From an uncultured Acidimicrobiaceae bacterium (GTDB lineage: Bacteria > Actinomycetota > Acidimicrobiia > Acidimicrobiales > Ilumatobacteraceae), in the NCBI GenBank assembly GCA_937890395.1, contig CALACK010000037.1, positions 1-52,909 on the forward strand: a DNA stretch of 52,909 nt, in the 5' to 3' direction. A model generated the notes under the pieces. It made no database searches and was not told where the DNA came from. It was given only the letters and a program-made list of their open reading frames with translations. Both the position numbers and the translations under genes were made by a program. Position 1 is the stretch's first letter. Every line of letters begins with the position of its first letter. Below are positions 1 through 52,909 of the stretch, piece after piece.

Positions 1-72
1 AGCGGTAACAAGAAAGTCGCCGAAGAGATGTTCGTAGTTCTAGAGCCACTGCTAAGTGGACAAACCAAATAG
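1..72 (+). CDS. C-terminal end of an unidentified protein (cut by window edge)
   Basis: Frame 1 is open from the first base and closes with TAG at 70-72, giving a 23-residue tail that contains KKVAEEMFVVLEPLL, a plausible amphipathic helix. The rest lies outside the window, so no family can be named. It converges on smpB, whose stop is 46 bases further on. The gap 73-117 holds no convincing terminator: the only pairing seen is a 6-bp ACAAAC/GTTTGT with a long loop. Coding status is judged only from the open frame and protein-like composition. Confidence 0.45.
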   Translation, partial: SGNKKVAEEMFVVLEPLLSGQTK

Positions 73-117
73 TTTTTGAGTCAGAAGTTTGTTAACGCGC
101 CTAGGTAAGTTATTTAA

Positions 118-633
118 TTAGTCGTCGTCGCGGCGCGATGAACGGCCGCCTGGTTGGGTGCTAGTGCCTTTGCGTTGGCGACCAGCCTCGCGACGCATCT
201 CGAGTTTTGATTCTTTTTCAGCGATTGCTTGTCGTCGATCTTCTTTTTGGCGACCTTTTGCGAGTGCAAGTTCGACCTTCACTCGACCATTCTTCAACAA
301 CATAGATAACGGCACAAGTGTCAGGCGTTCTTTAGCCATGCGTTCTTGTAGTCGCCGAATTTGTTCGCGGTGCAGCAAAAGTTTGCGCGAGCGCATTGGC
401 TCATGAGACCCGACGCCATGGCTGAATCTATAGACAGCGACATGCACACCTTCAAGCCACATTTCACCGCGGATTACATGGGCATAGGCTTCGGCAATCT
501 GCACTTGTCCTTCGCGTAAACTTTTGACTTCGCTGCCATGCAAGACAATTCCGGCTTCGATTACGTCAATGATCGTGTAGTTATGTCGCGCTTTGCGGTT
601 GCTCGCGATTATCTCAGGGGAGTCTTTTTTCAC
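118..633 (-). CDS. smpB: SsrA (tmRNA)-binding protein SmpB
   Basis: SmpB binds tmRNA and brings it to stalled ribosomes for trans-translation. The diagnostic core is present: ASNRKARHNY near the N-terminus, then GSEVKSLREGQ, RSRKLLLHREQI and KVELALAKGRQKEDRR, followed by the usual basic, disordered tail ending in a Ser/Arg/Asp-rich stretch. Length (about 171 residues) is slightly above the usual 150-160 because of this tail. I chose the GTG at 633, which puts ASNRKARHNY about ten residues from the start as in relatives; a TTG at 654 is an alternative and would add seven residues. No tmRNA gene (ssrA) is seen in this window, although it often lies nearby. Confidence 0.93.
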   Translation of the reverse strand: MKKDSPEIIASNRKARHNYTIIDVIEAGIVLHGSEVKSLREGQVQIAEAYAHVIRGEMWLEGVHVAVYRFSHGVGSHEPMRSRKLLLHREQIRRLQERMAKERLTLVPLSMLLKNGRVKVELALAKGRQKEDRRQAIAEKESKLEMRREAGRQRKGTSTQPGGRSSRRDDD

Positions 634-682
634 GGCATTAGTTTCAAAGCGCAAGTTTCATATCGTTATTAAAGCGTACCTG

Positions 683-688
683 TAGCAT
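683..688 (+). promoter_or_regulatory. Probable -10 box for a near-leaderless mec transcript
   Basis: TAGCAT matches the actinobacterial TANNNT -10 consensus and ends 9 bases before the ATG of the JAMM protease gene. A transcript starting 6-9 bases downstream would have almost no leader. No -35 element is recognisable at 17 bp. A GAGG just before the ATG is too close to act as a normal ribosome binding site. Confidence 0.4.
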
Positions 689-697
689 TTTGAGGCA

Positions 698-1123
698 ATG
701 TCAAACTTGAACCAGCGAGACCAAATCGTCATCCCAGTTTCTGTGCTCGGGCAAATCGCAGCATTGGCGCTTATTGAGACACCACTTGAGTGTTGTGGTT
801 TTTTGGTGGGCGTGTTTGGTAGTGATATTGCACAAGAGTTTCACGCATGTCGCAACACCGCTGAAAGCAAAATCATTTACACGGTTGACCCAAAAGATCA
901 TTTACGTATCGAGCGCAACGCCGAAGAACGCGGACTCGCAATCATTGGGGTAGTGCATAGTCACACTCATACCGAGCCGTATCCGAGCCCGACTGATGTG
1001 GCGCAAGCACCAGATCCTGCTTGGCATTATGTGATCATTGGATTAAAGCATGCCGAACCAGAAACTCGCAGTTATCGAATAATTGATGGCAAGATTTCAG
1101 AAAACCGAATAATTTCGGGATAA
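698..1123 (+). CDS. mec: JAMM/MPN-family metalloprotease (Mec-like, M67)
   Basis: This 141-residue protein is a single JAMM zinc-peptidase domain. The full signature is visible: Glu31 in ECCGFL, then His87-Ser-His89, seven residues, Ser97 and Asp100 (HSHTHTEPYPSPTD), which together bind and activate zinc. In mycobacteria the homologue Mec cleaves newly made cysteine from the C-terminus of the carrier protein CysO. The next gene encodes a CysM-type synthase, the same pairing as in Mycobacterium, which supports that role. Unlike there, no cysO lies between the two genes. The function in cysteine synthesis is inferred from family and context; the metalloprotease fold is well supported. Confidence 0.88.
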   Translation: MSNLNQRDQIVIPVSVLGQIAALALIETPLECCGFLVGVFGSDIAQEFHACRNTAESKIIYTVDPKDHLRIERNAEERGLAIIGVVHSHTHTEPYPSPTDVAQAPDPAWHYVIIGLKHAEPETRSYRIIDGKISENRIISG

Positions 1124-1204
1124 ATACATCGACCAGGCTGGTTGTGCGCATGGTTTGGCGTCACAATGATAAATCCGACCGAATTGGTCAGGTATCTTGA
1201 AGGA

Positions 1205-2170
1205 ATGGTAATTAACGAAAATGTGCTCGATTTAATCGGCAATACGCCACTCGTTGATGTTTCTAATTTGTCGCCGAATCCTCGCGTGCGGTTGTTGGCG
1301 AAACTCGAGAATCAAAATCCATTTGGTTCGGTTAAGGATCGCATCGCCAAGTCGATGATTGAACAAGCCGAAAAAAATGGCAAGCTTTCGCCTGGTCAGC
1401 GAATAATTGAACCATCATCTGGTAACACAGGTATTGCATTGGCAGCAATTGCGCAGATCAAGGGATATCCAATCACGATTTTGATGCCAGATAATGTTTC
1501 AATCGAGCGTCGACAAATGCTTGCAGTTTTTGGGGCAGAAATAATTGTTACTCCAGGCACTGAAGGTTCGAACGGCGCGGTGAAACGGGCTGAAGCGATG
1601 GCATTACAAAATCCGGATTGGTGTTTTTTGCACCAATACGAAAATGAGTCGAACCCGTTTGCGCATTACGAAACAACCGGTCCAGAAATTTGGCGTGATT
1701 GCCCTGAGGTGACGCACTTTGTCGCAGGTCTGGGCACAACAGGCACACTGATGGGTGTCGGTAAGTATTTGAAAGAAAAAAATAAATCTATAAAAATTAT
1801 TGCAGTTGAGCCGCCGATTGGTGAGCGAGTTGAGGGTTTGCGAAATTTAGATGACGGATATATCCCACCTGTATTTGAAAAGTGGCATGGTAGAAATATT
1901 CTCGACCGTAAACGCGTCGTGCGGCCGCGAGAAAGTCTTGAGTGCACGCGACGCCTTGTGCGCGAATGTGGAATCTTCGCTGGTATTTCTTCCGGCGCAT
2001 CGTTGGCCGGCGCATTGAAAGTCGCAAGTGAAGTTGATGTATCTCAAAATAACGAGGCAGTGATTGTGTTCATCGTCTGCGACGGAGGATGGAAGTATCT
2101 CTCAACTGGTGCCTATACCGATGATTTAGATATCGCCGAAGCAGCCGCCGAAAAGATTATCTATTTCTAA
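1205..2170 (+). CDS. cysM: Cysteine synthase CysM (sulfur-carrier-dependent type)
   Basis: PLP-dependent fold-type II enzyme of the cysteine synthase family. The PLP lysine is Lys44 in NPFGSVKDRI, the substrate loop is EPSSGNTGIA, and the phosphate-binding turn is GLGTTGTLMG. The C-terminus (GWKYLSTGAY) and the segment with LRNLDDGYIPP resemble mycobacterial CysM, which uses O-phosphoserine and the thiocarboxylated carrier CysO rather than free sulfide. The ATG at 1205 aligns the start with that family (11 residues before GNTPLV). In-frame upstream starts exist at 1142 (TTG) and 1166 (ATG), and a GAAGGA directly touches the chosen ATG, so the start is not certain. It follows the JAMM protease on the same strand and is probably co-transcribed with it. 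Confidence 0.92.
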   Translation: MVINENVLDLIGNTPLVDVSNLSPNPRVRLLAKLENQNPFGSVKDRIAKSMIEQAEKNGKLSPGQRIIEPSSGNTGIALAAIAQIKGYPITILMPDNVSIERRQMLAVFGAEIIVTPGTEGSNGAVKRAEAMALQNPDWCFLHQYENESNPFAHYETTGPEIWRDCPEVTHFVAGLGTTGTLMGVGKYLKEKNKSIKIIAVEPPIGERVEGLRNLDDGYIPPVFEKWHGRNILDRKRVVRPRESLECTRRLVRECGIFAGISSGASLAGALKVASEVDVSQNNEAVIVFIVCDGGWKYLSTGAYTDDLDIAEAAAEKIIYF

Positions 2171-2219
2171 ATAGTTTTCTAGTTCGCGTGACAGTTCAAA
2201 TAATGGTTTAGTCTTGATT

Positions 2220-3296
2220 ATGTTTCGTTACGGATTTAGAGTCGTTGCGCTTGTCGTCGTCGTTTTTGTCGGCTATTCAAATTTTCCGTTAACTGCAAGC
2301 AACTCGACTTCAGATACGCCGCGTCAATCAGTTGGGGCTAATCCAAAGTATGCAGCGTTGGCAGCCGAAGTTGGCGCACAATCGGCATCATGCATGGTCG
2401 TGCAAGAAGGCAAAACAATTGTCGGAGAGTGGTATTGGGCAGACAGAACACCGCAGACACTGTCTGAGGGTTTCTCGACGATGAAGTCAGTAACAGCAAC
2501 ATTGATAGGGATTGCCCAAACTCAAAAAAAATTGAACATCAATCAAAAAGCTTCTGACTTCATTAAAGAATGGAAGGGTACTGCCAGCGAATCAATAACA
2601 ATTCGACAGTTATTGTCAATGACTTCTGGACGGCGAGAAGTCCTTAACGGCAACCCTTTTGCGGATAATGAGTTGATAGCAATAAATATTGGCCAAGAAA
2701 CTACACCGGGGACAAATTGGCGTTACACGAATACGACTTTGCAAGTTCTCGAGACGGTACTAGAAAGAGCCGTTGGTGGCTCAGTTAAATCATTTGCGAA
2801 GAAAAATTTGCTTACCCCGCTGGGGATGAAATCAAAATTTTCCGATGACGGTGGGTCGAATATGTTTATGTTTGCATTCTGGGATACTTCGTGTCGAGAT
2901 CTAGCAAAACTTGTTCAGTTATATTTGCAAAACGGAAAATGGAACAACAAACAAATTTTGTCGGCAGAGTTTGTGAATGATGCTCGAACTTCCTCAAGTG
3001 CGCTCAACCAGAACTACGGACTTTTGTGGTGGCTAAATCGTGCAGGCACAACCAAATCGACTTCGGCGAATGCTCAAACTAAAATTGGCCCGCGTTATCA
3101 GAGTGCACCATTAGATATGTTTGAAGCAATCGGGGCTTGCGGTCAGTCGGCGATGGGGTTTCCGACTCAGAACTTGATTATTACGTTTATGCGGACAAAG
3201 TCGCTATTTGATGCACTCACGTGCGGTAACGATTCACAAACTAGTGCGCTTAACAAAATGGGTTCGAGGGTGTTCGAGCTAGTGAAATCGAGCTAA
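2220..3296 (+). CDS. Secreted serine hydrolase, beta-lactamase/NylB-like family
   Basis: About 358 residues with a hydrophobic N-terminal segment (VVALVVVVFVG) that looks like a signal peptide or anchor. The class C beta-lactamase/DD-peptidase fold is indicated by the SxxK nucleophile motif (STMK in GFSTMKSVTA), a YxN motif (YTN in WRYTNTT), and typical blocks such as IRQLLSMTSG, TPLGMKSKF and QNYGLLWWL. Relatives include 6-aminohexanoate-oligomer hydrolases, esterases and peptidases; the substrate cannot be told from sequence. I took the ATG at 2220; TTG at 2214 is two codons upstream. TAGTCT at 2209-2214 could be a -10 box for a near-leaderless message. Confidence 0.8.
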   Translation: MFRYGFRVVALVVVVFVGYSNFPLTASNSTSDTPRQSVGANPKYAALAAEVGAQSASCMVVQEGKTIVGEWYWADRTPQTLSEGFSTMKSVTATLIGIAQTQKKLNINQKASDFIKEWKGTASESITIRQLLSMTSGRREVLNGNPFADNELIAINIGQETTPGTNWRYTNTTLQVLETVLERAVGGSVKSFAKKNLLTPLGMKSKFSDDGGSNMFMFAFWDTSCRDLAKLVQLYLQNGKWNNKQILSAEFVNDARTSSSALNQNYGLLWWLNRAGTTKSTSANAQTKIGPRYQSAPLDMFEAIGACGQSAMGFPTQNLIITFMRTKSLFDALTCGNDSQTSALNKMGSRVFELVKSS

Positions 3297-3328
3297 TTAC
3301 ATAGTTGCCAGCTATCAGCAATCCAGAT

Positions 3329-4177
3329 TTATCTGCCGGTCACAAGCACGATTAGACCCAGTACGACAACTGTTGCCGAAATGAGTCTGCGCTTGTGATC
3401 GTCTTCTTTAAGATATTTCCAGCCGGCCAGTGCGGCAAGGACCACGCTTGATTCGCGCATCGTGGCAACATATCCAACTGGCGCGAGTGTGAAGGCGTAG
3501 ACGACCATTGAATAAGCGATTATTGACATAGTTCCACCAAAGGCTGCTGGTTTCCATTGGGTAGCAATAAATTTTTTAAGATCTTTTGCACGCGTGATCA
3601 ACGCCCAAACCGTGATGGTTGTTGCGCCGCTGACAAAAACACTCAATGCAAACGCAACAGGATCTGAGTTACGCGCACCGTGCGCATCGATAACTGAATA
3701 GATACCGATCGTTATCGCTACGCCGAGAGCGGGAAAAATATTATTCATTGGCTGACCTAACACAAGAACCCAAAGTCCGAAAATAACTATCGCAATGCCG
3801 GTCATGCTCAGAGTCGAGAGATCGTCGCCTAAAAAAATTAACCCTAAGACGGCCGAACTGAGTGCGCCAGCACCGCGAGCAATCGGATATGTCATTGAGA
3901 AATCATTTTTGTCGTATGCCCTAGCAAGCAATATCACATATGGCAAGTGTCCGCATCCACTACTAATAGACCACCACCAAGCAATATTTGGCTGGCCGTC
4001 AACAATTGTCCAACCAACCAGCCCGATTAATGCGAGTGAACCGGCGAAAACAAATTGGCACCACAATGCGAGAAATCGATCTCCAGTTTGCTTGACGACG
4101 ATGTTCCACGTTGCGTGTAGTACGGCTGCCAAGAGAGCAAGACCGGCCGCAAGAATCACACAGCGACTATAAAGCAT
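3329..4177 (-). CDS. EamA/DMT-superfamily membrane transporter
   Basis: A 282-residue polytopic membrane protein with about ten hydrophobic helices and the two-fold EamA repeat; the first half begins AAVLHATWNIVVKQ, a typical DMT start, and the end is a strongly hydrophobic VVVLGLIVLVTG helix. Such proteins export or import small metabolites, and the substrate is unknown. The reading frame stays open far upstream (to 4516), but that part is charged, non-membrane and lies over murI. The ATG at 4177, with AAGAGA just before it, is therefore the sensible start. It is divergent from murI with a 72-bp gap. A second EamA protein is encoded at 33038-33934. Confidence 0.85.
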   Translation of the reverse strand: MLYSRCVILAAGLALLAAVLHATWNIVVKQTGDRFLALWCQFVFAGSLALIGLVGWTIVDGQPNIAWWWSISSGCGHLPYVILLARAYDKNDFSMTYPIARGAGALSSAVLGLIFLGDDLSTLSMTGIAIVIFGLWVLVLGQPMNNIFPALGVAITIGIYSVIDAHGARNSDPVAFALSVFVSGATTITVWALITRAKDLKKFIATQWKPAAFGGTMSIIAYSMVVYAFTLAPVGYVATMRESSVVLAALAGWKYLKEDDHKRRLISATVVVLGLIVLVTGR

Positions 4178-4249
4178 TTTCTCTTGTAGAGCATTGGCTG
4201 ATGCGAGTTGACAGTTTTCAATGTTGATTACGGCGTAGCGTTGTCGGAG

Positions 4250-5095
4250 ATGAATGTTCAAGTTGATCGCCCGATTGGGATGTTTGATTCTGGTTTTGGA
4301 GGCCTGACAGTCGCTCGTGCGCTGATTGACATGATGCCAAATGAGAATCTCGTATACATCGGCGACACGGGTCGTTATCCGTATGGCAATAAATCTGCAA
4401 GCGATGTTCGTAACTTTGCCCTTGAAATAGCAAACAGTTTGGTGAATGACTTTAATGTCAAAATGATTGTCGTTGCGTGCAACACTGCTGCATCTGTTGC
4501 GTTGCTTGAATTGCAAGGTTCACTTTCTGTGCCTGTGATCGGTGTTGTTGAGCCGGGCGCACGAGCACTGGTTCACGCAACCAAAAATAATTGCGTGGCA
4601 GTTATTGGCACAGTCGGCACTATTGCTTCGGGTGCATATAAAAATGCGGTTTCGAGTGCATCGAGCGAGATCTCTCGTAAAGTTTCGCTAACAGCATCTG
4701 CTTGCCCTGGTTTTGTTGAGTTTGTTGAGCGTGATGAAACTTCTGGCAATGCCGTTACAGAGTTGGCCGAGAAGTTGCTCGCACCAATACGAAAAGCCGG
4801 TGTCGACTCATTGTTATTAGGTTGCACGCATTACCCATATCTGAGTGAGGTGATCGGGCAAGTAATGGGGTCTGGAGTGAAATTGATCAATAGCGCCGAC
4901 GCGACTGTCTCGGTTGTTCGTGAGGCGCTGGCGAAAAACAAAATTGCTCGTAGCATTCAGCCAGACGCGCCAGACTCGCCAAGATTTTTTGGTTCGCACG
5001 AATTTTATTCGTCGGGCGACATTCGGCATTTTGCCGAACTCGGTCGTCGTTTCTTGGGTCCAGAGTTATCGGTGGCGAAACAATGGCCGAAGTGA
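4250..5095 (+). CDS. murI: Glutamate racemase MurI
   Basis: Makes D-glutamate for peptidoglycan by two-base racemisation without a cofactor. Both catalytic cysteines are present: Cys78 in VVACNTAA and Cys192 in LLLGCTHYPYL. The N-terminal IGMFDSGFGGLTV (substrate-binding Asp-Ser) and GRYPYGNKS are also canonical. Length of 281 residues is normal. ATG 4250 is preceded at once by GGAG, which is closer than usual; TTG 4208 is in frame upstream and would add 14 residues not typical of the family. The murI-rph-rdgB order is conserved in actinobacteria. Confidence 0.95.
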   Translation: MNVQVDRPIGMFDSGFGGLTVARALIDMMPNENLVYIGDTGRYPYGNKSASDVRNFALEIANSLVNDFNVKMIVVACNTAASVALLELQGSLSVPVIGVVEPGARALVHATKNNCVAVIGTVGTIASGAYKNAVSSASSEISRKVSLTASACPGFVEFVERDETSGNAVTELAEKLLAPIRKAGVDSLLLGCTHYPYLSEVIGQVMGSGVKLINSADATVSVVREALAKNKIARSIQPDAPDSPRFFGSHEFYSSGDIRHFAELGRRFLGPELSVAKQWPK

Positions 5096-5135
5096 TTAAT
5101 AAAAAACTAACAATGCACCAAAAAATGGAGGGAAC

Positions 5136-5897
5136 ATGACACGACCAGACGGACGCCAGCACAATGAACTTCGAAATCTGAAATTCGAGCGCGACTTTAC
5201 GGAGATGGCAGCAGGGTCGGTACTTGTTTCGTTTGGTAAAACTCGGGTGTTGTGCACCGCATCAATAGATGAAGATGTTCCGCGATGGATGAAAGGCAAA
5301 AATAAAGGTTGGGTCACTGCTGAATATTCAATGTTGCCTGGTTCGACACCTGACCGTAATGATCGTGAAGCCGCCAAGGGTAAACAAGGTGGACGCACGA
5401 TAGAGATTCAACGACTCATTGGTCGCGCTCTTCGTTCATGTTGTGACATGACACTGCTTGGCGAGCGTCAAGTGATTGTCGACTGCGATGTGCTGCAAGC
5501 CGATGGCGGCACGCGCACTGCGAGCATTTGTGGTGCTTATATTGCATTGCATGATGCATTGACACGAGTGATGCAAAACGGTTTGATCAAGACACATCCG
5601 TTGCATTCACTGTGTGCTGCAGTCAGTGTTGGCATTCACAATGGTCAGCCTGTGTTAGATCTTCCTTATGTTGAAGATAGTTCTGCTGAAGTTGACATGA
5701 ATGTCGTGATGTTGCAGGCGCATGACGGCGGTGAGGCGAAGTTTGTTGAAGTGCAAGGCACTGCCGAAGGTGCCGCATTTAGCCAAGCACAACTTGCTGA
5801 TCTTTTGTCGTTGGCAACAAATGGACTGCGCGAAGTGTTTGCGTTGCAGACACAAATTCTTAAAGTCGCGCCAGCACCAAGACCGCAACAAAAATAA
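5136..5897 (+). CDS. rph: Ribonuclease PH
   Basis: Phosphorolytic 3'-5' exoribonuclease that trims tRNA 3' ends. Hallmarks are [11 protein letters not shown] at the start, [20 protein letters not shown], and the phosphate-binding [13 protein letters not shown], then [16 protein letters not shown]. The 253-residue length is typical, with a short Pro/Gln-rich end. It has one of the clearest ribosome binding sites in the window (GGAGGG before ATG). It is followed after one base by rdgB, so translation is probably coupled. In this genome the tRNA at 7503-7575 lacks an encoded CCA, so 3' trimming and CCA addition matter. Confidence 0.96.
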
Positions 5898-5898
5898 A

Positions 5899-6483
5899 AT
5901 GTTGCGCGTCGCTTGCGCATCGGCAAACCCGCATAAGGTAGCTGAAATTTTTGATCTAATGGGTGGTGTGATCGAACTGATCGCTAGGCCGTCTGAATTG
6001 ACTGAAACCCAAGAGACAGAGTCAACGCTCGTTGGCAATGCGCGGCTGAAGGCTGTGGCTGTTTGTCTCGCGACTGGGTTGCCTGCGCTCGCTGACGATA
6101 CTGGGCTTGAAGTTGATGCGCTAGACGGCGCACCTGGAGTATTGACTGCACGATTCGCGGGGGTTAATGCAACTGATGCCGAGAATCGCACCAAAATGCT
6201 GAGTGAACTTTTAAATAAACCACGCACCGCCAGATTTCGAACTGTAGTTTTGTTGCACTTTACTGATGGTCGAGAAATTATTGCCCAAGGTGTGTGTGAA
6301 GGTTCAATTGCGACTTCTCAACGAGGCGAGCGAGGGTTTGGTTACGACGCAATTTTTATTCCAAGTCTTGGCGATGGGCGAACTTTTGCCGAGATGAGTA
6401 TTGAAGAAAAGCATTTACTCTCTCATCGCGGTCTTGCTTTGAGAGCTCTTGCAAAGAGTCTTGAAGATCTACCAACCGCGTAG
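5899..6483 (+). CDS. rdgB: XTP/dITP pyrophosphatase (RdgB/HAM1 family)
   Basis: House-cleaning enzyme that hydrolyses non-canonical purine triphosphates such as dITP and XTP to the monophosphate. Visible motifs are ASANPHKVAE (the family SxNxxKxxE), ADDTGLEVDAL, GVLTARFAG, GERGFGYDAIF and the C-terminal SHRGLALRAL. The ATG at 5899 begins the conserved MLRVACAS; the frame stays open upstream inside rph, but that part is an overlap artefact. Length 194 residues is normal. Its last 15 bases overlap the convergent D-threonine-aldolase-like gene. Confidence 0.94.
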   Translation: MLRVACASANPHKVAEIFDLMGGVIELIARPSELTETQETESTLVGNARLKAVAVCLATGLPALADDTGLEVDALDGAPGVLTARFAGVNATDAENRTKMLSELLNKPRTARFRTVVLLHFTDGREIIAQGVCEGSIATSQRGERGFGYDAIFIPSLGDGRTFAEMSIEEKHLLSHRGLALRALAKSLEDLPTA

Positions 6484-7497
6484 ATCGATTTGCCAGCACT
6501 CTAAAATTTCATCAGCTCGCATTGCCCAAGCTGCTGAATGCATCGACATAGTCGGGTCTATATGCGATGGTCGGACCAAAAGTTTCTCTCCGATATTTGC
6601 GAGCGCAACTGCTGAATCTTTTTTCGTAACTAGTGCGGTGTGTTCATCGGCACAAAATAAAACGTCATAGCCGTCAACAGATGGGTTGCCATGATCTGTT
6701 GTTAGAGATTTAAGGCCAACATCAATTACCAGCCAGTCTTGACTGCGCGAGATCACCGTGCCAAGTACGAAGCATGCTTGCACAAACGGAATTTTTAGTT
6801 CTGCGTATTGCGTATCCATCAACGCGTATGAGCCGGCTTGCAATTCGTTGATGCATGTGTCGTCGTGCATATCCCAGGTGCCAGTACCACCAGCAGAAAC
6901 AATTTCACCTCCAACATCTTGTGCGGCACGGCCTAGTAAAGTCATCGACTCGTCAACACGTTTTTTTCGTTTTTCGTCGCCATTGACCATCATCAAGTGG
7001 CCTTCGTATCCCATCACGCCACGAACTGTCATGCCAGCTTTTCGAGCAGTGTCGGCGAGTTGTCCGGCGAGTTCTGGTGCGACACCGCAACGTGGCAAAC
7101 CAACATTGACATCAATCACTACATCGCGTAAACCCGCACGCACCGCGGCCTTAATCGTTTCGATCGAATCAACGGCAATTGTTACTCGTACATTTTCTGA
7201 AACTTTTGCTAATGCGCTGAGTCGCTCGGCGTCGAGAACTTCATTGGCGAGCAAAAAATCTGAGCCAACGCCGGCTGCGGCCATGCCAATAATTTCGCGC
7301 GGTGTTGCACATGTGAAATTTGTATGACTGTGACTTAATTGCAGACGCGCAATCTCTGTGCACTTGTGCGCTTTCGTATGTGGTCGCAATTTCGAATCAG
7401 GGTGACGTGTAGACATCGTCGATAAATTTTTTTCAAGTGCGTCAATGTCAATTAACAGTGCTGGCGTAGCTAGTTCGGCAGTTTTACTCGGGTTCAT
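6469..7497 (-). CDS. D-threonine aldolase / D-serine dehydratase-like PLP enzyme
   Basis: 342 residues with an alanine-racemase-type N-terminal barrel and a metal-binding C-terminal domain. The likely PLP lysine is Lys42 in LRPHTKAHK; CATPREIIGMAAAG and GVMGYEGHLM are typical barrel strands. The C-terminal HIDPTMSMH contains the His-x-Asp metal site of D-threonine aldolases, whereas D-serine dehydratases have His-x-Cys. It probably cleaves or dehydrates a D-3-hydroxy-amino acid; exact substrate unknown. The ATG lies five bases behind the 3' end of a tRNA gene on the same strand, so the message should come from a joint tRNA-mRNA transcript. Confidence 0.85.
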   Translation of the reverse strand: MNPSKTAELATPALLIDIDALEKNLSTMSTRHPDSKLRPHTKAHKCTEIARLQLSHSHTNFTCATPREIIGMAAAGVGSDFLLANEVLDAERLSALAKVSENVRVTIAVDSIETIKAAVRAGLRDVVIDVNVGLPRCGVAPELAGQLADTARKAGMTVRGVMGYEGHLMMVNGDEKRKKRVDESMTLLGRAAQDVGGEIVSAGGTGTWDMHDDTCINELQAGSYALMDTQYAELKIPFVQACFVLGTVISRSQDWLVIDVGLKSLTTDHGNPSVDGYDVLFCADEHTALVTKKDSAVALANIGEKLLVRPSHIDPTMSMHSAAWAMRADEILECWQIDLRGW

Positions 7498-7502
7498 ATT
7501 TG

Positions 7503-7575
7503 TGCCGACGGCGAGACTCGAACTCGCACTGGCGGCGTCCTAAGCGCCGTGCCTCTGCCATTGGGCTACGTCGGC
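7503..7575 (-). tRNA. tRNA-Leu (anticodon UAG), atypical short variable loop
   Basis: The minus strand folds into a full cloverleaf of 73 nt. The acceptor stem GCCGACG/CGTCGGC, anticodon stem CGGCG/CGCCG and T stem GCGAG/CTCGC are all perfect, and the T loop is TTCGAGT. The anticodon loop CTTAGGA gives UAG (7540-7542), which reads the leucine codon CUA. The D-arm is leucine-like: a 3-bp stem (GCC/GGC) and a loop with GGCAGA, matching the G18 G19 N A20a G20b A21 pattern of class II tRNA-Leu. The discriminator is A73, as leucyl-tRNA synthetase expects. The variable region is only CCAGT (5 nt), whereas normal bacterial tRNA-Leu has a long arm. CCA is not encoded. Confidence 0.93.
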
Positions 7576-7614
7576 CTTGCGCAGTAAGAGTAGTGGTTCG
7601 AGAGCAATCTTTGG

Positions 7615-7620
7615 CATAAT
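7615..7620 (+). promoter_or_regulatory. Probable -10 box for a leaderless transcript of the 7628 gene
   Basis: CATAAT is one mismatch from TATAAT and ends exactly 7 bases before the TTG start codon, so the transcript should begin at or within a base or two of the start codon. No ribosome binding site is present, which fits. The element lies in the 52-bp gap between the divergent tRNA and this gene. Confidence 0.5.
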
Positions 7621-7627
7621 GTAAACC

Positions 7628-9172
7628 TTGACTTCAACAAATACAGCCTCTCATGGATCTAGCAGTGTTTTAGACGCGTCAGCATTGGCAGGCCAACTTG
7701 GCTTGGCGGACACGATTGTTGACCAGCAAGCCCTAGACAACAGCGTCGCACTTTGTGCCAAAAATAATGTTTTGTTGCCAACATTTGCCCAACTTGCAGA
7801 CCCTTCGCTGATTGACGCAAATTATGCAAAGGGTGTTGACAAGAATGCACCCGATGCGCGCAACTTATTTCGTGTGCATTGGTATAACAACATGAAAGGC
7901 GATCGCGTTGATGTCCCTGACCATGTTGTCTTGCCAACTTCATTAACTGGCATCGAGAGTCCGATCATTGTGATGTTTGGTGATCGGTTTCCAATGATCA
8001 CGGCACACAAAGTTTTGGCTGCGTATTCTTGTTTGGCCCCGCGAGTAATCACTGGGCAGTTCGACCCAAGTCGACATCGCGCAGTTTGGCCATCGACGGG
8101 CAACTATGCTCGCGGCGGAGTAGCGATCAGTCGAATTATGGGCTCACGCGGTGTCGCAGTGTTGCCGGCCGGTATGTCGCAAGAGCGTTTTGATTGGCTA
8201 GATAAATGGGTGAGTGACCCGAGTGATGTTATTCGCACGCCGGGCACCGAAAGTAACGTCAAAGAAATTTACGATGCATGCAACGAGATGGAAAAAGACC
8301 CGAAGAATTTTATTTTTAACCAGTTCTGTGAGTTCGGCAATCATGTTGGCCACTACGAAGTTACTGGTCGTGCCTTATCAAATGTCTTTGACCATGTAAA
8401 TAAAAATTCTGGTGGCAAGTTGCGCCTTGCCGCTTTTACATCTGCGACCGGCTCGGCTGGCACGATCGCCGCTGGCGACAGACTCAAAGACGACTACGGT
8501 ACAAAAATTGTTGCGGTTGAAGCCCTTGAGTGTCCGACGATGCTAGAAAATGGTTTTGGTGAGCACAACATTCAAGGTATTGGTGACAAACATATTCCAC
8601 TTATTCATAATGTAATGAACACTGACGTCGTAGTCGGTGTGTCAGATCATGCAACTGATGAACTTGACGTGATGTTTAACACTGACGCTGGTTGCAAATA
8701 TTTAGCTGAGCGCAAAGGTGTGCCAGTAGAAATTGTTGAGACACTCAAGCATTTTGGTTTCTCAGCGATTTGCAATGTAATTGCGGCAATTAAAACTGCA
8801 AAGCTTCTCGGACTTGGTGCAAACGATGCGCTAATCACGATCGCCACAGATGGCGCAGATTTGTATCCAAGTGAGAGAGTAAAAACTTTGGCTCGTCGTT
8901 TCGAAAACTCGTTCAGCGAAATTGACGCCGCTGAAGTGTTCGCCGAGCACCTCGCAACTGTCGGTACCGACGCGATGATTGATTGCACAGAACGCGACCG
9001 AACACGAATTTTTAATCTCGGTTATTACACATGGGTAGAGCAGCAAGGCACCCCACTAGCAGTATTTGAAGCCCGGCGCTCGCAGTCGTTTTGGCGCGAC
9101 TTACGCAAGTACCTTCCCGTCTGGGACGAACTCATCGGAGAGTTCAACCGTCGGGTTGTTGCCGCAAAATAA
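7628..9172 (+). CDS. Large PLP-dependent fold-type II enzyme (cysteine-synthase-like)
   Basis: 514 residues, longer than ordinary cysteine synthases (about 310). A lysine in [13 protein letters not shown] occupies the PLP-lysine position, and [11 protein letters not shown] corresponds to the SxGN substrate loop. A Ser/Gly-rich turn, [12 protein letters not shown], fits the phosphate-binding loop. The family is often annotated just as 'PLP-dependent protein, beta subunit'; its reaction (beta-elimination or replacement on an amino acid) is not known to me. The start is TTG 7628, supported by a -10 box 7 bases upstream; no ATG or GTG occurs before the conserved region. Five bases behind it follows another fold-II PLP enzyme, so the two probably form an operon. 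Confidence 0.85.
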
Positions 9173-9177
9173 ATCAA

Positions 9178-10485
9178 ATGCAAGACATTCCGGTCGTTAC
9201 TGGCTGGCGTTGCTCGGTATGCAATACGAAAGTTTCAATCGACGAGATATTTTCTTGGCGTTGCCCAAATTCAACTAGTTCTGACCGACATCATGTGCTT
9301 GAACTTGAGAATTCGATAGCGCCACTGCGCAGCAATGGAGACGCGAATCCGTATGTCGCATTTCAGAGATACTTGGCGTGGGATGCATTTGCTGCAACTC
9401 TCGGTCTTGACTTTGCAGCGAGAACTAAAATCATTCGCGATCTCGATCAGGCCGTGGTAAAAGTTGCTGGTGTTGGTTTTCGTACGACGCCGTTCGCTCG
9501 CAACGACGCGCTTTCTGATGCACTTGGGTTTAATAATCTTGGTGGCGTGTGGATAAAAGATGAGACGAATAGTGTCGCAGGCTCGCAAAAAGCTAGGCAT
9601 TTGTTTACTGAGTTGTTACATCTCGTAACTGTCGAACTTGTCGGTCGTGCACCATGGAAGTCGCCAACACAACGACCGGCATTGGCGATTGCTTCTTGCG
9701 GTAACGCAGCAATTGCGGCCAGTACTCTGGCTCGCGCAGTCAACTGGCCAATTCGAGTTTTCGTACCAGAACACGCAGATGCTGCAACATTAAAAATTCT
9801 AGATTCGCTGCAAGCAAATGTAATTAGATGTCCGCGAGTTGCGACCGATCAGCCTGGTGATCCATGCGTGTTTAGATTTCGCGAAGCCATCGAACAAGGT
9901 TGTATTCCATTTGGAGTTCAAGGCCCAGAAAATGCATGGTGTCTGGATGGTGGTCGGACAATCGGCTTTGAGATGGCAGTTGTCGCTGAAGAATTATCTG
10001 GTTCTTTGATTAGCCGCATGTTTGTGCAAGCGGGTGGTGGCGCATTCGTAGCTTGTGCGGCTAGCGGGTTCTTCGCAGGTGCGACCAAACCACGAGTTCA
10101 TGCAGTGCAAACACAAGGTTGTGCTCCGCTAGCGCGTGCTTTTGAAATTGCGGATAGAACAGGTGGTGCGCGCAATGCAGGTTCGCGATGGTCACAGTGC
10201 ATGTGGCCGTGGGAGACGACGCCTGTTTCTTTAGCCGACGGAATTCTCGACGATGAAACTTACGACTGGGTCGGCGCATGCAACGCAATGGCCGACAGCG
10301 GCGGTTATCCAATTGTCGCATCCGAACAACTAATTCACGAAAGTTACGCGCTTGCCCATCGTGTGACAAATATTGATGTCAGTCCAACTGGCAGCTCCGG
10401 TCTCGCAGGGCTTCTAGCAATACGTCACGAGATCGCCGATGACGAGCGTGTGATTGTGATTTTTAGCGGCGTCCGTCGGCAGTAG
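9178..10485 (+). CDS. Threonine-synthase-like PLP enzyme with N-terminal Cys-rich knuckle
   Basis: 435 residues. The N-terminus holds a zinc-ribbon-like CSVC...RC cluster, as in some threonine synthases. The PLP lysine is in VAGSQKARHL, the SxGN-type loop is ASCGNAAIAA, and VQAGGGAFVA is the phosphate-binding glycine turn. It resembles threonine synthase/threonine dehydratase, but no thrA, thrB or other threonine gene is near, so a catabolic or racemising role with the neighbouring PLP enzymes is equally possible. I placed the start at ATG 9178, five bases after the previous stop; the longer upstream frame merely overlaps that gene. Confidence 0.82.
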   Translation: MQDIPVVTGWRCSVCNTKVSIDEIFSWRCPNSTSSDRHHVLELENSIAPLRSNGDANPYVAFQRYLAWDAFAATLGLDFAARTKIIRDLDQAVVKVAGVGFRTTPFARNDALSDALGFNNLGGVWIKDETNSVAGSQKARHLFTELLHLVTVELVGRAPWKSPTQRPALAIASCGNAAIAASTLARAVNWPIRVFVPEHADAATLKILDSLQANVIRCPRVATDQPGDPCVFRFREAIEQGCIPFGVQGPENAWCLDGGRTIGFEMAVVAEELSGSLISRMFVQAGGGAFVACAASGFFAGATKPRVHAVQTQGCAPLARAFEIADRTGGARNAGSRWSQCMWPWETTPVSLADGILDDETYDWVGACNAMADSGGYPIVASEQLIHESYALAHRVTNIDVSPTGSSGLAGLLAIRHEIADDERVIVIFSGVRRQ

Positions 10486-10497
10486 TTCGTCGGGCAC

Positions 10498-10503
10498 TAG
10501 CCT
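10498..10503 (+). promoter_or_regulatory. Probable -10 box for a leaderless clpP transcript
   Basis: TAGCCT fits TANNNT and stands exactly 7 bases before the clpP ATG, in the context CACTAGCCTGCAAGTC. The same layout, CACTATCCTGC followed by the start codon, is seen in front of mca at 48785. No Shine-Dalgarno sequence lies between. Confidence 0.5.
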
Positions 10504-10510
10504 GCAAGTC

Positions 10511-11101
10511 ATGTCAAATATTCTCCCTGTAGCCCTTGAAGGTGGTTTCGACTCTCGCAGCGACATTTTTGTGCGATTGTTGAAGAGTCGCGTAGTCATG
10601 CTCGGCACCGATGTAAATGATGAAATCGCCAACCAAGTTTGTGCACAGTTGTTGTTTCTTGAAGGCGAAGATCCAAAGGCGGACATTTGGCTTTATATAA
10701 ATAGTCCTGGCGGATCAGTAACCGCAGGTATGGCGATTTACGACACGATGCAGTTTGTGTCTTGCGACATCGCCACAGTCTGCTTAGGTCTTGCTGCATC
10801 AATGGGTCAATTCTTGTTGACCGCTGGCGCATCAGGTAAGCGATACACATTGCCAAATGCGCGGATCATGATGCATCAGCCGTTGGCAGGTTTGCGCGGT
10901 CAGGCGTCCGACATTGCGATTCAAGCCGAGCAACTTGCATACACAAAGTTGAGCATGGCCAAGTTGACTGCGCATCACTCGGGTAAAAAACTCGAAGAGA
11001 TTCAAGCCGACTCAGAGCGCGATAGATGGTTCACAGCAGAGCAAGGTCGCGATTATGGTTTGGTTGACAAAGTCATTGTCAAGCGCGGAGAAATGCGCTA
11101 A
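10511..11101 (+). CDS. clpP: ATP-dependent Clp protease proteolytic subunit ClpP
   Basis: Serine peptidase subunit of the Clp degradation machine; works as a tetradecamer with ClpX or ClpC. The triad is complete: Ser97 (GLAASMGQFLL), His122 (MMHQPLAG) and Asp171 (ERDRWFTAEQG). NSPGGSVTAGMAIYDTM forms the oxyanion region. At 196 residues it is standard. Actinobacteria usually have clpP1-clpP2 in tandem next to clpX and tig; here a single clpP stands alone, so other copies must be elsewhere if present. TAGCTAG follows the stop codon closely. Confidence 0.96.
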   Translation: MSNILPVALEGGFDSRSDIFVRLLKSRVVMLGTDVNDEIANQVCAQLLFLEGEDPKADIWLYINSPGGSVTAGMAIYDTMQFVSCDIATVCLGLAASMGQFLLTAGASGKRYTLPNARIMMHQPLAGLRGQASDIAIQAEQLAYTKLSMAKLTAHHSGKKLEEIQADSERDRWFTAEQGRDYGLVDKVIVKRGEMR

Positions 11102-11106
11102 AAGTT

Positions 11107-11604
11107 TTAGCTAGACGGCGCGACTTTAAGTCCGTTTGAAATATCTATTCCGCAAGTTTCTCGGGTCCATTTTGCGACTGTCGCAGAATCTTTTTCAGTT
11201 GAGTAAGCCATTTCGATAACTGCTTGAACGCTTTCGGGATCATTTGATTTCACGCGAGAGGCGACTGCGAGTAACTCGGTAAGTGACTTCCATTCGTCTT
11301 CGATTACCAGTGGCGCGGTCTTGCTGAGACGTTCGTATCTAGCCAGCATCGCAGCGACATCAGCCGCAGTTACTGGTGGGTCACCAATCAACGGGGCCTC
11401 AATAGCTAACTGACGACAGAAGTTTGTTGCAGTTCGTGGAGTTTCGCTACACGCGACAACTAGCAATACGAGACAACAAAAAAGTGTGAACGTTTTTACT
11501 GACTTTTTTACCGACTTTTTGATTTCAAATTGTGCAGCCAGTTTCTCGTAGCTGTGTACACATTCGTCAAACGAGTTAGATCTCACTGTCGTTCTGAAAA
11601 TCAT
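11107..11604 (-). CDS. Small putative lipoprotein, unknown function
   Basis: 165 residues. A basic region (IKKSVKKSVK) is followed by a hydrophobic stretch LFCCLVLLVVAC with a lipobox ending at Cys52, so it is probably anchored to the outer face of the membrane. The remainder is a helical, mildly charged domain with two further cysteines (FCRQL and ETCGID) that could form a disulfide. I do not recognise the family. ATG 11604 with AAGGAAG before it is the best start; the open frame reaches 11646. A 12-bp tandem duplication (around 11493-11524) encodes the KKSVKKSVK repeat. It converges on clpP with 5 bp between stops. Confidence 0.6.
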   Translation of the reverse strand: MIFRTTVRSNSFDECVHSYEKLAAQFEIKKSVKKSVKTFTLFCCLVLLVVACSETPRTATNFCRQLAIEAPLIGDPPVTAADVAAMLARYERLSKTAPLVIEDEWKSLTELLAVASRVKSNDPESVQAVIEMAYSTEKDSATVAKWTRETCGIDISNGLKVAPSS

Positions 11605-11682
11605 CTTCCTTAAGTATCTCAGGTATGAGATATCGACTGGCGCCAACGAGATCTAGCAATTTAGAAACGGGGGTTTGGGCGA

Positions 11683-13206
11683 GTGTTTGCATCAGTTCGG
11701 TCAGCAACTTTGCTTGGTGTTCGTGGCTCACGAGTCGATGTCGAAGTGCATGCAGGCATAGGGTTGCCAGGGTTCACTGTTGTTGGTCAACCCGATGAAG
11801 TATGTCGCGAAAGCCGTGATCGAGTGCGGGCAGCATTATTATCAAGCGAATTACCATGGCCGACCAGAAGAATCACAGTGAATCTTGCACCAAGTGGCGA
11901 TCGAAAATCTGGAGCATGTTTAGATTTGGCGATTGCAGTTGGCTTACTTGCGGCGCAGGGTCTGTTGCCAGTCGAAATTCTTTCGCAGTACGCATTTATT
12001 GCTGAGTTGGGATTAGACGGTTCATTGAGACCGGTGCGGGGCGCAACGCCACTTGTCTTAGCGACAATTGATCGTCAAACAATTGTTGCGCTCGAGAACC
12101 TTGCTGAAGCCAATGCAGCAACAGTTACTCAAGTTTTTTCAGCGAAGACACTTCTTGAAGTTGTTGAGTGTCTGTCTGGTCGAACCGAGTGGCGAAAAGA
12201 GATCTTACAAAAAACTTTGATTAAAAAATCTAAATTTGTACCTGATCTCGCAGATGTGCAGGGTCAACCTGTTGCGCGACAAGCGTTAGAGATTTCGGCT
12301 GCTGGCTCACATCACTTACTTTTAGTTGGCCCACCTGGAGCGGGTAAAACAATGCTTGCCGAACGACTCGTCGGTCTTTTGCCTTCGCTAGATGACAATC
12401 AGGCAATTTCGGCAACGATGATTCACTCGTCAGTGCAAACCGAATTTCGAAATAGCGGATTAATTAGAGATGCGCCGTATCGCGCACCGCACCACTCATC
12501 TTCGATGGTTGCGATGGTCGGCGGTGGTACAGCATTGATGCGACCAGGCGAAATTTCTCTTGCTAGCCACGGTGTTTTGTTTCTTGACGAACTCGGTGAA
12601 TTCGCCCCATCAGTTTTGGATGCACTGCGTCAACCACTTGAGCAACGAGTAGTTCATCTCGCCCGTGCTCGCACAAGTGTTGTTATGCCAGCGGAGTTTT
12701 TGCTTGTCGCAGCCACGAATCCGTGCCCGTGTGGTGAAGGCACTCCTGGGGCTTGCACTTGTGATGACGCAGCGCGGGCACGATATCTACGCCGTTTTTC
12801 TGGCCCACTACTCGATCGTTTTGATTTACGAGTTGCTGTTTCACGGCCAAACACAACCGATCTAATTTCCCCGATTGCTGGCGAGTCAACGAGTGTGGTC
12901 GCAGCGCGAGTTGCCAAGGCGCGAAGCCTGGCGTTTTCTAGATTTGGTGGCACAAACTCTGCGTTGACTCGCCAACAACTTGACAGCGCAGCGCCATTAA
13001 CAAAAAAAGCAGAACAGTTATTGCGCAAAGAGCTAGAAGCAGGTCATCTGACTGGACGGGGCTATCACCGGGTGCGACGAGTGGCGCGCACAATTGCCGA
13101 TTTGACTGGCGCCCCACAAATGATTGATGAGACGCATTTGCATTTGGCTTTGCTGTTGCGAGTCGATCTTGCCTCCGGACTACGCAGGCGAGAGATGTCG
13201 TTTTAA
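11683..13206 (+). CDS. comM: ComM/YifB-family magnesium-chelatase-like AAA+ ATPase
   Basis: ComM is a hexameric AAA+ helicase acting in branch migration during natural transformation. The order is N-terminal ChlI-like domain (GLPGFTVVGQPDE, RRITVNLAP), Walker A GPPGAGKT near residue 216, Walker B GVLFLDELGEF, and the four-cysteine loop NPCPCGEGTPGACTC of YifB proteins, then a C-terminal LTGRGYHRVRRVARTIADL. At 507 residues it is full length. It starts with GTG after a G-rich stretch. One base separates it from dprA, reproducing the comM-dprA pair of mycobacteria and streptomycetes. Confidence 0.94.
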   Translation: MFASVRSATLLGVRGSRVDVEVHAGIGLPGFTVVGQPDEVCRESRDRVRAALLSSELPWPTRRITVNLAPSGDRKSGACLDLAIAVGLLAAQGLLPVEILSQYAFIAELGLDGSLRPVRGATPLVLATIDRQTIVALENLAEANAATVTQVFSAKTLLEVVECLSGRTEWRKEILQKTLIKKSKFVPDLADVQGQPVARQALEISAAGSHHLLLVGPPGAGKTMLAERLVGLLPSLDDNQAISATMIHSSVQTEFRNSGLIRDAPYRAPHHSSSMVAMVGGGTALMRPGEISLASHGVLFLDELGEFAPSVLDALRQPLEQRVVHLARARTSVVMPAEFLLVAATNPCPCGEGTPGACTCDDAARARYLRRFSGPLLDRFDLRVAVSRPNTTDLISPIAGESTSVVAARVAKARSLAFSRFGGTNSALTRQQLDSAAPLTKKAEQLLRKELEAGHLTGRGYHRVRRVARTIADLTGAPQMIDETHLHLALLLRVDLASGLRRREMSF

Positions 13207-13207
13207 A

Positions 13208-14434
13208 TTGAACTCTCAAAATTCGGTACTCAAAAATTCTTTATCGAAAGATCAAATTGCGGCTGCCGCATTGTGTGCATTGCCAAAGATTGGTCCGAAA
13301 CGATTGATGACTCTGTTGAAGCATCATGACCCCCAAACCGCATGGGCGGTGGTTCAAGGTCGGTCAAAACCTGATGAAGTAGTTTCTGCAATGTTGCGTG
13401 TCGAAGGGCTAGTCACTTTATTGCGCCATCGTGCGACTCAAGATTTGCAAGATCAGATTGAGCGCCGATGCATTAAGGCAGGCATCAAGATAACTATTTT
13501 TGGTGACGAAAATTATCCGCGTGCTTTGGTTGCTGATTTAGCTCCACCCGCAGTTTTGTTTTATTTCGGAGATCTATCTGCTTTGAATAGCCGGCGTGTC
13601 GGAATGGTTGGCACTCGCAGTGCCACAGCCTCAGGCAGATATCTTGCTTCGCATATTGCTCACGACTTGGCGATAAACGATGTCTGTGTTGTTTCTGGTT
13701 TGGCACGGGGGATTGACGCGTGGGCTCATCGCGGTGCGTTGCGCGCACTAGAGAGTCGAGCAATCGAACGAGGAGCCGGTCGACTAGCTGATCGACCCGT
13801 TGGCCGACTAGCTGTTCGAGCAGCCGGTCGGCCAGTGGGTGTTGTCGCGTCTGGTCTCGATGTTGTTTATCCGCGAGAAAACGCTCAGCTTTGGCAAGAC
13901 ATCGCTAGACATGGCGCGTTGGTCAGTGAATCTGCGCCAGGTTCGCCGCCGGACGCATTTCGGTTTCCGTTGCGCAATCGCATCTTGGCTGCGCTCAGCG
14001 AAGTTTTAGTCGTAGTCGAATCGCGCGACACAGGTGGCTCAATGATCACCGTTGACGAGGCACAAAAGCGAGATGTGACGGTGTTGGCTGTGCCTGGTTC
14101 GCCACGTAATATTGCTTCGAATGGTACGAACCAATTAATCCAGCAAGGTTGCCTGCCGATCATTGGCGCTCAAGATGTGCTCGTCGCACTCGGTCTTGAC
14201 AACCGCCGAGCGCAAGAAAATATTTATGACCCCAGAGTTCGTTTAAGCACTAGCGATCAAAATCTAGTTTCAATGATGATTGGCTCACCATTCACGCTTG
14301 ACGATTTTGTGATTCGCAGCTGTCTTGCGACTATTGATGCAGCAGTGTCGCTTGGGCGGCTTGAAGCACTGGGTTGGGTCGTCGAGAACTCAGGCTGGTG
14401 GGAGGTTATTGAAGTCAGGCAGCCACTGCATTAA
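13208..14434 (+). CDS. dprA: DNA-processing protein DprA with an internal repeat insertion
   Basis: DprA (DNA protecting protein A) binds incoming single-stranded DNA and loads RecA. The Rossmann-like core is intact: MVGTRSATASGRYLAS, VVSGLARGIDAWAHRGAL, VVASGLDVVYPREN, FRFPLRNRILAALSE and GTNQLIQQG. Between HRGAL and the GLDVVYP strand, where relatives have about 8 residues, it carries about 29 rich in Gly, Arg, Ala and Pro, made of an eight-residue repeat (GRLADRPV, GRLAVRAA, GRPVG). A short helical N-terminal domain precedes the core and a winged-helix-like domain follows. TTG 13208, one base behind comM, is the most likely start. Confidence 0.92.
   Translation: MNSQNSVLKNSLSKDQIAAAALCALPKIGPKRLMTLLKHHDPQTAWAVVQGRSKPDEVVSAMLRVEGLVTLLRHRATQDLQDQIERRCIKAGIKITIFGDENYPRALVADLAPPAVLFYFGDLSALNSRRVGMVGTRSATASGRYLASHIAHDLAINDVCVVSGLARGIDAWAHRGALRALESRAIERGAGRLADRPVGRLAVRAAGRPVGVVASGLDVVYPRENAQLWQDIARHGALVSESAPGSPPDAFRFPLRNRILAALSEVLVVVESRDTGGSMITVDEAQKRDVTVLAVPGSPRNIASNGTNQLIQQGCLPIIGAQDVLVALGLDNRRAQENIYDPRVRLSTSDQNLVSMMIGSPFTLDDFVIRSCLATIDAAVSLGRLEALGWVVENSGWWEVIEVRQPLH
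13779..13826 (+). repeat. 24-bp in-frame tandem repeat inside dprA
   Basis: Two copies of a 24-bp unit sharing CGACTAGCTG (13781-13790 and 13805-13814), followed by a partial third (CGGTCGGCC). It encodes the Arg/Gly/Ala repeat inserted in the DprA core. The period is a multiple of three, so the frame is kept. Confidence 0.75.
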
Positions 14435-14455
14435 GCGATTACCGTTGTTAGTGAT

Positions 14456-15349
14456 ATGGCGACGGCTTGGAAGATTGACGAATTCATTGGGTCAATGACT
14501 GCCGCTTCTATAAACACGACAAGTGCTTATGCCAGCGATGTTAAGCAGTTTGAAGAATGGATTTCACGACTCAAAATAGACACTCCGCAGTTGGTGACTC
14601 GCGATTTGGTGCGTCAATATATAAGTTTCTTGACAACTAGTCAGAAAGCAAAGCGAAGTGTGACGCGCAAACTCGCTGCCATTCGCAGGTATTTTGCCTG
14701 GCACATTCGCAATGGAACATTAAAAACTGATCCGACAACCGGCGTTCGCACACCGTCTGGCACAGGTCGGCTACCGAAAGTTTTAACTAAAGAACAACTC
14801 AATGCGTTGCTCTCGTGTAGTAACGCTGATGTTCCAGAATGGAAGTCTTCGCGAGATACTGCGCTGATTGAGATGCTCTACGGCAGCGGTCTTCGCGTGA
14901 GTGAAGTTTGTTCAATAGATATAGACAGCATTAACGACCGAAACAACACCGTGATCGTGATGGGTAAAGGTTCTAAGCAACGACAAGTACCTGTCAGCGA
15001 ACCAAGTGTGTTGGCTGTCAAACATTGGCTAAAGTTTCGCAACGCAGTCGTAAGCAACGCAGTCGTAAGCAACGAAACTCGCGACAGCACCGCATTATTT
15101 TTGAATGCGCGCGGGCACAGGTTGGCGCCGCGTGATGTGCGCCGAATTATTGATCAGCGCGCGCTTACTCCGACTCATCCGCACGCATTGCGTCATACAT
15201 ATGCGACGCACTTGCTTGACAACGGTGCTGACTTGCGCGCGGTGCAAGAGTTGCTGGGGCACTCTGATGTTGCGACGACGCAGCGCTATACCCAAGTAAG
15301 CAAAGAGCGTTTGAAATCTGCTTATGGAGCATCGCACCCACGCGCATGA
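14456..15349 (+). CDS. xerC: Tyrosine recombinase XerC
   Basis: Site-specific recombinase that resolves chromosome dimers at dif with XerD. The SAM-like N-terminal domain contains SVTRKLAAIRRYFAWHI. All catalytic residues are visible: Arg in YGSGLRVSEV, Lys in MGKGSKQRQVP, HALRH, GHSD and the nucleophile Tyr in TTQRYTQV. Context (dprA before, whiG and rpsB after) is the actinobacterial xerC locus, so XerC rather than XerD. A perfect 15-bp tandem duplication writes NAVVSNAVVSN in a surface region between the two halves of the catalytic domain. The stop overlaps the next start (ATGA). Confidence 0.93.
   Translation: MATAWKIDEFIGSMTAASINTTSAYASDVKQFEEWISRLKIDTPQLVTRDLVRQYISFLTTSQKAKRSVTRKLAAIRRYFAWHIRNGTLKTDPTTGVRTPSGTGRLPKVLTKEQLNALLSCSNADVPEWKSSRDTALIEMLYGSGLRVSEVCSIDIDSINDRNNTVIVMGKGSKQRQVPVSEPSVLAVKHWLKFRNAVVSNAVVSNETRDSTALFLNARGHRLAPRDVRRIIDQRALTPTHPHALRHTYATHLLDNGADLRAVQELLGHSDVATTQRYTQVSKERLKSAYGASHPRA
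15041..15070 (+). repeat. Perfect 15-bp tandem duplication within xerC
   Basis: AACGCAGTCGTAAGC occurs twice head to tail with no mismatch (15041-15055, 15056-15070) and a third AACG follows. It adds exactly five codons. The absence of mismatches suggests a recent slippage event. Confidence 0.9.
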
Positions 15350-16110
15350 ACGCTCTTCCTGTTCGACTAACGATTGATCAAGCGTGGCAGCAATGGCACG
15401 GTAATAAAGATCCTCTCGCTCGCGAATGGCTCGTTGTGCACTACGCATCACTTGTCAAGTTCGTCGCAGGTCGACTTGCTGCAGGTTTTCCGAAACGAGT
15501 TGAGATCGGCGACTTGGTTAGTTCTGGTGTGTTTGGTTTGATGGATGCGATAGATCGGTTTGACCCTGCGCTTGGTTTCAAATTTGAGACCTATGCGATC
15601 CCAAGAATTCGTGGCGCAATTTTAGATAGTTTGCGTTCTTTAGATTGGGTGCCGCGCAGTGTGCGATCAAAGGCACGAACTGTAGAAAACGCGATCTCTG
15701 ATCTTGAACACAAATTGAAGCGTTCACCGACAGACGATGAAATTGCAGCAAAATTGAAAATCAATGGCGCTGACTTAGAAAAGTGGCTAACCGAAATTGC
15801 GTCATGTGCGGTTGGTCCACTAGATCATGTCGTTGCCGACAACACCCCAGCATCCACACATGGTGGTGCGTCTTTTGTGCCGAGTCCTGACTCGGTTGTT
15901 GAAGCCGAAGAATTGCGCAAAATTATGCGTCACGAAATTAAACGTCTGCCAGAGCGCGAGCGCACGGTACTGGCGTTGTATTACGAGGAGAATTTAACTT
16001 TGGATGAAATTGCTCAAGTGCTTGGTGTTACTGAGAGTCGTGTATCGCAAATTCACACCAAGGCTGTATTGCAACTTCGTTGGCGGCTTACGGCCGCTGA
16101 AGTCGCATAA
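15346..16110 (+). CDS. whiG: WhiG/FliA-type sigma factor
   Basis: 254-residue group 3 sigma-70 factor. Region 2 is GDLVSSGVFGLMDAIDRFDP...FKFETYAIPRIRGAILD, followed by DWVPRSVRSKAR, region 3 (KLKRSPTDDEIAAKL) and region 4 helix-turn-helix (LTLDEIAQVLGVTESRVSQIHTKAV). These match WhiG of Streptomyces and FliA of motile bacteria. Its place directly after xerC is the same as streptomycete whiG. No anti-sigma factor or flagellar gene is nearby, so its targets here are unknown. Translation is coupled to xerC by a 4-base overlap. Confidence 0.9.
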   Translation: MNALPVRLTIDQAWQQWHGNKDPLAREWLVVHYASLVKFVAGRLAAGFPKRVEIGDLVSSGVFGLMDAIDRFDPALGFKFETYAIPRIRGAILDSLRSLDWVPRSVRSKARTVENAISDLEHKLKRSPTDDEIAAKLKINGADLEKWLTEIASCAVGPLDHVVADNTPASTHGGASFVPSPDSVVEAEELRKIMRHEIKRLPERERTVLALYYEENLTLDEIAQVLGVTESRVSQIHTKAVLQLRWRLTAAEVA

Positions 16111-16134
16111 AAATCTAATTCGCTAAATTGCATT

Positions 16135-16671
16135 TTGCTGTTTTCTAGTTTCGTGTCTAGCGTGTTAATTTTGGCTGGGCTATCACCACAAAATCTAGGT
16201 TCTTGCAAACTCTTAGCGCCAATTTCTGTGGCTCACAAAGCCACGATAAGCGATCCATTTCGTAAGCCAAGTTGTGATCGATGTGCAGGAAATCGCGGAA
16301 TCGAATACACAACGCAACCAGGCACGCCGATCATCGCCGGGGCTAGTGGTGTCGTGAGTTTTTCGGGGGTCGTTGCAAGTAAAAAATACCTTGTAATCAA
16401 AACTGCTGCTGGCAAACGTCTTACTTACGGGTCAATTATGAATAGCGATTTAAGTATCGGCAATTCAGTCGTAGCCGGCCAGATCATTGGTACAACTAGC
16501 AAAACGCTTTATTTCGGCGTGCGCGAGAGTAGCGCTTTGGGTGATGTTTATCTTGATCCGGCGAAGTATTTGAATCAAAATAATCAGTTTTTAAGTCGCG
16601 CCGTATTAATCTCGGGTGCCAGTACTAGCTTTGATCTAGTTAGTCCAGGTAATCGAGATTCGGCTTGCTGA
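16135..16671 (+). CDS. Degenerate M23/LytM-like secreted protein, zinc site lost
   Basis: 178 residues with an N-terminal hydrophobic signal (SSVLILAGL). The body follows the M23 peptidase pattern: NRGIEYTTQPGTPIIAGASGVVSFSG, then KRLTYGSI, VVAGQIIGTTSKTLYFGVRE. At each zinc position the usual residue is replaced: HRGVD is NRGIE and HLHFG is TLYFG. It is therefore unlikely to cut peptidoglycan and may be a dead regulator like other LytM proteins. Rv2891-type M23 proteins sit in the same place before rpsB in mycobacteria. Start TTG 16135 has TAAATT five bases upstream. Confidence 0.75.
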   Translation: MLFSSFVSSVLILAGLSPQNLGSCKLLAPISVAHKATISDPFRKPSCDRCAGNRGIEYTTQPGTPIIAGASGVVSFSGVVASKKYLVIKTAAGKRLTYGSIMNSDLSIGNSVVAGQIIGTTSKTLYFGVRESSALGDVYLDPAKYLNQNNQFLSRAVLISGASTSFDLVSPGNRDSAC

Positions 16672-16761
16672 TGCCGTTTTAGCGTCTATACCGCTAGAAT
16701 TTCGGGGCTAAAAGAATGACCTAGAAGAATGAGCTAGAAGAAGTAATTTTAAGTTTTATAG

Positions 16762-16803
16762 CTGTAATTTTTATACTGTAATTTTTATACTGTAATTTTC
16801 ATC
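16762..16803 (+). repeat. 14-bp AT-rich tandem repeat carrying -10-like TATACT
   Basis: CTGTAATTTTTATA occurs at 16762-16775 and 16776-16789, with a third, diverged copy from 16790. Each junction creates TATACT (16772-16777 and 16786-16791), a good -10 hexamer. It sits upstream of rpsB and may supply its promoter. Just before it (16712-16741) is another imperfect repeat of AGAATGA and CTAGAAGAA. The interval between the M23 gene and rpsB (16672-16886) holds these repeats and the leader below, and no gene. Confidence 0.75.
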
Positions 16804-16830
16804 CCATTATTAAATTGCACGGTTTCCATC

Positions 16831-16877
16831 CTGTGGTCGCTTCGGCGCGGGAGACCATGCACTCAACCACAGAAAGG
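16831..16877 (+). promoter_or_regulatory. Structured rpsB leader with two competing hairpins
   Basis: CTGTGGT (16831-16837) pairs perfectly with ACCACAG (16866-16872), whose end touches the AGAAAGG ribosome binding site. An alternative stem, TGGTC (16834-16838) with GACCA (16853-16857), uses part of the same strand, so the two cannot form fully together. S2 is known to repress its own operon in several bacteria, so this may be the S2 target; that role here is inference. Confidence 0.45.
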
Positions 16878-16886
16878 CAAACAGTT

Positions 16887-17762
16887 ATGGCAATTATCAG
16901 CATGCGTCAGATGCTTGAGGCTGGAGTTCACTTCGGTCATCGCACAGCCCGTTGGGATCCGCGAATGAAGCGATTCATTTACGGCGAGCGCAATGGCATT
17001 TACATTATCGATCTTGAACAGACTCTTGTTCGGATCGAAGATGCTTATCGTTTTGTTCGCGACCTCGTCGCAAACGGTGGAAACATTTTATTCGTCGGCA
17101 CAAAAAAGCAAGCTCAAGATCCTGTGCGACTTTTCGCTGACCACTGTGGCATGCCATACGTCAACGAGCGTTGGTTGGGCGGCATGTTGACGAACTTTGA
17201 CACGATTTCAAAGCGCGTTAGCAAAATGCAAGAGTACGAACGACTTCGTGACACCGGCGAATTCGAATTGATGCCAAAAAAAGAAGCGCTGTTAATCGGT
17301 CGCGAACTTGAGAAGTTGCAGCGCAACCTATCTGGCATTCGTTCTATGGGTCGTCGTCCAAACGCAATCTTTGTTGTAGACACTCTTAAAGAGCACATCG
17401 CGGTTACTGAAGCGCGCAAACTCGGTATCCCAGTAATCGGGGTGGTTGACACAAACGTCAACCCTGATGTGATTGATTATCCGATTCCGGGTAACGATGA
17501 CGCGATTCGCGCCAATGAGTTAATGGCTCGAGTTATTGCTGAAGCAGTTATCGAGGGACGTTACATCGCAGAAAAAATGACGCCAAGAACCGCGCCAACA
17601 ACAGGCACTTCAACAGCACCAGTTCCGCCACCTGCACCAGCAACTCGAACTGCCGCTGAGCAAGCAGCATTTGATGCACAACAAGAATCGGCAAAAGTTC
17701 AAGCAGCAGCAGACATGGCAAAACGAGATGCTCGAGTTGCGCCAACTGCAGAGACGAAATAG
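16887..17762 (+). CDS. rpsB: 30S ribosomal protein S2
   Basis: S2 signature blocks are present: [60 protein letters not shown] and [13 protein letters not shown]...[10 protein letters not shown]. The globular part ends near residue 235; a Pro/Thr/Ala-rich then Ala/Glu-rich tail of about 55 residues follows, which is common in actinobacterial S2. ATG 16887 is the true start, with AAAGG ahead; the open frame extends upstream to 16815 but that is leader. It is the first gene of the rpsB-tsf operon. Confidence 0.96.
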
Positions 17763-17777
17763 GTAGAACTGATCACG

Positions 17778-18566
17778 ATGGCATTTACAGCAAAAGAAGT
17801 ACAAGTTCTTCGTCAGGCAACTGGCGCCGGAATGATGGACTGCAAAAAAGCACTTGAAGAAGCAAATGGAGATTTCGAAGCAGCAAAGAAGTGGCTTCGA
17901 GAAAAAGGACTTTCAGCAAGCGCCAAGCGTGATGATCGAGACAATGCGCAAGGCCTTGTTTCGATTCTGATCAAAGGCAACATCGGAGCGATGGTGAAGT
18001 TGAAGTGCGAAACAGATTTCGTTGCAAGCAGCGATGGCTTCAAAGCTGAGGCAGATGCACTTGTTTCTCTTGTCGTTGAACAAGGCGAAGCAGCAGTTTC
18101 GCAACGAGCAACGCAGCTTGAAGATTTGAAAATCCTCCTAAAAGAGAAGATTGAACTCGGCGAAGTTGTGAGATTTGAAGCAGCATCCGGAAACTTCATC
18201 GGTTCGTACTCTCACTTGCAGGGTGGTCGCGGAATCAACGGCGTGTTAATCGAAATGTCTGGTGCGACAGAAGAACTCGCGCACGATGTAGCAGTGCACG
18301 TCGCTTTTGCTAGACCCAAATATCTTGTCAAGACAGATGTGCCAGATTCGGTAGTTGCTGCCGAAAGGGCAACTCTCGAAGTTGTAACGCGAAACGAAGG
18401 TAAGCCAGAACAAGCGATCGCCAAGATCGTTGATGGTCGTGTGACTGGTTTTTTCAAAGACATTTGCTTGCTAGAGCAGCCATATGCCAAAGACGACAAG
18501 CAATCAGTGGCTCAGATTATTGGTTCTGCCAAAATTATTCGCTTTGCGCAGGTTGAAATAGGCTAA
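17778..18566 (+). CDS. tsf: Elongation factor Ts
   Basis: Nucleotide exchange factor for EF-Tu. The N-terminal UBA-like domain (VLRQATGAGMMDCKKALEEANGD) and the TDFVAS motif of the core are standard, as is HVAFARPKYL. About 262 residues, usual for actinobacteria, including the C-terminal ending KIIRFAQVEIG. It lies 15 bp behind rpsB and 6 bp ahead of pyrH. Confidence 0.96.
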   Translation: MAFTAKEVQVLRQATGAGMMDCKKALEEANGDFEAAKKWLREKGLSASAKRDDRDNAQGLVSILIKGNIGAMVKLKCETDFVASSDGFKAEADALVSLVVEQGEAAVSQRATQLEDLKILLKEKIELGEVVRFEAASGNFIGSYSHLQGGRGINGVLIEMSGATEELAHDVAVHVAFARPKYLVKTDVPDSVVAAERATLEVVTRNEGKPEQAIAKIVDGRVTGFFKDICLLEQPYAKDDKQSVAQIIGSAKIIRFAQVEIG

Positions 18567-18572
18567 TCACCT

Positions 18573-19310
18573 ATGGCAGGTGCGACGTCAAAAACTTCTC
18601 GTTGGAAGCGAGTGGTTTTAAAATTATCGGGTGAAGCACTTGCTGAGTCAACTGGTTTTGGACTCGATAGTGATGTTCTGCATCAAATCGCAACTGAGGT
18701 GCATGAAACGCGTCGTGATCTAGATGTAGACATTGCCGTTGTTGTGGGTGGCGGAAACTTCTGGCGAGGACTCAAAGGTGCTGGTCAAGGAATGGATCAA
18801 GCACAAGCCGACTATATGGGGATGATCGCCACAGTGATGAACGCGCTCGCGCTTCAAGATGCATTTGAGCGAGTCGGGCAGTTCTCTCGGGTGATGACCG
18901 CAGTTGAGATGCCAAAAGTTGCTGAGCCTTATATTCGACGTCGCGCCGAACGCCACCTTGAAAAGGGTCGCATCGTAATTTTGGCGGGAGGTACGGGTAA
19001 TCCGTTTTTTACTACCGATACAGCCGCTGCGTTGCGTGCAGCCGAAATTTCCGCACAGGCAATTTTGAAAGGTACACACTCGGGGGTAGACGGTATTTAC
19101 ACTGCAGACCCAAAGTTGGATAAAACTGCAACTCGGTTTGATCAAATCAGTTACCTCGATGTGATCAGTAAAGGTTTGAAAGTTATGGATTCAACCGCGA
19201 TCACATTTTGCATGGATAACAAAATACCAATTGTGGTTTTCAACTTGCTAGAAAAAGGCAATGTTCGAAAAATTTTAGAAGGCCAACAAATCGGGACGTA
19301 TGTCGGGTGA
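18573..19310 (+). CDS. pyrH: UMP kinase
   Basis: Phosphorylates UMP to UDP; hexameric amino-acid-kinase fold. Motifs: VVLKLSGEALAE, VVGGGNFWRG, ADYMGMIATVMNAL, ILAGGTGNPFFTTDTAAALRA, and GVDGIYTADPK. 245 residues is normal. It has no strong ribosome binding site; TAGGCT ends 8 bases before the ATG and overlaps the tsf stop, so a secondary leaderless promoter is possible. The final GTGA overlaps the frr start. Confidence 0.96.
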   Translation: MAGATSKTSRWKRVVLKLSGEALAESTGFGLDSDVLHQIATEVHETRRDLDVDIAVVVGGGNFWRGLKGAGQGMDQAQADYMGMIATVMNALALQDAFERVGQFSRVMTAVEMPKVAEPYIRRRAERHLEKGRIVILAGGTGNPFFTTDTAAALRAAEISAQAILKGTHSGVDGIYTADPKLDKTATRFDQISYLDVISKGLKVMDSTAITFCMDNKIPIVVFNLLEKGNVRKILEGQQIGTYVG

Positions 19311-19864
19311 TAGACGAAACTCTGCTTGAGGCGATGGAGAATATGGGCAAGGCGGTAGAACACGTGCAGGCTCAATTTATTGGTGTACGAACTGGGCGTG
19401 CGAATGCTTCGCTAGTTGACAAGATTCAAGTCGAATATTTTGGGGCGTTTGTGCCGCTACAACAACTCGCGTCGTTTCAGGTGCCAGAAGCAAGAATGTT
19501 GGTCGTTAAGCCACACGATCGCGGCTCGATAGCGGCGATTGAGAAAGCGATTCAAGCCAGCGATCTGGGTTTGTCGCCGAGCAATGATGGCGTCGTGATT
19601 CGACTGAATTTTCCGGCGCTTACCGAAGAGCGTCGCAAAGAGTTTGTCAAAGTCGTAAAAAATATGGCTGAAGATGGTCGTATCACGGTGCGAAATGTGA
19701 GGCGTGACGCAAGAAAAATATTTGAGACAGCAAAAAAAGATGGTGACATTTCGCAAGACGAACTAGATCGTGCCGAAAAAGAACTCGAGCAACTGACCCA
19801 AGCCACTGTTGACACGATTGATAAGGCTTTTACGCGCAAGGAGCACGAACTGCTTGAGGTCTAG
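19307..19864 (+). CDS. frr: Ribosome recycling factor
   Basis: Splits post-termination ribosomes with EF-G. Clear motifs are VRTGRANASLVDKIQVEYFG, VKPHDRGSIAAIEKAIQAS and LTEERRKEFVKVVK, then VRNVRRDARK. 185 residues is the family length. GTG start overlaps the pyrH stop by four bases, so the two are translationally coupled. Confidence 0.96.
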   Translation: MIDETLLEAMENMGKAVEHVQAQFIGVRTGRANASLVDKIQVEYFGAFVPLQQLASFQVPEARMLVVKPHDRGSIAAIEKAIQASDLGLSPSNDGVVIRLNFPALTEERRKEFVKVVKNMAEDGRITVRNVRRDARKIFETAKKDGDISQDELDRAEKELEQLTQATVDTIDKAFTRKEHELLEV

Positions 19865-19953
19865 GCTTAGGGTTTTACTTGTTAGGCAGTTTATTTTCGA
19901 AGAGCTAATTCTCGTGAGCAAAGTAGTCAAGAACTTAAGGGGGACGTGTAAAA

Positions 19954-21402
19954 ATGGATGGTGAAGACTTTTCAAATGATGACACGCCGGTTCTGCCTGA
20001 GCGTGTTCAAAACGAATCTTCCGTAGATTTTGGTGACGATTTTGGGGTAGTCCAATTTGCCGATGATGATGATGCGACACCTAAAGATTCATTCTCTGGG
20101 CTAAGAACCGAGCAAATACCGCAGGTGACCGCCTCGTCGACTAATCAGCCAGCGAAATTGATACAAATTTCTGAAGATACTATTTCGCCGACTCCCGCCA
20201 GAGGAGATGCTCGCGAGCGGGTTAATTTGTCGGGCGGAGATGGTCGCGAGCGGGTCAATTTGACAGGTGGTTCTCGCCGCATTGAGCCAAATAATGCTCC
20301 ACCTCCGGTTTCTCGTTCTGCACGTGAAGGTCGTATCACGATTGGATCAGATCCAACGGGTGAACAAAATCGTCCGATGCTTGTACCAAACTCACCTCAG
20401 CGAGATTCGTCAACTGACACAGTTCGTAAAGACACAACCGGTCAATTAGCTCGAACTCAACCGCAGCAAGTGCGTCGTGCACGAACTAATTCTCAAAGCG
20501 ATTCAGGCACTGGTCCACGCGGAAGAACACGCACAAATTCGCCCGGACAACCACAATCAGTTGCCAAACGAGATATTCCGACAGCAACAGCAGTCGGGGC
20601 TTTACTTGGTGCAATTTATATCGGAGCAACTTTGATTGGCCCGGTTGCCGTGGTCACTTTGCTCGTTGTTGTTCTTGGGTTGGCTTCAGTTGAGTTTTTT
20701 TCGCAGACATCAATAACCGGATATCAGCCGGCAATGATTGTCGGAGTGGTGGCATGCATTGCTTGCCCTTTAACCGCATACTGGGTCGGGGACGCAGCGC
20801 TACCTCTCGTGTTTGCGTTTTCGTTTATTGCCGCGGCTGTAAGTTTTATCGGCACTACTTCAGTTGAGAGTGATCCCGCTCCAAACTTGGGTTTAACGAT
20901 GCTCGGAATTATTTGGATCGGATTATTCGGGTCGTATGGCGCACTAATTTTGCGGCTTTCAAACTCTGGATCGGGCTTTGAAAATGTCGGAACAGATACT
21001 TTATTTATAGTCGTGATCGGCGTGATCGCCAATGACGTGATGGCATTTTTTATCGGAATGGCTGTCGGTCGCACTCCACTTCGAGCTTGGATTAGTCCTG
21101 GCAAAACGATGGAAGGATTTGTCGGCGGAGCAATTGGAACTTTCGCAGTGGTTATTGGTGCCGGCATGCAAAGCGGAACTTGGACAAAATTAAGTCACTG
21201 GTTGATTATCGCCACAGTGATTTCGATTGCCGGGCCAATTGGAGATCTCACCGAGTCAATGATTAAGCGCAGTATGGATATCAAGGATTTCGGAACATTG
21301 TTGCGCGGACACGGTGGAGCACTTGATCGCTTTGACAGCATTTTATTCACCTTGCCAATTATTTATTATCTGACGTTGGTGCTCACCCCTTGGGTTGTTT
21401 GA
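19954..21402 (+). CDS. cdsA: Phosphatidate cytidylyltransferase with long disordered N-terminus
   Basis: Makes CDP-diacylglycerol for phospholipid synthesis. The catalytic C-terminal half has about eight membrane helices and the full signature SPGKTMEGFVGG...SMIKRSMDIKDF...GHGGALDRFDS. The first ~205 residues are hydrophilic, rich in Asp, Arg, Asn, Thr and Pro, with no recognisable fold, and include an 11-residue duplication (GDARERVNLSG / GDGRERVNLTG). Such extensions occur in some actinobacterial CdsA. A good ribosome binding site (AAGGGGGA) precedes ATG 19954. dxr follows 3 bases later. Confidence 0.94.
   Translation: MDGEDFSNDDTPVLPERVQNESSVDFGDDFGVVQFADDDDATPKDSFSGLRTEQIPQVTASSTNQPAKLIQISEDTISPTPARGDARERVNLSGGDGRERVNLTGGSRRIEPNNAPPPVSRSAREGRITIGSDPTGEQNRPMLVPNSPQRDSSTDTVRKDTTGQLARTQPQQVRRARTNSQSDSGTGPRGRTRTNSPGQPQSVAKRDIPTATAVGALLGAIYIGATLIGPVAVVTLLVVVLGLASVEFFSQTSITGYQPAMIVGVVACIACPLTAYWVGDAALPLVFAFSFIAAAVSFIGTTSVESDPAPNLGLTMLGIIWIGLFGSYGALILRLSNSGSGFENVGTDTLFIVVIGVIANDVMAFFIGMAVGRTPLRAWISPGKTMEGFVGGAIGTFAVVIGAGMQSGTWTKLSHWLIIATVISIAGPIGDLTESMIKRSMDIKDFGTLLRGHGGALDRFDSILFTLPIIYYLTLVLTPWVV
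20203..20268 (+). repeat. 33-bp tandem duplication in the cdsA 5' region
   Basis: Two adjacent 33-bp units begin GGAGATG at 20203 and 20236 and share TCGCGAGCGGGT; they differ at a few positions. They encode two 11-residue units in the disordered N-terminal part of CdsA and keep the frame. Confidence 0.8.
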
Positions 21403-21405
21403 TCC

Positions 21406-22569
21406 GTGAAGCGTGTTGCGATTGCTGGTTCAACAGGTTCGATCGGCAAACAAACTCTTGAAGTAATCGGTGCATCAAAAAATGGTGACTATGAGGTGGT
21501 TGCGATAAGTGCAAACGCTTCAGTTGCAGAAGTAGTTGCCCAGGCCAGAAAATTTAAGCCAAAGCTAGTTGTCATAACCGATGAGTCGGCGCGAGTAAAT
21601 GTTGCACGAGAACTTTCAATTACAGATCCGAAAATAGAAGTTTCGGGTGATTCTGCACTGATGCCCGACATTGCCGATGTAGTAGTAAATGGCGTTGTCG
21701 GATTTGCTGGTTTATCCGTGACGATTGCAACACTCAAAGCTGGCAAGCGACTCGCCCTTGCGAATAAAGAGAGTCTGATCGCCGCTGGGCCAGTTGTTGC
21801 GCCATTGCGAAAAATTACTGGAGCCGAGATCGTTCCGGTTGATAGTGAACATTGTGCGATTCATCAATGCTTGCGTAGTTCTGATAACAGTTCTCGAGAA
21901 GTTGCAAAACTTTTGCTGACCGCGAGTGGTGGGCCGTTCAGAGGGCGTACGAAAAAATCCTTAGAACACGTCACGATTAAAGATGCATTGAAGCACCCGA
22001 CTTGGTCAATGGGACCGAAAATTACAGTTGACTCTTCGACTTTGATGAATAAAGGTCTTGAAGTTATTGAAGCCCACGAATTATTCGGCTTAGATTATGG
22101 GTCAATTGATGTTGTTGTTCACCCGCAATCAATTGTGCACTCGATGGTTGAATTTCGAGACGGTGCGACAATTGCTCAGTTGTCGCTGCCCGACATGCGA
22201 TTGCCAATTGCCTATGCTCTCGAATACCCGCAACGTTCAACTGTCGGTTTTGGTGCGATTGACTGGACAAAGCTTTCCCGACTTGATTTCGAACTACCTG
22301 ACCGTGACACATTTCGCTGCCTTGACTTGGCTTACGCCGCTGGACGTGTTGGCGGTACGGCGCCTGCCTGGCTGAGCGCTGCCAATGAAATTGCGGTTGA
22401 GGCATTTCTTGCAGGTGACGTGCAATGGTCACAAATTCCGACCATCATTGAAGCAACCATGCAACACCATGATGGTCTAATGCCAATCGAAGTTGAAGAT
22501 ATTTTAGAAGCAGACAAAGTCGCGCGCCATCGGGCTCGAGACATAGTGCGAAAGGAAGTTGTAAATTGA
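21406..22569 (+). CDS. dxr: 1-deoxy-D-xylulose 5-phosphate reductoisomerase
   Basis: Second step of the MEP isoprenoid pathway, making methylerythritol 4-phosphate with NADPH. Motifs: IAGSTGSIGKQTLEV (NADPH fold), ALANKESLIAAG, PVDSEHCAIHQCL (metal-binding Asp and Glu), TASGGPFRG, and HPTWSMGPKITVDSSTLMNKGLE. Length 387 is normal. GTG start. With ispG two genes later it forms the conserved dxr-rip-ispG cluster. Confidence 0.96.
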   Translation: MKRVAIAGSTGSIGKQTLEVIGASKNGDYEVVAISANASVAEVVAQARKFKPKLVVITDESARVNVARELSITDPKIEVSGDSALMPDIADVVVNGVVGFAGLSVTIATLKAGKRLALANKESLIAAGPVVAPLRKITGAEIVPVDSEHCAIHQCLRSSDNSSREVAKLLLTASGGPFRGRTKKSLEHVTIKDALKHPTWSMGPKITVDSSTLMNKGLEVIEAHELFGLDYGSIDVVVHPQSIVHSMVEFRDGATIAQLSLPDMRLPIAYALEYPQRSTVGFGAIDWTKLSRLDFELPDRDTFRCLDLAYAAGRVGGTAPAWLSAANEIAVEAFLAGDVQWSQIPTIIEATMQHHDGLMPIEVEDILEADKVARHRARDIVRKEVVN

Positions 22570-23813
22570 GTTCGATTTATTCAAAGTTTCGCAATGAGAT
22601 TGCTGCGGGTGGGGCGGTGGACGATCAAGATGTTGTAAAAAACAGTGCGATGACCACTTGGAGTACCGTGGTTATCGTCGTCGGTCTACTTGCGTGGCTG
22701 GGTGTTAAAAATCCTTGGTCGTTACTATTTGTGGTCGGGCTGATTGTGTCAGTTTTTTTGCACGAGCTTGGTCACTTCGTAAGCGCGCGTCGCAGTGGAA
22801 TGAAGGTCACTCAGTTCTATATGGGTTTTGGTCCAAGAGTATGGAGTACCAAGCGAGGCGAAGTTGAGTTCGGTGTAAGAGCATTGCCGATCGGTGCATT
22901 CGTGCGAATTGTCGGCATGAACAATTTAGATGAATGTGATCCCGCCGACGAGCCTCGCGCTTATCGCCAACAGTCTTATCCGAAAAGAATTTTTGTGATT
23001 ACTGCCGGCTCGATAATGCACATGGTTATCGCCGCGACTTTATTCATCGGTGTCTATGCAACGGCAGGTCGCTTCGGCGACACAAAAGAGTTGCTGATCT
23101 ACGGCGCGCCAGCCAGTGGCTCGCCGGCAGAAGAAATCGGGTTGCAAGATGGCGATCAGATACTGGCGATCAATTCAACCAAAATCGCCTCACGGGTAGA
23201 ACTAGTAGAAACAATTGTTGCTTTTAAACCAGGTGACACAGTTGAAGTCGAAATTCAACGCGAGGGCAGAGTGCTTTCTCGTCGAGCAAAATTGATTAGC
23301 AATCCGGCTAATCCGCAGATTGCATTTTTGGGTGTTTCGACAGACTCTTACAAGTACGTGCGACAAAATGTCTTTGGCGCTGTTAGATATGGGCTGACTG
23401 ATGTTGTCACGGTTGCACGCGCATCGGTAACTGGTGTATTTGTCGTAATCAACCCTGCGAACATTATTGCAAATGTCGTTGCTGCTGAGCCTGACCCTTT
23501 AACTCGTCCGACGACTGTTGTTGGTGCGAGTCAAGTAGGCGGCGAGATAGGTCGTAGTGAAGGGCTCAAAGGCATTTTGATTATGTTGGCCAGTGTCAAT
23601 GTTTTCGTCGGAGTGTTTAATATGTTGCCGCTTTTGCCATTTGATGGTGGTCACGCAGCTATTGCGACTTATGAAAGGTTTCGATCTCGACGCGGTCGCG
23701 TTTATCGTGCTGATGTTGGCAAAATGGTGCCTGTGGCAACTACGGTCGTCGCGTTGCTGGTGATGTTGCTTTTCGCTGGTTTGTATCTTGATGTCACAAG
23801 TCCACTCGGCTGA
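22566..23813 (+). CDS. rip1: Site-2 membrane metalloprotease (RseP/Rip1-like, M50)
   Basis: Intramembrane zinc protease cutting anti-sigma factors and other membrane proteins. HELGH in VFLHELGHFVSARRSG (about residue 66) is the zinc motif, and LLPFDGGHAAI near the C-terminus supplies the third ligand; most family members have LDGG, here FDGG. A PDZ domain (AEEIGLQDGDQILAINSTKI) lies between. About four membrane helices. The mycobacterial homologue Rip1 is in the same position. TTG start overlaps the dxr stop. Confidence 0.93.
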   Translation: MSSIYSKFRNEIAAGGAVDDQDVVKNSAMTTWSTVVIVVGLLAWLGVKNPWSLLFVVGLIVSVFLHELGHFVSARRSGMKVTQFYMGFGPRVWSTKRGEVEFGVRALPIGAFVRIVGMNNLDECDPADEPRAYRQQSYPKRIFVITAGSIMHMVIAATLFIGVYATAGRFGDTKELLIYGAPASGSPAEEIGLQDGDQILAINSTKIASRVELVETIVAFKPGDTVEVEIQREGRVLSRRAKLISNPANPQIAFLGVSTDSYKYVRQNVFGAVRYGLTDVVTVARASVTGVFVVINPANIIANVVAAEPDPLTRPTTVVGASQVGGEIGRSEGLKGILIMLASVNVFVGVFNMLPLLPFDGGHAAIATYERFRSRRGRVYRADVGKMVPVATTVVALLVMLLFAGLYLDVTSPLG

Positions 23814-23827
23814 CCGTATTTAGTTTT

Positions 23828-25054
23828 ATGACTCAATCACAGTACGAGCGTAAAAAAACTCGACAGATAAAAGTCGGAAAAGTATTAGTTGGCGGAGATG
23901 CACCAATCAGCGTGCAATCGATGACGATTACGAAAACTGCTGATGTCGACGGTACTTTGCAACAGATTTATGCTTTGGCTGCTGCGGGCTGTGACATTGT
24001 GCGGTGTACATGTAATGACGCGCAGGCCGCCGAAGGTTTGGCGCAAATTGTGCCGCGATCACCTGTGCCAATTATCGCCGACATACATCACCAATATCGC
24101 ATGGCGTTGGCAGCACTTGAGGCTGGTGTGCATGGGTTGCGGCTCAACCCAGGCAACATTCGTAAGCCTGAGCACATTAAGGCCGTCGCATCAGAAGCGC
24201 GTGATCGCGGTGTGTCGATTCGCATTGGTGTTAATGGCGGTTCGTTAGATTCTTCTCTTTACGAAAAACATGGTGGGCTCACAGCTGAAGCAATGGTTGA
24301 ATCGGCGCAACAAGAGTTGAAGTATTTTGAAGAAGTTGATTTTGATCTGGTCAAAATTTCAGTCAAAGCATCAAATGTTCCGTTGATGGTTGAGGCCTAT
24401 CGCATGCTGAGCGCGATCACAGATTTTCCGTTGCATCTAGGCGTAACCGAAGCGGGCCCGCTTCCAGGCGGTTTGATCAAAGCCACTGCTGGTATCTCGA
24501 CACTGTTACTTGAGGGCATCGGCGACACAATTCGTTACAGCCTGACAGCCGACCCGATTGAAGAAGCACGAGCAGGTCGACAGTTATTAGAAGCACTTGG
24601 TTTACGCGAAAGAAAAAATGTTGACTTAATTGCTTGCCCAAGTTGTGGACGTGCCGAAGTTGATGTGATTGATATTGCCCAACGAGCGCAGGCGGCATTC
24701 GCCGACAAGAAATTACCGCTGCAAATTGCAGTGATGGGTTGTGTTGTCAATGGCCCTGGCGAGGCACGCGAAGCTGATTTGGGTATCGCTGCAGGCAATA
24801 AGCGAGGACATTTATTCGTCAAGGGCCGAAATGTCGCTGTGGTGCCAGAGTCTGAGATGGTTGAATCACTTGTCGAGTGGGCAACGTTCATACACGAACA
24901 TGGCACAGATGCTGCGTTGAAGCGTGTTGACACAACTATTGCCGAACGCGAAGCGGCTAAAGATCGCAATGCGGCACTTGCTGAGCAAGGCGATGATGCC
25001 AACCATGATCATGAAAAGATCGTTGAAATTCGGCGTAAAGTCTCAGAAAAATAG
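23828..25054 (+). CDS. ispG: 4-hydroxy-3-methylbut-2-en-1-yl diphosphate synthase IspG (GcpE)
   Basis: Iron-sulfur enzyme of the MEP pathway. The barrel has PISVQSMTITKTADV, LRLNPGNIR and RIGVNGGSLD; the cluster-binding residues are in IACPSCGRAEVD and MGCVVNGPGEARE. After the usual end it carries a ~35-residue charged tail containing His and Asp (DDANHDHEK), which is not part of the catalytic fold. 408 residues in total. Last gene of the long rpsB-to-ispG block; converges on the next gene. Confidence 0.96.
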   Translation: MTQSQYERKKTRQIKVGKVLVGGDAPISVQSMTITKTADVDGTLQQIYALAAAGCDIVRCTCNDAQAAEGLAQIVPRSPVPIIADIHHQYRMALAALEAGVHGLRLNPGNIRKPEHIKAVASEARDRGVSIRIGVNGGSLDSSLYEKHGGLTAEAMVESAQQELKYFEEVDFDLVKISVKASNVPLMVEAYRMLSAITDFPLHLGVTEAGPLPGGLIKATAGISTLLLEGIGDTIRYSLTADPIEEARAGRQLLEALGLRERKNVDLIACPSCGRAEVDVIDIAQRAQAAFADKKLPLQIAVMGCVVNGPGEAREADLGIAAGNKRGHLFVKGRNVAVVPESEMVESLVEWATFIHEHGTDAALKRVDTTIAEREAAKDRNAALAEQGDDANHDHEKIVEIRRKVSEK

Positions 25055-25062
25055 CGCATTAA

Positions 25063-25482
25063 TCAACGCTTCGCAAAAAGCTGACTGTGGCTATGTTGCA
25101 ATGTCGTCGGCAGTCGCAAAAGCTGTCGCTTCGTGACTGACGGTACACGACGACGCACAGCCAAAGTTTGTGGCAACTGTGCGACCAGACCAAACGTGGC
25201 GCACCGTTGGATGGCGCGCTCTAATGACCCACTGCCATTTCGAAACGCCAAACCAAGAGCCATTGCGGTGTCATTGAGGTCGAGACAATACCCATTCGGA
25301 AAGACGTCGAGTTCACGAGCCAAAAATCGCATTGCCCATGTGGCGCTCGGGCCAATGATGCCTAGCCAAAATGTTTCGACGTACTCGCCACAAGTATCAA
25401 AGCCTGCAATGTTGACAACCGGGTCAACCCATTCTGAAACGAATATCTCGCTATTAGAAAAGTCACAAAGATTTGAGTTCAT
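25063..25482 (-). CDS. Conserved actinobacterial hypothetical protein
   Basis: 139 residues, soluble, no signal. The sequence has a coherent, protein-like pattern: WLGIIGPSATWAMRFLARELD, then LDLNDTAMALGLA, LERAIQRCATFGLV, LAVRRRVPSVTKRQLLRLP. The last part (a helix, a strand-like TLAVRRR, and a Thr-Arg-Arg turn with leucines) looks like a small winged-helix or partner-binding domain. I remember similar proteins of unknown function from actinobacteria, but no name. A plus-strand frame of similar length (25133-25525) overlaps it; its translation is low-complexity and looks like a shadow. Divergent from the sirtuin gene. Confidence 0.65.
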   Translation of the reverse strand: MNSNLCDFSNSEIFVSEWVDPVVNIAGFDTCGEYVETFWLGIIGPSATWAMRFLARELDVFPNGYCLDLNDTAMALGLAFRNGSGSLERAIQRCATFGLVAQLPQTLAVRRRVPSVTKRQLLRLPTTLQHSHSQLFAKR

Positions 25483-25550
25483 AACAATCGTGTGTGCATT
25501 TAACTTTGGTTACGGTGCGGATTGACAAAATATGGCGAAAGAATAGTTAG

Positions 25551-26345
25551 GTGATAGATATTCAAAACTCAGGCATTGACCCTGTCGCGTTAGCAACTGC
25601 TTGCAAACTTATTGCAGATGCTCGGCGAATTACAGTTTTGACTGGCGCAGGTATATCAACTGATTCAGGTATCCCAGACTTTCGCGGTCCGAAAGGTTTA
25701 TGGACGCTTAACCCAGATGCCGAGCGAGCGGCAACACTTCGGCATTATCTAGACGATCACGAACTACGAAAGCGCTCTTGGCAAAACCGAATCAAATGGA
25801 TACATGGCGACCCGCAACCAAATGCAGGGCATGGGGCTTTGTTTGAACTTGAGAAGCGTAATTCTTTGGTCGCATTAATTACACAAAATGTTGATGAATT
25901 GCACCAGCGCGCTGGTCACGATCCGAGCAAAGTTATAGAAGTACATGGCACACTTCATCGAACTTGTTGCTGGGGTTGTAAAGATCGCCGACCAATGGCG
26001 CAAGCCCTGGCAAGAGTTGTTGCCGGTGATTCTGACCCAAGATGTGTACTTTGCGAGGGGGTGTTGAAGAGCGACACAATTTTATTTGGTCAGCCACTTG
26101 ATCAAGATGTCATGGCTCGTGCACTAGAAGCCAGTACTAATTGCGAAGTTTTCATTGCGGTTGGTACATCGTTGTCGGTATTCCCGGCGGCAAATACATT
26201 GCCCCGTGCAAAAAACTCGGGTGCCAAAGTGATAATCGTCAACGGGCAACCAACGGAGATGGATCACTACGCCGATGTTGTCATGAATAGTGAAATTTCA
26301 GAAGTTCTTCCTCAGATCTGCGGTGTCGTTAAATCCCGACCATAA
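25551..26345 (+). CDS. Sir2-family NAD-dependent protein deacylase
   Basis: 264 residues. The NAD-binding sequence TGAGISTDSGIPDFRG, the TQNVDELHQRAG block and the catalytic His in VIEVHGTLH are intact. The zinc knuckle is C-x2-C (CCWGC region) and C-x2-C (CVLC). VGTSLSVFPAANTL closes the Rossmann fold. Length and the RDRRP-type small domain place it with bacterial sirtuins; whether it prefers acetyl or other acyl groups cannot be judged (no clear Tyr-x-x-Arg succinyl-binding pair was identified). GTG start. A TTGACA lies at 25522-25527 but its matching -10 would sit on the start codon. Confidence 0.92.
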   Translation: MIDIQNSGIDPVALATACKLIADARRITVLTGAGISTDSGIPDFRGPKGLWTLNPDAERAATLRHYLDDHELRKRSWQNRIKWIHGDPQPNAGHGALFELEKRNSLVALITQNVDELHQRAGHDPSKVIEVHGTLHRTCCWGCKDRRPMAQALARVVAGDSDPRCVLCEGVLKSDTILFGQPLDQDVMARALEASTNCEVFIAVGTSLSVFPAANTLPRAKNSGAKVIIVNGQPTEMDHYADVVMNSEISEVLPQICGVVKSRP

Positions 26346-26360
26346 TGGTAGGGTATTGAC

Positions 26361-27527
26361 ATGTCTACTTTTCGTGAATTGCTCGCTGATGCGAAATCAA
26401 AAATCCAAGAAATTGATACCCAAACTGCAGCCACAAAAATTGATGCCAGTCAGGTTGTTGTTTTAGACGTTCGTGAGCCAGATGAGTATGAGCAAGGTGC
26501 GCTACCAAATGTTGTGCATATCGCTCGTGGGCATCTCGAAGCGCAAGTAGAAACAAAAATCGTCGACAAATCAGTTGAGATAATTGTTTATTGCGCCGGC
26601 GGCGTACGCAGTGCATTTGCCGCAAAAACTTTGCAAGAACTTGGCTACACAAATGTTTTGTCAATGGCAGGCGGGTACGGAAAATGGAAGGACGAAGGTC
26701 GCGCGTGGAGAACTCCAGCGCAATTGAGCGCCGAACAACGCAATCGTTATCAGCGACACTTATCGTTGCCGGAAGTTGGCATTGAAGGACAATCGAAACT
26801 ACTTTCGAGCAAAGTCTTGTTACTCGGGGCAGGCGGTCTGGGTTCGCCGGCGGCAATGTATTTGGCGGCAGCCGGAGTCGGAACAATCGGCATTGTTGAC
26901 ATGGATGTTGTTGATGCTTCAAATTTGCAACGACAGATTTTGCACAATATCGATCGAATAGGTGATAGAAAAGTTGATTCGGCTAAAAAAACGCTGACGA
27001 TGATTAATCCTGATGTTGATGTCGTAACCTACGACACGCGCTTGTGCGCTGAGAATGTTATTGAAATTCTCAGCGGCTACGACGTAATTGTCGATGGAGC
27101 AGATAACTTTCCAAGTCGATATTTATTGAATGATGCCAGCGTAAAACTGGGCATTCCAGTTGTGCACGGATCAATTTTTAGATTTGAAGGTATGGTCAGC
27201 GTGTTTCATCCTGTGCTTGGTCCGACTTATCGCGACATGGTGCCTGAGCCACCACCATCCGAACTCGCACCGAGTTGTTCTGAAGCTGGAGTGCTAGGTG
27301 TGTTACCAGGAATTGTCGGCTCGATTCAGGCACTCGAGGCGTTGAAGATCTTGCTAAATCTTGGTGAGTCGTTGATCGGTAAAATTCTCGCAATTGATAC
27401 AACTGAAATGACATTCCGTACTTTTAAATTGCAACGTGATCCGAACAATGCTGTGACGTATGACAATCGCGAACGAATTCAAATCCGTGATCTCGAAGGC
27501 GCGTGTGCGCCATGGCTCGCGCACTAG
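26361..27527 (+). CDS. Rhodanese-ThiF/MoeB fusion (sulfur-carrier activating enzyme)
   Basis: 388 residues. Domain 1 (about 15-115) is a rhodanese with active-site Cys in YCAGGVRSA; domain 2 (about 120-370) is a ThiF/MoeB adenylyltransferase with GAGGLGSPAAMYLAAAGVG and a catalytic-type SCSEAGVLG. The order is opposite to MoeZ and MOCS3, where ThiF comes first. Both zinc CxxC pairs of E. coli MoeB are absent: the first reads TYRD and the second lies in DPNNAVTY. Loss of zinc also occurs in mycobacterial MoeZ as I recall it. It likely adenylates and thiolates a small GG-ending carrier such as CysO, linking it to mec-cysM 25 kb away. TAGGGT stands 6 bases before ATG. Confidence 0.88.
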   Translation: MSTFRELLADAKSKIQEIDTQTAATKIDASQVVVLDVREPDEYEQGALPNVVHIARGHLEAQVETKIVDKSVEIIVYCAGGVRSAFAAKTLQELGYTNVLSMAGGYGKWKDEGRAWRTPAQLSAEQRNRYQRHLSLPEVGIEGQSKLLSSKVLLLGAGGLGSPAAMYLAAAGVGTIGIVDMDVVDASNLQRQILHNIDRIGDRKVDSAKKTLTMINPDVDVVTYDTRLCAENVIEILSGYDVIVDGADNFPSRYLLNDASVKLGIPVVHGSIFRFEGMVSVFHPVLGPTYRDMVPEPPPSELAPSCSEAGVLGVLPGIVGSIQALEALKILLNLGESLIGKILAIDTTEMTFRTFKLQRDPNNAVTYDNRERIQIRDLEGACAPWLAH

Positions 27528-27571
27528 TTAACTCGCGCGCTAGTTCACAAGCCAGTTCACTTGCTAGTGAA
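27516..27571 (+). repeat. CTAG-containing tandem repeat across the stop of the rhodanese-ThiF gene
   Basis: A 16-bp unit (CTCGCGCACTAGTTAA) at 27516-27531 is repeated with three changes at 27532-27547, followed by two related 12-bp units (27548-27559 and 27560-27571). The TAG stop (27525-27527) is inside the first unit. It fills most of the gap before glf. Confidence 0.7.
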
Positions 27572-27606
27572 CAAGCCCGTTTACTCGGCAGGTCTAGCCC
27601 AGGTCG

Positions 27607-27612
27607 TATAAT
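27607..27612 (+). promoter_or_regulatory. TATAAT -10 box for a leaderless glf transcript
   Basis: A perfect TATAAT ends 6 bases before the GTG start of glf. No ribosome binding site lies between, so the mRNA probably begins at the start codon. No -35 match was found at 16-18 bp. Confidence 0.6.
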
Positions 27613-27618
27613 TATCTA

Positions 27619-28791
27619 GTGCGTTTTGCCATAGTTGGAGCAGGTTTTACGGGTGCCGTCGTCGCCCGAGAATTAGCCACCGCAGGCCACAAATCAGTTG
27701 TTTTTGACACCCGCGATCATGTCGCTGGCAATTGCCACACTGCTCGCCACGAAACCGGTGTGATGGTGCACACATATGGTCCGCACATTTTTCACACGCA
27801 GCACGAGCATGTCTGGGAGTACATCAACCGTTTTGGCGAGATGATGCCGTACAACCATAAAGTCAAAGCGATCTCAAAAGGCAAAATGTATTCGCTACCA
27901 GTGAACTTGACGACGATAAATCAGTTCTTCGGCACCGACTTTACTCCTGAGCAAGCTGAAGCGTTTATCGCCACGAAAGGTGATGCGACGATAACTTCGC
28001 CTGTATCTTTCGAAGACCAGGGTCTGCGGTTCGTCGGACGCGAATTGTACGATGCATTTTTCTCCGGGTACACCGCAAAGCAATGGGGTGTCGACCCTAA
28101 AGATTTGCCTGCAAGTATTTTGGCGCGACTTCCAGTGCGATTTAACGCGGATGATTCATATTTCAACCATCCGCATCAGGCAATCCCAAAAAATGGCTAC
28201 ACACCAATCGTTGAAGCGATTTTGAATCATCCGAATATTTCTCTGTGCCTGAGTACAAAGTTCTCACCGAAAAACACAAGTGAAATTCGCGAATTTGGCG
28301 AATTTGGCGAATTTGATCATGTCGTTTGGACAGGACCGATTGATGCTTACTTCGATTATGAATATGGCCGACTTGGTTATCGAACACTTGATTTTGTCGC
28401 CGAGACGAGTGACGGCGACTATCAGAAATATCCAGTTGTAAATTATTGTGATGTAGATGTGCCTTACACGCGAATCACTGAGCACAAACATTTTGCACCA
28501 TGGGAGAGTCACGACCGCACCGTGGTGTATCACGAATACTCACGATTGTGTGGCGAGAGCGATACGCCGTACTATCCGATTCGTCGCGTCAAAGAAAAAG
28601 AACTGTTACTCAGCTATGTGCAACGGGCCCGAACGGCAACTGGGGTAACTTTCATGGGCAGATTAGGCACCTACCGCTATTTAGATATGGATGTAACGAT
28701 TCATGAAGCACTTGGGGCCTCGCACGAGATGCTTAACTGTTTAGCGAGCAATAAACCGTTGCCCCAATTTTCAATAGATCCGATGGTATGA
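27619..28791 (+). CDS. glf: UDP-galactopyranose mutase
   Basis: FAD enzyme converting UDP-galactopyranose to UDP-galactofuranose. Begins with the dinucleotide fold IVGAGFTGAVVARELA; GNCHTA, THGP-type HTYGPHIFHT and GYTAKQWGVDP are standard Glf blocks, as is the YHEYSR end region. 390 residues is normal. A 9-bp triplication (28289-28315) inserts EFGEFGEF in a surface loop before DHVVWTG. One base after the stop begins a GlfT2-like galactofuranosyltransferase, indicating a galactofuranan made for the cell wall. Confidence 0.95.
   Translation: MRFAIVGAGFTGAVVARELATAGHKSVVFDTRDHVAGNCHTARHETGVMVHTYGPHIFHTQHEHVWEYINRFGEMMPYNHKVKAISKGKMYSLPVNLTTINQFFGTDFTPEQAEAFIATKGDATITSPVSFEDQGLRFVGRELYDAFFSGYTAKQWGVDPKDLPASILARLPVRFNADDSYFNHPHQAIPKNGYTPIVEAILNHPNISLCLSTKFSPKNTSEIREFGEFGEFDHVVWTGPIDAYFDYEYGRLGYRTLDFVAETSDGDYQKYPVVNYCDVDVPYTRITEHKHFAPWESHDRTVVYHEYSRLCGESDTPYYPIRRVKEKELLLSYVQRARTATGVTFMGRLGTYRYLDMDVTIHEALGASHEMLNCLASNKPLPQFSIDPMV
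28289..28315 (+). repeat. 9-bp triplet tandem repeat inside glf
   Basis: GCGAATTTG is repeated three times without mismatch (28289-28297, 28298-28306, 28307-28315), in frame, encoding alternating Glu-Phe-Gly. Confidence 0.9.
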
Positions 28792-28792
28792 A

Positions 28793-30577
28793 ATGACAAG
28801 CTTTTTATTACAGCGTTTGGTATTACCACGCGTTGAAACCACAGAGCCACTGCTTTACGTGCGAACCCAAGGCGATGTGAGTTTCGCCAACGAAACTGCG
28901 TTGCTTGTTAAAGGCGCCGAACTTAGCTTTGACACTTCATTTGGAGTATTTGCCGCTGGTCGTTGGAAGCGTCTAACTTCAGTTGATTGTCTGAGCGTAA
29001 CTGTGCATGCTTCTGGCTCTGGACGAATCGAGTTGGTCGGTGTTAGCTCAGTGATTCGTGGGCTCTCACTGCAAGAAAAAATTGTTGCCAGCGCCGGAAT
29101 CTCTTCAAGTGGCAAAACAACATTGGAAGTGCCTGACTTTGCAAAATCATCGATTGGTACTTATTTTGTAAGAGTCAGCGCTGAACAATCAGATGTAGTT
29201 GTATCTGGCGGACAATGGACGACTACCACAATTGCGCCTCGCGAAGTACGCCTGAGTCTTTCAATTACAACATTCAATCGTCAAGATTATGTAAAGCCAA
29301 CTGTGGCTAAAGTTTTACAGCTAGTTGAAAATGTTGATTCTTTGCGCAACCGCATGCGAATTCTCGTAGTTGACAACGCACGAAATATCGAATTTGATAC
29401 TGCGCCGAATGCCCCGATCACAGTTGTGCAGAATCCAAACTTGGGCGGCGCTGGTGGTTTCGCCCGCGGAATCATCCATTTGCGCGATGAAGGTTGGTCA
29501 ACTCACGTGTTGTTGATGGACGACGACATCACACTTGAGCCAGAAGCCCTTGTGCGAACATTTGCACTGTTCACTTTTGCGTGCGATGCGAATCTATGCA
29601 TTCACGGAGCAATGCTTAGCGAAGAGCAAGCGTGGATGCAATTTGAGGCTGGCTCTAAGTATCGCTGGAGGTCTCTCTACCCGTTGCGAGCTATCGGTCG
29701 TGAAGATGACCTTCGTGCGCGTAAGTTGGCATTGCGCGATGCCCGCGAAAAAAAGTTTGCGTATACAGCTTGGTGGTATACGGCGTTTCCGATTTCAATT
29801 ACCCGAGATAATCCGCTGCCGGTTTTCGTGCGCGGTGATGATGTCGCGTTTGGCTTGATGCATACAGGCAAGCACAGTGTGACAATGAACGGTGTAATTG
29901 TTTGGCACGCAGACTTTGGTCTAAAGAACAATCCGTCGTCACTATTTTACGAGAAACGAAATTTCGCGATAGTCGACACGCTTGTATTTGCAAATCACCA
30001 TTGGTGGCACTTAGCGCGCCGATTCATTGCACTGAGTTTTCGTAATCTGTTTTCGATGCGTTATGCCAGCGTTGAGTACATGATTCGAGGCGTTCGCGCA
30101 TACTTGGCTGGCCCCGAAGCGTTGATGGCAACAGATCATTCGGCTCTGCATGACGAGTTACGTAAAGTCACGGAAGAAAAGCCAGGACCACTGCCGGCTG
30201 AACTAGCAGCAGTCGCAATTACCAAGCCGAGGCCGAAAGCCATTCGGTTAATTGGTTTTGCTCTGGCGATACCGCTTGTTGGTGGCTACATTTTGCCGAA
30301 GATAATGCGCCGAGATGTTCTCAAGACAGCTCCAATTGACTCACGCGCTGTTGGGCTTGCAACCCGATATAACCGAATTTTGTATCGCCACGACCGTTTG
30401 CCCGAAGGGTTTTTGGTTCAGCGCGACTCGCGTCGATTCTTTTCTTTATTACGCGAAGTGTGCGTGGTGACAAAGGATATTGCTCTTAACTACCGTCGTC
30501 TAAAGCGCGAATACAAAGCGGCTTACCCGACTTTGGTTAGTGACGCTTCATGGCACGCCCGCTTCGCAAATAAATAA
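28793..30577 (+). CDS. Galactofuranosyltransferase, GlfT2-like
   Basis: 594 residues. N-terminal beta-rich domain (1-150), then a GT-A glycosyltransferase domain with LSLSITTFNRQDYV, NLGGAGGFARG, the metal-binding DDD of LLMDDDITLEPE (near 241) and the FVRGDDVAFGL motif (near 345) with a following W-H-A-D-F. A C-terminal helical part contains one hydrophobic segment (LIGFALAIPLVGGYIL). This architecture and glf next door match mycobacterial GlfT2, which polymerises galactan, and related rhamnan/galactofuranan enzymes. The acceptor here is unknown. Probably translated with glf. Confidence 0.9.
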   Translation: MTSFLLQRLVLPRVETTEPLLYVRTQGDVSFANETALLVKGAELSFDTSFGVFAAGRWKRLTSVDCLSVTVHASGSGRIELVGVSSVIRGLSLQEKIVASAGISSSGKTTLEVPDFAKSSIGTYFVRVSAEQSDVVVSGGQWTTTTIAPREVRLSLSITTFNRQDYVKPTVAKVLQLVENVDSLRNRMRILVVDNARNIEFDTAPNAPITVVQNPNLGGAGGFARGIIHLRDEGWSTHVLLMDDDITLEPEALVRTFALFTFACDANLCIHGAMLSEEQAWMQFEAGSKYRWRSLYPLRAIGREDDLRARKLALRDAREKKFAYTAWWYTAFPISITRDNPLPVFVRGDDVAFGLMHTGKHSVTMNGVIVWHADFGLKNNPSSLFYEKRNFAIVDTLVFANHHWWHLARRFIALSFRNLFSMRYASVEYMIRGVRAYLAGPEALMATDHSALHDELRKVTEEKPGPLPAELAAVAITKPRPKAIRLIGFALAIPLVGGYILPKIMRRDVLKTAPIDSRAVGLATRYNRILYRHDRLPEGFLVQRDSRRFFSLLREVCVVTKDIALNYRRLKREYKAAYPTLVSDASWHARFANK

Positions 30578-30584
30578 TTTTTAG

Positions 30585-32981
30585 TTATTTATTTGTCACG
30601 ACCGCGGCGCTAGCGGCGAGTAGTGAAAGCCAAGTTGTCCGATCAATCACGCCAGTTTGCTTGAGTCCAACAGACTTTTGAAATTTCTTTAACTGCCTGG
30701 CAGTACCAGAGCCGAGGATTCCATCGGCTTTCATTTTTACTGCGAGTACACGGCTCAGAGCAGTTTGTGCCGCCGCCACAGAAGTATGGCGTGATTTCAA
30801 GCCAAGGGCGAATGATGTCGAATCAATACCTAAGACGGCGAGCACTGCTTCATCGGCAATGCCATCAATTGGCAGACCTTTGATCTCTTCTAGTTTCGCC
30901 ACGGCATTTGCGGTACCTTTGCCATAGTTTCCGTCTTGAGCAAGTTTTTGTTTCTTCTTGAGTTCAAGCGCCGTGTTTAGTGCTTTTTGCAAAGTTGAAA
31001 CAGGCGTACCACGGTTGCCGGTTGTTAGTGGCACGGCAAGAGGTAAAACATTTGAAGCATTAGCCGTGATTAAACCCTGTGTGCGCAGCGCGTCAAGTTG
31101 GTTGCGCAGAAACAATGCAAACTCGGCTCGGCCAGTTGTGGTGAGGTGCACATCATCACGAAACCAGCGTGATTGAGATGGGTCGCTGCTGGACGCGTTC
31201 CAGTCAAGAACCGAAACATTTGGATTTGTTGCTGCCGCCGTAGCGAATGCGGCATTCGACAGCGCATAATTCTGCGATGTTCGCCGTGTTGAAAGATTTA
31301 TGAACACTATTCGTTGTACGTTACGAGAGTTGAGAGCATTAACTACTTGAGTTACATCACTAGACATTGTGTTCGGGTCATCGTTATAACCCAGTTGAAT
31401 CATCGCAATCGTCGGAAACTGTTCTGGCGTTAGAGAGTTAATTATCGCCAGTGCATCAGGTAAGCCTTTGTCAGGGGTTACGCAAGATGGTCCAACCATA
31501 CATCGATTTGAAAGAGCCTGAAAATTTATTGAAGGATACGCGGGTGCGACTGTTGCACTAAATTCTGAGGCGACACTTTCGCCAACAGAGTCACCAACAA
31601 ACAACATTGCGCCAACTGCTCCGGCATCTAGTGGTGCTCCAAATATAGGTGTCACTCCGAACCATGGTGACGGAAGATCAAATGCGGTGCGAAAACTCCA
31701 GCCCGACATTTTCACAGCGCCAGTGGTGCCCGTGACTGTAACTTCAACTGCGTAGCCACCCCAATCTCCGCCCAATCCATCATTGGCTGTAGTCACAGAT
31801 GTAAGAATTCCGATTTGCGGATACTTGGCGACAATTTGCGCTGCAGAAAATCCACGAGACCAAACCATCAATGAAGTGTTGGCCGCAAGATCGCCTTGGT
31901 CGACTTGCGCCGGAAACGCCCCGCCAGCAGTTCGACCACCATTTGACGATGAAAACTCGGCACGCACAACGTTGCCTTGTGGATTGCGGATTATTATTCC
32001 AGCGGTTTCGAGAACTGCCCGATCTGTATTCGTAGTTTCCAATATCGCTGGCGTGGCATTTAGTGCAGTGCGTATGGCTGCGCCACCGTAAACTTGGCAG
32101 TCTTGTGTGTCGCAAGTTTTAGCCAGACCGGTATAGCGATTTTCTGTCACCGAGTACGACCGAGCAGCAACAGCCTGTGCTCGCAGAGCGTGCATTCCAG
32201 CGCCACCTGCAGCGTCTCCCCAACTTGACGGAGATTCACGCGGCACAACACCGCGAAGATAATCGTCAAGCCGGGCAATATTGATCGTGCGGTTTTCATT
32301 TTTAGTGTTGTTCATCGCACGAATTAATCCGCGATAGTAGCGAACTTGGTTCAAATTATTTGCCTTAGATTCGCATAGTCCAACCATCTCAAGCGGGGCA
32401 CCTGCAGAGTCTTGACTGGCGTTAGTTAAAAATGATGCCTGCCCACTGAACTCACCGACGAGTATGAAACCCGATGCTTCTGGCACATCACTCTCAGAAA
32501 GGCACTTGCGTTCTGTCGAACCCCAAACTTGATAAACACGTTCGGCTCCAACCTTTTCACGGGCGAGCATGCTGGTGAAACGTCTGGTTTGATCTGTGTC
32601 TTCAAGTAAACGCATGGTGCCAGAGTCCGAAACGACGCCAGTTTGTTTGGCGTTAAATAAACTCAGCCAAATACTCATTTCCTGGTTAGGTGCTTCAAGA
32701 GGTGAGCGAGTGTTGCCGGTTGCGCCTCCGTAATAGAAGTCGATAATTTGCTCCCACGACCAACCAGATGTCGTCGCCCAACCGTACGCGCCGTATTGAC
32801 TAAGCCCGCGACCGTGACCAAATCCACGACCGTATACAACGATTCCGCCTGGCAGTTGTCCGTCAGCGGCGTTTACATGACGCAACGGCGTAACCCCAGC
32901 AATAAATATTACCGAACAAATAACGCAACTCATACGTCTAAATATTTTTTTGGGGATTATGCGCATACGGAACCAATACAT
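30585..32981 (-). CDS. Secreted SpoIID/LytB - SGNH hydrolase - peptidoglycan-binding fusion
   Basis: 798 residues. A signal-like hydrophobic stretch (VICSVIFIAGVTPL) is followed by a SpoIID/LytB domain (about 45-430) with GRGFGHGRGLSQYGA and YLRGVVPRESPSSWG...LRAQAVAARSYS. Next is an SGNH/GDSL esterase (about 455-640) with FVGDSVGES, the LGYNDDP Gly-Asn block and DDVHLT (Asp and His of the triad). Two peptidoglycan-binding repeats follow (ending near 720 and 790: DGNYGKGTANAV and DGILGSGTARQL). SpoIID cuts denuded glycan and SGNH enzymes remove acyl groups, so the protein probably remodels wall glycan; this is inference. Starts at ATG 32981; 32966 and 32933 are alternatives. Confidence 0.88.
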   Translation of the reverse strand: MYWFRMRIIPKKIFRRMSCVICSVIFIAGVTPLRHVNAADGQLPGGIVVYGRGFGHGRGLSQYGAYGWATTSGWSWEQIIDFYYGGATGNTRSPLEAPNQEMSIWLSLFNAKQTGVVSDSGTMRLLEDTDQTRRFTSMLAREKVGAERVYQVWGSTERKCLSESDVPEASGFILVGEFSGQASFLTNASQDSAGAPLEMVGLCESKANNLNQVRYYRGLIRAMNNTKNENRTINIARLDDYLRGVVPRESPSSWGDAAGGAGMHALRAQAVAARSYSVTENRYTGLAKTCDTQDCQVYGGAAIRTALNATPAILETTNTDRAVLETAGIIIRNPQGNVVRAEFSSSNGGRTAGGAFPAQVDQGDLAANTSLMVWSRGFSAAQIVAKYPQIGILTSVTTANDGLGGDWGGYAVEVTVTGTTGAVKMSGWSFRTAFDLPSPWFGVTPIFGAPLDAGAVGAMLFVGDSVGESVASEFSATVAPAYPSINFQALSNRCMVGPSCVTPDKGLPDALAIINSLTPEQFPTIAMIQLGYNDDPNTMSSDVTQVVNALNSRNVQRIVFINLSTRRTSQNYALSNAAFATAAATNPNVSVLDWNASSSDPSQSRWFRDDVHLTTTGRAEFALFLRNQLDALRTQGLITANASNVLPLAVPLTTGNRGTPVSTLQKALNTALELKKKQKLAQDGNYGKGTANAVAKLEEIKGLPIDGIADEAVLAVLGIDSTSFALGLKSRHTSVAAAQTALSRVLAVKMKADGILGSGTARQLKKFQKSVGLKQTGVIDRTTWLSLLAASAAVVTNK

Positions 32982-33037
32982 TCTCGCATAAGCGACCAGT
33001 CTAACTTGACTGACGAAAAGAGTTCAGGTTTTGTTGA

Positions 33038-33934
33038 CTACGCGACTACTTCGGTAGCAGGAAGTGTGTCGCGTTGTTGCACGACGACACCAGCGAGTAC
33101 AAAACTAATACCAATTAAATCTGTGATACTTGGCACTTGATCTAAGAACAACAAACCGAAAATTGTTGCAGTGACCGGAAGTAATGCAAGCAAAATAGAA
33201 AATCTTCTTACAGGGATTCTGCGCAAAGTGTATTGATCAATTCCGTACCCGATTGCATTCGATAGAATTCCGACGAGAAAACAAGTTGCCAGAATCCATG
33301 GTGCATTAAAGGCTGGTCCACTTGTTGGCGCACCGAATGGTGCAATGAAAATAGCGCCGATCAACAAGCCAACTCCTAATCCAGAGACACCGCGGTCGAA
33401 GCGCGCAACTTTTGCTCCGATGACTATGTATGCAGCCCACATTATTGATGCAAGAAATATAAAAAATAGGCCGACTGGTTCATTGCCAAGTTCAATACCA
33501 GAAAGTATTAAGACACCAATTACGGCGCAGACCAGTGCGAGTGCGTTTCGGCTTGTGCGAGTTCGAAGTGTGGCAACAGTGATTGGGCCGATAAATTCAA
33601 TCGCCACGCCTTTGCCAAGATCTAGATGCTGAATCGCTAAGTAAAAAAATAAATTCATCAGTGCAGTTGAGATTCCGAACAGGCTGACTGAAATTAGTTC
33701 GTTCCGAGTCCAGCGTCCGCCGCGACGCAATGTCGGAATTGACAAGACGACTAGTACTAGCGCTGCGCCGATCACGCGAAACCAAGCGACACTGGCTGGA
33801 GCCAAGTCATCAAATAATCGAACCGCGATTACAGCGCCGCAGTATTGACCAATAGCTGAGACGATGAACAGCGCCTCAGGCGGTGCAGTAGTTGCAAAAC
33901 GATTTAATCCGCGCGAGGCGGTATTAGAACTCAA
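33038..33934 (-). CDS. EamA/DMT-superfamily transporter
   Basis: 298 residues, about ten membrane helices in two EamA repeats: a first repeat with ASVAWFRVIGAALVLVVLS and a second with GLGVGLLIGAIFIAPFGAP and RFSILLALLPVTATIFGLLFLDQ. This pattern resembles the RhtA/threonine-homoserine exporter branch, but the substrate is not determined. Its ATG overlaps the stop of the aldolase gene by 4 bases (ATGA), so the two are co-translated. Confidence 0.88.
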   Translation of the reverse strand: MSSNTASRGLNRFATTAPPEALFIVSAIGQYCGAVIAVRLFDDLAPASVAWFRVIGAALVLVVLSIPTLRRGGRWTRNELISVSLFGISTALMNLFFYLAIQHLDLGKGVAIEFIGPITVATLRTRTSRNALALVCAVIGVLILSGIELGNEPVGLFFIFLASIMWAAYIVIGAKVARFDRGVSGLGVGLLIGAIFIAPFGAPTSGPAFNAPWILATCFLVGILSNAIGYGIDQYTLRRIPVRRFSILLALLPVTATIFGLLFLDQVPSITDLIGISFVLAGVVVQQRDTLPATEVVA

Positions 33935-34755
33935 TCGAAAAGATCTGGGTCAGTTCGGCAAATGTCTTGCCACAGCGGTTGAAATTGCAACCAACCAGCA
34001 GCCGGAAACCCCGTCAGTTTTTGCGTGTAACTTGCATCTTCGTGAGAAATTAATTTTGGTTTACCAACAGCCTCGGCCATTAATTGCGCTTGACAATTTC
34101 GCTCCATCGTGATGAACCAAAATGCTGCTGCATCGACAGTGTCGCTAACAGTGAACAAGCCGTGATTCTGATGAATCGCAGCTTTACCTTTTGGAAATTT
34201 TGCGGCAATTTCTTGCCCTGCTGCTATTTCGAATACCACGGCGCCACCTTGCTCAGTGATCACTGTGTGATCTTCGTAAAACGCACACGAGTCTTGTGTG
34301 ATTGGGTCAAGAAGTCTCCCAAGCGAAGACCAAGACTTTCCGTAAGGCGAATGTGCGTGAGCCGCCGCGATGACATCTGGTCGAGCTTGATGAATCGCTG
34401 CATGAATGCAAAATGCCGCACGATTCACCGGCTGAGAACCATAAACGACATCACCGTCATGATTTACCAGAATCAAATCGCTAACAGACATGTAGCGAAA
34501 ACTTTTTGCAAACGGGTTTACCCAAAAATGATCGGTGAACTCTGGGTCGCGCACGGTGATGTGTCCGGCGACGCCCTCGCCAAACCCAAGACGGCCGAAA
34601 ATGCGCATTGCACCAGCAAGTTTTTCTTTGCGATGTTGACGCTCTTGCTCGAATGTTTCAAATTTAGGTGGCCCAAGTTGTGCCACTGTTTTTGGAGTCA
34701 GTTCAATACCGTCAATTATTTTTTTAGTATCCGATGATTGTTCGACGATTGCCAT
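33931..34755 (-). CDS. Class II aldolase/adducin-family protein
   Basis: 274 residues. Zinc ligands of the fuculose-aldolase fold are seen in HAAIHQARPDVIAAAHAHSPYG (two His of an HxH) and in AIHQNHGLFTV. GHITVRDPEF and NPFAKSFRYMSVSDLILVN are also typical. The enzyme may act on a sugar phosphate or other hydroxy-acid; some members in this length range are decarboxylase-like or non-aldolase. It lies between a ThDP enzyme and an EamA exporter, all on one strand. Confidence 0.85.
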   Translation of the reverse strand: MAIVEQSSDTKKIIDGIELTPKTVAQLGPPKFETFEQERQHRKEKLAGAMRIFGRLGFGEGVAGHITVRDPEFTDHFWVNPFAKSFRYMSVSDLILVNHDGDVVYGSQPVNRAAFCIHAAIHQARPDVIAAAHAHSPYGKSWSSLGRLLDPITQDSCAFYEDHTVITEQGGAVVFEIAAGQEIAAKFPKGKAAIHQNHGLFTVSDTVDAAAFWFITMERNCQAQLMAEAVGKPKLISHEDASYTQKLTGFPAAGWLQFQPLWQDICRTDPDLFD

Positions 34756-34764
34756 AGCTTCAGG

Positions 34765-37140
34765 TTACGACAATGCAAGCAACGCAGCGTTAACGAGTTG
34801 CTCGGGTAGTAAATCAAAAATGCCATATAGTTCGGCAATTGTGCCAGATTGGCCAAATTCGTCTACACCAACTGGCACAGTTCGTGCCCCATAAACCGAG
34901 CCGAGCCATGCAAGCGAATGACTTGCCGCATCTTGCACCGTCAGAATTGGCAGGCGTTGCTCAGACTCGTGCAACAGCATTCCAAGATGACCGACATCTC
35001 GGGTTGTGACTCCATGGCGGGTTGCGTTTTGTTGAGCATTGCGCCAGCCACGGTAAATCCGGTCGGGTGAACAAATGTCAATCACAACCGCGTTGACGCC
35101 TTCTGATTCGAGAAGTTTTGCTGCTGCCAGCGCTTCGGGTACGACGCTTCCGGTTGCGGCGATGATCAAATCAGTTGGTTGTGATTTGTCTGTGGGTTCG
35201 TGTAGTCGATAACCACCCGCTAAAACATCTGCACGCAACGCTTCAGCGCCACGCACCGCCAAAATATTTTCAAATGGTGATTGATCAATCGGTCGCGTTG
35301 AAAGTCTCAGATACATGCTGTCGCCATCTGGTGTGCCGAGTCGCTCGAGCCCGTTGCATAACAACCAATCAAGTGAGCGGGCATAACACGGTTCGGCATA
35401 TGTCATATTCGGAAGTTCTATGCCGAGTGATGTTGTGACAGTGCTTTGGTGCGCACCACCTTCGGGTGCCAGAGTGACACCAGAAGGTGTGCCGACCAAA
35501 ATAAATCGCGCACCGTTATATAGGGCATAAATCAACGCGTCTAATCCACGACAAACAAATGGATCGTAGACGGTGCCGATCGGGAGTAAATGTTCGCCGT
35601 GTAGTTCATGACCAAGACCGAAAGCGTGCAGAGCAAGAAATAAATTCATTTCGCTCAGACCTAGTTCGACGTGACGGCCTTGTGGTCCTTCGTTCCATCG
35701 CAACAATCGGTCATCGCCTAAATAATTTGGTTTCTCGTCTGAACTAAAGACGCCGAACTTATTTATCCATCCGCCTAAGTTTGTACTTACGCTGACGTCT
35801 GGTGAAGTTGTGACCATTCGTTCAGCAACTTCGGGGATTGCACCAAGACCAGTTAATAGTCGACCAAAAACTTCCTGAGTCGACATTGGTTTCTTGCCAA
35901 CTGCAATACTGACTTCGTTTGGAATATTCAGCACTGGTCTGTCAGGTAATTCTTTGTTGTTAATGTCGCCACCTACTGCGCGACAGACTCGATCTTCTTC
36001 GGTGTCACTGACGAACTGATCCCATTCAGTTTCAAGGGTCAAGCCGTTGCGTTTGCGTAAGTCATCGATTTGAGTTTCAGAAAGTAAAGCCGCGTGGTTA
36101 AGTGGGTCGCCAGCAATTGGTAAGCCCCAACCTTTTACGGTGTAAGCAAAAACAACGCTCGGTTTGTCGGTAACCAGATCGCATTCGCGATAAGCGTCAA
36201 GCAGCATTTCGATGTCGTGGCCGCCCAAGTTTTGCACGAGAGGTGCTAGATCATCGTCTGAGATGTCATTAATAAATGCGACAACTTCGGCAGGTGCACC
36301 GACCAAAAACTTTTCACGCAAGGCTGCGCCGTACACACTGAACAAACTTTGGTAACGCTCGTTCGACATATCATCAATGTAATTACGCAATGATTCGCCA
36401 CCTGGTTGAGCAAATGCAGCCTGCAATTTATGTCCGTACTTTGCTTCGATGACATGCCAGCCTGCATCGGCGAAAAAACCAGCAATCTTTTTAATTTTCA
36501 TGCCTGGCACAACTCGGTCAAGACTTTGTCTGTTGGCATCAACGATCCACATCACATTGCCTAGACCTTGCAGTGCAGGATCTGCAATTGCTTCCCAGAT
36601 ATTTCCTTCGTCTAGTTCGGCGTCGCCAACGAGTGCGATGAAACGCGCTGCTGGTCGCGGCGAGAAATGTGCGTCGACATATCGTCGAACCATTGCCGCA
36701 AATAACGGCGCAACAGCACCGAGCCCAACAGAGCCGGTTGAGAAATCAGCAACATCAGGATCTTTAGTTCGACTCGGATAACTCTGCAAGCCGCCGAGAG
36801 TGCGCAGCCGTTTTAGATATGACTTGTCGAGTTCACCAGTGAGATATTTGATCGCATGAAATATTGGTGAAGCGTGCGGTTTAACTGCAACTTTGTCGTC
36901 GCCATTTAAGTGACCGAACCACAGTGAAGTCATGATGCTGACGACTGATGCACTGCTGGCCATATGTCCACCAACTTTTACGTTGAATTCGCCGTCACGT
37001 CCGCCTGGAGCAGGGGGTATCTCGCGTTCGCGGTTGGCATAGTCGACCATGCGTACTGCAAGCCAGAGAACTCGTTGTTGAATTCTTTCGAGCACTTCAA
37101 TGTCGGCAAGGTTTTCACTTCCAACGATGTTTTTGCTCAT
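34765..37140 (-). CDS. AceE-like thiamine diphosphate enzyme (homodimeric E1/transketolase-like)
   Basis: 791 residues with the AceE/transketolase domain order. The ThDP site is GDAELDEGN...VMWIVDANRQSLD, with DAN matching the NCN of AceE. Other blocks: GGHMASSASVVSIMTSLWFGHL, DFSTGSVGLGA, NLGGWINKFGVF, and the C-terminal GSVVPEALAAAKLLESEGVNAVVIDI. It is shorter than AceE (about 890) and no E2 or E3 gene is near, so it may be a stand-alone oxidase, dehydrogenase or ketolase. CATAAT on the minus strand ends 6 bases before the ATG, again suggesting a leaderless message. Confidence 0.82.
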   Translation of the reverse strand: MSKNIVGSENLADIEVLERIQQRVLWLAVRMVDYANREREIPPAPGGRDGEFNVKVGGHMASSASVVSIMTSLWFGHLNGDDKVAVKPHASPIFHAIKYLTGELDKSYLKRLRTLGGLQSYPSRTKDPDVADFSTGSVGLGAVAPLFAAMVRRYVDAHFSPRPAARFIALVGDAELDEGNIWEAIADPALQGLGNVMWIVDANRQSLDRVVPGMKIKKIAGFFADAGWHVIEAKYGHKLQAAFAQPGGESLRNYIDDMSNERYQSLFSVYGAALREKFLVGAPAEVVAFINDISDDDLAPLVQNLGGHDIEMLLDAYRECDLVTDKPSVVFAYTVKGWGLPIAGDPLNHAALLSETQIDDLRKRNGLTLETEWDQFVSDTEEDRVCRAVGGDINNKELPDRPVLNIPNEVSIAVGKKPMSTQEVFGRLLTGLGAIPEVAERMVTTSPDVSVSTNLGGWINKFGVFSSDEKPNYLGDDRLLRWNEGPQGRHVELGLSEMNLFLALHAFGLGHELHGEHLLPIGTVYDPFVCRGLDALIYALYNGARFILVGTPSGVTLAPEGGAHQSTVTTSLGIELPNMTYAEPCYARSLDWLLCNGLERLGTPDGDSMYLRLSTRPIDQSPFENILAVRGAEALRADVLAGGYRLHEPTDKSQPTDLIIAATGSVVPEALAAAKLLESEGVNAVVIDICSPDRIYRGWRNAQQNATRHGVTTRDVGHLGMLLHESEQRLPILTVQDAASHSLAWLGSVYGARTVPVGVDEFGQSGTIAELYGIFDLLPEQLVNAALLALS

Positions 37141-37146
37141 CCATTA

Positions 37147-37161
37147 ATTATGGCTTATCGT
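37147..37161. promoter_or_regulatory. Back-to-back -10 boxes of a divergent promoter pair
   Basis: On the minus strand CATAAT (plus 37147-37152) ends 6 bases before the ATG of the AceE-like gene. On the plus strand TATCGT (37156-37161) ends 8 bases before the GTG at 37170 of the RidA gene. Both fit the spacing of leaderless genes in this window, and the two start sites are only about 30 bp apart. Confidence 0.45.
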
Positions 37162-37169
37162 GAATGGTT

Positions 37170-37583
37170 GTGACTATCTCGCGAGAATTGAAGCCTTCTG
37201 AACTGGCAGCCCCAGCGGCGGCATATGCGCATGGCGTGCATGTGCCAGCGGGTTCTGAACTCATATTCACATCCGGAGTAGTGCCGACAAAGCGTGACGG
37301 CAGCGTGCCAGTGAACATCGGCGAGCAGGCAAGTGTCGTCTGGCAGAATATTTCAGCAATTTTGGCAGAAGGTTCAATGTCAAAATCTGACATTATTTCG
37401 GTGACAACTTATGTCGTAAATTCGGCCAGCCTTGCCGATCAGCTGAAAATTGTGATGGCGGAGCGAGATCTCGCACTGGCTGGGCATCGCGCAGCGAGCA
37501 CACTTGTAACTGTGCCGGCACTTGCCCGACCAGAATGGCTAGTTGAGATCTCGGTGGTCGCAGCAAGGCAGCCGAACTCGTAA
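37170..37583 (+). CDS. RidA/YjgF-family enamine deaminase
   Basis: 137 residues, single RidA domain that hydrolyses reactive 2-aminoacrylate and similar imines released by PLP enzymes. Typical blocks: [51 protein letters not shown], and the end [17 protein letters not shown]-like [13 protein letters not shown]. The catalytic Arg region is [12 protein letters not shown] 37170 is favoured by a -10 box 8 bases upstream; ATG 37164 is two codons earlier. With three PLP enzymes in the window such a quencher makes sense, though they are 27 kb apart. Confidence 0.88.
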
Positions 37584-37629
37584 CCTTTACGACAAGTATG
37601 AACACAAAAAACAAAGCGATAAAAACTCG

Positions 37630-39204
37630 GTGAGCAAGAAAACTACCGACTCCGGAATCGAAGTAGAAGCGCTCTATACAAGTGATTCGTTGAAGAGTTT
37701 TGATGACAAGACGCTTGTCGGTCTGCCGGGTGAGGCGCCGTATACGCGGGGCATTTATCCGACGATGCATCGAGATCGCTTATGGACAATGCGTCAGTAT
37801 GCAGGCTTTGGTACAGCGGCCGATACGAACGAGCGATTTAAGTTTCTTTTGAATGCTGGTCAGACAGGTTTGTCGTGTGCATTCGATTTGCCAACTCAGA
37901 TGGGTTACGACAGCGATCATCCGCGTGCGGCTGGCGAAGTCGGCAAAGTTGGTGTGGCGATCGATTCAATCGAAGACATGCGCGTGTTGCTGGCCGATTT
38001 ACCGCTCGACAAAGTGACAACATCAATGACGATTAATTCGACAGCCGCAGTTTTGTTGCTTCTTTATGAACTAGTTGCTGAAGAACGCGGTGTTAAGTCA
38101 ACCGAAATTTCTGGAACAATTCAAAATGATTTGTTGAAAGAATATATTGCTCGTGGCACATATATTTATCCGCCGCGTCCGTCGATGCGAATCATCACGG
38201 ATATTTTTGCCTATTGCGCCAAGCATGTTCCGAAATGGAACACAATTTCAATTTCGGGTTACCACATTCGTGAGGCGGGCTCGACTGCAGTACAGGAGCT
38301 TGCGTTTACTTTGTCAAATGCGATTGCCTATGTGCAGGCCGCTGTTGACTCGGGGCTTGATGTCGACGATTTCGCACCGAGACTTAGTTTCTTTTGGAAC
38401 GGTCATAATAATTTCTTCGAAGAGGTCGCCAAGTTTCGTGCCAGTCGTCGAATGTGGCACACGATCATGACACAGCGATTTGGTGCGAAAAACCCGACTA
38501 GTGCCCTGATGCGATTTCACACCCAAACCGGTGGTTCAACGCTTACGGCGCAACAGCCGCAAAACAATATCGTGCGAGTTGCTGTGCAGAGCATGGCGGC
38601 CGTGTTAGGCGGAACACAAAGTTTGCATACCAACGGTTTTGATGAAGCGTTAAGTTTGCCGACCGAAGATGCGGCACGAATTGCTTTGCGCACGCAACAA
38701 ATAATCGGCTACGAGAGTGGAATCACTGACACGCCTGATCCGCTTGCTGGTTCGTATTACGTCGAGTCATTGACCAACGAAGTTGAGCGTTTGGCGTGGG
38801 AGTACATCGAGCGGATCGAAACAATGGGTGGGGCAGTGCAAGCAATTGAGTCTGGGTTTCAGATGGGCGAAATTGAAGAGTCGGCCTACTCTTATACGAA
38901 ATCAATTGATGACGGTTCGCGTGTGTTGGTTGGTGTAAACAAATTTGAAATAGACAACGATGTGCGACCAACGCCAACCAAAGTTGACCCAGAACTTGAG
39001 CGCAATCAAATTGCGAGAGTGGCAAAATTGCGTGCATCACGAAACCAGGGCGATGTGACTGCTGCGCTCGCAAAATTAAAAGATTCGGCACTTAAAAGCG
39101 ACAATGTTTTGTATCCGATGAAAGATGCATTGCGGGCAAGCGCGACACTTGGCGAAGTTAGCGATGTTTTGCGTGAGGTGTTTGGCGTTTACCAGCCAAG
39201 TTGA
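37630..39204 (+). CDS. Methylmalonyl-CoA mutase, large subunit (no B12-binding domain)
   Basis: 524 residues covering only the acyl-CoA barrel of the mutase; the B12-binding domain must come from a separate small subunit not in this window. Blocks: [93 protein letters not shown] and [15 protein letters not shown]. Tyr in RQYAG corresponds to the methylmalonyl-specific Tyr, where isobutyryl- and hydroxyisobutyryl-CoA mutases have Phe or Ile. One unusual site is TMHRD, where relatives usually have TMY. GTG 37630 is the probable start. Works with the acyl-CoA carboxylase at 42356 in propionate metabolism. Confidence 0.9.
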
Positions 39205-39213
39205 GTCGCGCGT

Positions 39214-39771
39214 TTAATTCGAAATTGTTTTGATTTTTACTGGCGGACGTGCGATCGCTGGTGCTTGACGTTGTGGGTAACCGAGATAGATCATCGCCGT
39301 GATGTGCGTGCCAGGTTTGAAATCGCAGAAGTTCGCAATGTCATCATTGACACCTTTAGGGCAACTCGACCAGAAACTGGCCAAGCCGAGCGATGTCGCG
39401 CCGAGCAAAATATTTTGAATGCCCGCTGAAACTGCGTCGCGATTTTCTTCGGTGCGCAATTGGGTGTCGCCTTGTTCTGTCCCGACTATCAAAATTACTG
39501 GTGCGCGCTGAAATTTGGTGCGTGCTTTGGCGACTTTTTCTGGCTTGTCGCCGTCACGCGCCATTGCATCTGCGGTGCAATTACTTAAGCGTTCGCGGGC
39601 GTCACTAGTTACGGCAGCAAACATCCACGGAAATGTGAGTTTGTGATTTGGCGCCCACATTGCCAACTCGCAAAGTTTTTCAAGCACGCCGTCATCAAGT
39701 GCACGATCTTTGTCAACCATCATGTCGGTGCGCCGCGCCCGAACTAGATCATGTAGTTCTTCAAATTTCAT
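39214..39771 (-). CDS. Nitroreductase-family FMN protein
   Basis: 185 residues. N-terminal VRARRTDMMVDK begins the FMN phosphate region; MWAPNHKLTFPWMFAAVT, SAGIQNILLGATSLGLASFWSSCP and MIYLGYPQRQA are typical of small nitroreductases such as YdjA. Substrate is unknown. Converges on the mutase gene, 9 bp apart, and lies 12 bp behind dapD on the same strand. Confidence 0.88.
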   Translation of the reverse strand: MKFEELHDLVRARRTDMMVDKDRALDDGVLEKLCELAMWAPNHKLTFPWMFAAVTSDARERLSNCTADAMARDGDKPEKVAKARTKFQRAPVILIVGTEQGDTQLRTEENRDAVSAGIQNILLGATSLGLASFWSSCPKGVNDDIANFCDFKPGTHITAMIYLGYPQRQAPAIARPPVKIKTISN

Positions 39772-39783
39772 TCTGGTTGCGCT

Positions 39784-40710
39784 TTAGTTTTTGTGGAGGG
39801 CTGAGTTGAGGCCGCCCCATGAGCCTGTGCGTTGTGATGCTTCGACCGCGCCAGTTTGGCTATTGCGACGGAACAGCAAATTGTTGGCACCAGAAAGTTG
39901 GCGCGCTTTGACGACAGTCGAGTCAGGAAGTTTTACCAGCGTGCCACCGGTGACATAGAGGCCAGCTTCGATAATGCAGTCATCGCCGAGACTGATGCCA
40001 AGCCCGCTGTTTGCGCCGAGCAGACAGCGTTTGCCGACACGAATAACTTCTTTGCCGCCACCAGAAAGTGTGCCCATAATTGAGGCGCCGCCGCCGATGT
40101 CAGAACCGTCGTCAACAATAACGCCAGCAGAGATACGACCTTCAACCATTGAAGTGCCAAGTGTGCCGGCGTTGAAGTTGCAGAAACCTTCGTGCATCAC
40201 TGTCGTACCCGCAGCAAGGTGGGCACCAAGGCGCACACGTGAAGCGTCGGCGATGCGCACTCCAGATGGCACAACATAATCGGTCATCCGCGGAAACTTG
40301 TCAACACCATGAACTGTTATGTGTTCGCCGTTGCGTCGCATGTTGAAAGTGACTTCGTCGATTACATCAACCGGTACGGCACCAAGTGATGTCCATGCAA
40401 CATTTGTTAGCAAACCAAATATTCCATCAAGATTCATTGAATTCGGCAACGCCAAACGATGAGACATTAAATGCAATCTCAAATATGCATCAGATGCGTC
40501 GCGCGGCGCAGTGCTCGTATCAATAGAAATATTGACGGGAACAATGCCAACACCACGACGCGGGTCGGTGTGCCTATCGGGCAACGATGACAAAAATTCT
40601 TCAGGCGTACTTTCGCCCCAGCCAAGTCGTCTGAAGTAGACATCAAGTACGGCGTCGTTTGGTGCCACAGTGGCTATGCCAACACCCCAAGCGAGTTTGG
40701 CAGAGCTCAT
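39784..40710 (-). CDS. dapD: Tetrahydrodipicolinate N-succinyltransferase (actinobacterial type)
   Basis: Lysine/diaminopimelate pathway enzyme. A left-handed beta-helix is indicated by hexapeptides: VRLGAHLAAGTTVMHEGFCNFNAGTLG, GRISAGVIVDDGSDIGGGASIMGTLSGGG and LGANSGLGISLGDDCIIEAGLYV. MVEGRISAG and SGGG are hallmarks of the mycobacterial DapD family. 308 residues is close to the family length. Meso-diaminopimelate for the wall and lysine for the next gene, lysS, come from this pathway. Overlaps lysS by 4 bases. Confidence 0.95.
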   Translation of the reverse strand: MSSAKLAWGVGIATVAPNDAVLDVYFRRLGWGESTPEEFLSSLPDRHTDPRRGVGIVPVNISIDTSTAPRDASDAYLRLHLMSHRLALPNSMNLDGIFGLLTNVAWTSLGAVPVDVIDEVTFNMRRNGEHITVHGVDKFPRMTDYVVPSGVRIADASRVRLGAHLAAGTTVMHEGFCNFNAGTLGTSMVEGRISAGVIVDDGSDIGGGASIMGTLSGGGKEVIRVGKRCLLGANSGLGISLGDDCIIEAGLYVTGGTLVKLPDSTVVKARQLSGANNLLFRRNSQTGAVEASQRTGSWGGLNSALHKN

Positions 40711-42269
40711 GAGTCGAATACTTCAGGTCGCAAAGTCGGAAACAGAATCACATCCTTAATGCTTGAAGCGCCACTGAGAAGCATTACGAGTCGATCAATG
40801 CCGATACCGAGACCACCGGTTGGTGGCAGACCGTATTCGAGTGCGCGTAAATAATCTTCATCGATTGTTCCGGCTTCGAGATTGCCGGCAGCTTTTGATT
40901 TTGCTTCTTCCGCAAATCTCTCACGCTGTTCGATTGGGTCATTTAGTTCACTGAAACCATTAGCAAGTTCATGTGTGCCAACAAATAACTCAAATCTTTC
41001 GGTAAGAAATGGATCTTCGCGGTCAACTCGCGCCAATGGTGAAATTTCGACCGGATGACCAGTCACAAATGTCGGCTTAATCAAAGTTGATTCAGACTTT
41101 TCAGCAAAAATTTCTTCAATGATTCGACCAGAACCCCAACGCGTTTCAGTATGGATGCCGTGTTTCTTTGCAATTGCACGCAACGAATCGACACTTTGTG
41201 ACGGGTGAACTTTTTCTCCAACGGCTTCGCTGGCAAGATCGATCATCCGTACGCGTCGCCACGGTTCGGCAAGATCAAATTCGGTGCCACGGATATTGAC
41301 AAACGTCGTGCCAAGTGCATCGCGAGCTGCATTGCGGATCAACACTTCAGTTAAGTCCATAACGTCGGTGTGATCGGCAAACGCTTGGTATGACTCCATC
41401 ATTGTGAACTCTGGATTATGGCGTGTTGAGACTCCTTCGTTGCGAAATACTCGACCGATTTCAAATACGCGCTCCATGCCACCAACTATCAAGCGCTTTA
41501 AGTGCAGTTCAAGTGCGATGCGCAAGAACAACTGCATGTCAAGTGTGTTGTGATGAGTAATAAATGGTCGAGCGTGTGCGCCACCGGCCTCCATGTGTAG
41601 AACCGGAGTTTCGACTTCAATGTATTCGCGCTCGCTAAGAGTTCTTCTGAAACTTGAAATGGTTGCGTGTCGAACTTCAAACACGCGACGCGCTTCGTCG
41701 TTGACAATTAAGTCGGCATAGCGCTGACGGTAACGAGTATCTATGTCTGTTAGTCCGTGAAATTTGTCGGGCAATGGTCGAAGCGATTTTGAAAGTAAAT
41801 CTACTGACGAAACTTTGACGGACAATTCGCCTTTTCGCGTTGTCATTATTAAACCATGAGCGCCGACCCAGTCGCCAAGATCGAGATTATTGATTACATC
41901 AAACTGTGCATCACCGACGACTGACTTAGAAACAAATAACTGAATGTCTGCACTGCGATCACGGATCGTGACAAAAATTAGCTTTCCTTGATCTCGCTTA
42001 AGCATGATTCGCCCCGCGACCGAAACAGATTCTTCAGTTTCGTTGCCGGGCTCTAGGGGTGCAAACTTTTCACGTAATTCACTGAGCGTGTGGGTGCGAT
42101 CAAAGCGATATGGGTAAGGATTTACACCAGTCGTTTTTAATTCGTCAATCGCCGAAAGTCTGCGTGTGCGCTCTGCTTGAAAGCCGGATCGACTGTTAGT
42201 GATTTGATCGGTGCCTTGGTTGGTGACCTGGTTGGTGCCTTGATGCTCGTTATTGTTTTCGGTTGTCAC
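40707..42269 (-). CDS. lysS: Lysyl-tRNA synthetase (class II)
   Basis: 520 residues. Anticodon-binding OB domain (TLSELREKF, VSVAGRIMLKRDQGKLIFVTIRD) and class II catalytic core: motif 1 in ISSFRRTLSEREYIEVETPVL, motif 2 FRNEGVSTRHNPEFTMMESYQ and motif 3 GLPPTGGLGIGIDRLVMLLSG. About 30 extra residues at the N-terminus are Asn/Thr/Gln-rich and come from a 12-bp tandem repeat. GTG start at 42269; a later start in the repeat region cannot be excluded. Follows in tight linkage with dapD. Confidence 0.96.
   Translation of the reverse strand: MTTENNNEHQGTNQVTNQGTDQITNSRSGFQAERTRRLSAIDELKTTGVNPYPYRFDRTHTLSELREKFAPLEPGNETEESVSVAGRIMLKRDQGKLIFVTIRDRSADIQLFVSKSVVGDAQFDVINNLDLGDWVGAHGLIMTTRKGELSVKVSSVDLLSKSLRPLPDKFHGLTDIDTRYRQRYADLIVNDEARRVFEVRHATISSFRRTLSEREYIEVETPVLHMEAGGAHARPFITHHNTLDMQLFLRIALELHLKRLIVGGMERVFEIGRVFRNEGVSTRHNPEFTMMESYQAFADHTDVMDLTEVLIRNAARDALGTTFVNIRGTEFDLAEPWRRVRMIDLASEAVGEKVHPSQSVDSLRAIAKKHGIHTETRWGSGRIIEEIFAEKSESTLIKPTFVTGHPVEISPLARVDREDPFLTERFELFVGTHELANGFSELNDPIEQRERFAEEAKSKAAGNLEAGTIDEDYLRALEYGLPPTGGLGIGIDRLVMLLSGASSIKDVILFPTLRPEVFDS
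42210..42245 (-). repeat. 12-bp tandem repeat in the lysS 5' end
   Basis: Three adjacent units on the plus strand begin GGTGCCTTGGTT (42210), GGTGACCTGGTT (42222) and GGTGCCTTGATG (42234). In lysS they encode the repeated Thr-Asn-Gln/Gly-Thr-Asp-Gln run ahead of the conserved protein. Confidence 0.8.
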
Positions 42270-42345
42270 GTTGCTCGCTTCATTAAAATTAGATAAACGC
42301 TATTGTAATTCGTTTAGACCGAAGCAACAGGGGCGAATTATCTGT

Positions 42346-42367
42346 TATTCAATAGCTATTCAATAAC
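42346..42367. repeat. 11-bp tandem duplication across the accA3 stop codon
   Basis: TATTCAATAGC (42346-42356) and TATTCAATAAC (42357-42367) differ at one base. On the minus strand the TAG stop of the carboxylase gene (42358-42356) lies at their junction. The 86-bp gap to lysS (42270-42355) has nothing else clear. Confidence 0.75.
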
Positions 42368-44107
42368 GAGTAGAACATCACCAGCACCAACGGTGTCGCC
42401 GGCTTTGCAACTAATTTTCTTAATTGTCCCTGCTTTGTCTGCCTGAATTTGATTCTCCATTTTCATTGCTTCAAGCACTAAAACTGCTTCGCCTTCTGCC
42501 ACAACTTGACCTTCAGCTACGAGCAACTTAATCACTGTGCCTTGCATTGGCGCTGTGACCGTGCCACTTGCGGCTGTTGCAGACTGACTCGCACTGCGAG
42601 ATGCTGATCTAGTTTTCGTACCTGGCGAACTGCCACCAGCGAATGGCGGCACCCAAACTTTGACATCAAATCGTTTACCGTTGACTTCGACAACGGTGTT
42701 TTTTTCAACGAGACCATCGCTGTTGGCCTGTGTCTCGCCGGTCGTTGAAATAATTTTCGATAAATCCAAAGTCTCTTCAACCCACTTAGTCGAATGTTTC
42801 GTCGCGGCGAAATCTGGATGACGCAAAATCGCAAGGTCGGCAGAAATTGTCGTATGAAGACCCTCGATCTTTGTTTCTTCTAGTGCCCGAATAGTTCGTG
42901 CGATCGCAGTCTCACGATCTTTGCCCCAAACAATTAACTTTCCGATTAGATTGTCGTAATACTGACTGACTGTGTCGCCAGATTCATAGCCACCGTCGAA
43001 TCGAACGCCAAAACCATCTGGTGTCGTGAGTTTTGTGATCGTGCCAGGTGACGGCAAGAACTTTCCGGCTGTTGGGTTTTCGGCATTTATTCGCACCTCA
43101 ATTGCATGACCACGTCGCGCGGCCAAAACTTGCTCTTGTGTCATTGGCAATTTCTCGCCAGATGCGACTCGAATTTGCCATTCAACTAAGTCAATGCCAG
43201 TAATCAATTCTGTAACTGGGTGTTCGACCTGTAATCGTGTGTTCATTTCCAAAAAGAAAAACTCTTCATCTTGGTAAATAAATTCAACAGTGCCAGCATT
43301 AAAGTAACCGACTGCTTTTGCGGCTTTTACTGCAGCAGCGCCCATTTCTTCTTCTACGCCATCTGGAAGCGCTGGTGCTGGGGCTTCTTCAATTAATTTT
43401 TGGTGGCGTCGTTGCGCCGAGCAGTCGCGTGATGAAACCCACACGACATTGCCGTGAGTGTCACCAACAAGTTGAATTTCAATATGTCGTGGCCACGAGA
43501 GATATTTCTCAATATAAATTTCGTCACGGCCAAAAAAAGCTTTCGACTCACGCTGGGCTGAATCCATTGCTTCTTGCACGCTCTTTTCGTCGCGCACAAC
43601 TTTCATTCCGCGTCCGCCACCGCCGAACGCAGCTTTTATTGCAACTGGCCAGCCATGGCTTTTGCCGAACGCCAGAATCTCATCGGCGCTCTTTAGGAAT
43701 TCTGTTGTGCCGGGCACGATTGGTGCACCGCCACGAAGTGCTGCCTTGCGTGAAGAAACTTTGTCTCCCATTTCGACGATCGCCGCTGGTGGCGGCCCGA
43801 TAAATGCCACGCCCATGTCGGTGATCGTTTTTGCAAAATCAGCATTCTCGCTAAAGAATCCATAACCAGGATGAACGGCATCGGCACCACTGAGTTTGAT
43901 TGCTTCAATAATCGCATCCGTTTTTAGATAACTCTCAGCGGCGGTCGTTCCGCCTAGCGCAAAGGCTTCGTCAGCAAGTCGCACATGTAACGCGTTGCGA
44001 TCAAGCTCGCTATACACAGCGACCGTTGCGATACCCATTTCGCGAGCGGTGCGGATTACTCGTACTGCGATTTCGCCTCGGTTGGCGATAAGGATTTTCT
44101 TTAACAC
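42356..44107 (-). CDS. accA3: Acyl-CoA carboxylase alpha subunit (biotin carboxylase + BCCP)
   Basis: 583 residues. Biotin carboxylase part: IANRGEIAVRVIRTAREMGI, HPGYGFFSENADFA, the ATP-grasp GGGGRGMKVV, and FFLEMNTRLQVEHPVTE. C-terminal biotinyl domain: MQGTVIKLLVAEGQ, EAMKMENQI (Lys carries biotin) and GDTVGAGDVLLVIE. It has no separate linker domain of note other than a Ser/Ala-rich stretch. It resembles the shared alpha chain of actinobacterial acetyl/propionyl-CoA carboxylases; the beta chains are not here. It begins with GTG and is divergent from birA, which biotinylates it, with 18 bp between the start codons. Confidence 0.94.
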   Translation of the reverse strand: MLKKILIANRGEIAVRVIRTAREMGIATVAVYSELDRNALHVRLADEAFALGGTTAAESYLKTDAIIEAIKLSGADAVHPGYGFFSENADFAKTITDMGVAFIGPPPAAIVEMGDKVSSRKAALRGGAPIVPGTTEFLKSADEILAFGKSHGWPVAIKAAFGGGGRGMKVVRDEKSVQEAMDSAQRESKAFFGRDEIYIEKYLSWPRHIEIQLVGDTHGNVVWVSSRDCSAQRRHQKLIEEAPAPALPDGVEEEMGAAAVKAAKAVGYFNAGTVEFIYQDEEFFFLEMNTRLQVEHPVTELITGIDLVEWQIRVASGEKLPMTQEQVLAARRGHAIEVRINAENPTAGKFLPSPGTITKLTTPDGFGVRFDGGYESGDTVSQYYDNLIGKLIVWGKDRETAIARTIRALEETKIEGLHTTISADLAILRHPDFAATKHSTKWVEETLDLSKIISTTGETQANSDGLVEKNTVVEVNGKRFDVKVWVPPFAGGSSPGTKTRSASRSASQSATAASGTVTAPMQGTVIKLLVAEGQVVAEGEAVLVLEAMKMENQIQADKAGTIKKISCKAGDTVGAGDVLLVIE

Positions 44108-44111
44108 GGGT

Positions 44112-44117
44112 TACTAT
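44112..44117 (+). promoter_or_regulatory. Probable -10 box for a leaderless birA transcript
   Basis: TACTAT matches TANNNT and ends 8 bases before the birA ATG. It lies in the 18-bp gap between the divergent accA3 and birA start codons, so both promoters must overlap opposite coding sequence. Confidence 0.45.
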
Positions 44118-44125
44118 TCTCGCTG

Positions 44126-44896
44126 ATGACAAGCACCGATTACAACTGGCCCGAGAATTGGTTTGTGCGCAGGGTACGAGAAACGGGCAGCACAAATACA
44201 GACTTATTTGCCGATGCACTTGCCGGTGCGCCGAGCCACAGCGTTTTAATGGCCGATAATCAGACTGCTGGTCGCGGTCGACTTGACCGAACTTGGGAAG
44301 CAAAGGCAGGGGAGAATCTGCTCGTCTCGCTGTTATTTCGCAATGAGATGAATTTGCTCGCTACGTTGCCCCGAATTGTCGCACTCGCTGCGGCTAACGC
44401 TTGCCAAAAACTGTTTTTAAGCGGTCGACTAAACGTCTTGTCTGCTCCAACAATTAAATTGAAGTGGCCAAATGATCTATTAATAGACGATCGCAAACTC
44501 GGCGGCATGTTGAGCGTCGGTGATCAACAAAAACAATTTGTCGTAGTAGGCATCGGGATCAACGTTGGCTGGGCACCACAAGAGGCAGTTTCGCTAAGCG
44601 AATTTTTTAGCGAGAAGTCGCCGAGCCCAGTTGAATTACTCGAAAATATGTTGCTCGAAATAACTCAAATTGAAAAATCGAGTTTGACCGAACAACACGA
44701 AAAGTATGTTGCACTACTTGCAACACTTGGTAAAACAGTAAGAGTTGAGTTGACAAATGGTGGCGTAATCACCGGTCAAGCTCAAAGTATAAACGTTGAA
44801 GGTCGATTAGTAGTTGTAGAAACAGGCGATAATTCGGTGCGGCACGTTATTGACACTGGTGATGTAGTGCACCTTCGCAACGCCGATCACGGCTAA
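44126..44896 (+). CDS. birA: Biotin--[acetyl-CoA-carboxylase] ligase
   Basis: 256 residues, catalytic and C-terminal domains only, with no DNA-binding domain, so it is a ligase and not a repressor. Motifs: ETGSTNTDLF, the biotin-binding AGRGRLDRTWEA, LKWPNDLLIDDRKLGGML and VVGIGINVGW. The C-terminal SH3-like portion (VRVELTNGGVITGQAQSINVEGRLVV) is complete. Placed divergent from its substrate gene. LCP gene follows 12 bp after its stop. Confidence 0.94.
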   Translation: MTSTDYNWPENWFVRRVRETGSTNTDLFADALAGAPSHSVLMADNQTAGRGRLDRTWEAKAGENLLVSLLFRNEMNLLATLPRIVALAAANACQKLFLSGRLNVLSAPTIKLKWPNDLLIDDRKLGGMLSVGDQQKQFVVVGIGINVGWAPQEAVSLSEFFSEKSPSPVELLENMLLEITQIEKSSLTEQHEKYVALLATLGKTVRVELTNGGVITGQAQSINVEGRLVVVETGDNSVRHVIDTGDVVHLRNADHG

Positions 44897-44908
44897 CTTT
44901 GAAATCGC

Positions 44909-45919
44909 ATGCCGCGATCAAAAATAAAAAATAATCACAGATTCAGAAAGCTAATTGCATTCGCGCTTTTTACGGCTTTCATTAGCGTTGGCGCGCTGCA
45001 AATTGTCGCAGCAACAAAATCTCAGTTAGCCACTGTTAGACGCGATTTAGTTGCATCGTCTGAGTTATCTGCGCCAAGTCCTGGCTTCGAGAATTACTTG
45101 CTTGTTGGCTCAGACTCGCGAGAAGGTGCAGACCCAAATGATGCTGATTTCGCGGCAATCGGTGGCGAAGGCCAAGTTTCGGGTCGCAGAAGTGACACTC
45201 TGATGGTTTTTCACTACGACATTGCAACTGGTGCTGGAGCCTTGATCTCGTTTCCGCGCGACTTGTGGGTCAAGTTAGGTGATGGCCAAAAGGCTGGCCG
45301 AATTAATTCTGCATACCAATTAGGTACCGATGTGTTGATCCGCACAATTCAAAATGAGTTCGGCATACCGATTCATCATTATTTAGAAATTGATTTTCAA
45401 GGATTCAAGGGACTCGTCGACTCAATCGGCGGTGTGCAAATTTGTGCGCAATTTCCGTCACGCGATAAACACACGGGGTTCTTTATGCCAAGTGGGTGCC
45501 ACAACTTAGAAGGAGTACGTGCTTTGGCGTTTGCACGCAGTCGATTTTTTGAAACGAAAGTTGAAAATAAATGGCAGATTGACGGCACATCTGACATCGG
45601 TCGAAGTAAGCGGCAGCGTCAGTTCATTGCCGCAATGCTAAACACGGCAGTTACTCGTGTGATTTCCAATCCGTTTATGGTTTCGAGTGCATTTGCTGGT
45701 GCCACTAAATCAATCATCACTGACGAGAATCTCGATTTAACTGAATTTGCCAAAAAAGTTAGGCCGGCTGCTGATGGTTCAATCAGTAGATACTCGCTCG
45801 CGGTTTATGGTGATCGCATCGGTGAAGACTCTGTTTTGCGCGTGGATAAAGATTCAGCTCCGGTGCTCGCATTTTTTGGCGGCACAGGCCCAGCCCCAGA
45901 AGTACTAGACGAGAACTAG
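44909..45919 (+). CDS. LytR-CpsA-Psr (LCP) family cell-wall glycopolymer ligase
   Basis: 336 residues with one N-terminal membrane helix (IAFALFTAFISVGALQIVA) and an extracellular LCP domain. Key blocks are NYLLVGSDSREGAD, GRRSDTLMVFHYD and ISFPRDLWVKLG, holding the Asp and Arg residues that bind metal-pyrophosphate, and GGVQICAQFPSRD plus LAFARSR. LCP proteins attach arabinogalactan, teichoic acid or similar polymers to peptidoglycan; the galactofuranan genes at 27.6-30.6 kb suggest a plausible substrate. The stop codon lies in a 14-bp tandem duplication. Confidence 0.92.
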   Translation: MPRSKIKNNHRFRKLIAFALFTAFISVGALQIVAATKSQLATVRRDLVASSELSAPSPGFENYLLVGSDSREGADPNDADFAAIGGEGQVSGRRSDTLMVFHYDIATGAGALISFPRDLWVKLGDGQKAGRINSAYQLGTDVLIRTIQNEFGIPIHHYLEIDFQGFKGLVDSIGGVQICAQFPSRDKHTGFFMPSGCHNLEGVRALAFARSRFFETKVENKWQIDGTSDIGRSKRQRQFIAAMLNTAVTRVISNPFMVSSAFAGATKSIITDENLDLTEFAKKVRPAADGSISRYSLAVYGDRIGEDSVLRVDKDSAPVLAFFGGTGPAPEVLDEN

Positions 45920-45934
45920 TACAAGAGAACTAGT
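45911..45934 (+). repeat. 14-bp tandem duplication across the LCP gene stop codon
   Basis: GAGAACTAGTACAA (45911-45924) is followed by GAGAACTAGT (45925-45934). The TAG stop is at 45917-45919 in the first copy. Both copies contain the palindrome ACTAGT. Confidence 0.75.
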
Positions 45935-45937
45935 AAT

Positions 45938-47965
45938 TTAAGCGGTTCTTGCCTTGGCGGCAAGTGGCGAGAATTCAGCGCTCGTAACTGGAATACCTAT
46001 TTTATTACCTTGCACAAAATCACAGCCCAAAAGTTTCAAGCGTTGCGATTGATCTTCTGTGGTTACCCATTCTGCAACAACCGACATATTTAAGGAGTGA
46101 GCAAGTTGAATCACTGAGCGCACGATCGGGTCATCATTGCCTTGCGAACCAATGTCGCGAATAAATGTGCCATCAAGCTTTAAGTAGTCAGCAGGAAAGT
46201 TACGCAAGTTTACGAGTGATGAAAACCCGGTACCGAAGTCGTCAATTGCAAGTTTGATGCCGAGTCGCCGCAACGCGTTCAGCGTGCGCATAACGCCACC
46301 TTTGTCGTCAAGCAAAGTTGATTCGGTTACTTCGAGGTCAACTTGATGCGGCTCGAGTTCTGCATCACGCAACGATGCCATTGTCCGTTCAACAAATGTT
46401 GCGTCGCGAAGTTGTCTCGCCGAAACATTGATGTGCATTACAAAAGAATTATCAATTGACTTTGCATCTAGCCATTTACGCATGTCTGCGCACGCTTGAC
46501 GACCAACCCAATCGCCAATTGGTCCGATCAAACCAGATTCTTCAGCCAACGAAAGAAATACTGGCGGAGTTAGTACACCGCGTTCTGGATGTTGCCAGCG
46601 CAATAAAGCCTCTGCTCCAGCAATGCGGCCAGTGTGTGTTGAAACAATTGGCTGGTAGACCAAAAATAGTTGATTAGCAGCCAATGCACGTTCGAGTTGC
46701 GCACTTAGTGAACTTCGCTCACGAGCGTTGGCGCTCATTTCTTCGTTATACATTTCGCACCGGCCACGACCGCGTTGTTTAGCCAGGTACATTGCGCTGT
46801 CGGCGTGATGCAACAAAGTCACAGCGGCATCGGCACTCGACATTTCATCAAGCAGCGAAGCGCTAGCCATTGCGATGCCGATGCTTGCACTCGTTGTAAT
46901 TTCGAATCCTTGCAAAATTTGTTCGCCAGTTACTGATGTTCTCATGCGATTGGCAACATCCATTGCGACTTGTTCGTCGCCAAGACCATCGCAAAGAATC
47001 ACAAATTCATCGCCACCTATGCGCGCCACGACATCTGATGGTCGGGTCGCGCTGACAAGACGCTTAGACATGTTGACGATCAACTGGTCGCCAACTGAGT
47101 GTCCGATTGTGTCATTGACATCTTTGAGTTTGTCTAGGTCGACAAATAAAACAGTCACGCCCCGCTTTAAAGTTCGCGAGCGATCAAGTGCCTCTGCAAG
47201 TTTGCGTAGAAATAAAACACGGTTTGGCAGACCGGTAAGTGCATCATGAGTGGCTTGACGCTGCAACTCATCTTGTGTTTGTTTTGACTCAGTTATGTCG
47301 CGGGCAATTGACGAATAATGTTCAATAGCACCTTGCGAGTCGCGCACAATCTGCAAAACAACGTCGAGCGTGCGCATGATTCCGTCTGCGCTACGAAATC
47401 CAACTTCGCCCTGCCAACGGTTTGATGTTGTGCCAGTTGTGATCTCGCGCGGTAACTGATCACGAATCGCTTGAATGAAAGTTTGAATTGCCGCGTCGCT
47501 ATTTGCTGGCGTCTCGTTTATTCCAACAAGTTGCTGTGCGTAGTCGTTCGCAAACATCAATGCACCGTTGCGATCAAATACCAAAACGGCATCGTGTGAT
47601 GCATCAAGTAACCCAATTAGTTGTTCACTTAAGGTTCGTCGAGCGACCGCCTGCGTCACGTCGTGAGCCGTGCCGATATAACCAGTCACGACACCGGCAT
47701 TATTTTTTTGTGGTTGCGTCGAAACTAAAATCCACATTGCCTCACCATTTGGTTGCCACAAGCGAAACTCAAAATTAAATGGTGTCTGAGTTTCTTTTGC
47801 GAGTTGCCAAGCGCGTTCTGCAGCCGTTCGTTCTTGCGGTTGTGCGTTCACCCACGGTGCTGTTCCGACCACAAGCGGTGTTGCAGCGAGCGCGAGAGTT
47901 CTAAAAGCATCATTGGCAGCCACTAGTCGACCATCCGTATCAGTCTCAAAAAGTGAGATCGGCAA
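45938..47965 (-). CDS. PAS-PAS-GGDEF-EAL cyclic-di-GMP signalling protein
   Basis: 675 residues, soluble. Two PAS domains (LFETDTDGRLVAANDAF; AVLVFDRNGALMFAND) precede GGDEF (about 235-400) with ARIGGDEFVIL and an inhibitory RxxD site (RPSD) five residues ahead, so the cyclase looks active. EAL follows with EALLRW, NVSARQL, VTESTLLDD, DDFGTGFSSL and LKLDGTF; the usual AEGVET is AEWVTT, losing the second Glu, and GYFFGKP is GNKIGIP. It could make, break or do both to c-di-GMP. Only TTG 47965 is a standard start, though the open frame and PAS-like residues continue upstream to about 48000. Confidence 0.9.
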   Translation of the reverse strand: MPISLFETDTDGRLVAANDAFRTLALAATPLVVGTAPWVNAQPQERTAAERAWQLAKETQTPFNFEFRLWQPNGEAMWILVSTQPQKNNAGVVTGYIGTAHDVTQAVARRTLSEQLIGLLDASHDAVLVFDRNGALMFANDYAQQLVGINETPANSDAAIQTFIQAIRDQLPREITTGTTSNRWQGEVGFRSADGIMRTLDVVLQIVRDSQGAIEHYSSIARDITESKQTQDELQRQATHDALTGLPNRVLFLRKLAEALDRSRTLKRGVTVLFVDLDKLKDVNDTIGHSVGDQLIVNMSKRLVSATRPSDVVARIGGDEFVILCDGLGDEQVAMDVANRMRTSVTGEQILQGFEITTSASIGIAMASASLLDEMSSADAAVTLLHHADSAMYLAKQRGRGRCEMYNEEMSANARERSSLSAQLERALAANQLFLVYQPIVSTHTGRIAGAEALLRWQHPERGVLTPPVFLSLAEESGLIGPIGDWVGRQACADMRKWLDAKSIDNSFVMHINVSARQLRDATFVERTMASLRDAELEPHQVDLEVTESTLLDDKGGVMRTLNALRRLGIKLAIDDFGTGFSSLVNLRNFPADYLKLDGTFIRDIGSQGNDDPIVRSVIQLAHSLNMSVVAEWVTTEDQSQRLKLLGCDFVQGNKIGIPVTSAEFSPLAAKARTA

Positions 47966-48026
47966 AGCCGTCAGCAGAGAGGCGAGATTCGGGTCTATAC
48001 CTCAATCATTACACGCAAAGAGTGTG

Positions 48027-48743
48027 TCACGAGGTTTGGGCGAAGAAGCGAGTTTCGGCCGAATCGAAGGCGCTTGCCTGAATTGCTTCATACAACAATC
48101 GTGAGTCATTGAGTGATTTGGGGTCTGGCTCAAATTCAAGCATTTGGTCAAGTGCATAAACGACTAGTAAATATTCATGCATTTCACCGCCAGTTGCGCA
48201 CGGTCCGCTATAGCCAGAGGTGATTTTGGTGCCATTTGTCGTTGCGCCAACAATTGCAGCAGCAGGTATCCCACCTTCTTTGATTGAAGTCTCGTCTGGA
48301 CTGATATTCGCCATCATCCAAAGTGGTTTTTCAGGCGCAGCCAGGTCGATCAACGTGATCGCCAAACTTTCAGCTTCAACTGAAGTATTTGAAATCTCGA
48401 GTGACGGAGAAATGTTCGCTCCGTCACATGTGTGACGCGAGTCAATCGCACCACCATCAAGCCAAGTGCCGGTCACCGTAAAAATTTCCTGCAAGATTGA
48501 ATCTTGCGCGTCAAGTGTTGTCTCGGCAGTGGTCTCAACGATTTCGATTGATTCACCTTGTCCAGAGCCCGGTGCCCGCAGTTCACGGCCATCAGTTGAA
48601 CAAGACGTAATTGCAACAGTGGTCACGCAAAGCAAGAAAATTGCGCCACGGCTACTCGCTATTTTTCGCGCGGGCAATTTAGCTAGTTGATTAGCTAGTT
48701 GATTAGCTAGCTGATGAAATAGTGCTTTAGTTTTTGTCCCCAT
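48027..48743 (-). CDS. PEBP (YbhB/YbcL)-family lipoprotein
   Basis: 238 residues. An N-terminal basic region with a triple QLAN-type repeat is followed by a hydrophobic stretch and a lipobox ending at Cys48 (VAITSC). The mature part is a phosphatidylethanolamine-binding-protein fold: RHTCDGANISPSLE, PLWMMANI, GYSGPCATGGEMHEYLLVVYALD. These bind small phosphate-bearing ligands; the role is unknown. Mycobacterial LppC-like PEBP lipoproteins are comparable. Confidence 0.88.
   Translation of the reverse strand: MGTKTKALFHQLANQLANQLAKLPARKIASSRGAIFLLCVTTVAITSCSTDGRELRAPGSGQGESIEIVETTAETTLDAQDSILQEIFTVTGTWLDGGAIDSRHTCDGANISPSLEISNTSVEAESLAITLIDLAAPEKPLWMMANISPDETSIKEGGIPAAAIVGATTNGTKITSGYSGPCATGGEMHEYLLVVYALDQMLEFEPDPKSLNDSRLLYEAIQASAFDSAETRFFAQTS
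48680..48715 (-). repeat. 12-bp tandem repeat with CTAG in the PEBP signal region
   Basis: On the plus strand TAGCTAGTTGAT occurs at 48680-48691 and 48692-48703 and TAGCTAGCTGAT at 48704-48715. On the minus strand it encodes the repeated Gln-Leu-Ala-Asn run in the N-terminal basic region of the lipoprotein. Confidence 0.85.
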
Positions 48744-48784
48744 TTAATTTAGTTTACGGTACCGCTGTATTCCTTACAGATCAC

Positions 48785-48790
48785 TATCCT
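48785..48790 (+). promoter_or_regulatory. Probable -10 box for a leaderless mca transcript
   Basis: TATCCT ends exactly 7 bases before the ATG. The surrounding CACTATCCTGC is almost identical to CACTAGCCTGC in front of clpP. No ribosome binding site occurs in the 7-base gap. Confidence 0.5.
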
Positions 48791-48797
48791 GCTTGAG

Positions 48798-49751
48798 ATG
48801 AGAAAGTCAATTTCGCCGGTAGCACCACGTCACGATTTAGACGGCAACCAGTTGTGCGCATTGACGGTTCATGCTCACCCAGATGATGAAGCATCAAAAG
48901 GCGCGCCAACTTTTGCGATGTACGGCGAAACCGGAGTACGAACTGTGCTGGTTTGTTGTACGGGTGGAGAAGAAGGCGATCTAAATAATCCTGCGCTCAA
49001 AGAACCAGGCATGCCGTTTCACGGACTAGATGAAGTTGCTCAACAAAAATTGATGGAGTCTGTGCGTCCTGTTGAACTTGCCAAGAGTGTTGAAATAATT
49101 GGATTTAACAAATTGCACATGCTTGGTTATCGCGACTCAGGAATGGATCAGAGCCCAAAAAATTTGAACCCCGAATGTTTTCACATGGCAGATATGGATG
49201 AAGCCACTGGTCGGCTGGTCAAACTCATTCGAACTGAAAAGCCTCACGTAATTGTCACTTATAACGACGACCATCGTGGATATCCGCATCCTGATCATGT
49301 CAAGGTGCATGAGATAAGTATTCGAGCATTCGATCGTGCTGGTGACCCGAATTGGTACCCAGATGCTGGGGCAGTGTGGCAACCGTTGAAAATGTACTAC
49401 TCAGTTTGGTCGCGCTCGCGTCTAACTGCTGTGCATGAGGCATTGTTGAGGCTGAGTGGCTCATCGCCGTATGACGAAGATTGGTTTAGTCGACCAAACA
49501 TGGACGATCGAATTACAACCAAAATTAGAATTGAAAATTATCTTTGGGCGCGTTCTGGTTCGTTAAGAGCACACGCCACGCAAGTAGACGAGAATGAACC
49601 GTTCTGGTTTGGTCTCAGCGACGAAGAGCTTGCTGAGGTCTATCCATTTGAAGATTGGATTTTGGCGAAGTCTTGTTTAGAGAATCATTCACCAGATGCA
49701 CAACATCTAGAAGATGACTTATTTGCAGGGATAAAACAGATAGCTAGCTAG
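48798..49751 (+). CDS. mca: Mycothiol S-conjugate amidase (Mca), LmbE-like zinc hydrolase
   Basis: 317 residues. Zinc-binding residues are visible in VHAHPDDEASKG and in HPDHVKVH; DDHRGYPHPDH matches the Mca/MshB family. CCTGGEEGDLNNPA and the LRAHATQVD near the C-terminus point to Mca, which cleaves mycothiol conjugates to export detoxified mercapturates, rather than MshB. It suggests that the organism makes mycothiol. The final codons ATA GCT AGC TAG lie in a palindromic CTAG tract shared with the convergent gene. Confidence 0.9.
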   Translation: MRKSISPVAPRHDLDGNQLCALTVHAHPDDEASKGAPTFAMYGETGVRTVLVCCTGGEEGDLNNPALKEPGMPFHGLDEVAQQKLMESVRPVELAKSVEIIGFNKLHMLGYRDSGMDQSPKNLNPECFHMADMDEATGRLVKLIRTEKPHVIVTYNDDHRGYPHPDHVKVHEISIRAFDRAGDPNWYPDAGAVWQPLKMYYSVWSRSRLTAVHEALLRLSGSSPYDEDWFSRPNMDDRITTKIRIENYLWARSGSLRAHATQVDENEPFWFGLSDEELAEVYPFEDWILAKSCLENHSPDAQHLEDDLFAGIKQIAS

Positions 49752-49770
49752 CTAGTTAACTAGCTAGTTC
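49739..49770. repeat. Palindromic CTAG tract supplying stop codons to two convergent genes
   Basis: TAGCTAGCTAGCTAG at 49741-49755 is followed by TTAACTAGCTAGTT. The plus-strand TAG at 49749-49751 ends mca and the minus-strand TAG at 49762-49760 ends the YdjC-like gene. The tract is largely self-complementary. The reading frames of both genes run into it. Confidence 0.75.
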
Positions 49771-50605
49771 GCATTAGCGAACGCAACTCGCGAAAACCGA
49801 TCATCGTTGCACCACTCGCTGTGATCGCATCACGAATTTCTTGATCATTGACTGCAAGTTCGTAATCGTCTACCCAGCTTTGTGCGATTTCGCCCAGCGC
49901 TCGAACTTCTGGTGTATCGATGCACGGTTGAATATGAATCTCAGTTACACCCGCTTCCAGTGTGTCTAGAGCTCGAAGAACTCTTTGGCGACTTCCGTAA
50001 CGCCAGTCGTGATCAAAAAAGTCTGGAAACACGACACCCTCTGCAAGTGCGAGTTTTCGAAATGGAAAACCCGCCTGTTCTTCGTTAATTGAACTCGGCA
50101 ACCTAAGTGGTAGACGAAATTCAACAGCGAGTTCGAGATAGATATCAAAAAACTCAGGGCGCAAAGTAATCGCCGTTAAGTGTGGTGCAAGGTGGGTTGG
50201 GTCAAGCCCCCACGCGATTGCTCGTTCGATTTGTGCGCGGCACTCTCGCAAAACTTCGGCAGGGTCGGCGTGCTCCCAAAGATCATCAATCGTGCGCGGA
50301 AACCCTCCTTCACCCGAAGACAGCGACGGAGAATTAGTGATTGATCCCCAGCGATAATTTGCATGTTCAGCATTCAGCGTGAGATGCACACCGATGTCTT
50401 CGCCGTTGTAGCAATTTATTGCGTGGCGTGCCCACGGCGCCGGCACCATTAGCGAAGCGCAAGTCGCCACGCCTTTATTCAGCGAATCGTAAACGCCAAC
50501 ATTTGCCGCATGAAATGCGCCAAGATCGTCACAACTTAAAATAACTAGGCGAGCGTGCGGCGAATGCCCAAGTTGCTCAACCAGACTTTTTTTCGTAGCC
50601 GTCAC
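49760..50605 (-). CDS. YdjC/ChbG-like carbohydrate deacetylase
   Basis: 281 residues. The family pattern is visible: VILSCDDLGAFHAANVG (metal-binding Asp-Asp), GVATCASLMVPAPWARHA, DIGVHLTLNAEH (His), and LDPTHLAPHLTAI (metal His near 155). Homologues deacetylate N-acetylated oligosaccharides such as chitobiose. Substrate here is unknown. It converges on mca with overlapping repeat-derived stop codons. Confidence 0.86.
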   Translation of the reverse strand: MTATKKSLVEQLGHSPHARLVILSCDDLGAFHAANVGVYDSLNKGVATCASLMVPAPWARHAINCYNGEDIGVHLTLNAEHANYRWGSITNSPSLSSGEGGFPRTIDDLWEHADPAEVLRECRAQIERAIAWGLDPTHLAPHLTAITLRPEFFDIYLELAVEFRLPLRLPSSINEEQAGFPFRKLALAEGVVFPDFFDHDWRYGSRQRVLRALDTLEAGVTEIHIQPCIDTPEVRALGEIAQSWVDDYELAVNDQEIRDAITASGATMIGFRELRSLMRTS

Positions 50606-50634
50606 AGTTTCACGCTATCGCTGACCCGATATAC

Positions 50635-51141
50635 CTAACATCGCAACCATAAACCGATTTGATTTTCACGAGCAACAGTTTCGATTGAAGCAAATTTTGT
50701 GGCGAAAGCCGTATTCGGGGCGATGTTCATCGTTCGAGCAAAACCAAGTCGCAGTAACTCTTGATTGATGAATGTGCCATCTATCAGATAGAGATAAACG
50801 AGTAGCCGCTGATATCGATCGCGCGCTTCAACATCTCGTTGCACACGCACTTGAGTTTTAGGTTTTAGTACCGAATGTGTGAATGCTGAGGCTTCAGGCC
50901 CAAAGCAACCAACAGGTTTTGTCGGATGAACTGTTTCTGGTGTGTCAACACCGATCAGTCGCACACTTTCGATCGCACCTTGCAACCGCAGAACAACTGT
51001 GTCTCCATCTATGACTCTGATCACACTTGCGACATCACTTGGCAATTGCTGTCGGCTGGCGCACGAAGAACTTAAAGACGAAATAATTGTCAGCATCAGA
51101 AATATCTGCAACAGACGATTTTTTGTAAACCGGTGTTTCAC
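50635..51141 (-). CDS. Secreted thermonuclease-like (SNase) lipoprotein
   Basis: 168 residues from GTG 51141, giving a compact signal (KHRFTKNRLLQIFLMLTII) and a lipobox-like SSLSSSC (Cys27). The nuclease fold has VIDGDTVVLRL, SVRLIGVDTPETV (Asp, Arg, Glu) and EARDRYQRLLVYLYL (Arg), so all catalytic residues of staphylococcal nuclease are matched. The open frame extends to 51237 but that part overlaps the next gene's promoter and lacks signal features. Divergent from the LLM gene. Confidence 0.83.
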   Translation of the reverse strand: MKHRFTKNRLLQIFLMLTIISSLSSSCASRQQLPSDVASVIRVIDGDTVVLRLQGAIESVRLIGVDTPETVHPTKPVGCFGPEASAFTHSVLKPKTQVRVQRDVEARDRYQRLLVYLYLIDGTFINQELLRLGFARTMNIAPNTAFATKFASIETVARENQIGLWLRC

Positions 51142-51168
51142 AAACTGATGTGTAACACAAAATGCGAT

Positions 51169-51174
51169 TATGGT
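51169..51174 (+). promoter_or_regulatory. Probable -10 box for the LLM oxidoreductase gene
   Basis: TATGGT ends 8 bases before the ATG at 51183, as at other leaderless candidates here. It argues that translation starts at 51183 and not at the in-frame ATG 51162. Confidence 0.4.
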
Positions 51175-51182
51175 TGGCAGAT

Positions 51183-52097
51183 ATGGATAAGCCCTCAGAA
51201 TTTGGATTAGGTCGTGTTGGTATCTGGACATCAGCACTTGATTTGCAGCCGATGTCTAAAGCAAAAGAAGCAGTAATCGAACTTGAAGAACTTGGTTTTC
51301 GTTGCATCTGGGTGCCAGAGGCAGTCACTCGTGAACCGTTCGCATCTTGTGGCGTCTTGCTTGAGGCGACAAAGAAAATCACAATGGCTACTGGTATCGC
51401 TTCGATGTATGCGCGAAGTGCCGCAACGATGAATGCTGGTTGGCAAACGCTTACAGAATCATTTGGAAATCGTTTTCTTCTCGGTATCGGTGCGAGCCAT
51501 CAGCACCTTGTTGAAAAAGTTCACAAGACTAGTTACGACAAACCATATTCGGCAATGGTCGAATATCTAACAGCAATGGATAACGGACTATTTTTTGGTG
51601 CTGCGCCGGCTGTTGCCCCACGGCGGGTTTTGGCTGCACTCGGCCCAAAGATGCTTAAACTTTCAGCGCAAATGGGCATTGGTGCTCACCCATATTTCGT
51701 TCCGGTTGAACATACGAGTTTTGCGAGACAGATTCTCGGACCAGGCGCGTTGCTCGCACCAGAAGTCGCTGTCGTATTCGACACAAACCCACAGACAGCG
51801 CGCGAAACCGCAAGGAAATTTATGTTGACTTACAACCGATTGCCAAACTATGCCAACAACTTGTTGAGACTCGGTTGGAAGCAAGAAGATATTGCCGGAC
51901 CAGACAAGATGCCTAGTGATGCAATGGTCGATGCAATTGTTGCGTGGGGCACACTCGAGACGATTACGAATCGGATCAAGGCACACCTTGACGCTGGCGC
52001 ATCACACGTGTCTGTGCAAGTTCTTGATGCCGATCAGTTTGCGTTGCCGATGAGTCAGTGGCGCGAACTTGCGACGGTGTTAGCTAGTTTCGGCTAG
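51183..52097 (+). CDS. LLM-class F420-dependent oxidoreductase
   Basis: 304 residues of the luciferase-like monooxygenase barrel: LGRVGIWTSALDLQPMSKAKE, LGFRCIWVPEA, KITMATGIASMYARSAATM, FLLGIGASHQHLVE and ALGPKMLKLSAQMGIGAHPY. It resembles the actinobacterial TIGR03620 group as I recall it, which is thought to use coenzyme F420. Substrate unknown. The last bases (TTAGCTAG...GGCTAG) again contain CTAG, and the stop overlaps the convergent gene by 4 bases. Confidence 0.87.
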   Translation: MDKPSEFGLGRVGIWTSALDLQPMSKAKEAVIELEELGFRCIWVPEAVTREPFASCGVLLEATKKITMATGIASMYARSAATMNAGWQTLTESFGNRFLLGIGASHQHLVEKVHKTSYDKPYSAMVEYLTAMDNGLFFGAAPAVAPRRVLAALGPKMLKLSAQMGIGAHPYFVPVEHTSFARQILGPGALLAPEVAVVFDTNPQTARETARKFMLTYNRLPNYANNLLRLGWKQEDIAGPDKMPSDAMVDAIVAWGTLETITNRIKAHLDAGASHVSVQVLDADQFALPMSQWRELATVLASFG

Positions 52098-52903
52098 CGC
52101 GAGATTAAAGGGAAGCGTTCGTCAACTAGTAAATCGCCGGGCCGCAATGAATTTGGTTCGAGTGGTGGCGAAGTCTTCCATGGGCGAGTCGCCCAAACTG
52201 CGTCTGTGTCAACGTACCGAAAACTAATAACGCGGCGGCGGCCTTCATATTCGGTGGTCGCTGGTGCGCTGTGCAGCGTTCGAAAATGAAACGCGACGAT
52301 GTCACCTGGCATCGCCGCAAAACTTTCGATGTCTGTTGATTCGTCGAGCAGTTGCGGCTCAGGAAATTGTTCGTAACCGCGAGCATCGGCGACATATGCA
52401 GTTTGATCCACAAACCTTCGCGGAATAAAATTTTTATCAAAGTCTCGTCGTGACTTTATTGTTCTCAGCGCGATTTTTTTAGGAATCGGATCAAGCGGTA
52501 CCCACAAACTGACATTGTTGTTTGAATTGACGCCGTAGTACGGGTCGTCGTTGTGCCACGGCGTGACCTGGTTGTTGCCGGCTTCTTTGACTAAAACGTG
52601 TTCGTGAAAGAAACGACCCAAGGTTGTTTGCATTAATTCGAGTGCAATTTGTGGAAGCGCGCCAGTAAGCGCGTGGGTTTTATAAGCGTCAAATCGCGAC
52701 CAGTTTACATAGTCGTCAAAAAACCGTCCCTGCTTCGAGTTGGCCGCATATTCGTTGGCCCATGGCCCGGGTGATTGCATGTTTTGTTCAACTGCAATTG
52801 CAAGTTCGCCGAGCGCCCCATCGCAGAGAACACTTCGCAACATGACAACACCGTCGTGTTGGTATTTTTCTACATCACCCGCAGCGACTAAATTATTTTG
52901 CAC
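52094..52903 (-). CDS. Phytanoyl-CoA dioxygenase (PhyH)-family Fe(II)/2-oxoglutarate enzyme
   Basis: 269 residues. The double-stranded beta-helix motif HxD is HND in TPWHNDDPYY, the distal His is in FHFRTLHSAP, and the Arg binding 2-oxoglutarate is plausibly in YEGRRRVISFRY. N-terminal EKYQHDGVVMLRSVL is typical. An in-frame TAG precedes GTG 52903 by one codon, so the start is inside the window. Substrate unknown; relatives hydroxylate fatty acyl, small osmolyte or aminoacid compounds. Confidence 0.86.
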   Translation of the reverse strand: MQNNLVAAGDVEKYQHDGVVMLRSVLCDGALGELAIAVEQNMQSPGPWANEYAANSKQGRFFDDYVNWSRFDAYKTHALTGALPQIALELMQTTLGRFFHEHVLVKEAGNNQVTPWHNDDPYYGVNSNNNVSLWVPLDPIPKKIALRTIKSRRDFDKNFIPRRFVDQTAYVADARGYEQFPEPQLLDESTDIESFAAMPGDIVAFHFRTLHSAPATTEYEGRRRVISFRYVDTDAVWATRPWKTSPPLEPNSLRPGDLLVDERFPLISR

Positions 52904-52909
52904 GTTCTA

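Follow-up and report, generated by a model that had tools for sequence, protein, structure and literature searches.

A class I tRNA-Leu(UAG) in the place of the class II isoacceptor in an uncultured member of Acidimicrobiales and its relatives among Actinomycetota

The tRNA-Leu(UAG) gene and its neighborhood

The analyzed stretch of 52,909 nucleotides, hereafter the window, is contig 37 of a fragmented metagenome-assembled genome (MAG) with a size of 2.17 Mb, 219 contigs, 91% completeness, and 32 tRNA matches. ARAGORN called a single tRNA in the window, tRNA-Leu(UAG) on the minus strand (7575..7503). The host is probably a freshwater member of Acidimicrobiales near Ilumatobacteraceae, since among the 80 UAG loci examined in other genomes (see below) the closest named stretch, L219, belongs to an actinobacterium of a lake metagenome (89% identity over 8 kb); next in similarity were MAGs labeled Acidimicrobium and Ilumatobacteraceae and a few MAGs with other labels. 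The locus contains the following features:

7503..7575, minus strand: class I variable-loop tRNA-Leu(UAG), 73 nt, CCA not encoded (ARAGORN; Rfam RF00005, 58.0 bits)
7540..7542, minus strand: anticodon UAG, reading CUA, in the loop CUUAGGA (sequence; ARAGORN anticodon tag)
7528..7532, minus strand: 5-nt variable loop CCAGU, with the Levitt pair U48-A15 (sequence; relatives)
7554..7556, minus strand: A20a-G20b-A21 of a leucine-type D-loop (sequence; comparison of D-arm layouts)
7503..7503, minus strand: discriminator base A73 (sequence; 68 of 68 distinct relatives)
6469..7497, minus strand: gene of a 342-aa PLP enzyme (Ala_racemase_N and D-ser_dehydrat), with its ATG after a 5-nt spacer from A73 (Pfam; the spacer recurs in relatives)
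5722..6483, plus strand: rdgB (Ham1 family), marking the tRNA-Leu(UAG) locus in relatives; the actual start codon may be farther downstream than listed (Pfam Ham1p_like)
7628..9172, plus strand: divergent gene of a PLP-dependent enzyme on the opposite flank of the tRNA, in the same syntenic block (Pfam PALP)

Direct reading of the gene from 5' to 3' gives GCCGACG-UA-GCC-CAAUGGCAGA-GGC-A-CGGCG-CUUAGGA-CGCCG-CCAGU-GCGAG-UUCGAGU-CUCGC-CGUCGGC-A, with the acceptor stem GCCGACG/CGTCGGC, a 3-bp D-stem GCC/GGC, and the D-loop C-AA-U-GG-C-AGA. The RF00005 match has an E-value of 5e-10 and exceeds the Rfam gathering score of 29, which places the gene within the tRNA family. The initial annotation had described a UAG cloverleaf with A73, a 3-bp D-stem, A20a-G20b-A21, and a variable loop of 5 nt, and all of these elements were confirmed by ARAGORN, Rfam, and direct reading. 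The identity elements of tRNA-Leu (A73, A15-U48, G18G19, and A20a) are present, and the D-arm layout is common to the four class II tRNA-Leu genes found in the same genome and to none of the 27 distinct non-leucine tRNAs found there. The variable loop CCAGU is shorter than the class II arm of 10 nt or more, and the acceptor and T stems of 7 and 5 bp differ from the 8/4 or 9/3 arrangement of allo-tRNAs. The gene fits the class I tRNA-Leu lineage of Actinomycetota, a category defined in the present analysis by C12-G23, C13, a D-loop of the form A-A..GG.AGA, a variable loop of about 5 nt ending in U48, and A73.

The arrangement of the tRNA and the downstream enzyme gene recurs in the genus. In 23 readable genus loci (among the window, 7497-7503, and loci L001-L028), A73 lies 4–6 nt ahead of the downstream ATG, and the frame that follows has 342 codons in 18 of them, is cut by a contig end in 3, and is shorter in 2. 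Spacers in further genera of the family measure 1 nt (L027), 2 nt (L021 and L028), or 15 nt (L026). Trimming of the tRNA 3' end would leave a nearly leaderless mRNA of the enzyme gene. Most genus loci conserve a short motif like CACTACTCTTAC roughly 10–25 nt ahead of the tRNA (about 7577-7600 in the window), which may serve as a promoter for either the tRNA or the divergent gene.

Distribution and conservation of class I tRNA-Leu

The gene was found in 25 of the 29 genomes of the genus (in one of them as a 24-nt piece at a contig end), as well as in several other genera of the family; copies elsewhere in the genus are 96%–100% identical. A covariance model built on nine sequences gave scores of at least 73 bits for members of the lineage and at most 50 bits for other tRNAs of the window's genome. 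The covariance search for actinobacterial relatives proposed in the initial annotation revealed many: at E ≤ 1e-11, matches were obtained in 110 of 396 genomes of the phylum, at least one of these 110 being a false match. Of 68 matched places that were read, 67 were class I tRNA-Leu with the anticodon UAA, CAA, or UAG, and one was tRNA-Thr (L134). One of the 67 class I genes was called Phe by ARAGORN due to a shift of the anticodon by one base. About a quarter of the sampled actinobacterial genomes carry class I tRNA-Leu, and it is usually the only tRNA found with that anticodon.

Genomes of named species were scanned for the UAG version, which yielded at least 119 stretches, and 79 of the 80 examined hold class I tRNA-Leu(UAG). 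Besides Ilumatobacteraceae, the carriers include Amycolatopsis, Lentzea, Actinopolyspora, Prauserella, Nocardioides, Catellatospora, Dactylosporangium, and others. The false matches L134 and L188 (the latter without class I tRNA-Leu) were left out, and the pattern match L152, which contained no tRNA, was dropped. A match in Thermomicrobium roseum, considered as a relative outside the phylum, was rejected because it represents tRNA-Lys.

Matches were also present in 86 phage records, of which 65 belong to Streptomyces or Mycobacterium phages and 21 to Erwinia, Salmonella, Hafnia, or Thermobifida phages. Two of these records were read; both tRNAs are short-armed, have the anticodon UAG, and are annotated as tRNA-Leu, one of them with an extra base in the D-loop. 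A strict pattern had no matches in viral contigs, although annotated actinophages carry relatives. Class I tRNA-Leu thus stands in public annotation as tRNA-Leu at least in phages, while the class itself seems unremarked.

For the analysis of conservation, the R1 set comprised 98 genes, and three unparsed ones were left out (one truncated by a contig end, the other two having variant D-loops). The 80 UAG loci were excluded from the conservation counts because they had been picked by a pattern fixing part of the variable loop. Among 68 distinct relatives of the model-based set, A73, C12-G23, and C13 were present in all 68, and A15-U48 was present in 66, being replaced by G15-C48 in the other two. 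The parser imposed A14, R15, GG, AGA, and a YT-N-A-R anticodon frame, so the D-loop letters are not independent, while A73, U48, C12-G23, and C13 were free to vary. The anticodon was UAA in 42 relatives, CAA in 14, and UAG in 12, shifting among leucine anticodons only. Of the 20 stem pairs, 12-23 and 53-61 were invariant, and the other 18, distributed over all four stems, occurred as compensatory pair types; the non-pairing cells numbered eight, all in the anticodon stem. These compensating changes across the lineage and the 96%–100% identical copies across the genus indicate that the tRNA of the window is not a chance structure.

Replacement of the class II gene at a shared locus

In 200 genomes of the window's family, class I tRNA-Leu(UAG) was found in 106, class II tRNA-Leu(UAG) in 65, neither in 29, and both in none, against 34 co-occurrences expected if the two were independent, a calculation that ignores kinship. 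In 79 assemblies with ≥90% completeness and ≤5% contamination, the numbers were 42 and 34, respectively. Both states occur in different species of one genus, with class I in eight and class II in two g34 genomes and in seven and eight g36 genomes, respectively. Class I tRNA-Leu takes the place of the class II isoacceptor with the same anticodon. The search for a second, class II tRNA-Leu(UAG) in the window's own genome, suggested in the initial annotation, found none; this assembly is incomplete, which makes the absence weak on its own, and the case rests on the relatives.

The same pattern was observed across the phylum in 60 chosen genomes; as these were 50 known class I carriers and 10 genomes without a class I gene found, their proportion is no measure of frequency. 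In the 50 carriers, 59 of 60 genome-anticodon pairs had no class II counterpart; when the class II sets were shuffled among the genomes in 10,000 rounds, the mean number of shared pairs was 30.6 and the minimum was 17, compared with one observed. Two out-of-register class II matches (G098:C1:5168581 and G134:C1:1777175) were dropped from this count, and class II AAG was counted as GAG. Class I and class II CAA genes coexist in just one of the 50 genomes, G326, whose class I copy (L110, G326:C1:2228428-2228500) begins with CCCGGTG and looks divergent. Counting both classes, 41 of the 50 genomes had all five leucine isoacceptors, and the other nine were without one or two by the patterns used, which means that the patterns or the assemblies miss some genes. 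In two complete genomes, every match of class II length was read: G447 has class II GAG, CAG, and UAG with class I CAA and UAA, and G091 has class II GAG, CAG, and UAA with class I CAA and UAG. Among the sequences read, the isoacceptors supplied by class I genes were UAA, CAA, and UAG, and never CAG or GAG.

In all five genomes examined from the window's genus, a class II tRNA-Leu with the anticodon AAG was found (for example, L061, G000:C70:78325-78408) and none with GAG; the AAG form was also found in G076, G099, and G162. If A34 becomes inosine, this tRNA could serve CUU, CUC, and CUA, and the class I gene may therefore not be the sole reader of CUA in the genus.

The distance between the tRNA and rdgB is about 1 kb in the window. 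Of 14 other genomes searched, 13 have rdgB and tRNA-Leu(UAG), class I in 10 and class II in 3, on one contig within 4.9 kb; the exception is G057, with rdgB at a contig end and the class II UAG gene on another contig. Surroundings of up to 16 kb were compared, and two loci were taken as syntenic when they shared two or more non-overlapping reciprocal-best gene matches. Class I and class II loci of the same anticodon reached this level in 54 of 56 pairs for UAG and 20 of 24 for CAA, against a background of 1 of 375 pairs of loci with different anticodons. For UAA, none of 18 pairs did so, and class II UAA loci match one another in 2 of 15 pairs. Ten class II UAG genes could be oriented with respect to rdgB, and all of them point the same way. 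Class I genes share this orientation in the window, G029, G032, two g36 genomes, and G038 (the genera including g2, g5, and g36), and are inverted at the usual site in G091 and G469 (g34), G173 and G480 (g37), G215, G454, and G437, that is, in g34, g37, g38, g268, and G437. Two class II UAG genes of g34 (L313 and L314) have a very short variable region and exceed the class I gene of another g34 species by only 6 nt; judging from their length, they are a possible intermediate form.

The class I genes of g36 and g34 are equal at 67 of 73 aligned bases, while the class I and class II genes within one genus are equal at 55 of 73 in g36 and 60 of 73 in g34. This greater likeness of class I genes between genera and the inverted class I genes suggest displacement by a ready-made class I gene, and the shared rdgB locus, sometimes occupied in the opposite orientation, points to displacement of the whole gene, which we infer as the route. 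The comparison suggests that such displacement at a fixed site is to be favored over repeated deletion of the arm, with the g34 genes leaving room for arm loss. A tree based on 63 columns, which are too few to settle the origin of the lineage, had a largest pure class I clade of 54 of 66 tips and placed the UAG copies loosely with class II tRNA-Leu and tRNA-Gln. We tentatively suggest, as a scenario falling somewhat short of probable, that a portable and old class I lineage has repeatedly displaced class II UAA, CAA, and UAG genes, those for UAG and CAA at the site of the class II gene itself and the UAG gene in either orientation, switching within genera and perhaps being carried by phages. 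If so, LeuRS charges two tRNA classes side by side, and the long arm is dispensable in nature.

The initial annotation had considered a tRNA-Leu that lost its arm. This alternative, in which the variable arm of a class II tRNA-Leu(UAG) was deleted in place, in one genus or several, with later adaptation of the core, appears unlikely, though it is the strongest of the rival readings. It agrees with the shared locus and with the class II-like orientation in the window, g2, g5, g36, and G038, but not with the inversion relative to rdgB in the five cases listed above. The class II UAG arms of the family are already short, with the g34 gene reaching 80 nt to the discriminator base, 6 nt more than the class I gene, and the nearest class II tRNA-Leu differs at 12 of 63 structural columns; at the same time, the acceptor stem, D-arm (C12-G23 and C13), and variable loop of class I are common across genera. 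The class I and class II genes of g34 still match over 76 nt (75% identity, E 1e-9), whereas the class II gene L307 and the class I gene L305 of g36 gave no match at E up to 1. Arm loss is possible for the lineage as a whole, while its repetition in place looks less likely than displacement, given the inverted genes and the closer likeness of class I genes across genera.

Decoding, aminoacylation, and comparison with known tRNAs

CTA accounted for 147 of 16,053 codons in 48 non-overlapping open reading frames of the window, which were picked by length and are not all surely genes. To assign the codon, 11 of 15 alignments were used (6 first and then 5, several in part). In LysRS, biotin carboxylase, a MoeB-like protein, and an EAL-domain protein aligned with solved homologues, leucine stood opposite CTA at 14 of 27 residues, compared with 85 of 154 for the other five leucine codons; five more alignments, among them that of a pyruvate dehydrogenase E1-like protein, gave 10 of 24 and 56 of 131, respectively. 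CTA thus faces leucine about as often as other leucine codons do, and by this measure CUA is read as leucine.

One LeuRS gene above the family cut-off was present in each of the 15 genomes searched (11 with class I tRNA-Leu found and 4 without), and no second LeuRS exceeded the cut-off in any of them. A possible link between LeuRS architecture and the presence of class I tRNA-Leu was rejected: an alignment break near profile position 142 also occurs in G321, where no class I gene was found, and is absent in the class I carriers G326 and G253. According to the account in PMC9976931, E. coli LeuRS relies on A73, A15-U48, G18G19, and A20a, the long arm is not among the identity elements, and a minimal tRNA-Leu without the long arm is still charged. 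Charging of class I tRNA-Leu by the normal LeuRS is expected by analogy, since the lineage keeps the identity elements used by the E. coli enzyme.

The gene of the window very probably encodes a working elongator tRNA-Leu that reads CUA, is charged by the single ordinary LeuRS, and replaces the class II tRNA-Leu(UAG). LeuRS would charge it through A73, the leucine-type D-loop (G18G19 and A20a), and the A15-U48 core, and the leucylated tRNA would act as an elongator decoding CUA. The class I lineage of Actinomycetota would supply UAA, CAA, or UAG isoacceptors, the class II gene having presumably been displaced at its own locus by the class I gene in the case of UAG and CAA. This explanation has direct support in the structure, the conserved identity elements, the mutual exclusion, the shared locus, the leucine meaning of CUA, and the single LeuRS; we infer transcription and charging.

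A specialized or orphan tRNA acting beside normal decoding, for example in tRNA-dependent peptide synthesis, regulation, or tolerance of an anticodon nuclease, is improbable. The odd structure, the position of the gene at the start of an apparent tRNA-enzyme transcription unit, and the occurrence of class I tRNA-Leu(UAG) in actinophages could be cited for such a role, but the class II gene is replaced rather than accompanied (none of 200 family genomes has both), and the codon CUA is in common use with the meaning leucine. Within the second option of the initial annotation, a distinct lineage is thus supported and a specialized one is not. Reassignment of the codon, whereby a non-leucine tRNA captured the UAG anticodon and CUA no longer means leucine, would suit the class I body and has precedents described for yeast and Ashbya mitochondria (PMC3874161, PMC7609411); we rejected it as highly improbable, because CTA faces leucine in conserved proteins as often as other leucine codons do, A73, A15-U48, and the D-loop are of the leucine type, and the anticodon of the lineage moves among leucine anticodons only. 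A mis-called or mis-assembled tRNA or a pseudogene, conceivable in a fragmented MAG, can practically be discarded in view of near-identical copies in other assemblies of the genus, more diverged ones in named isolate genomes, and compensatory stem changes.

Reviews describe tRNA-Leu as class II outside organelles (PMC7609411, PMC4033280, PMC9976931). A search of the open literature by title and the start of the abstract found no paper on class I tRNA-Leu in bacteria; subscription journals were mostly outside this search, and prior notice is possible. The class I structure of tRNA-Leu is known from mitochondria, while the bacterial case has apparently been little noticed. The class II rule for bacterial tRNA-Leu has a widespread exception, in which short-armed genes stand in for the normal ones in many actinobacteria. 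This represents a natural experiment on tRNA recognition by LeuRS and a caution for isotype classifiers relying on arm length. Because a single locus switches class within a genus, the evolution of tRNA class can be put to a direct test, and class I tRNA-Leu may be of use in genetic-code engineering as a compact scaffold that is armless by nature.

Compared with class II tRNA-Leu of the E. coli type, as described in PMC9976931, the tRNA of the window has the same A73, A14, A15-U48, G18G19, A20a-G20b-A21, 3-bp D-stem, and leucine anticodon, and in relatives it occupies the same chromosomal locus as bacterial class II genes (UAG and CAA); it differs in having a 5-nt variable loop in place of the long arm and C12-G23 and C13 where class II genes have other bases. 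The armless E. coli tRNA-Leu constructs of Larkin et al. (2002) are, as reported in PMC9976931, leucylated if A73 and the contacts of the D- and T-loops remain, but these were laboratory-made and also missed the anticodon arm, whereas the tRNA of the window is natural and complete. Human mitochondrial tRNA-Leu(UUR) is likewise class I, lacks a long variable arm, and is charged by LeuRS with A73 and A14 as the main elements, according to PMC9976931. The tRNA of the window, in contrast, is bacterial, forms a well-paired cloverleaf, and reads CUA, and the two forms are presumably of unrelated origin. Allo-tRNAs, bacterial tRNAs with 8/4 and 9/3 stems described in PMC7609411, where some 9/3 ones have leucine anticodons, are similar in being bacterial tRNAs of unexpected architecture, but the tRNA of the window combines normal acceptor and T stems with a short variable loop. 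The tRNA-Leu(UAG) genes read in Mycobacterium phage BobsGarage and in Streptomyces phage Sushi23 likewise have a short variable loop and a closely similar D-arm; they differ from the gene of the window in being phage-borne, located in tRNA clusters, and about 80% identical to it, with one additional base in the D-loop of Sushi23.
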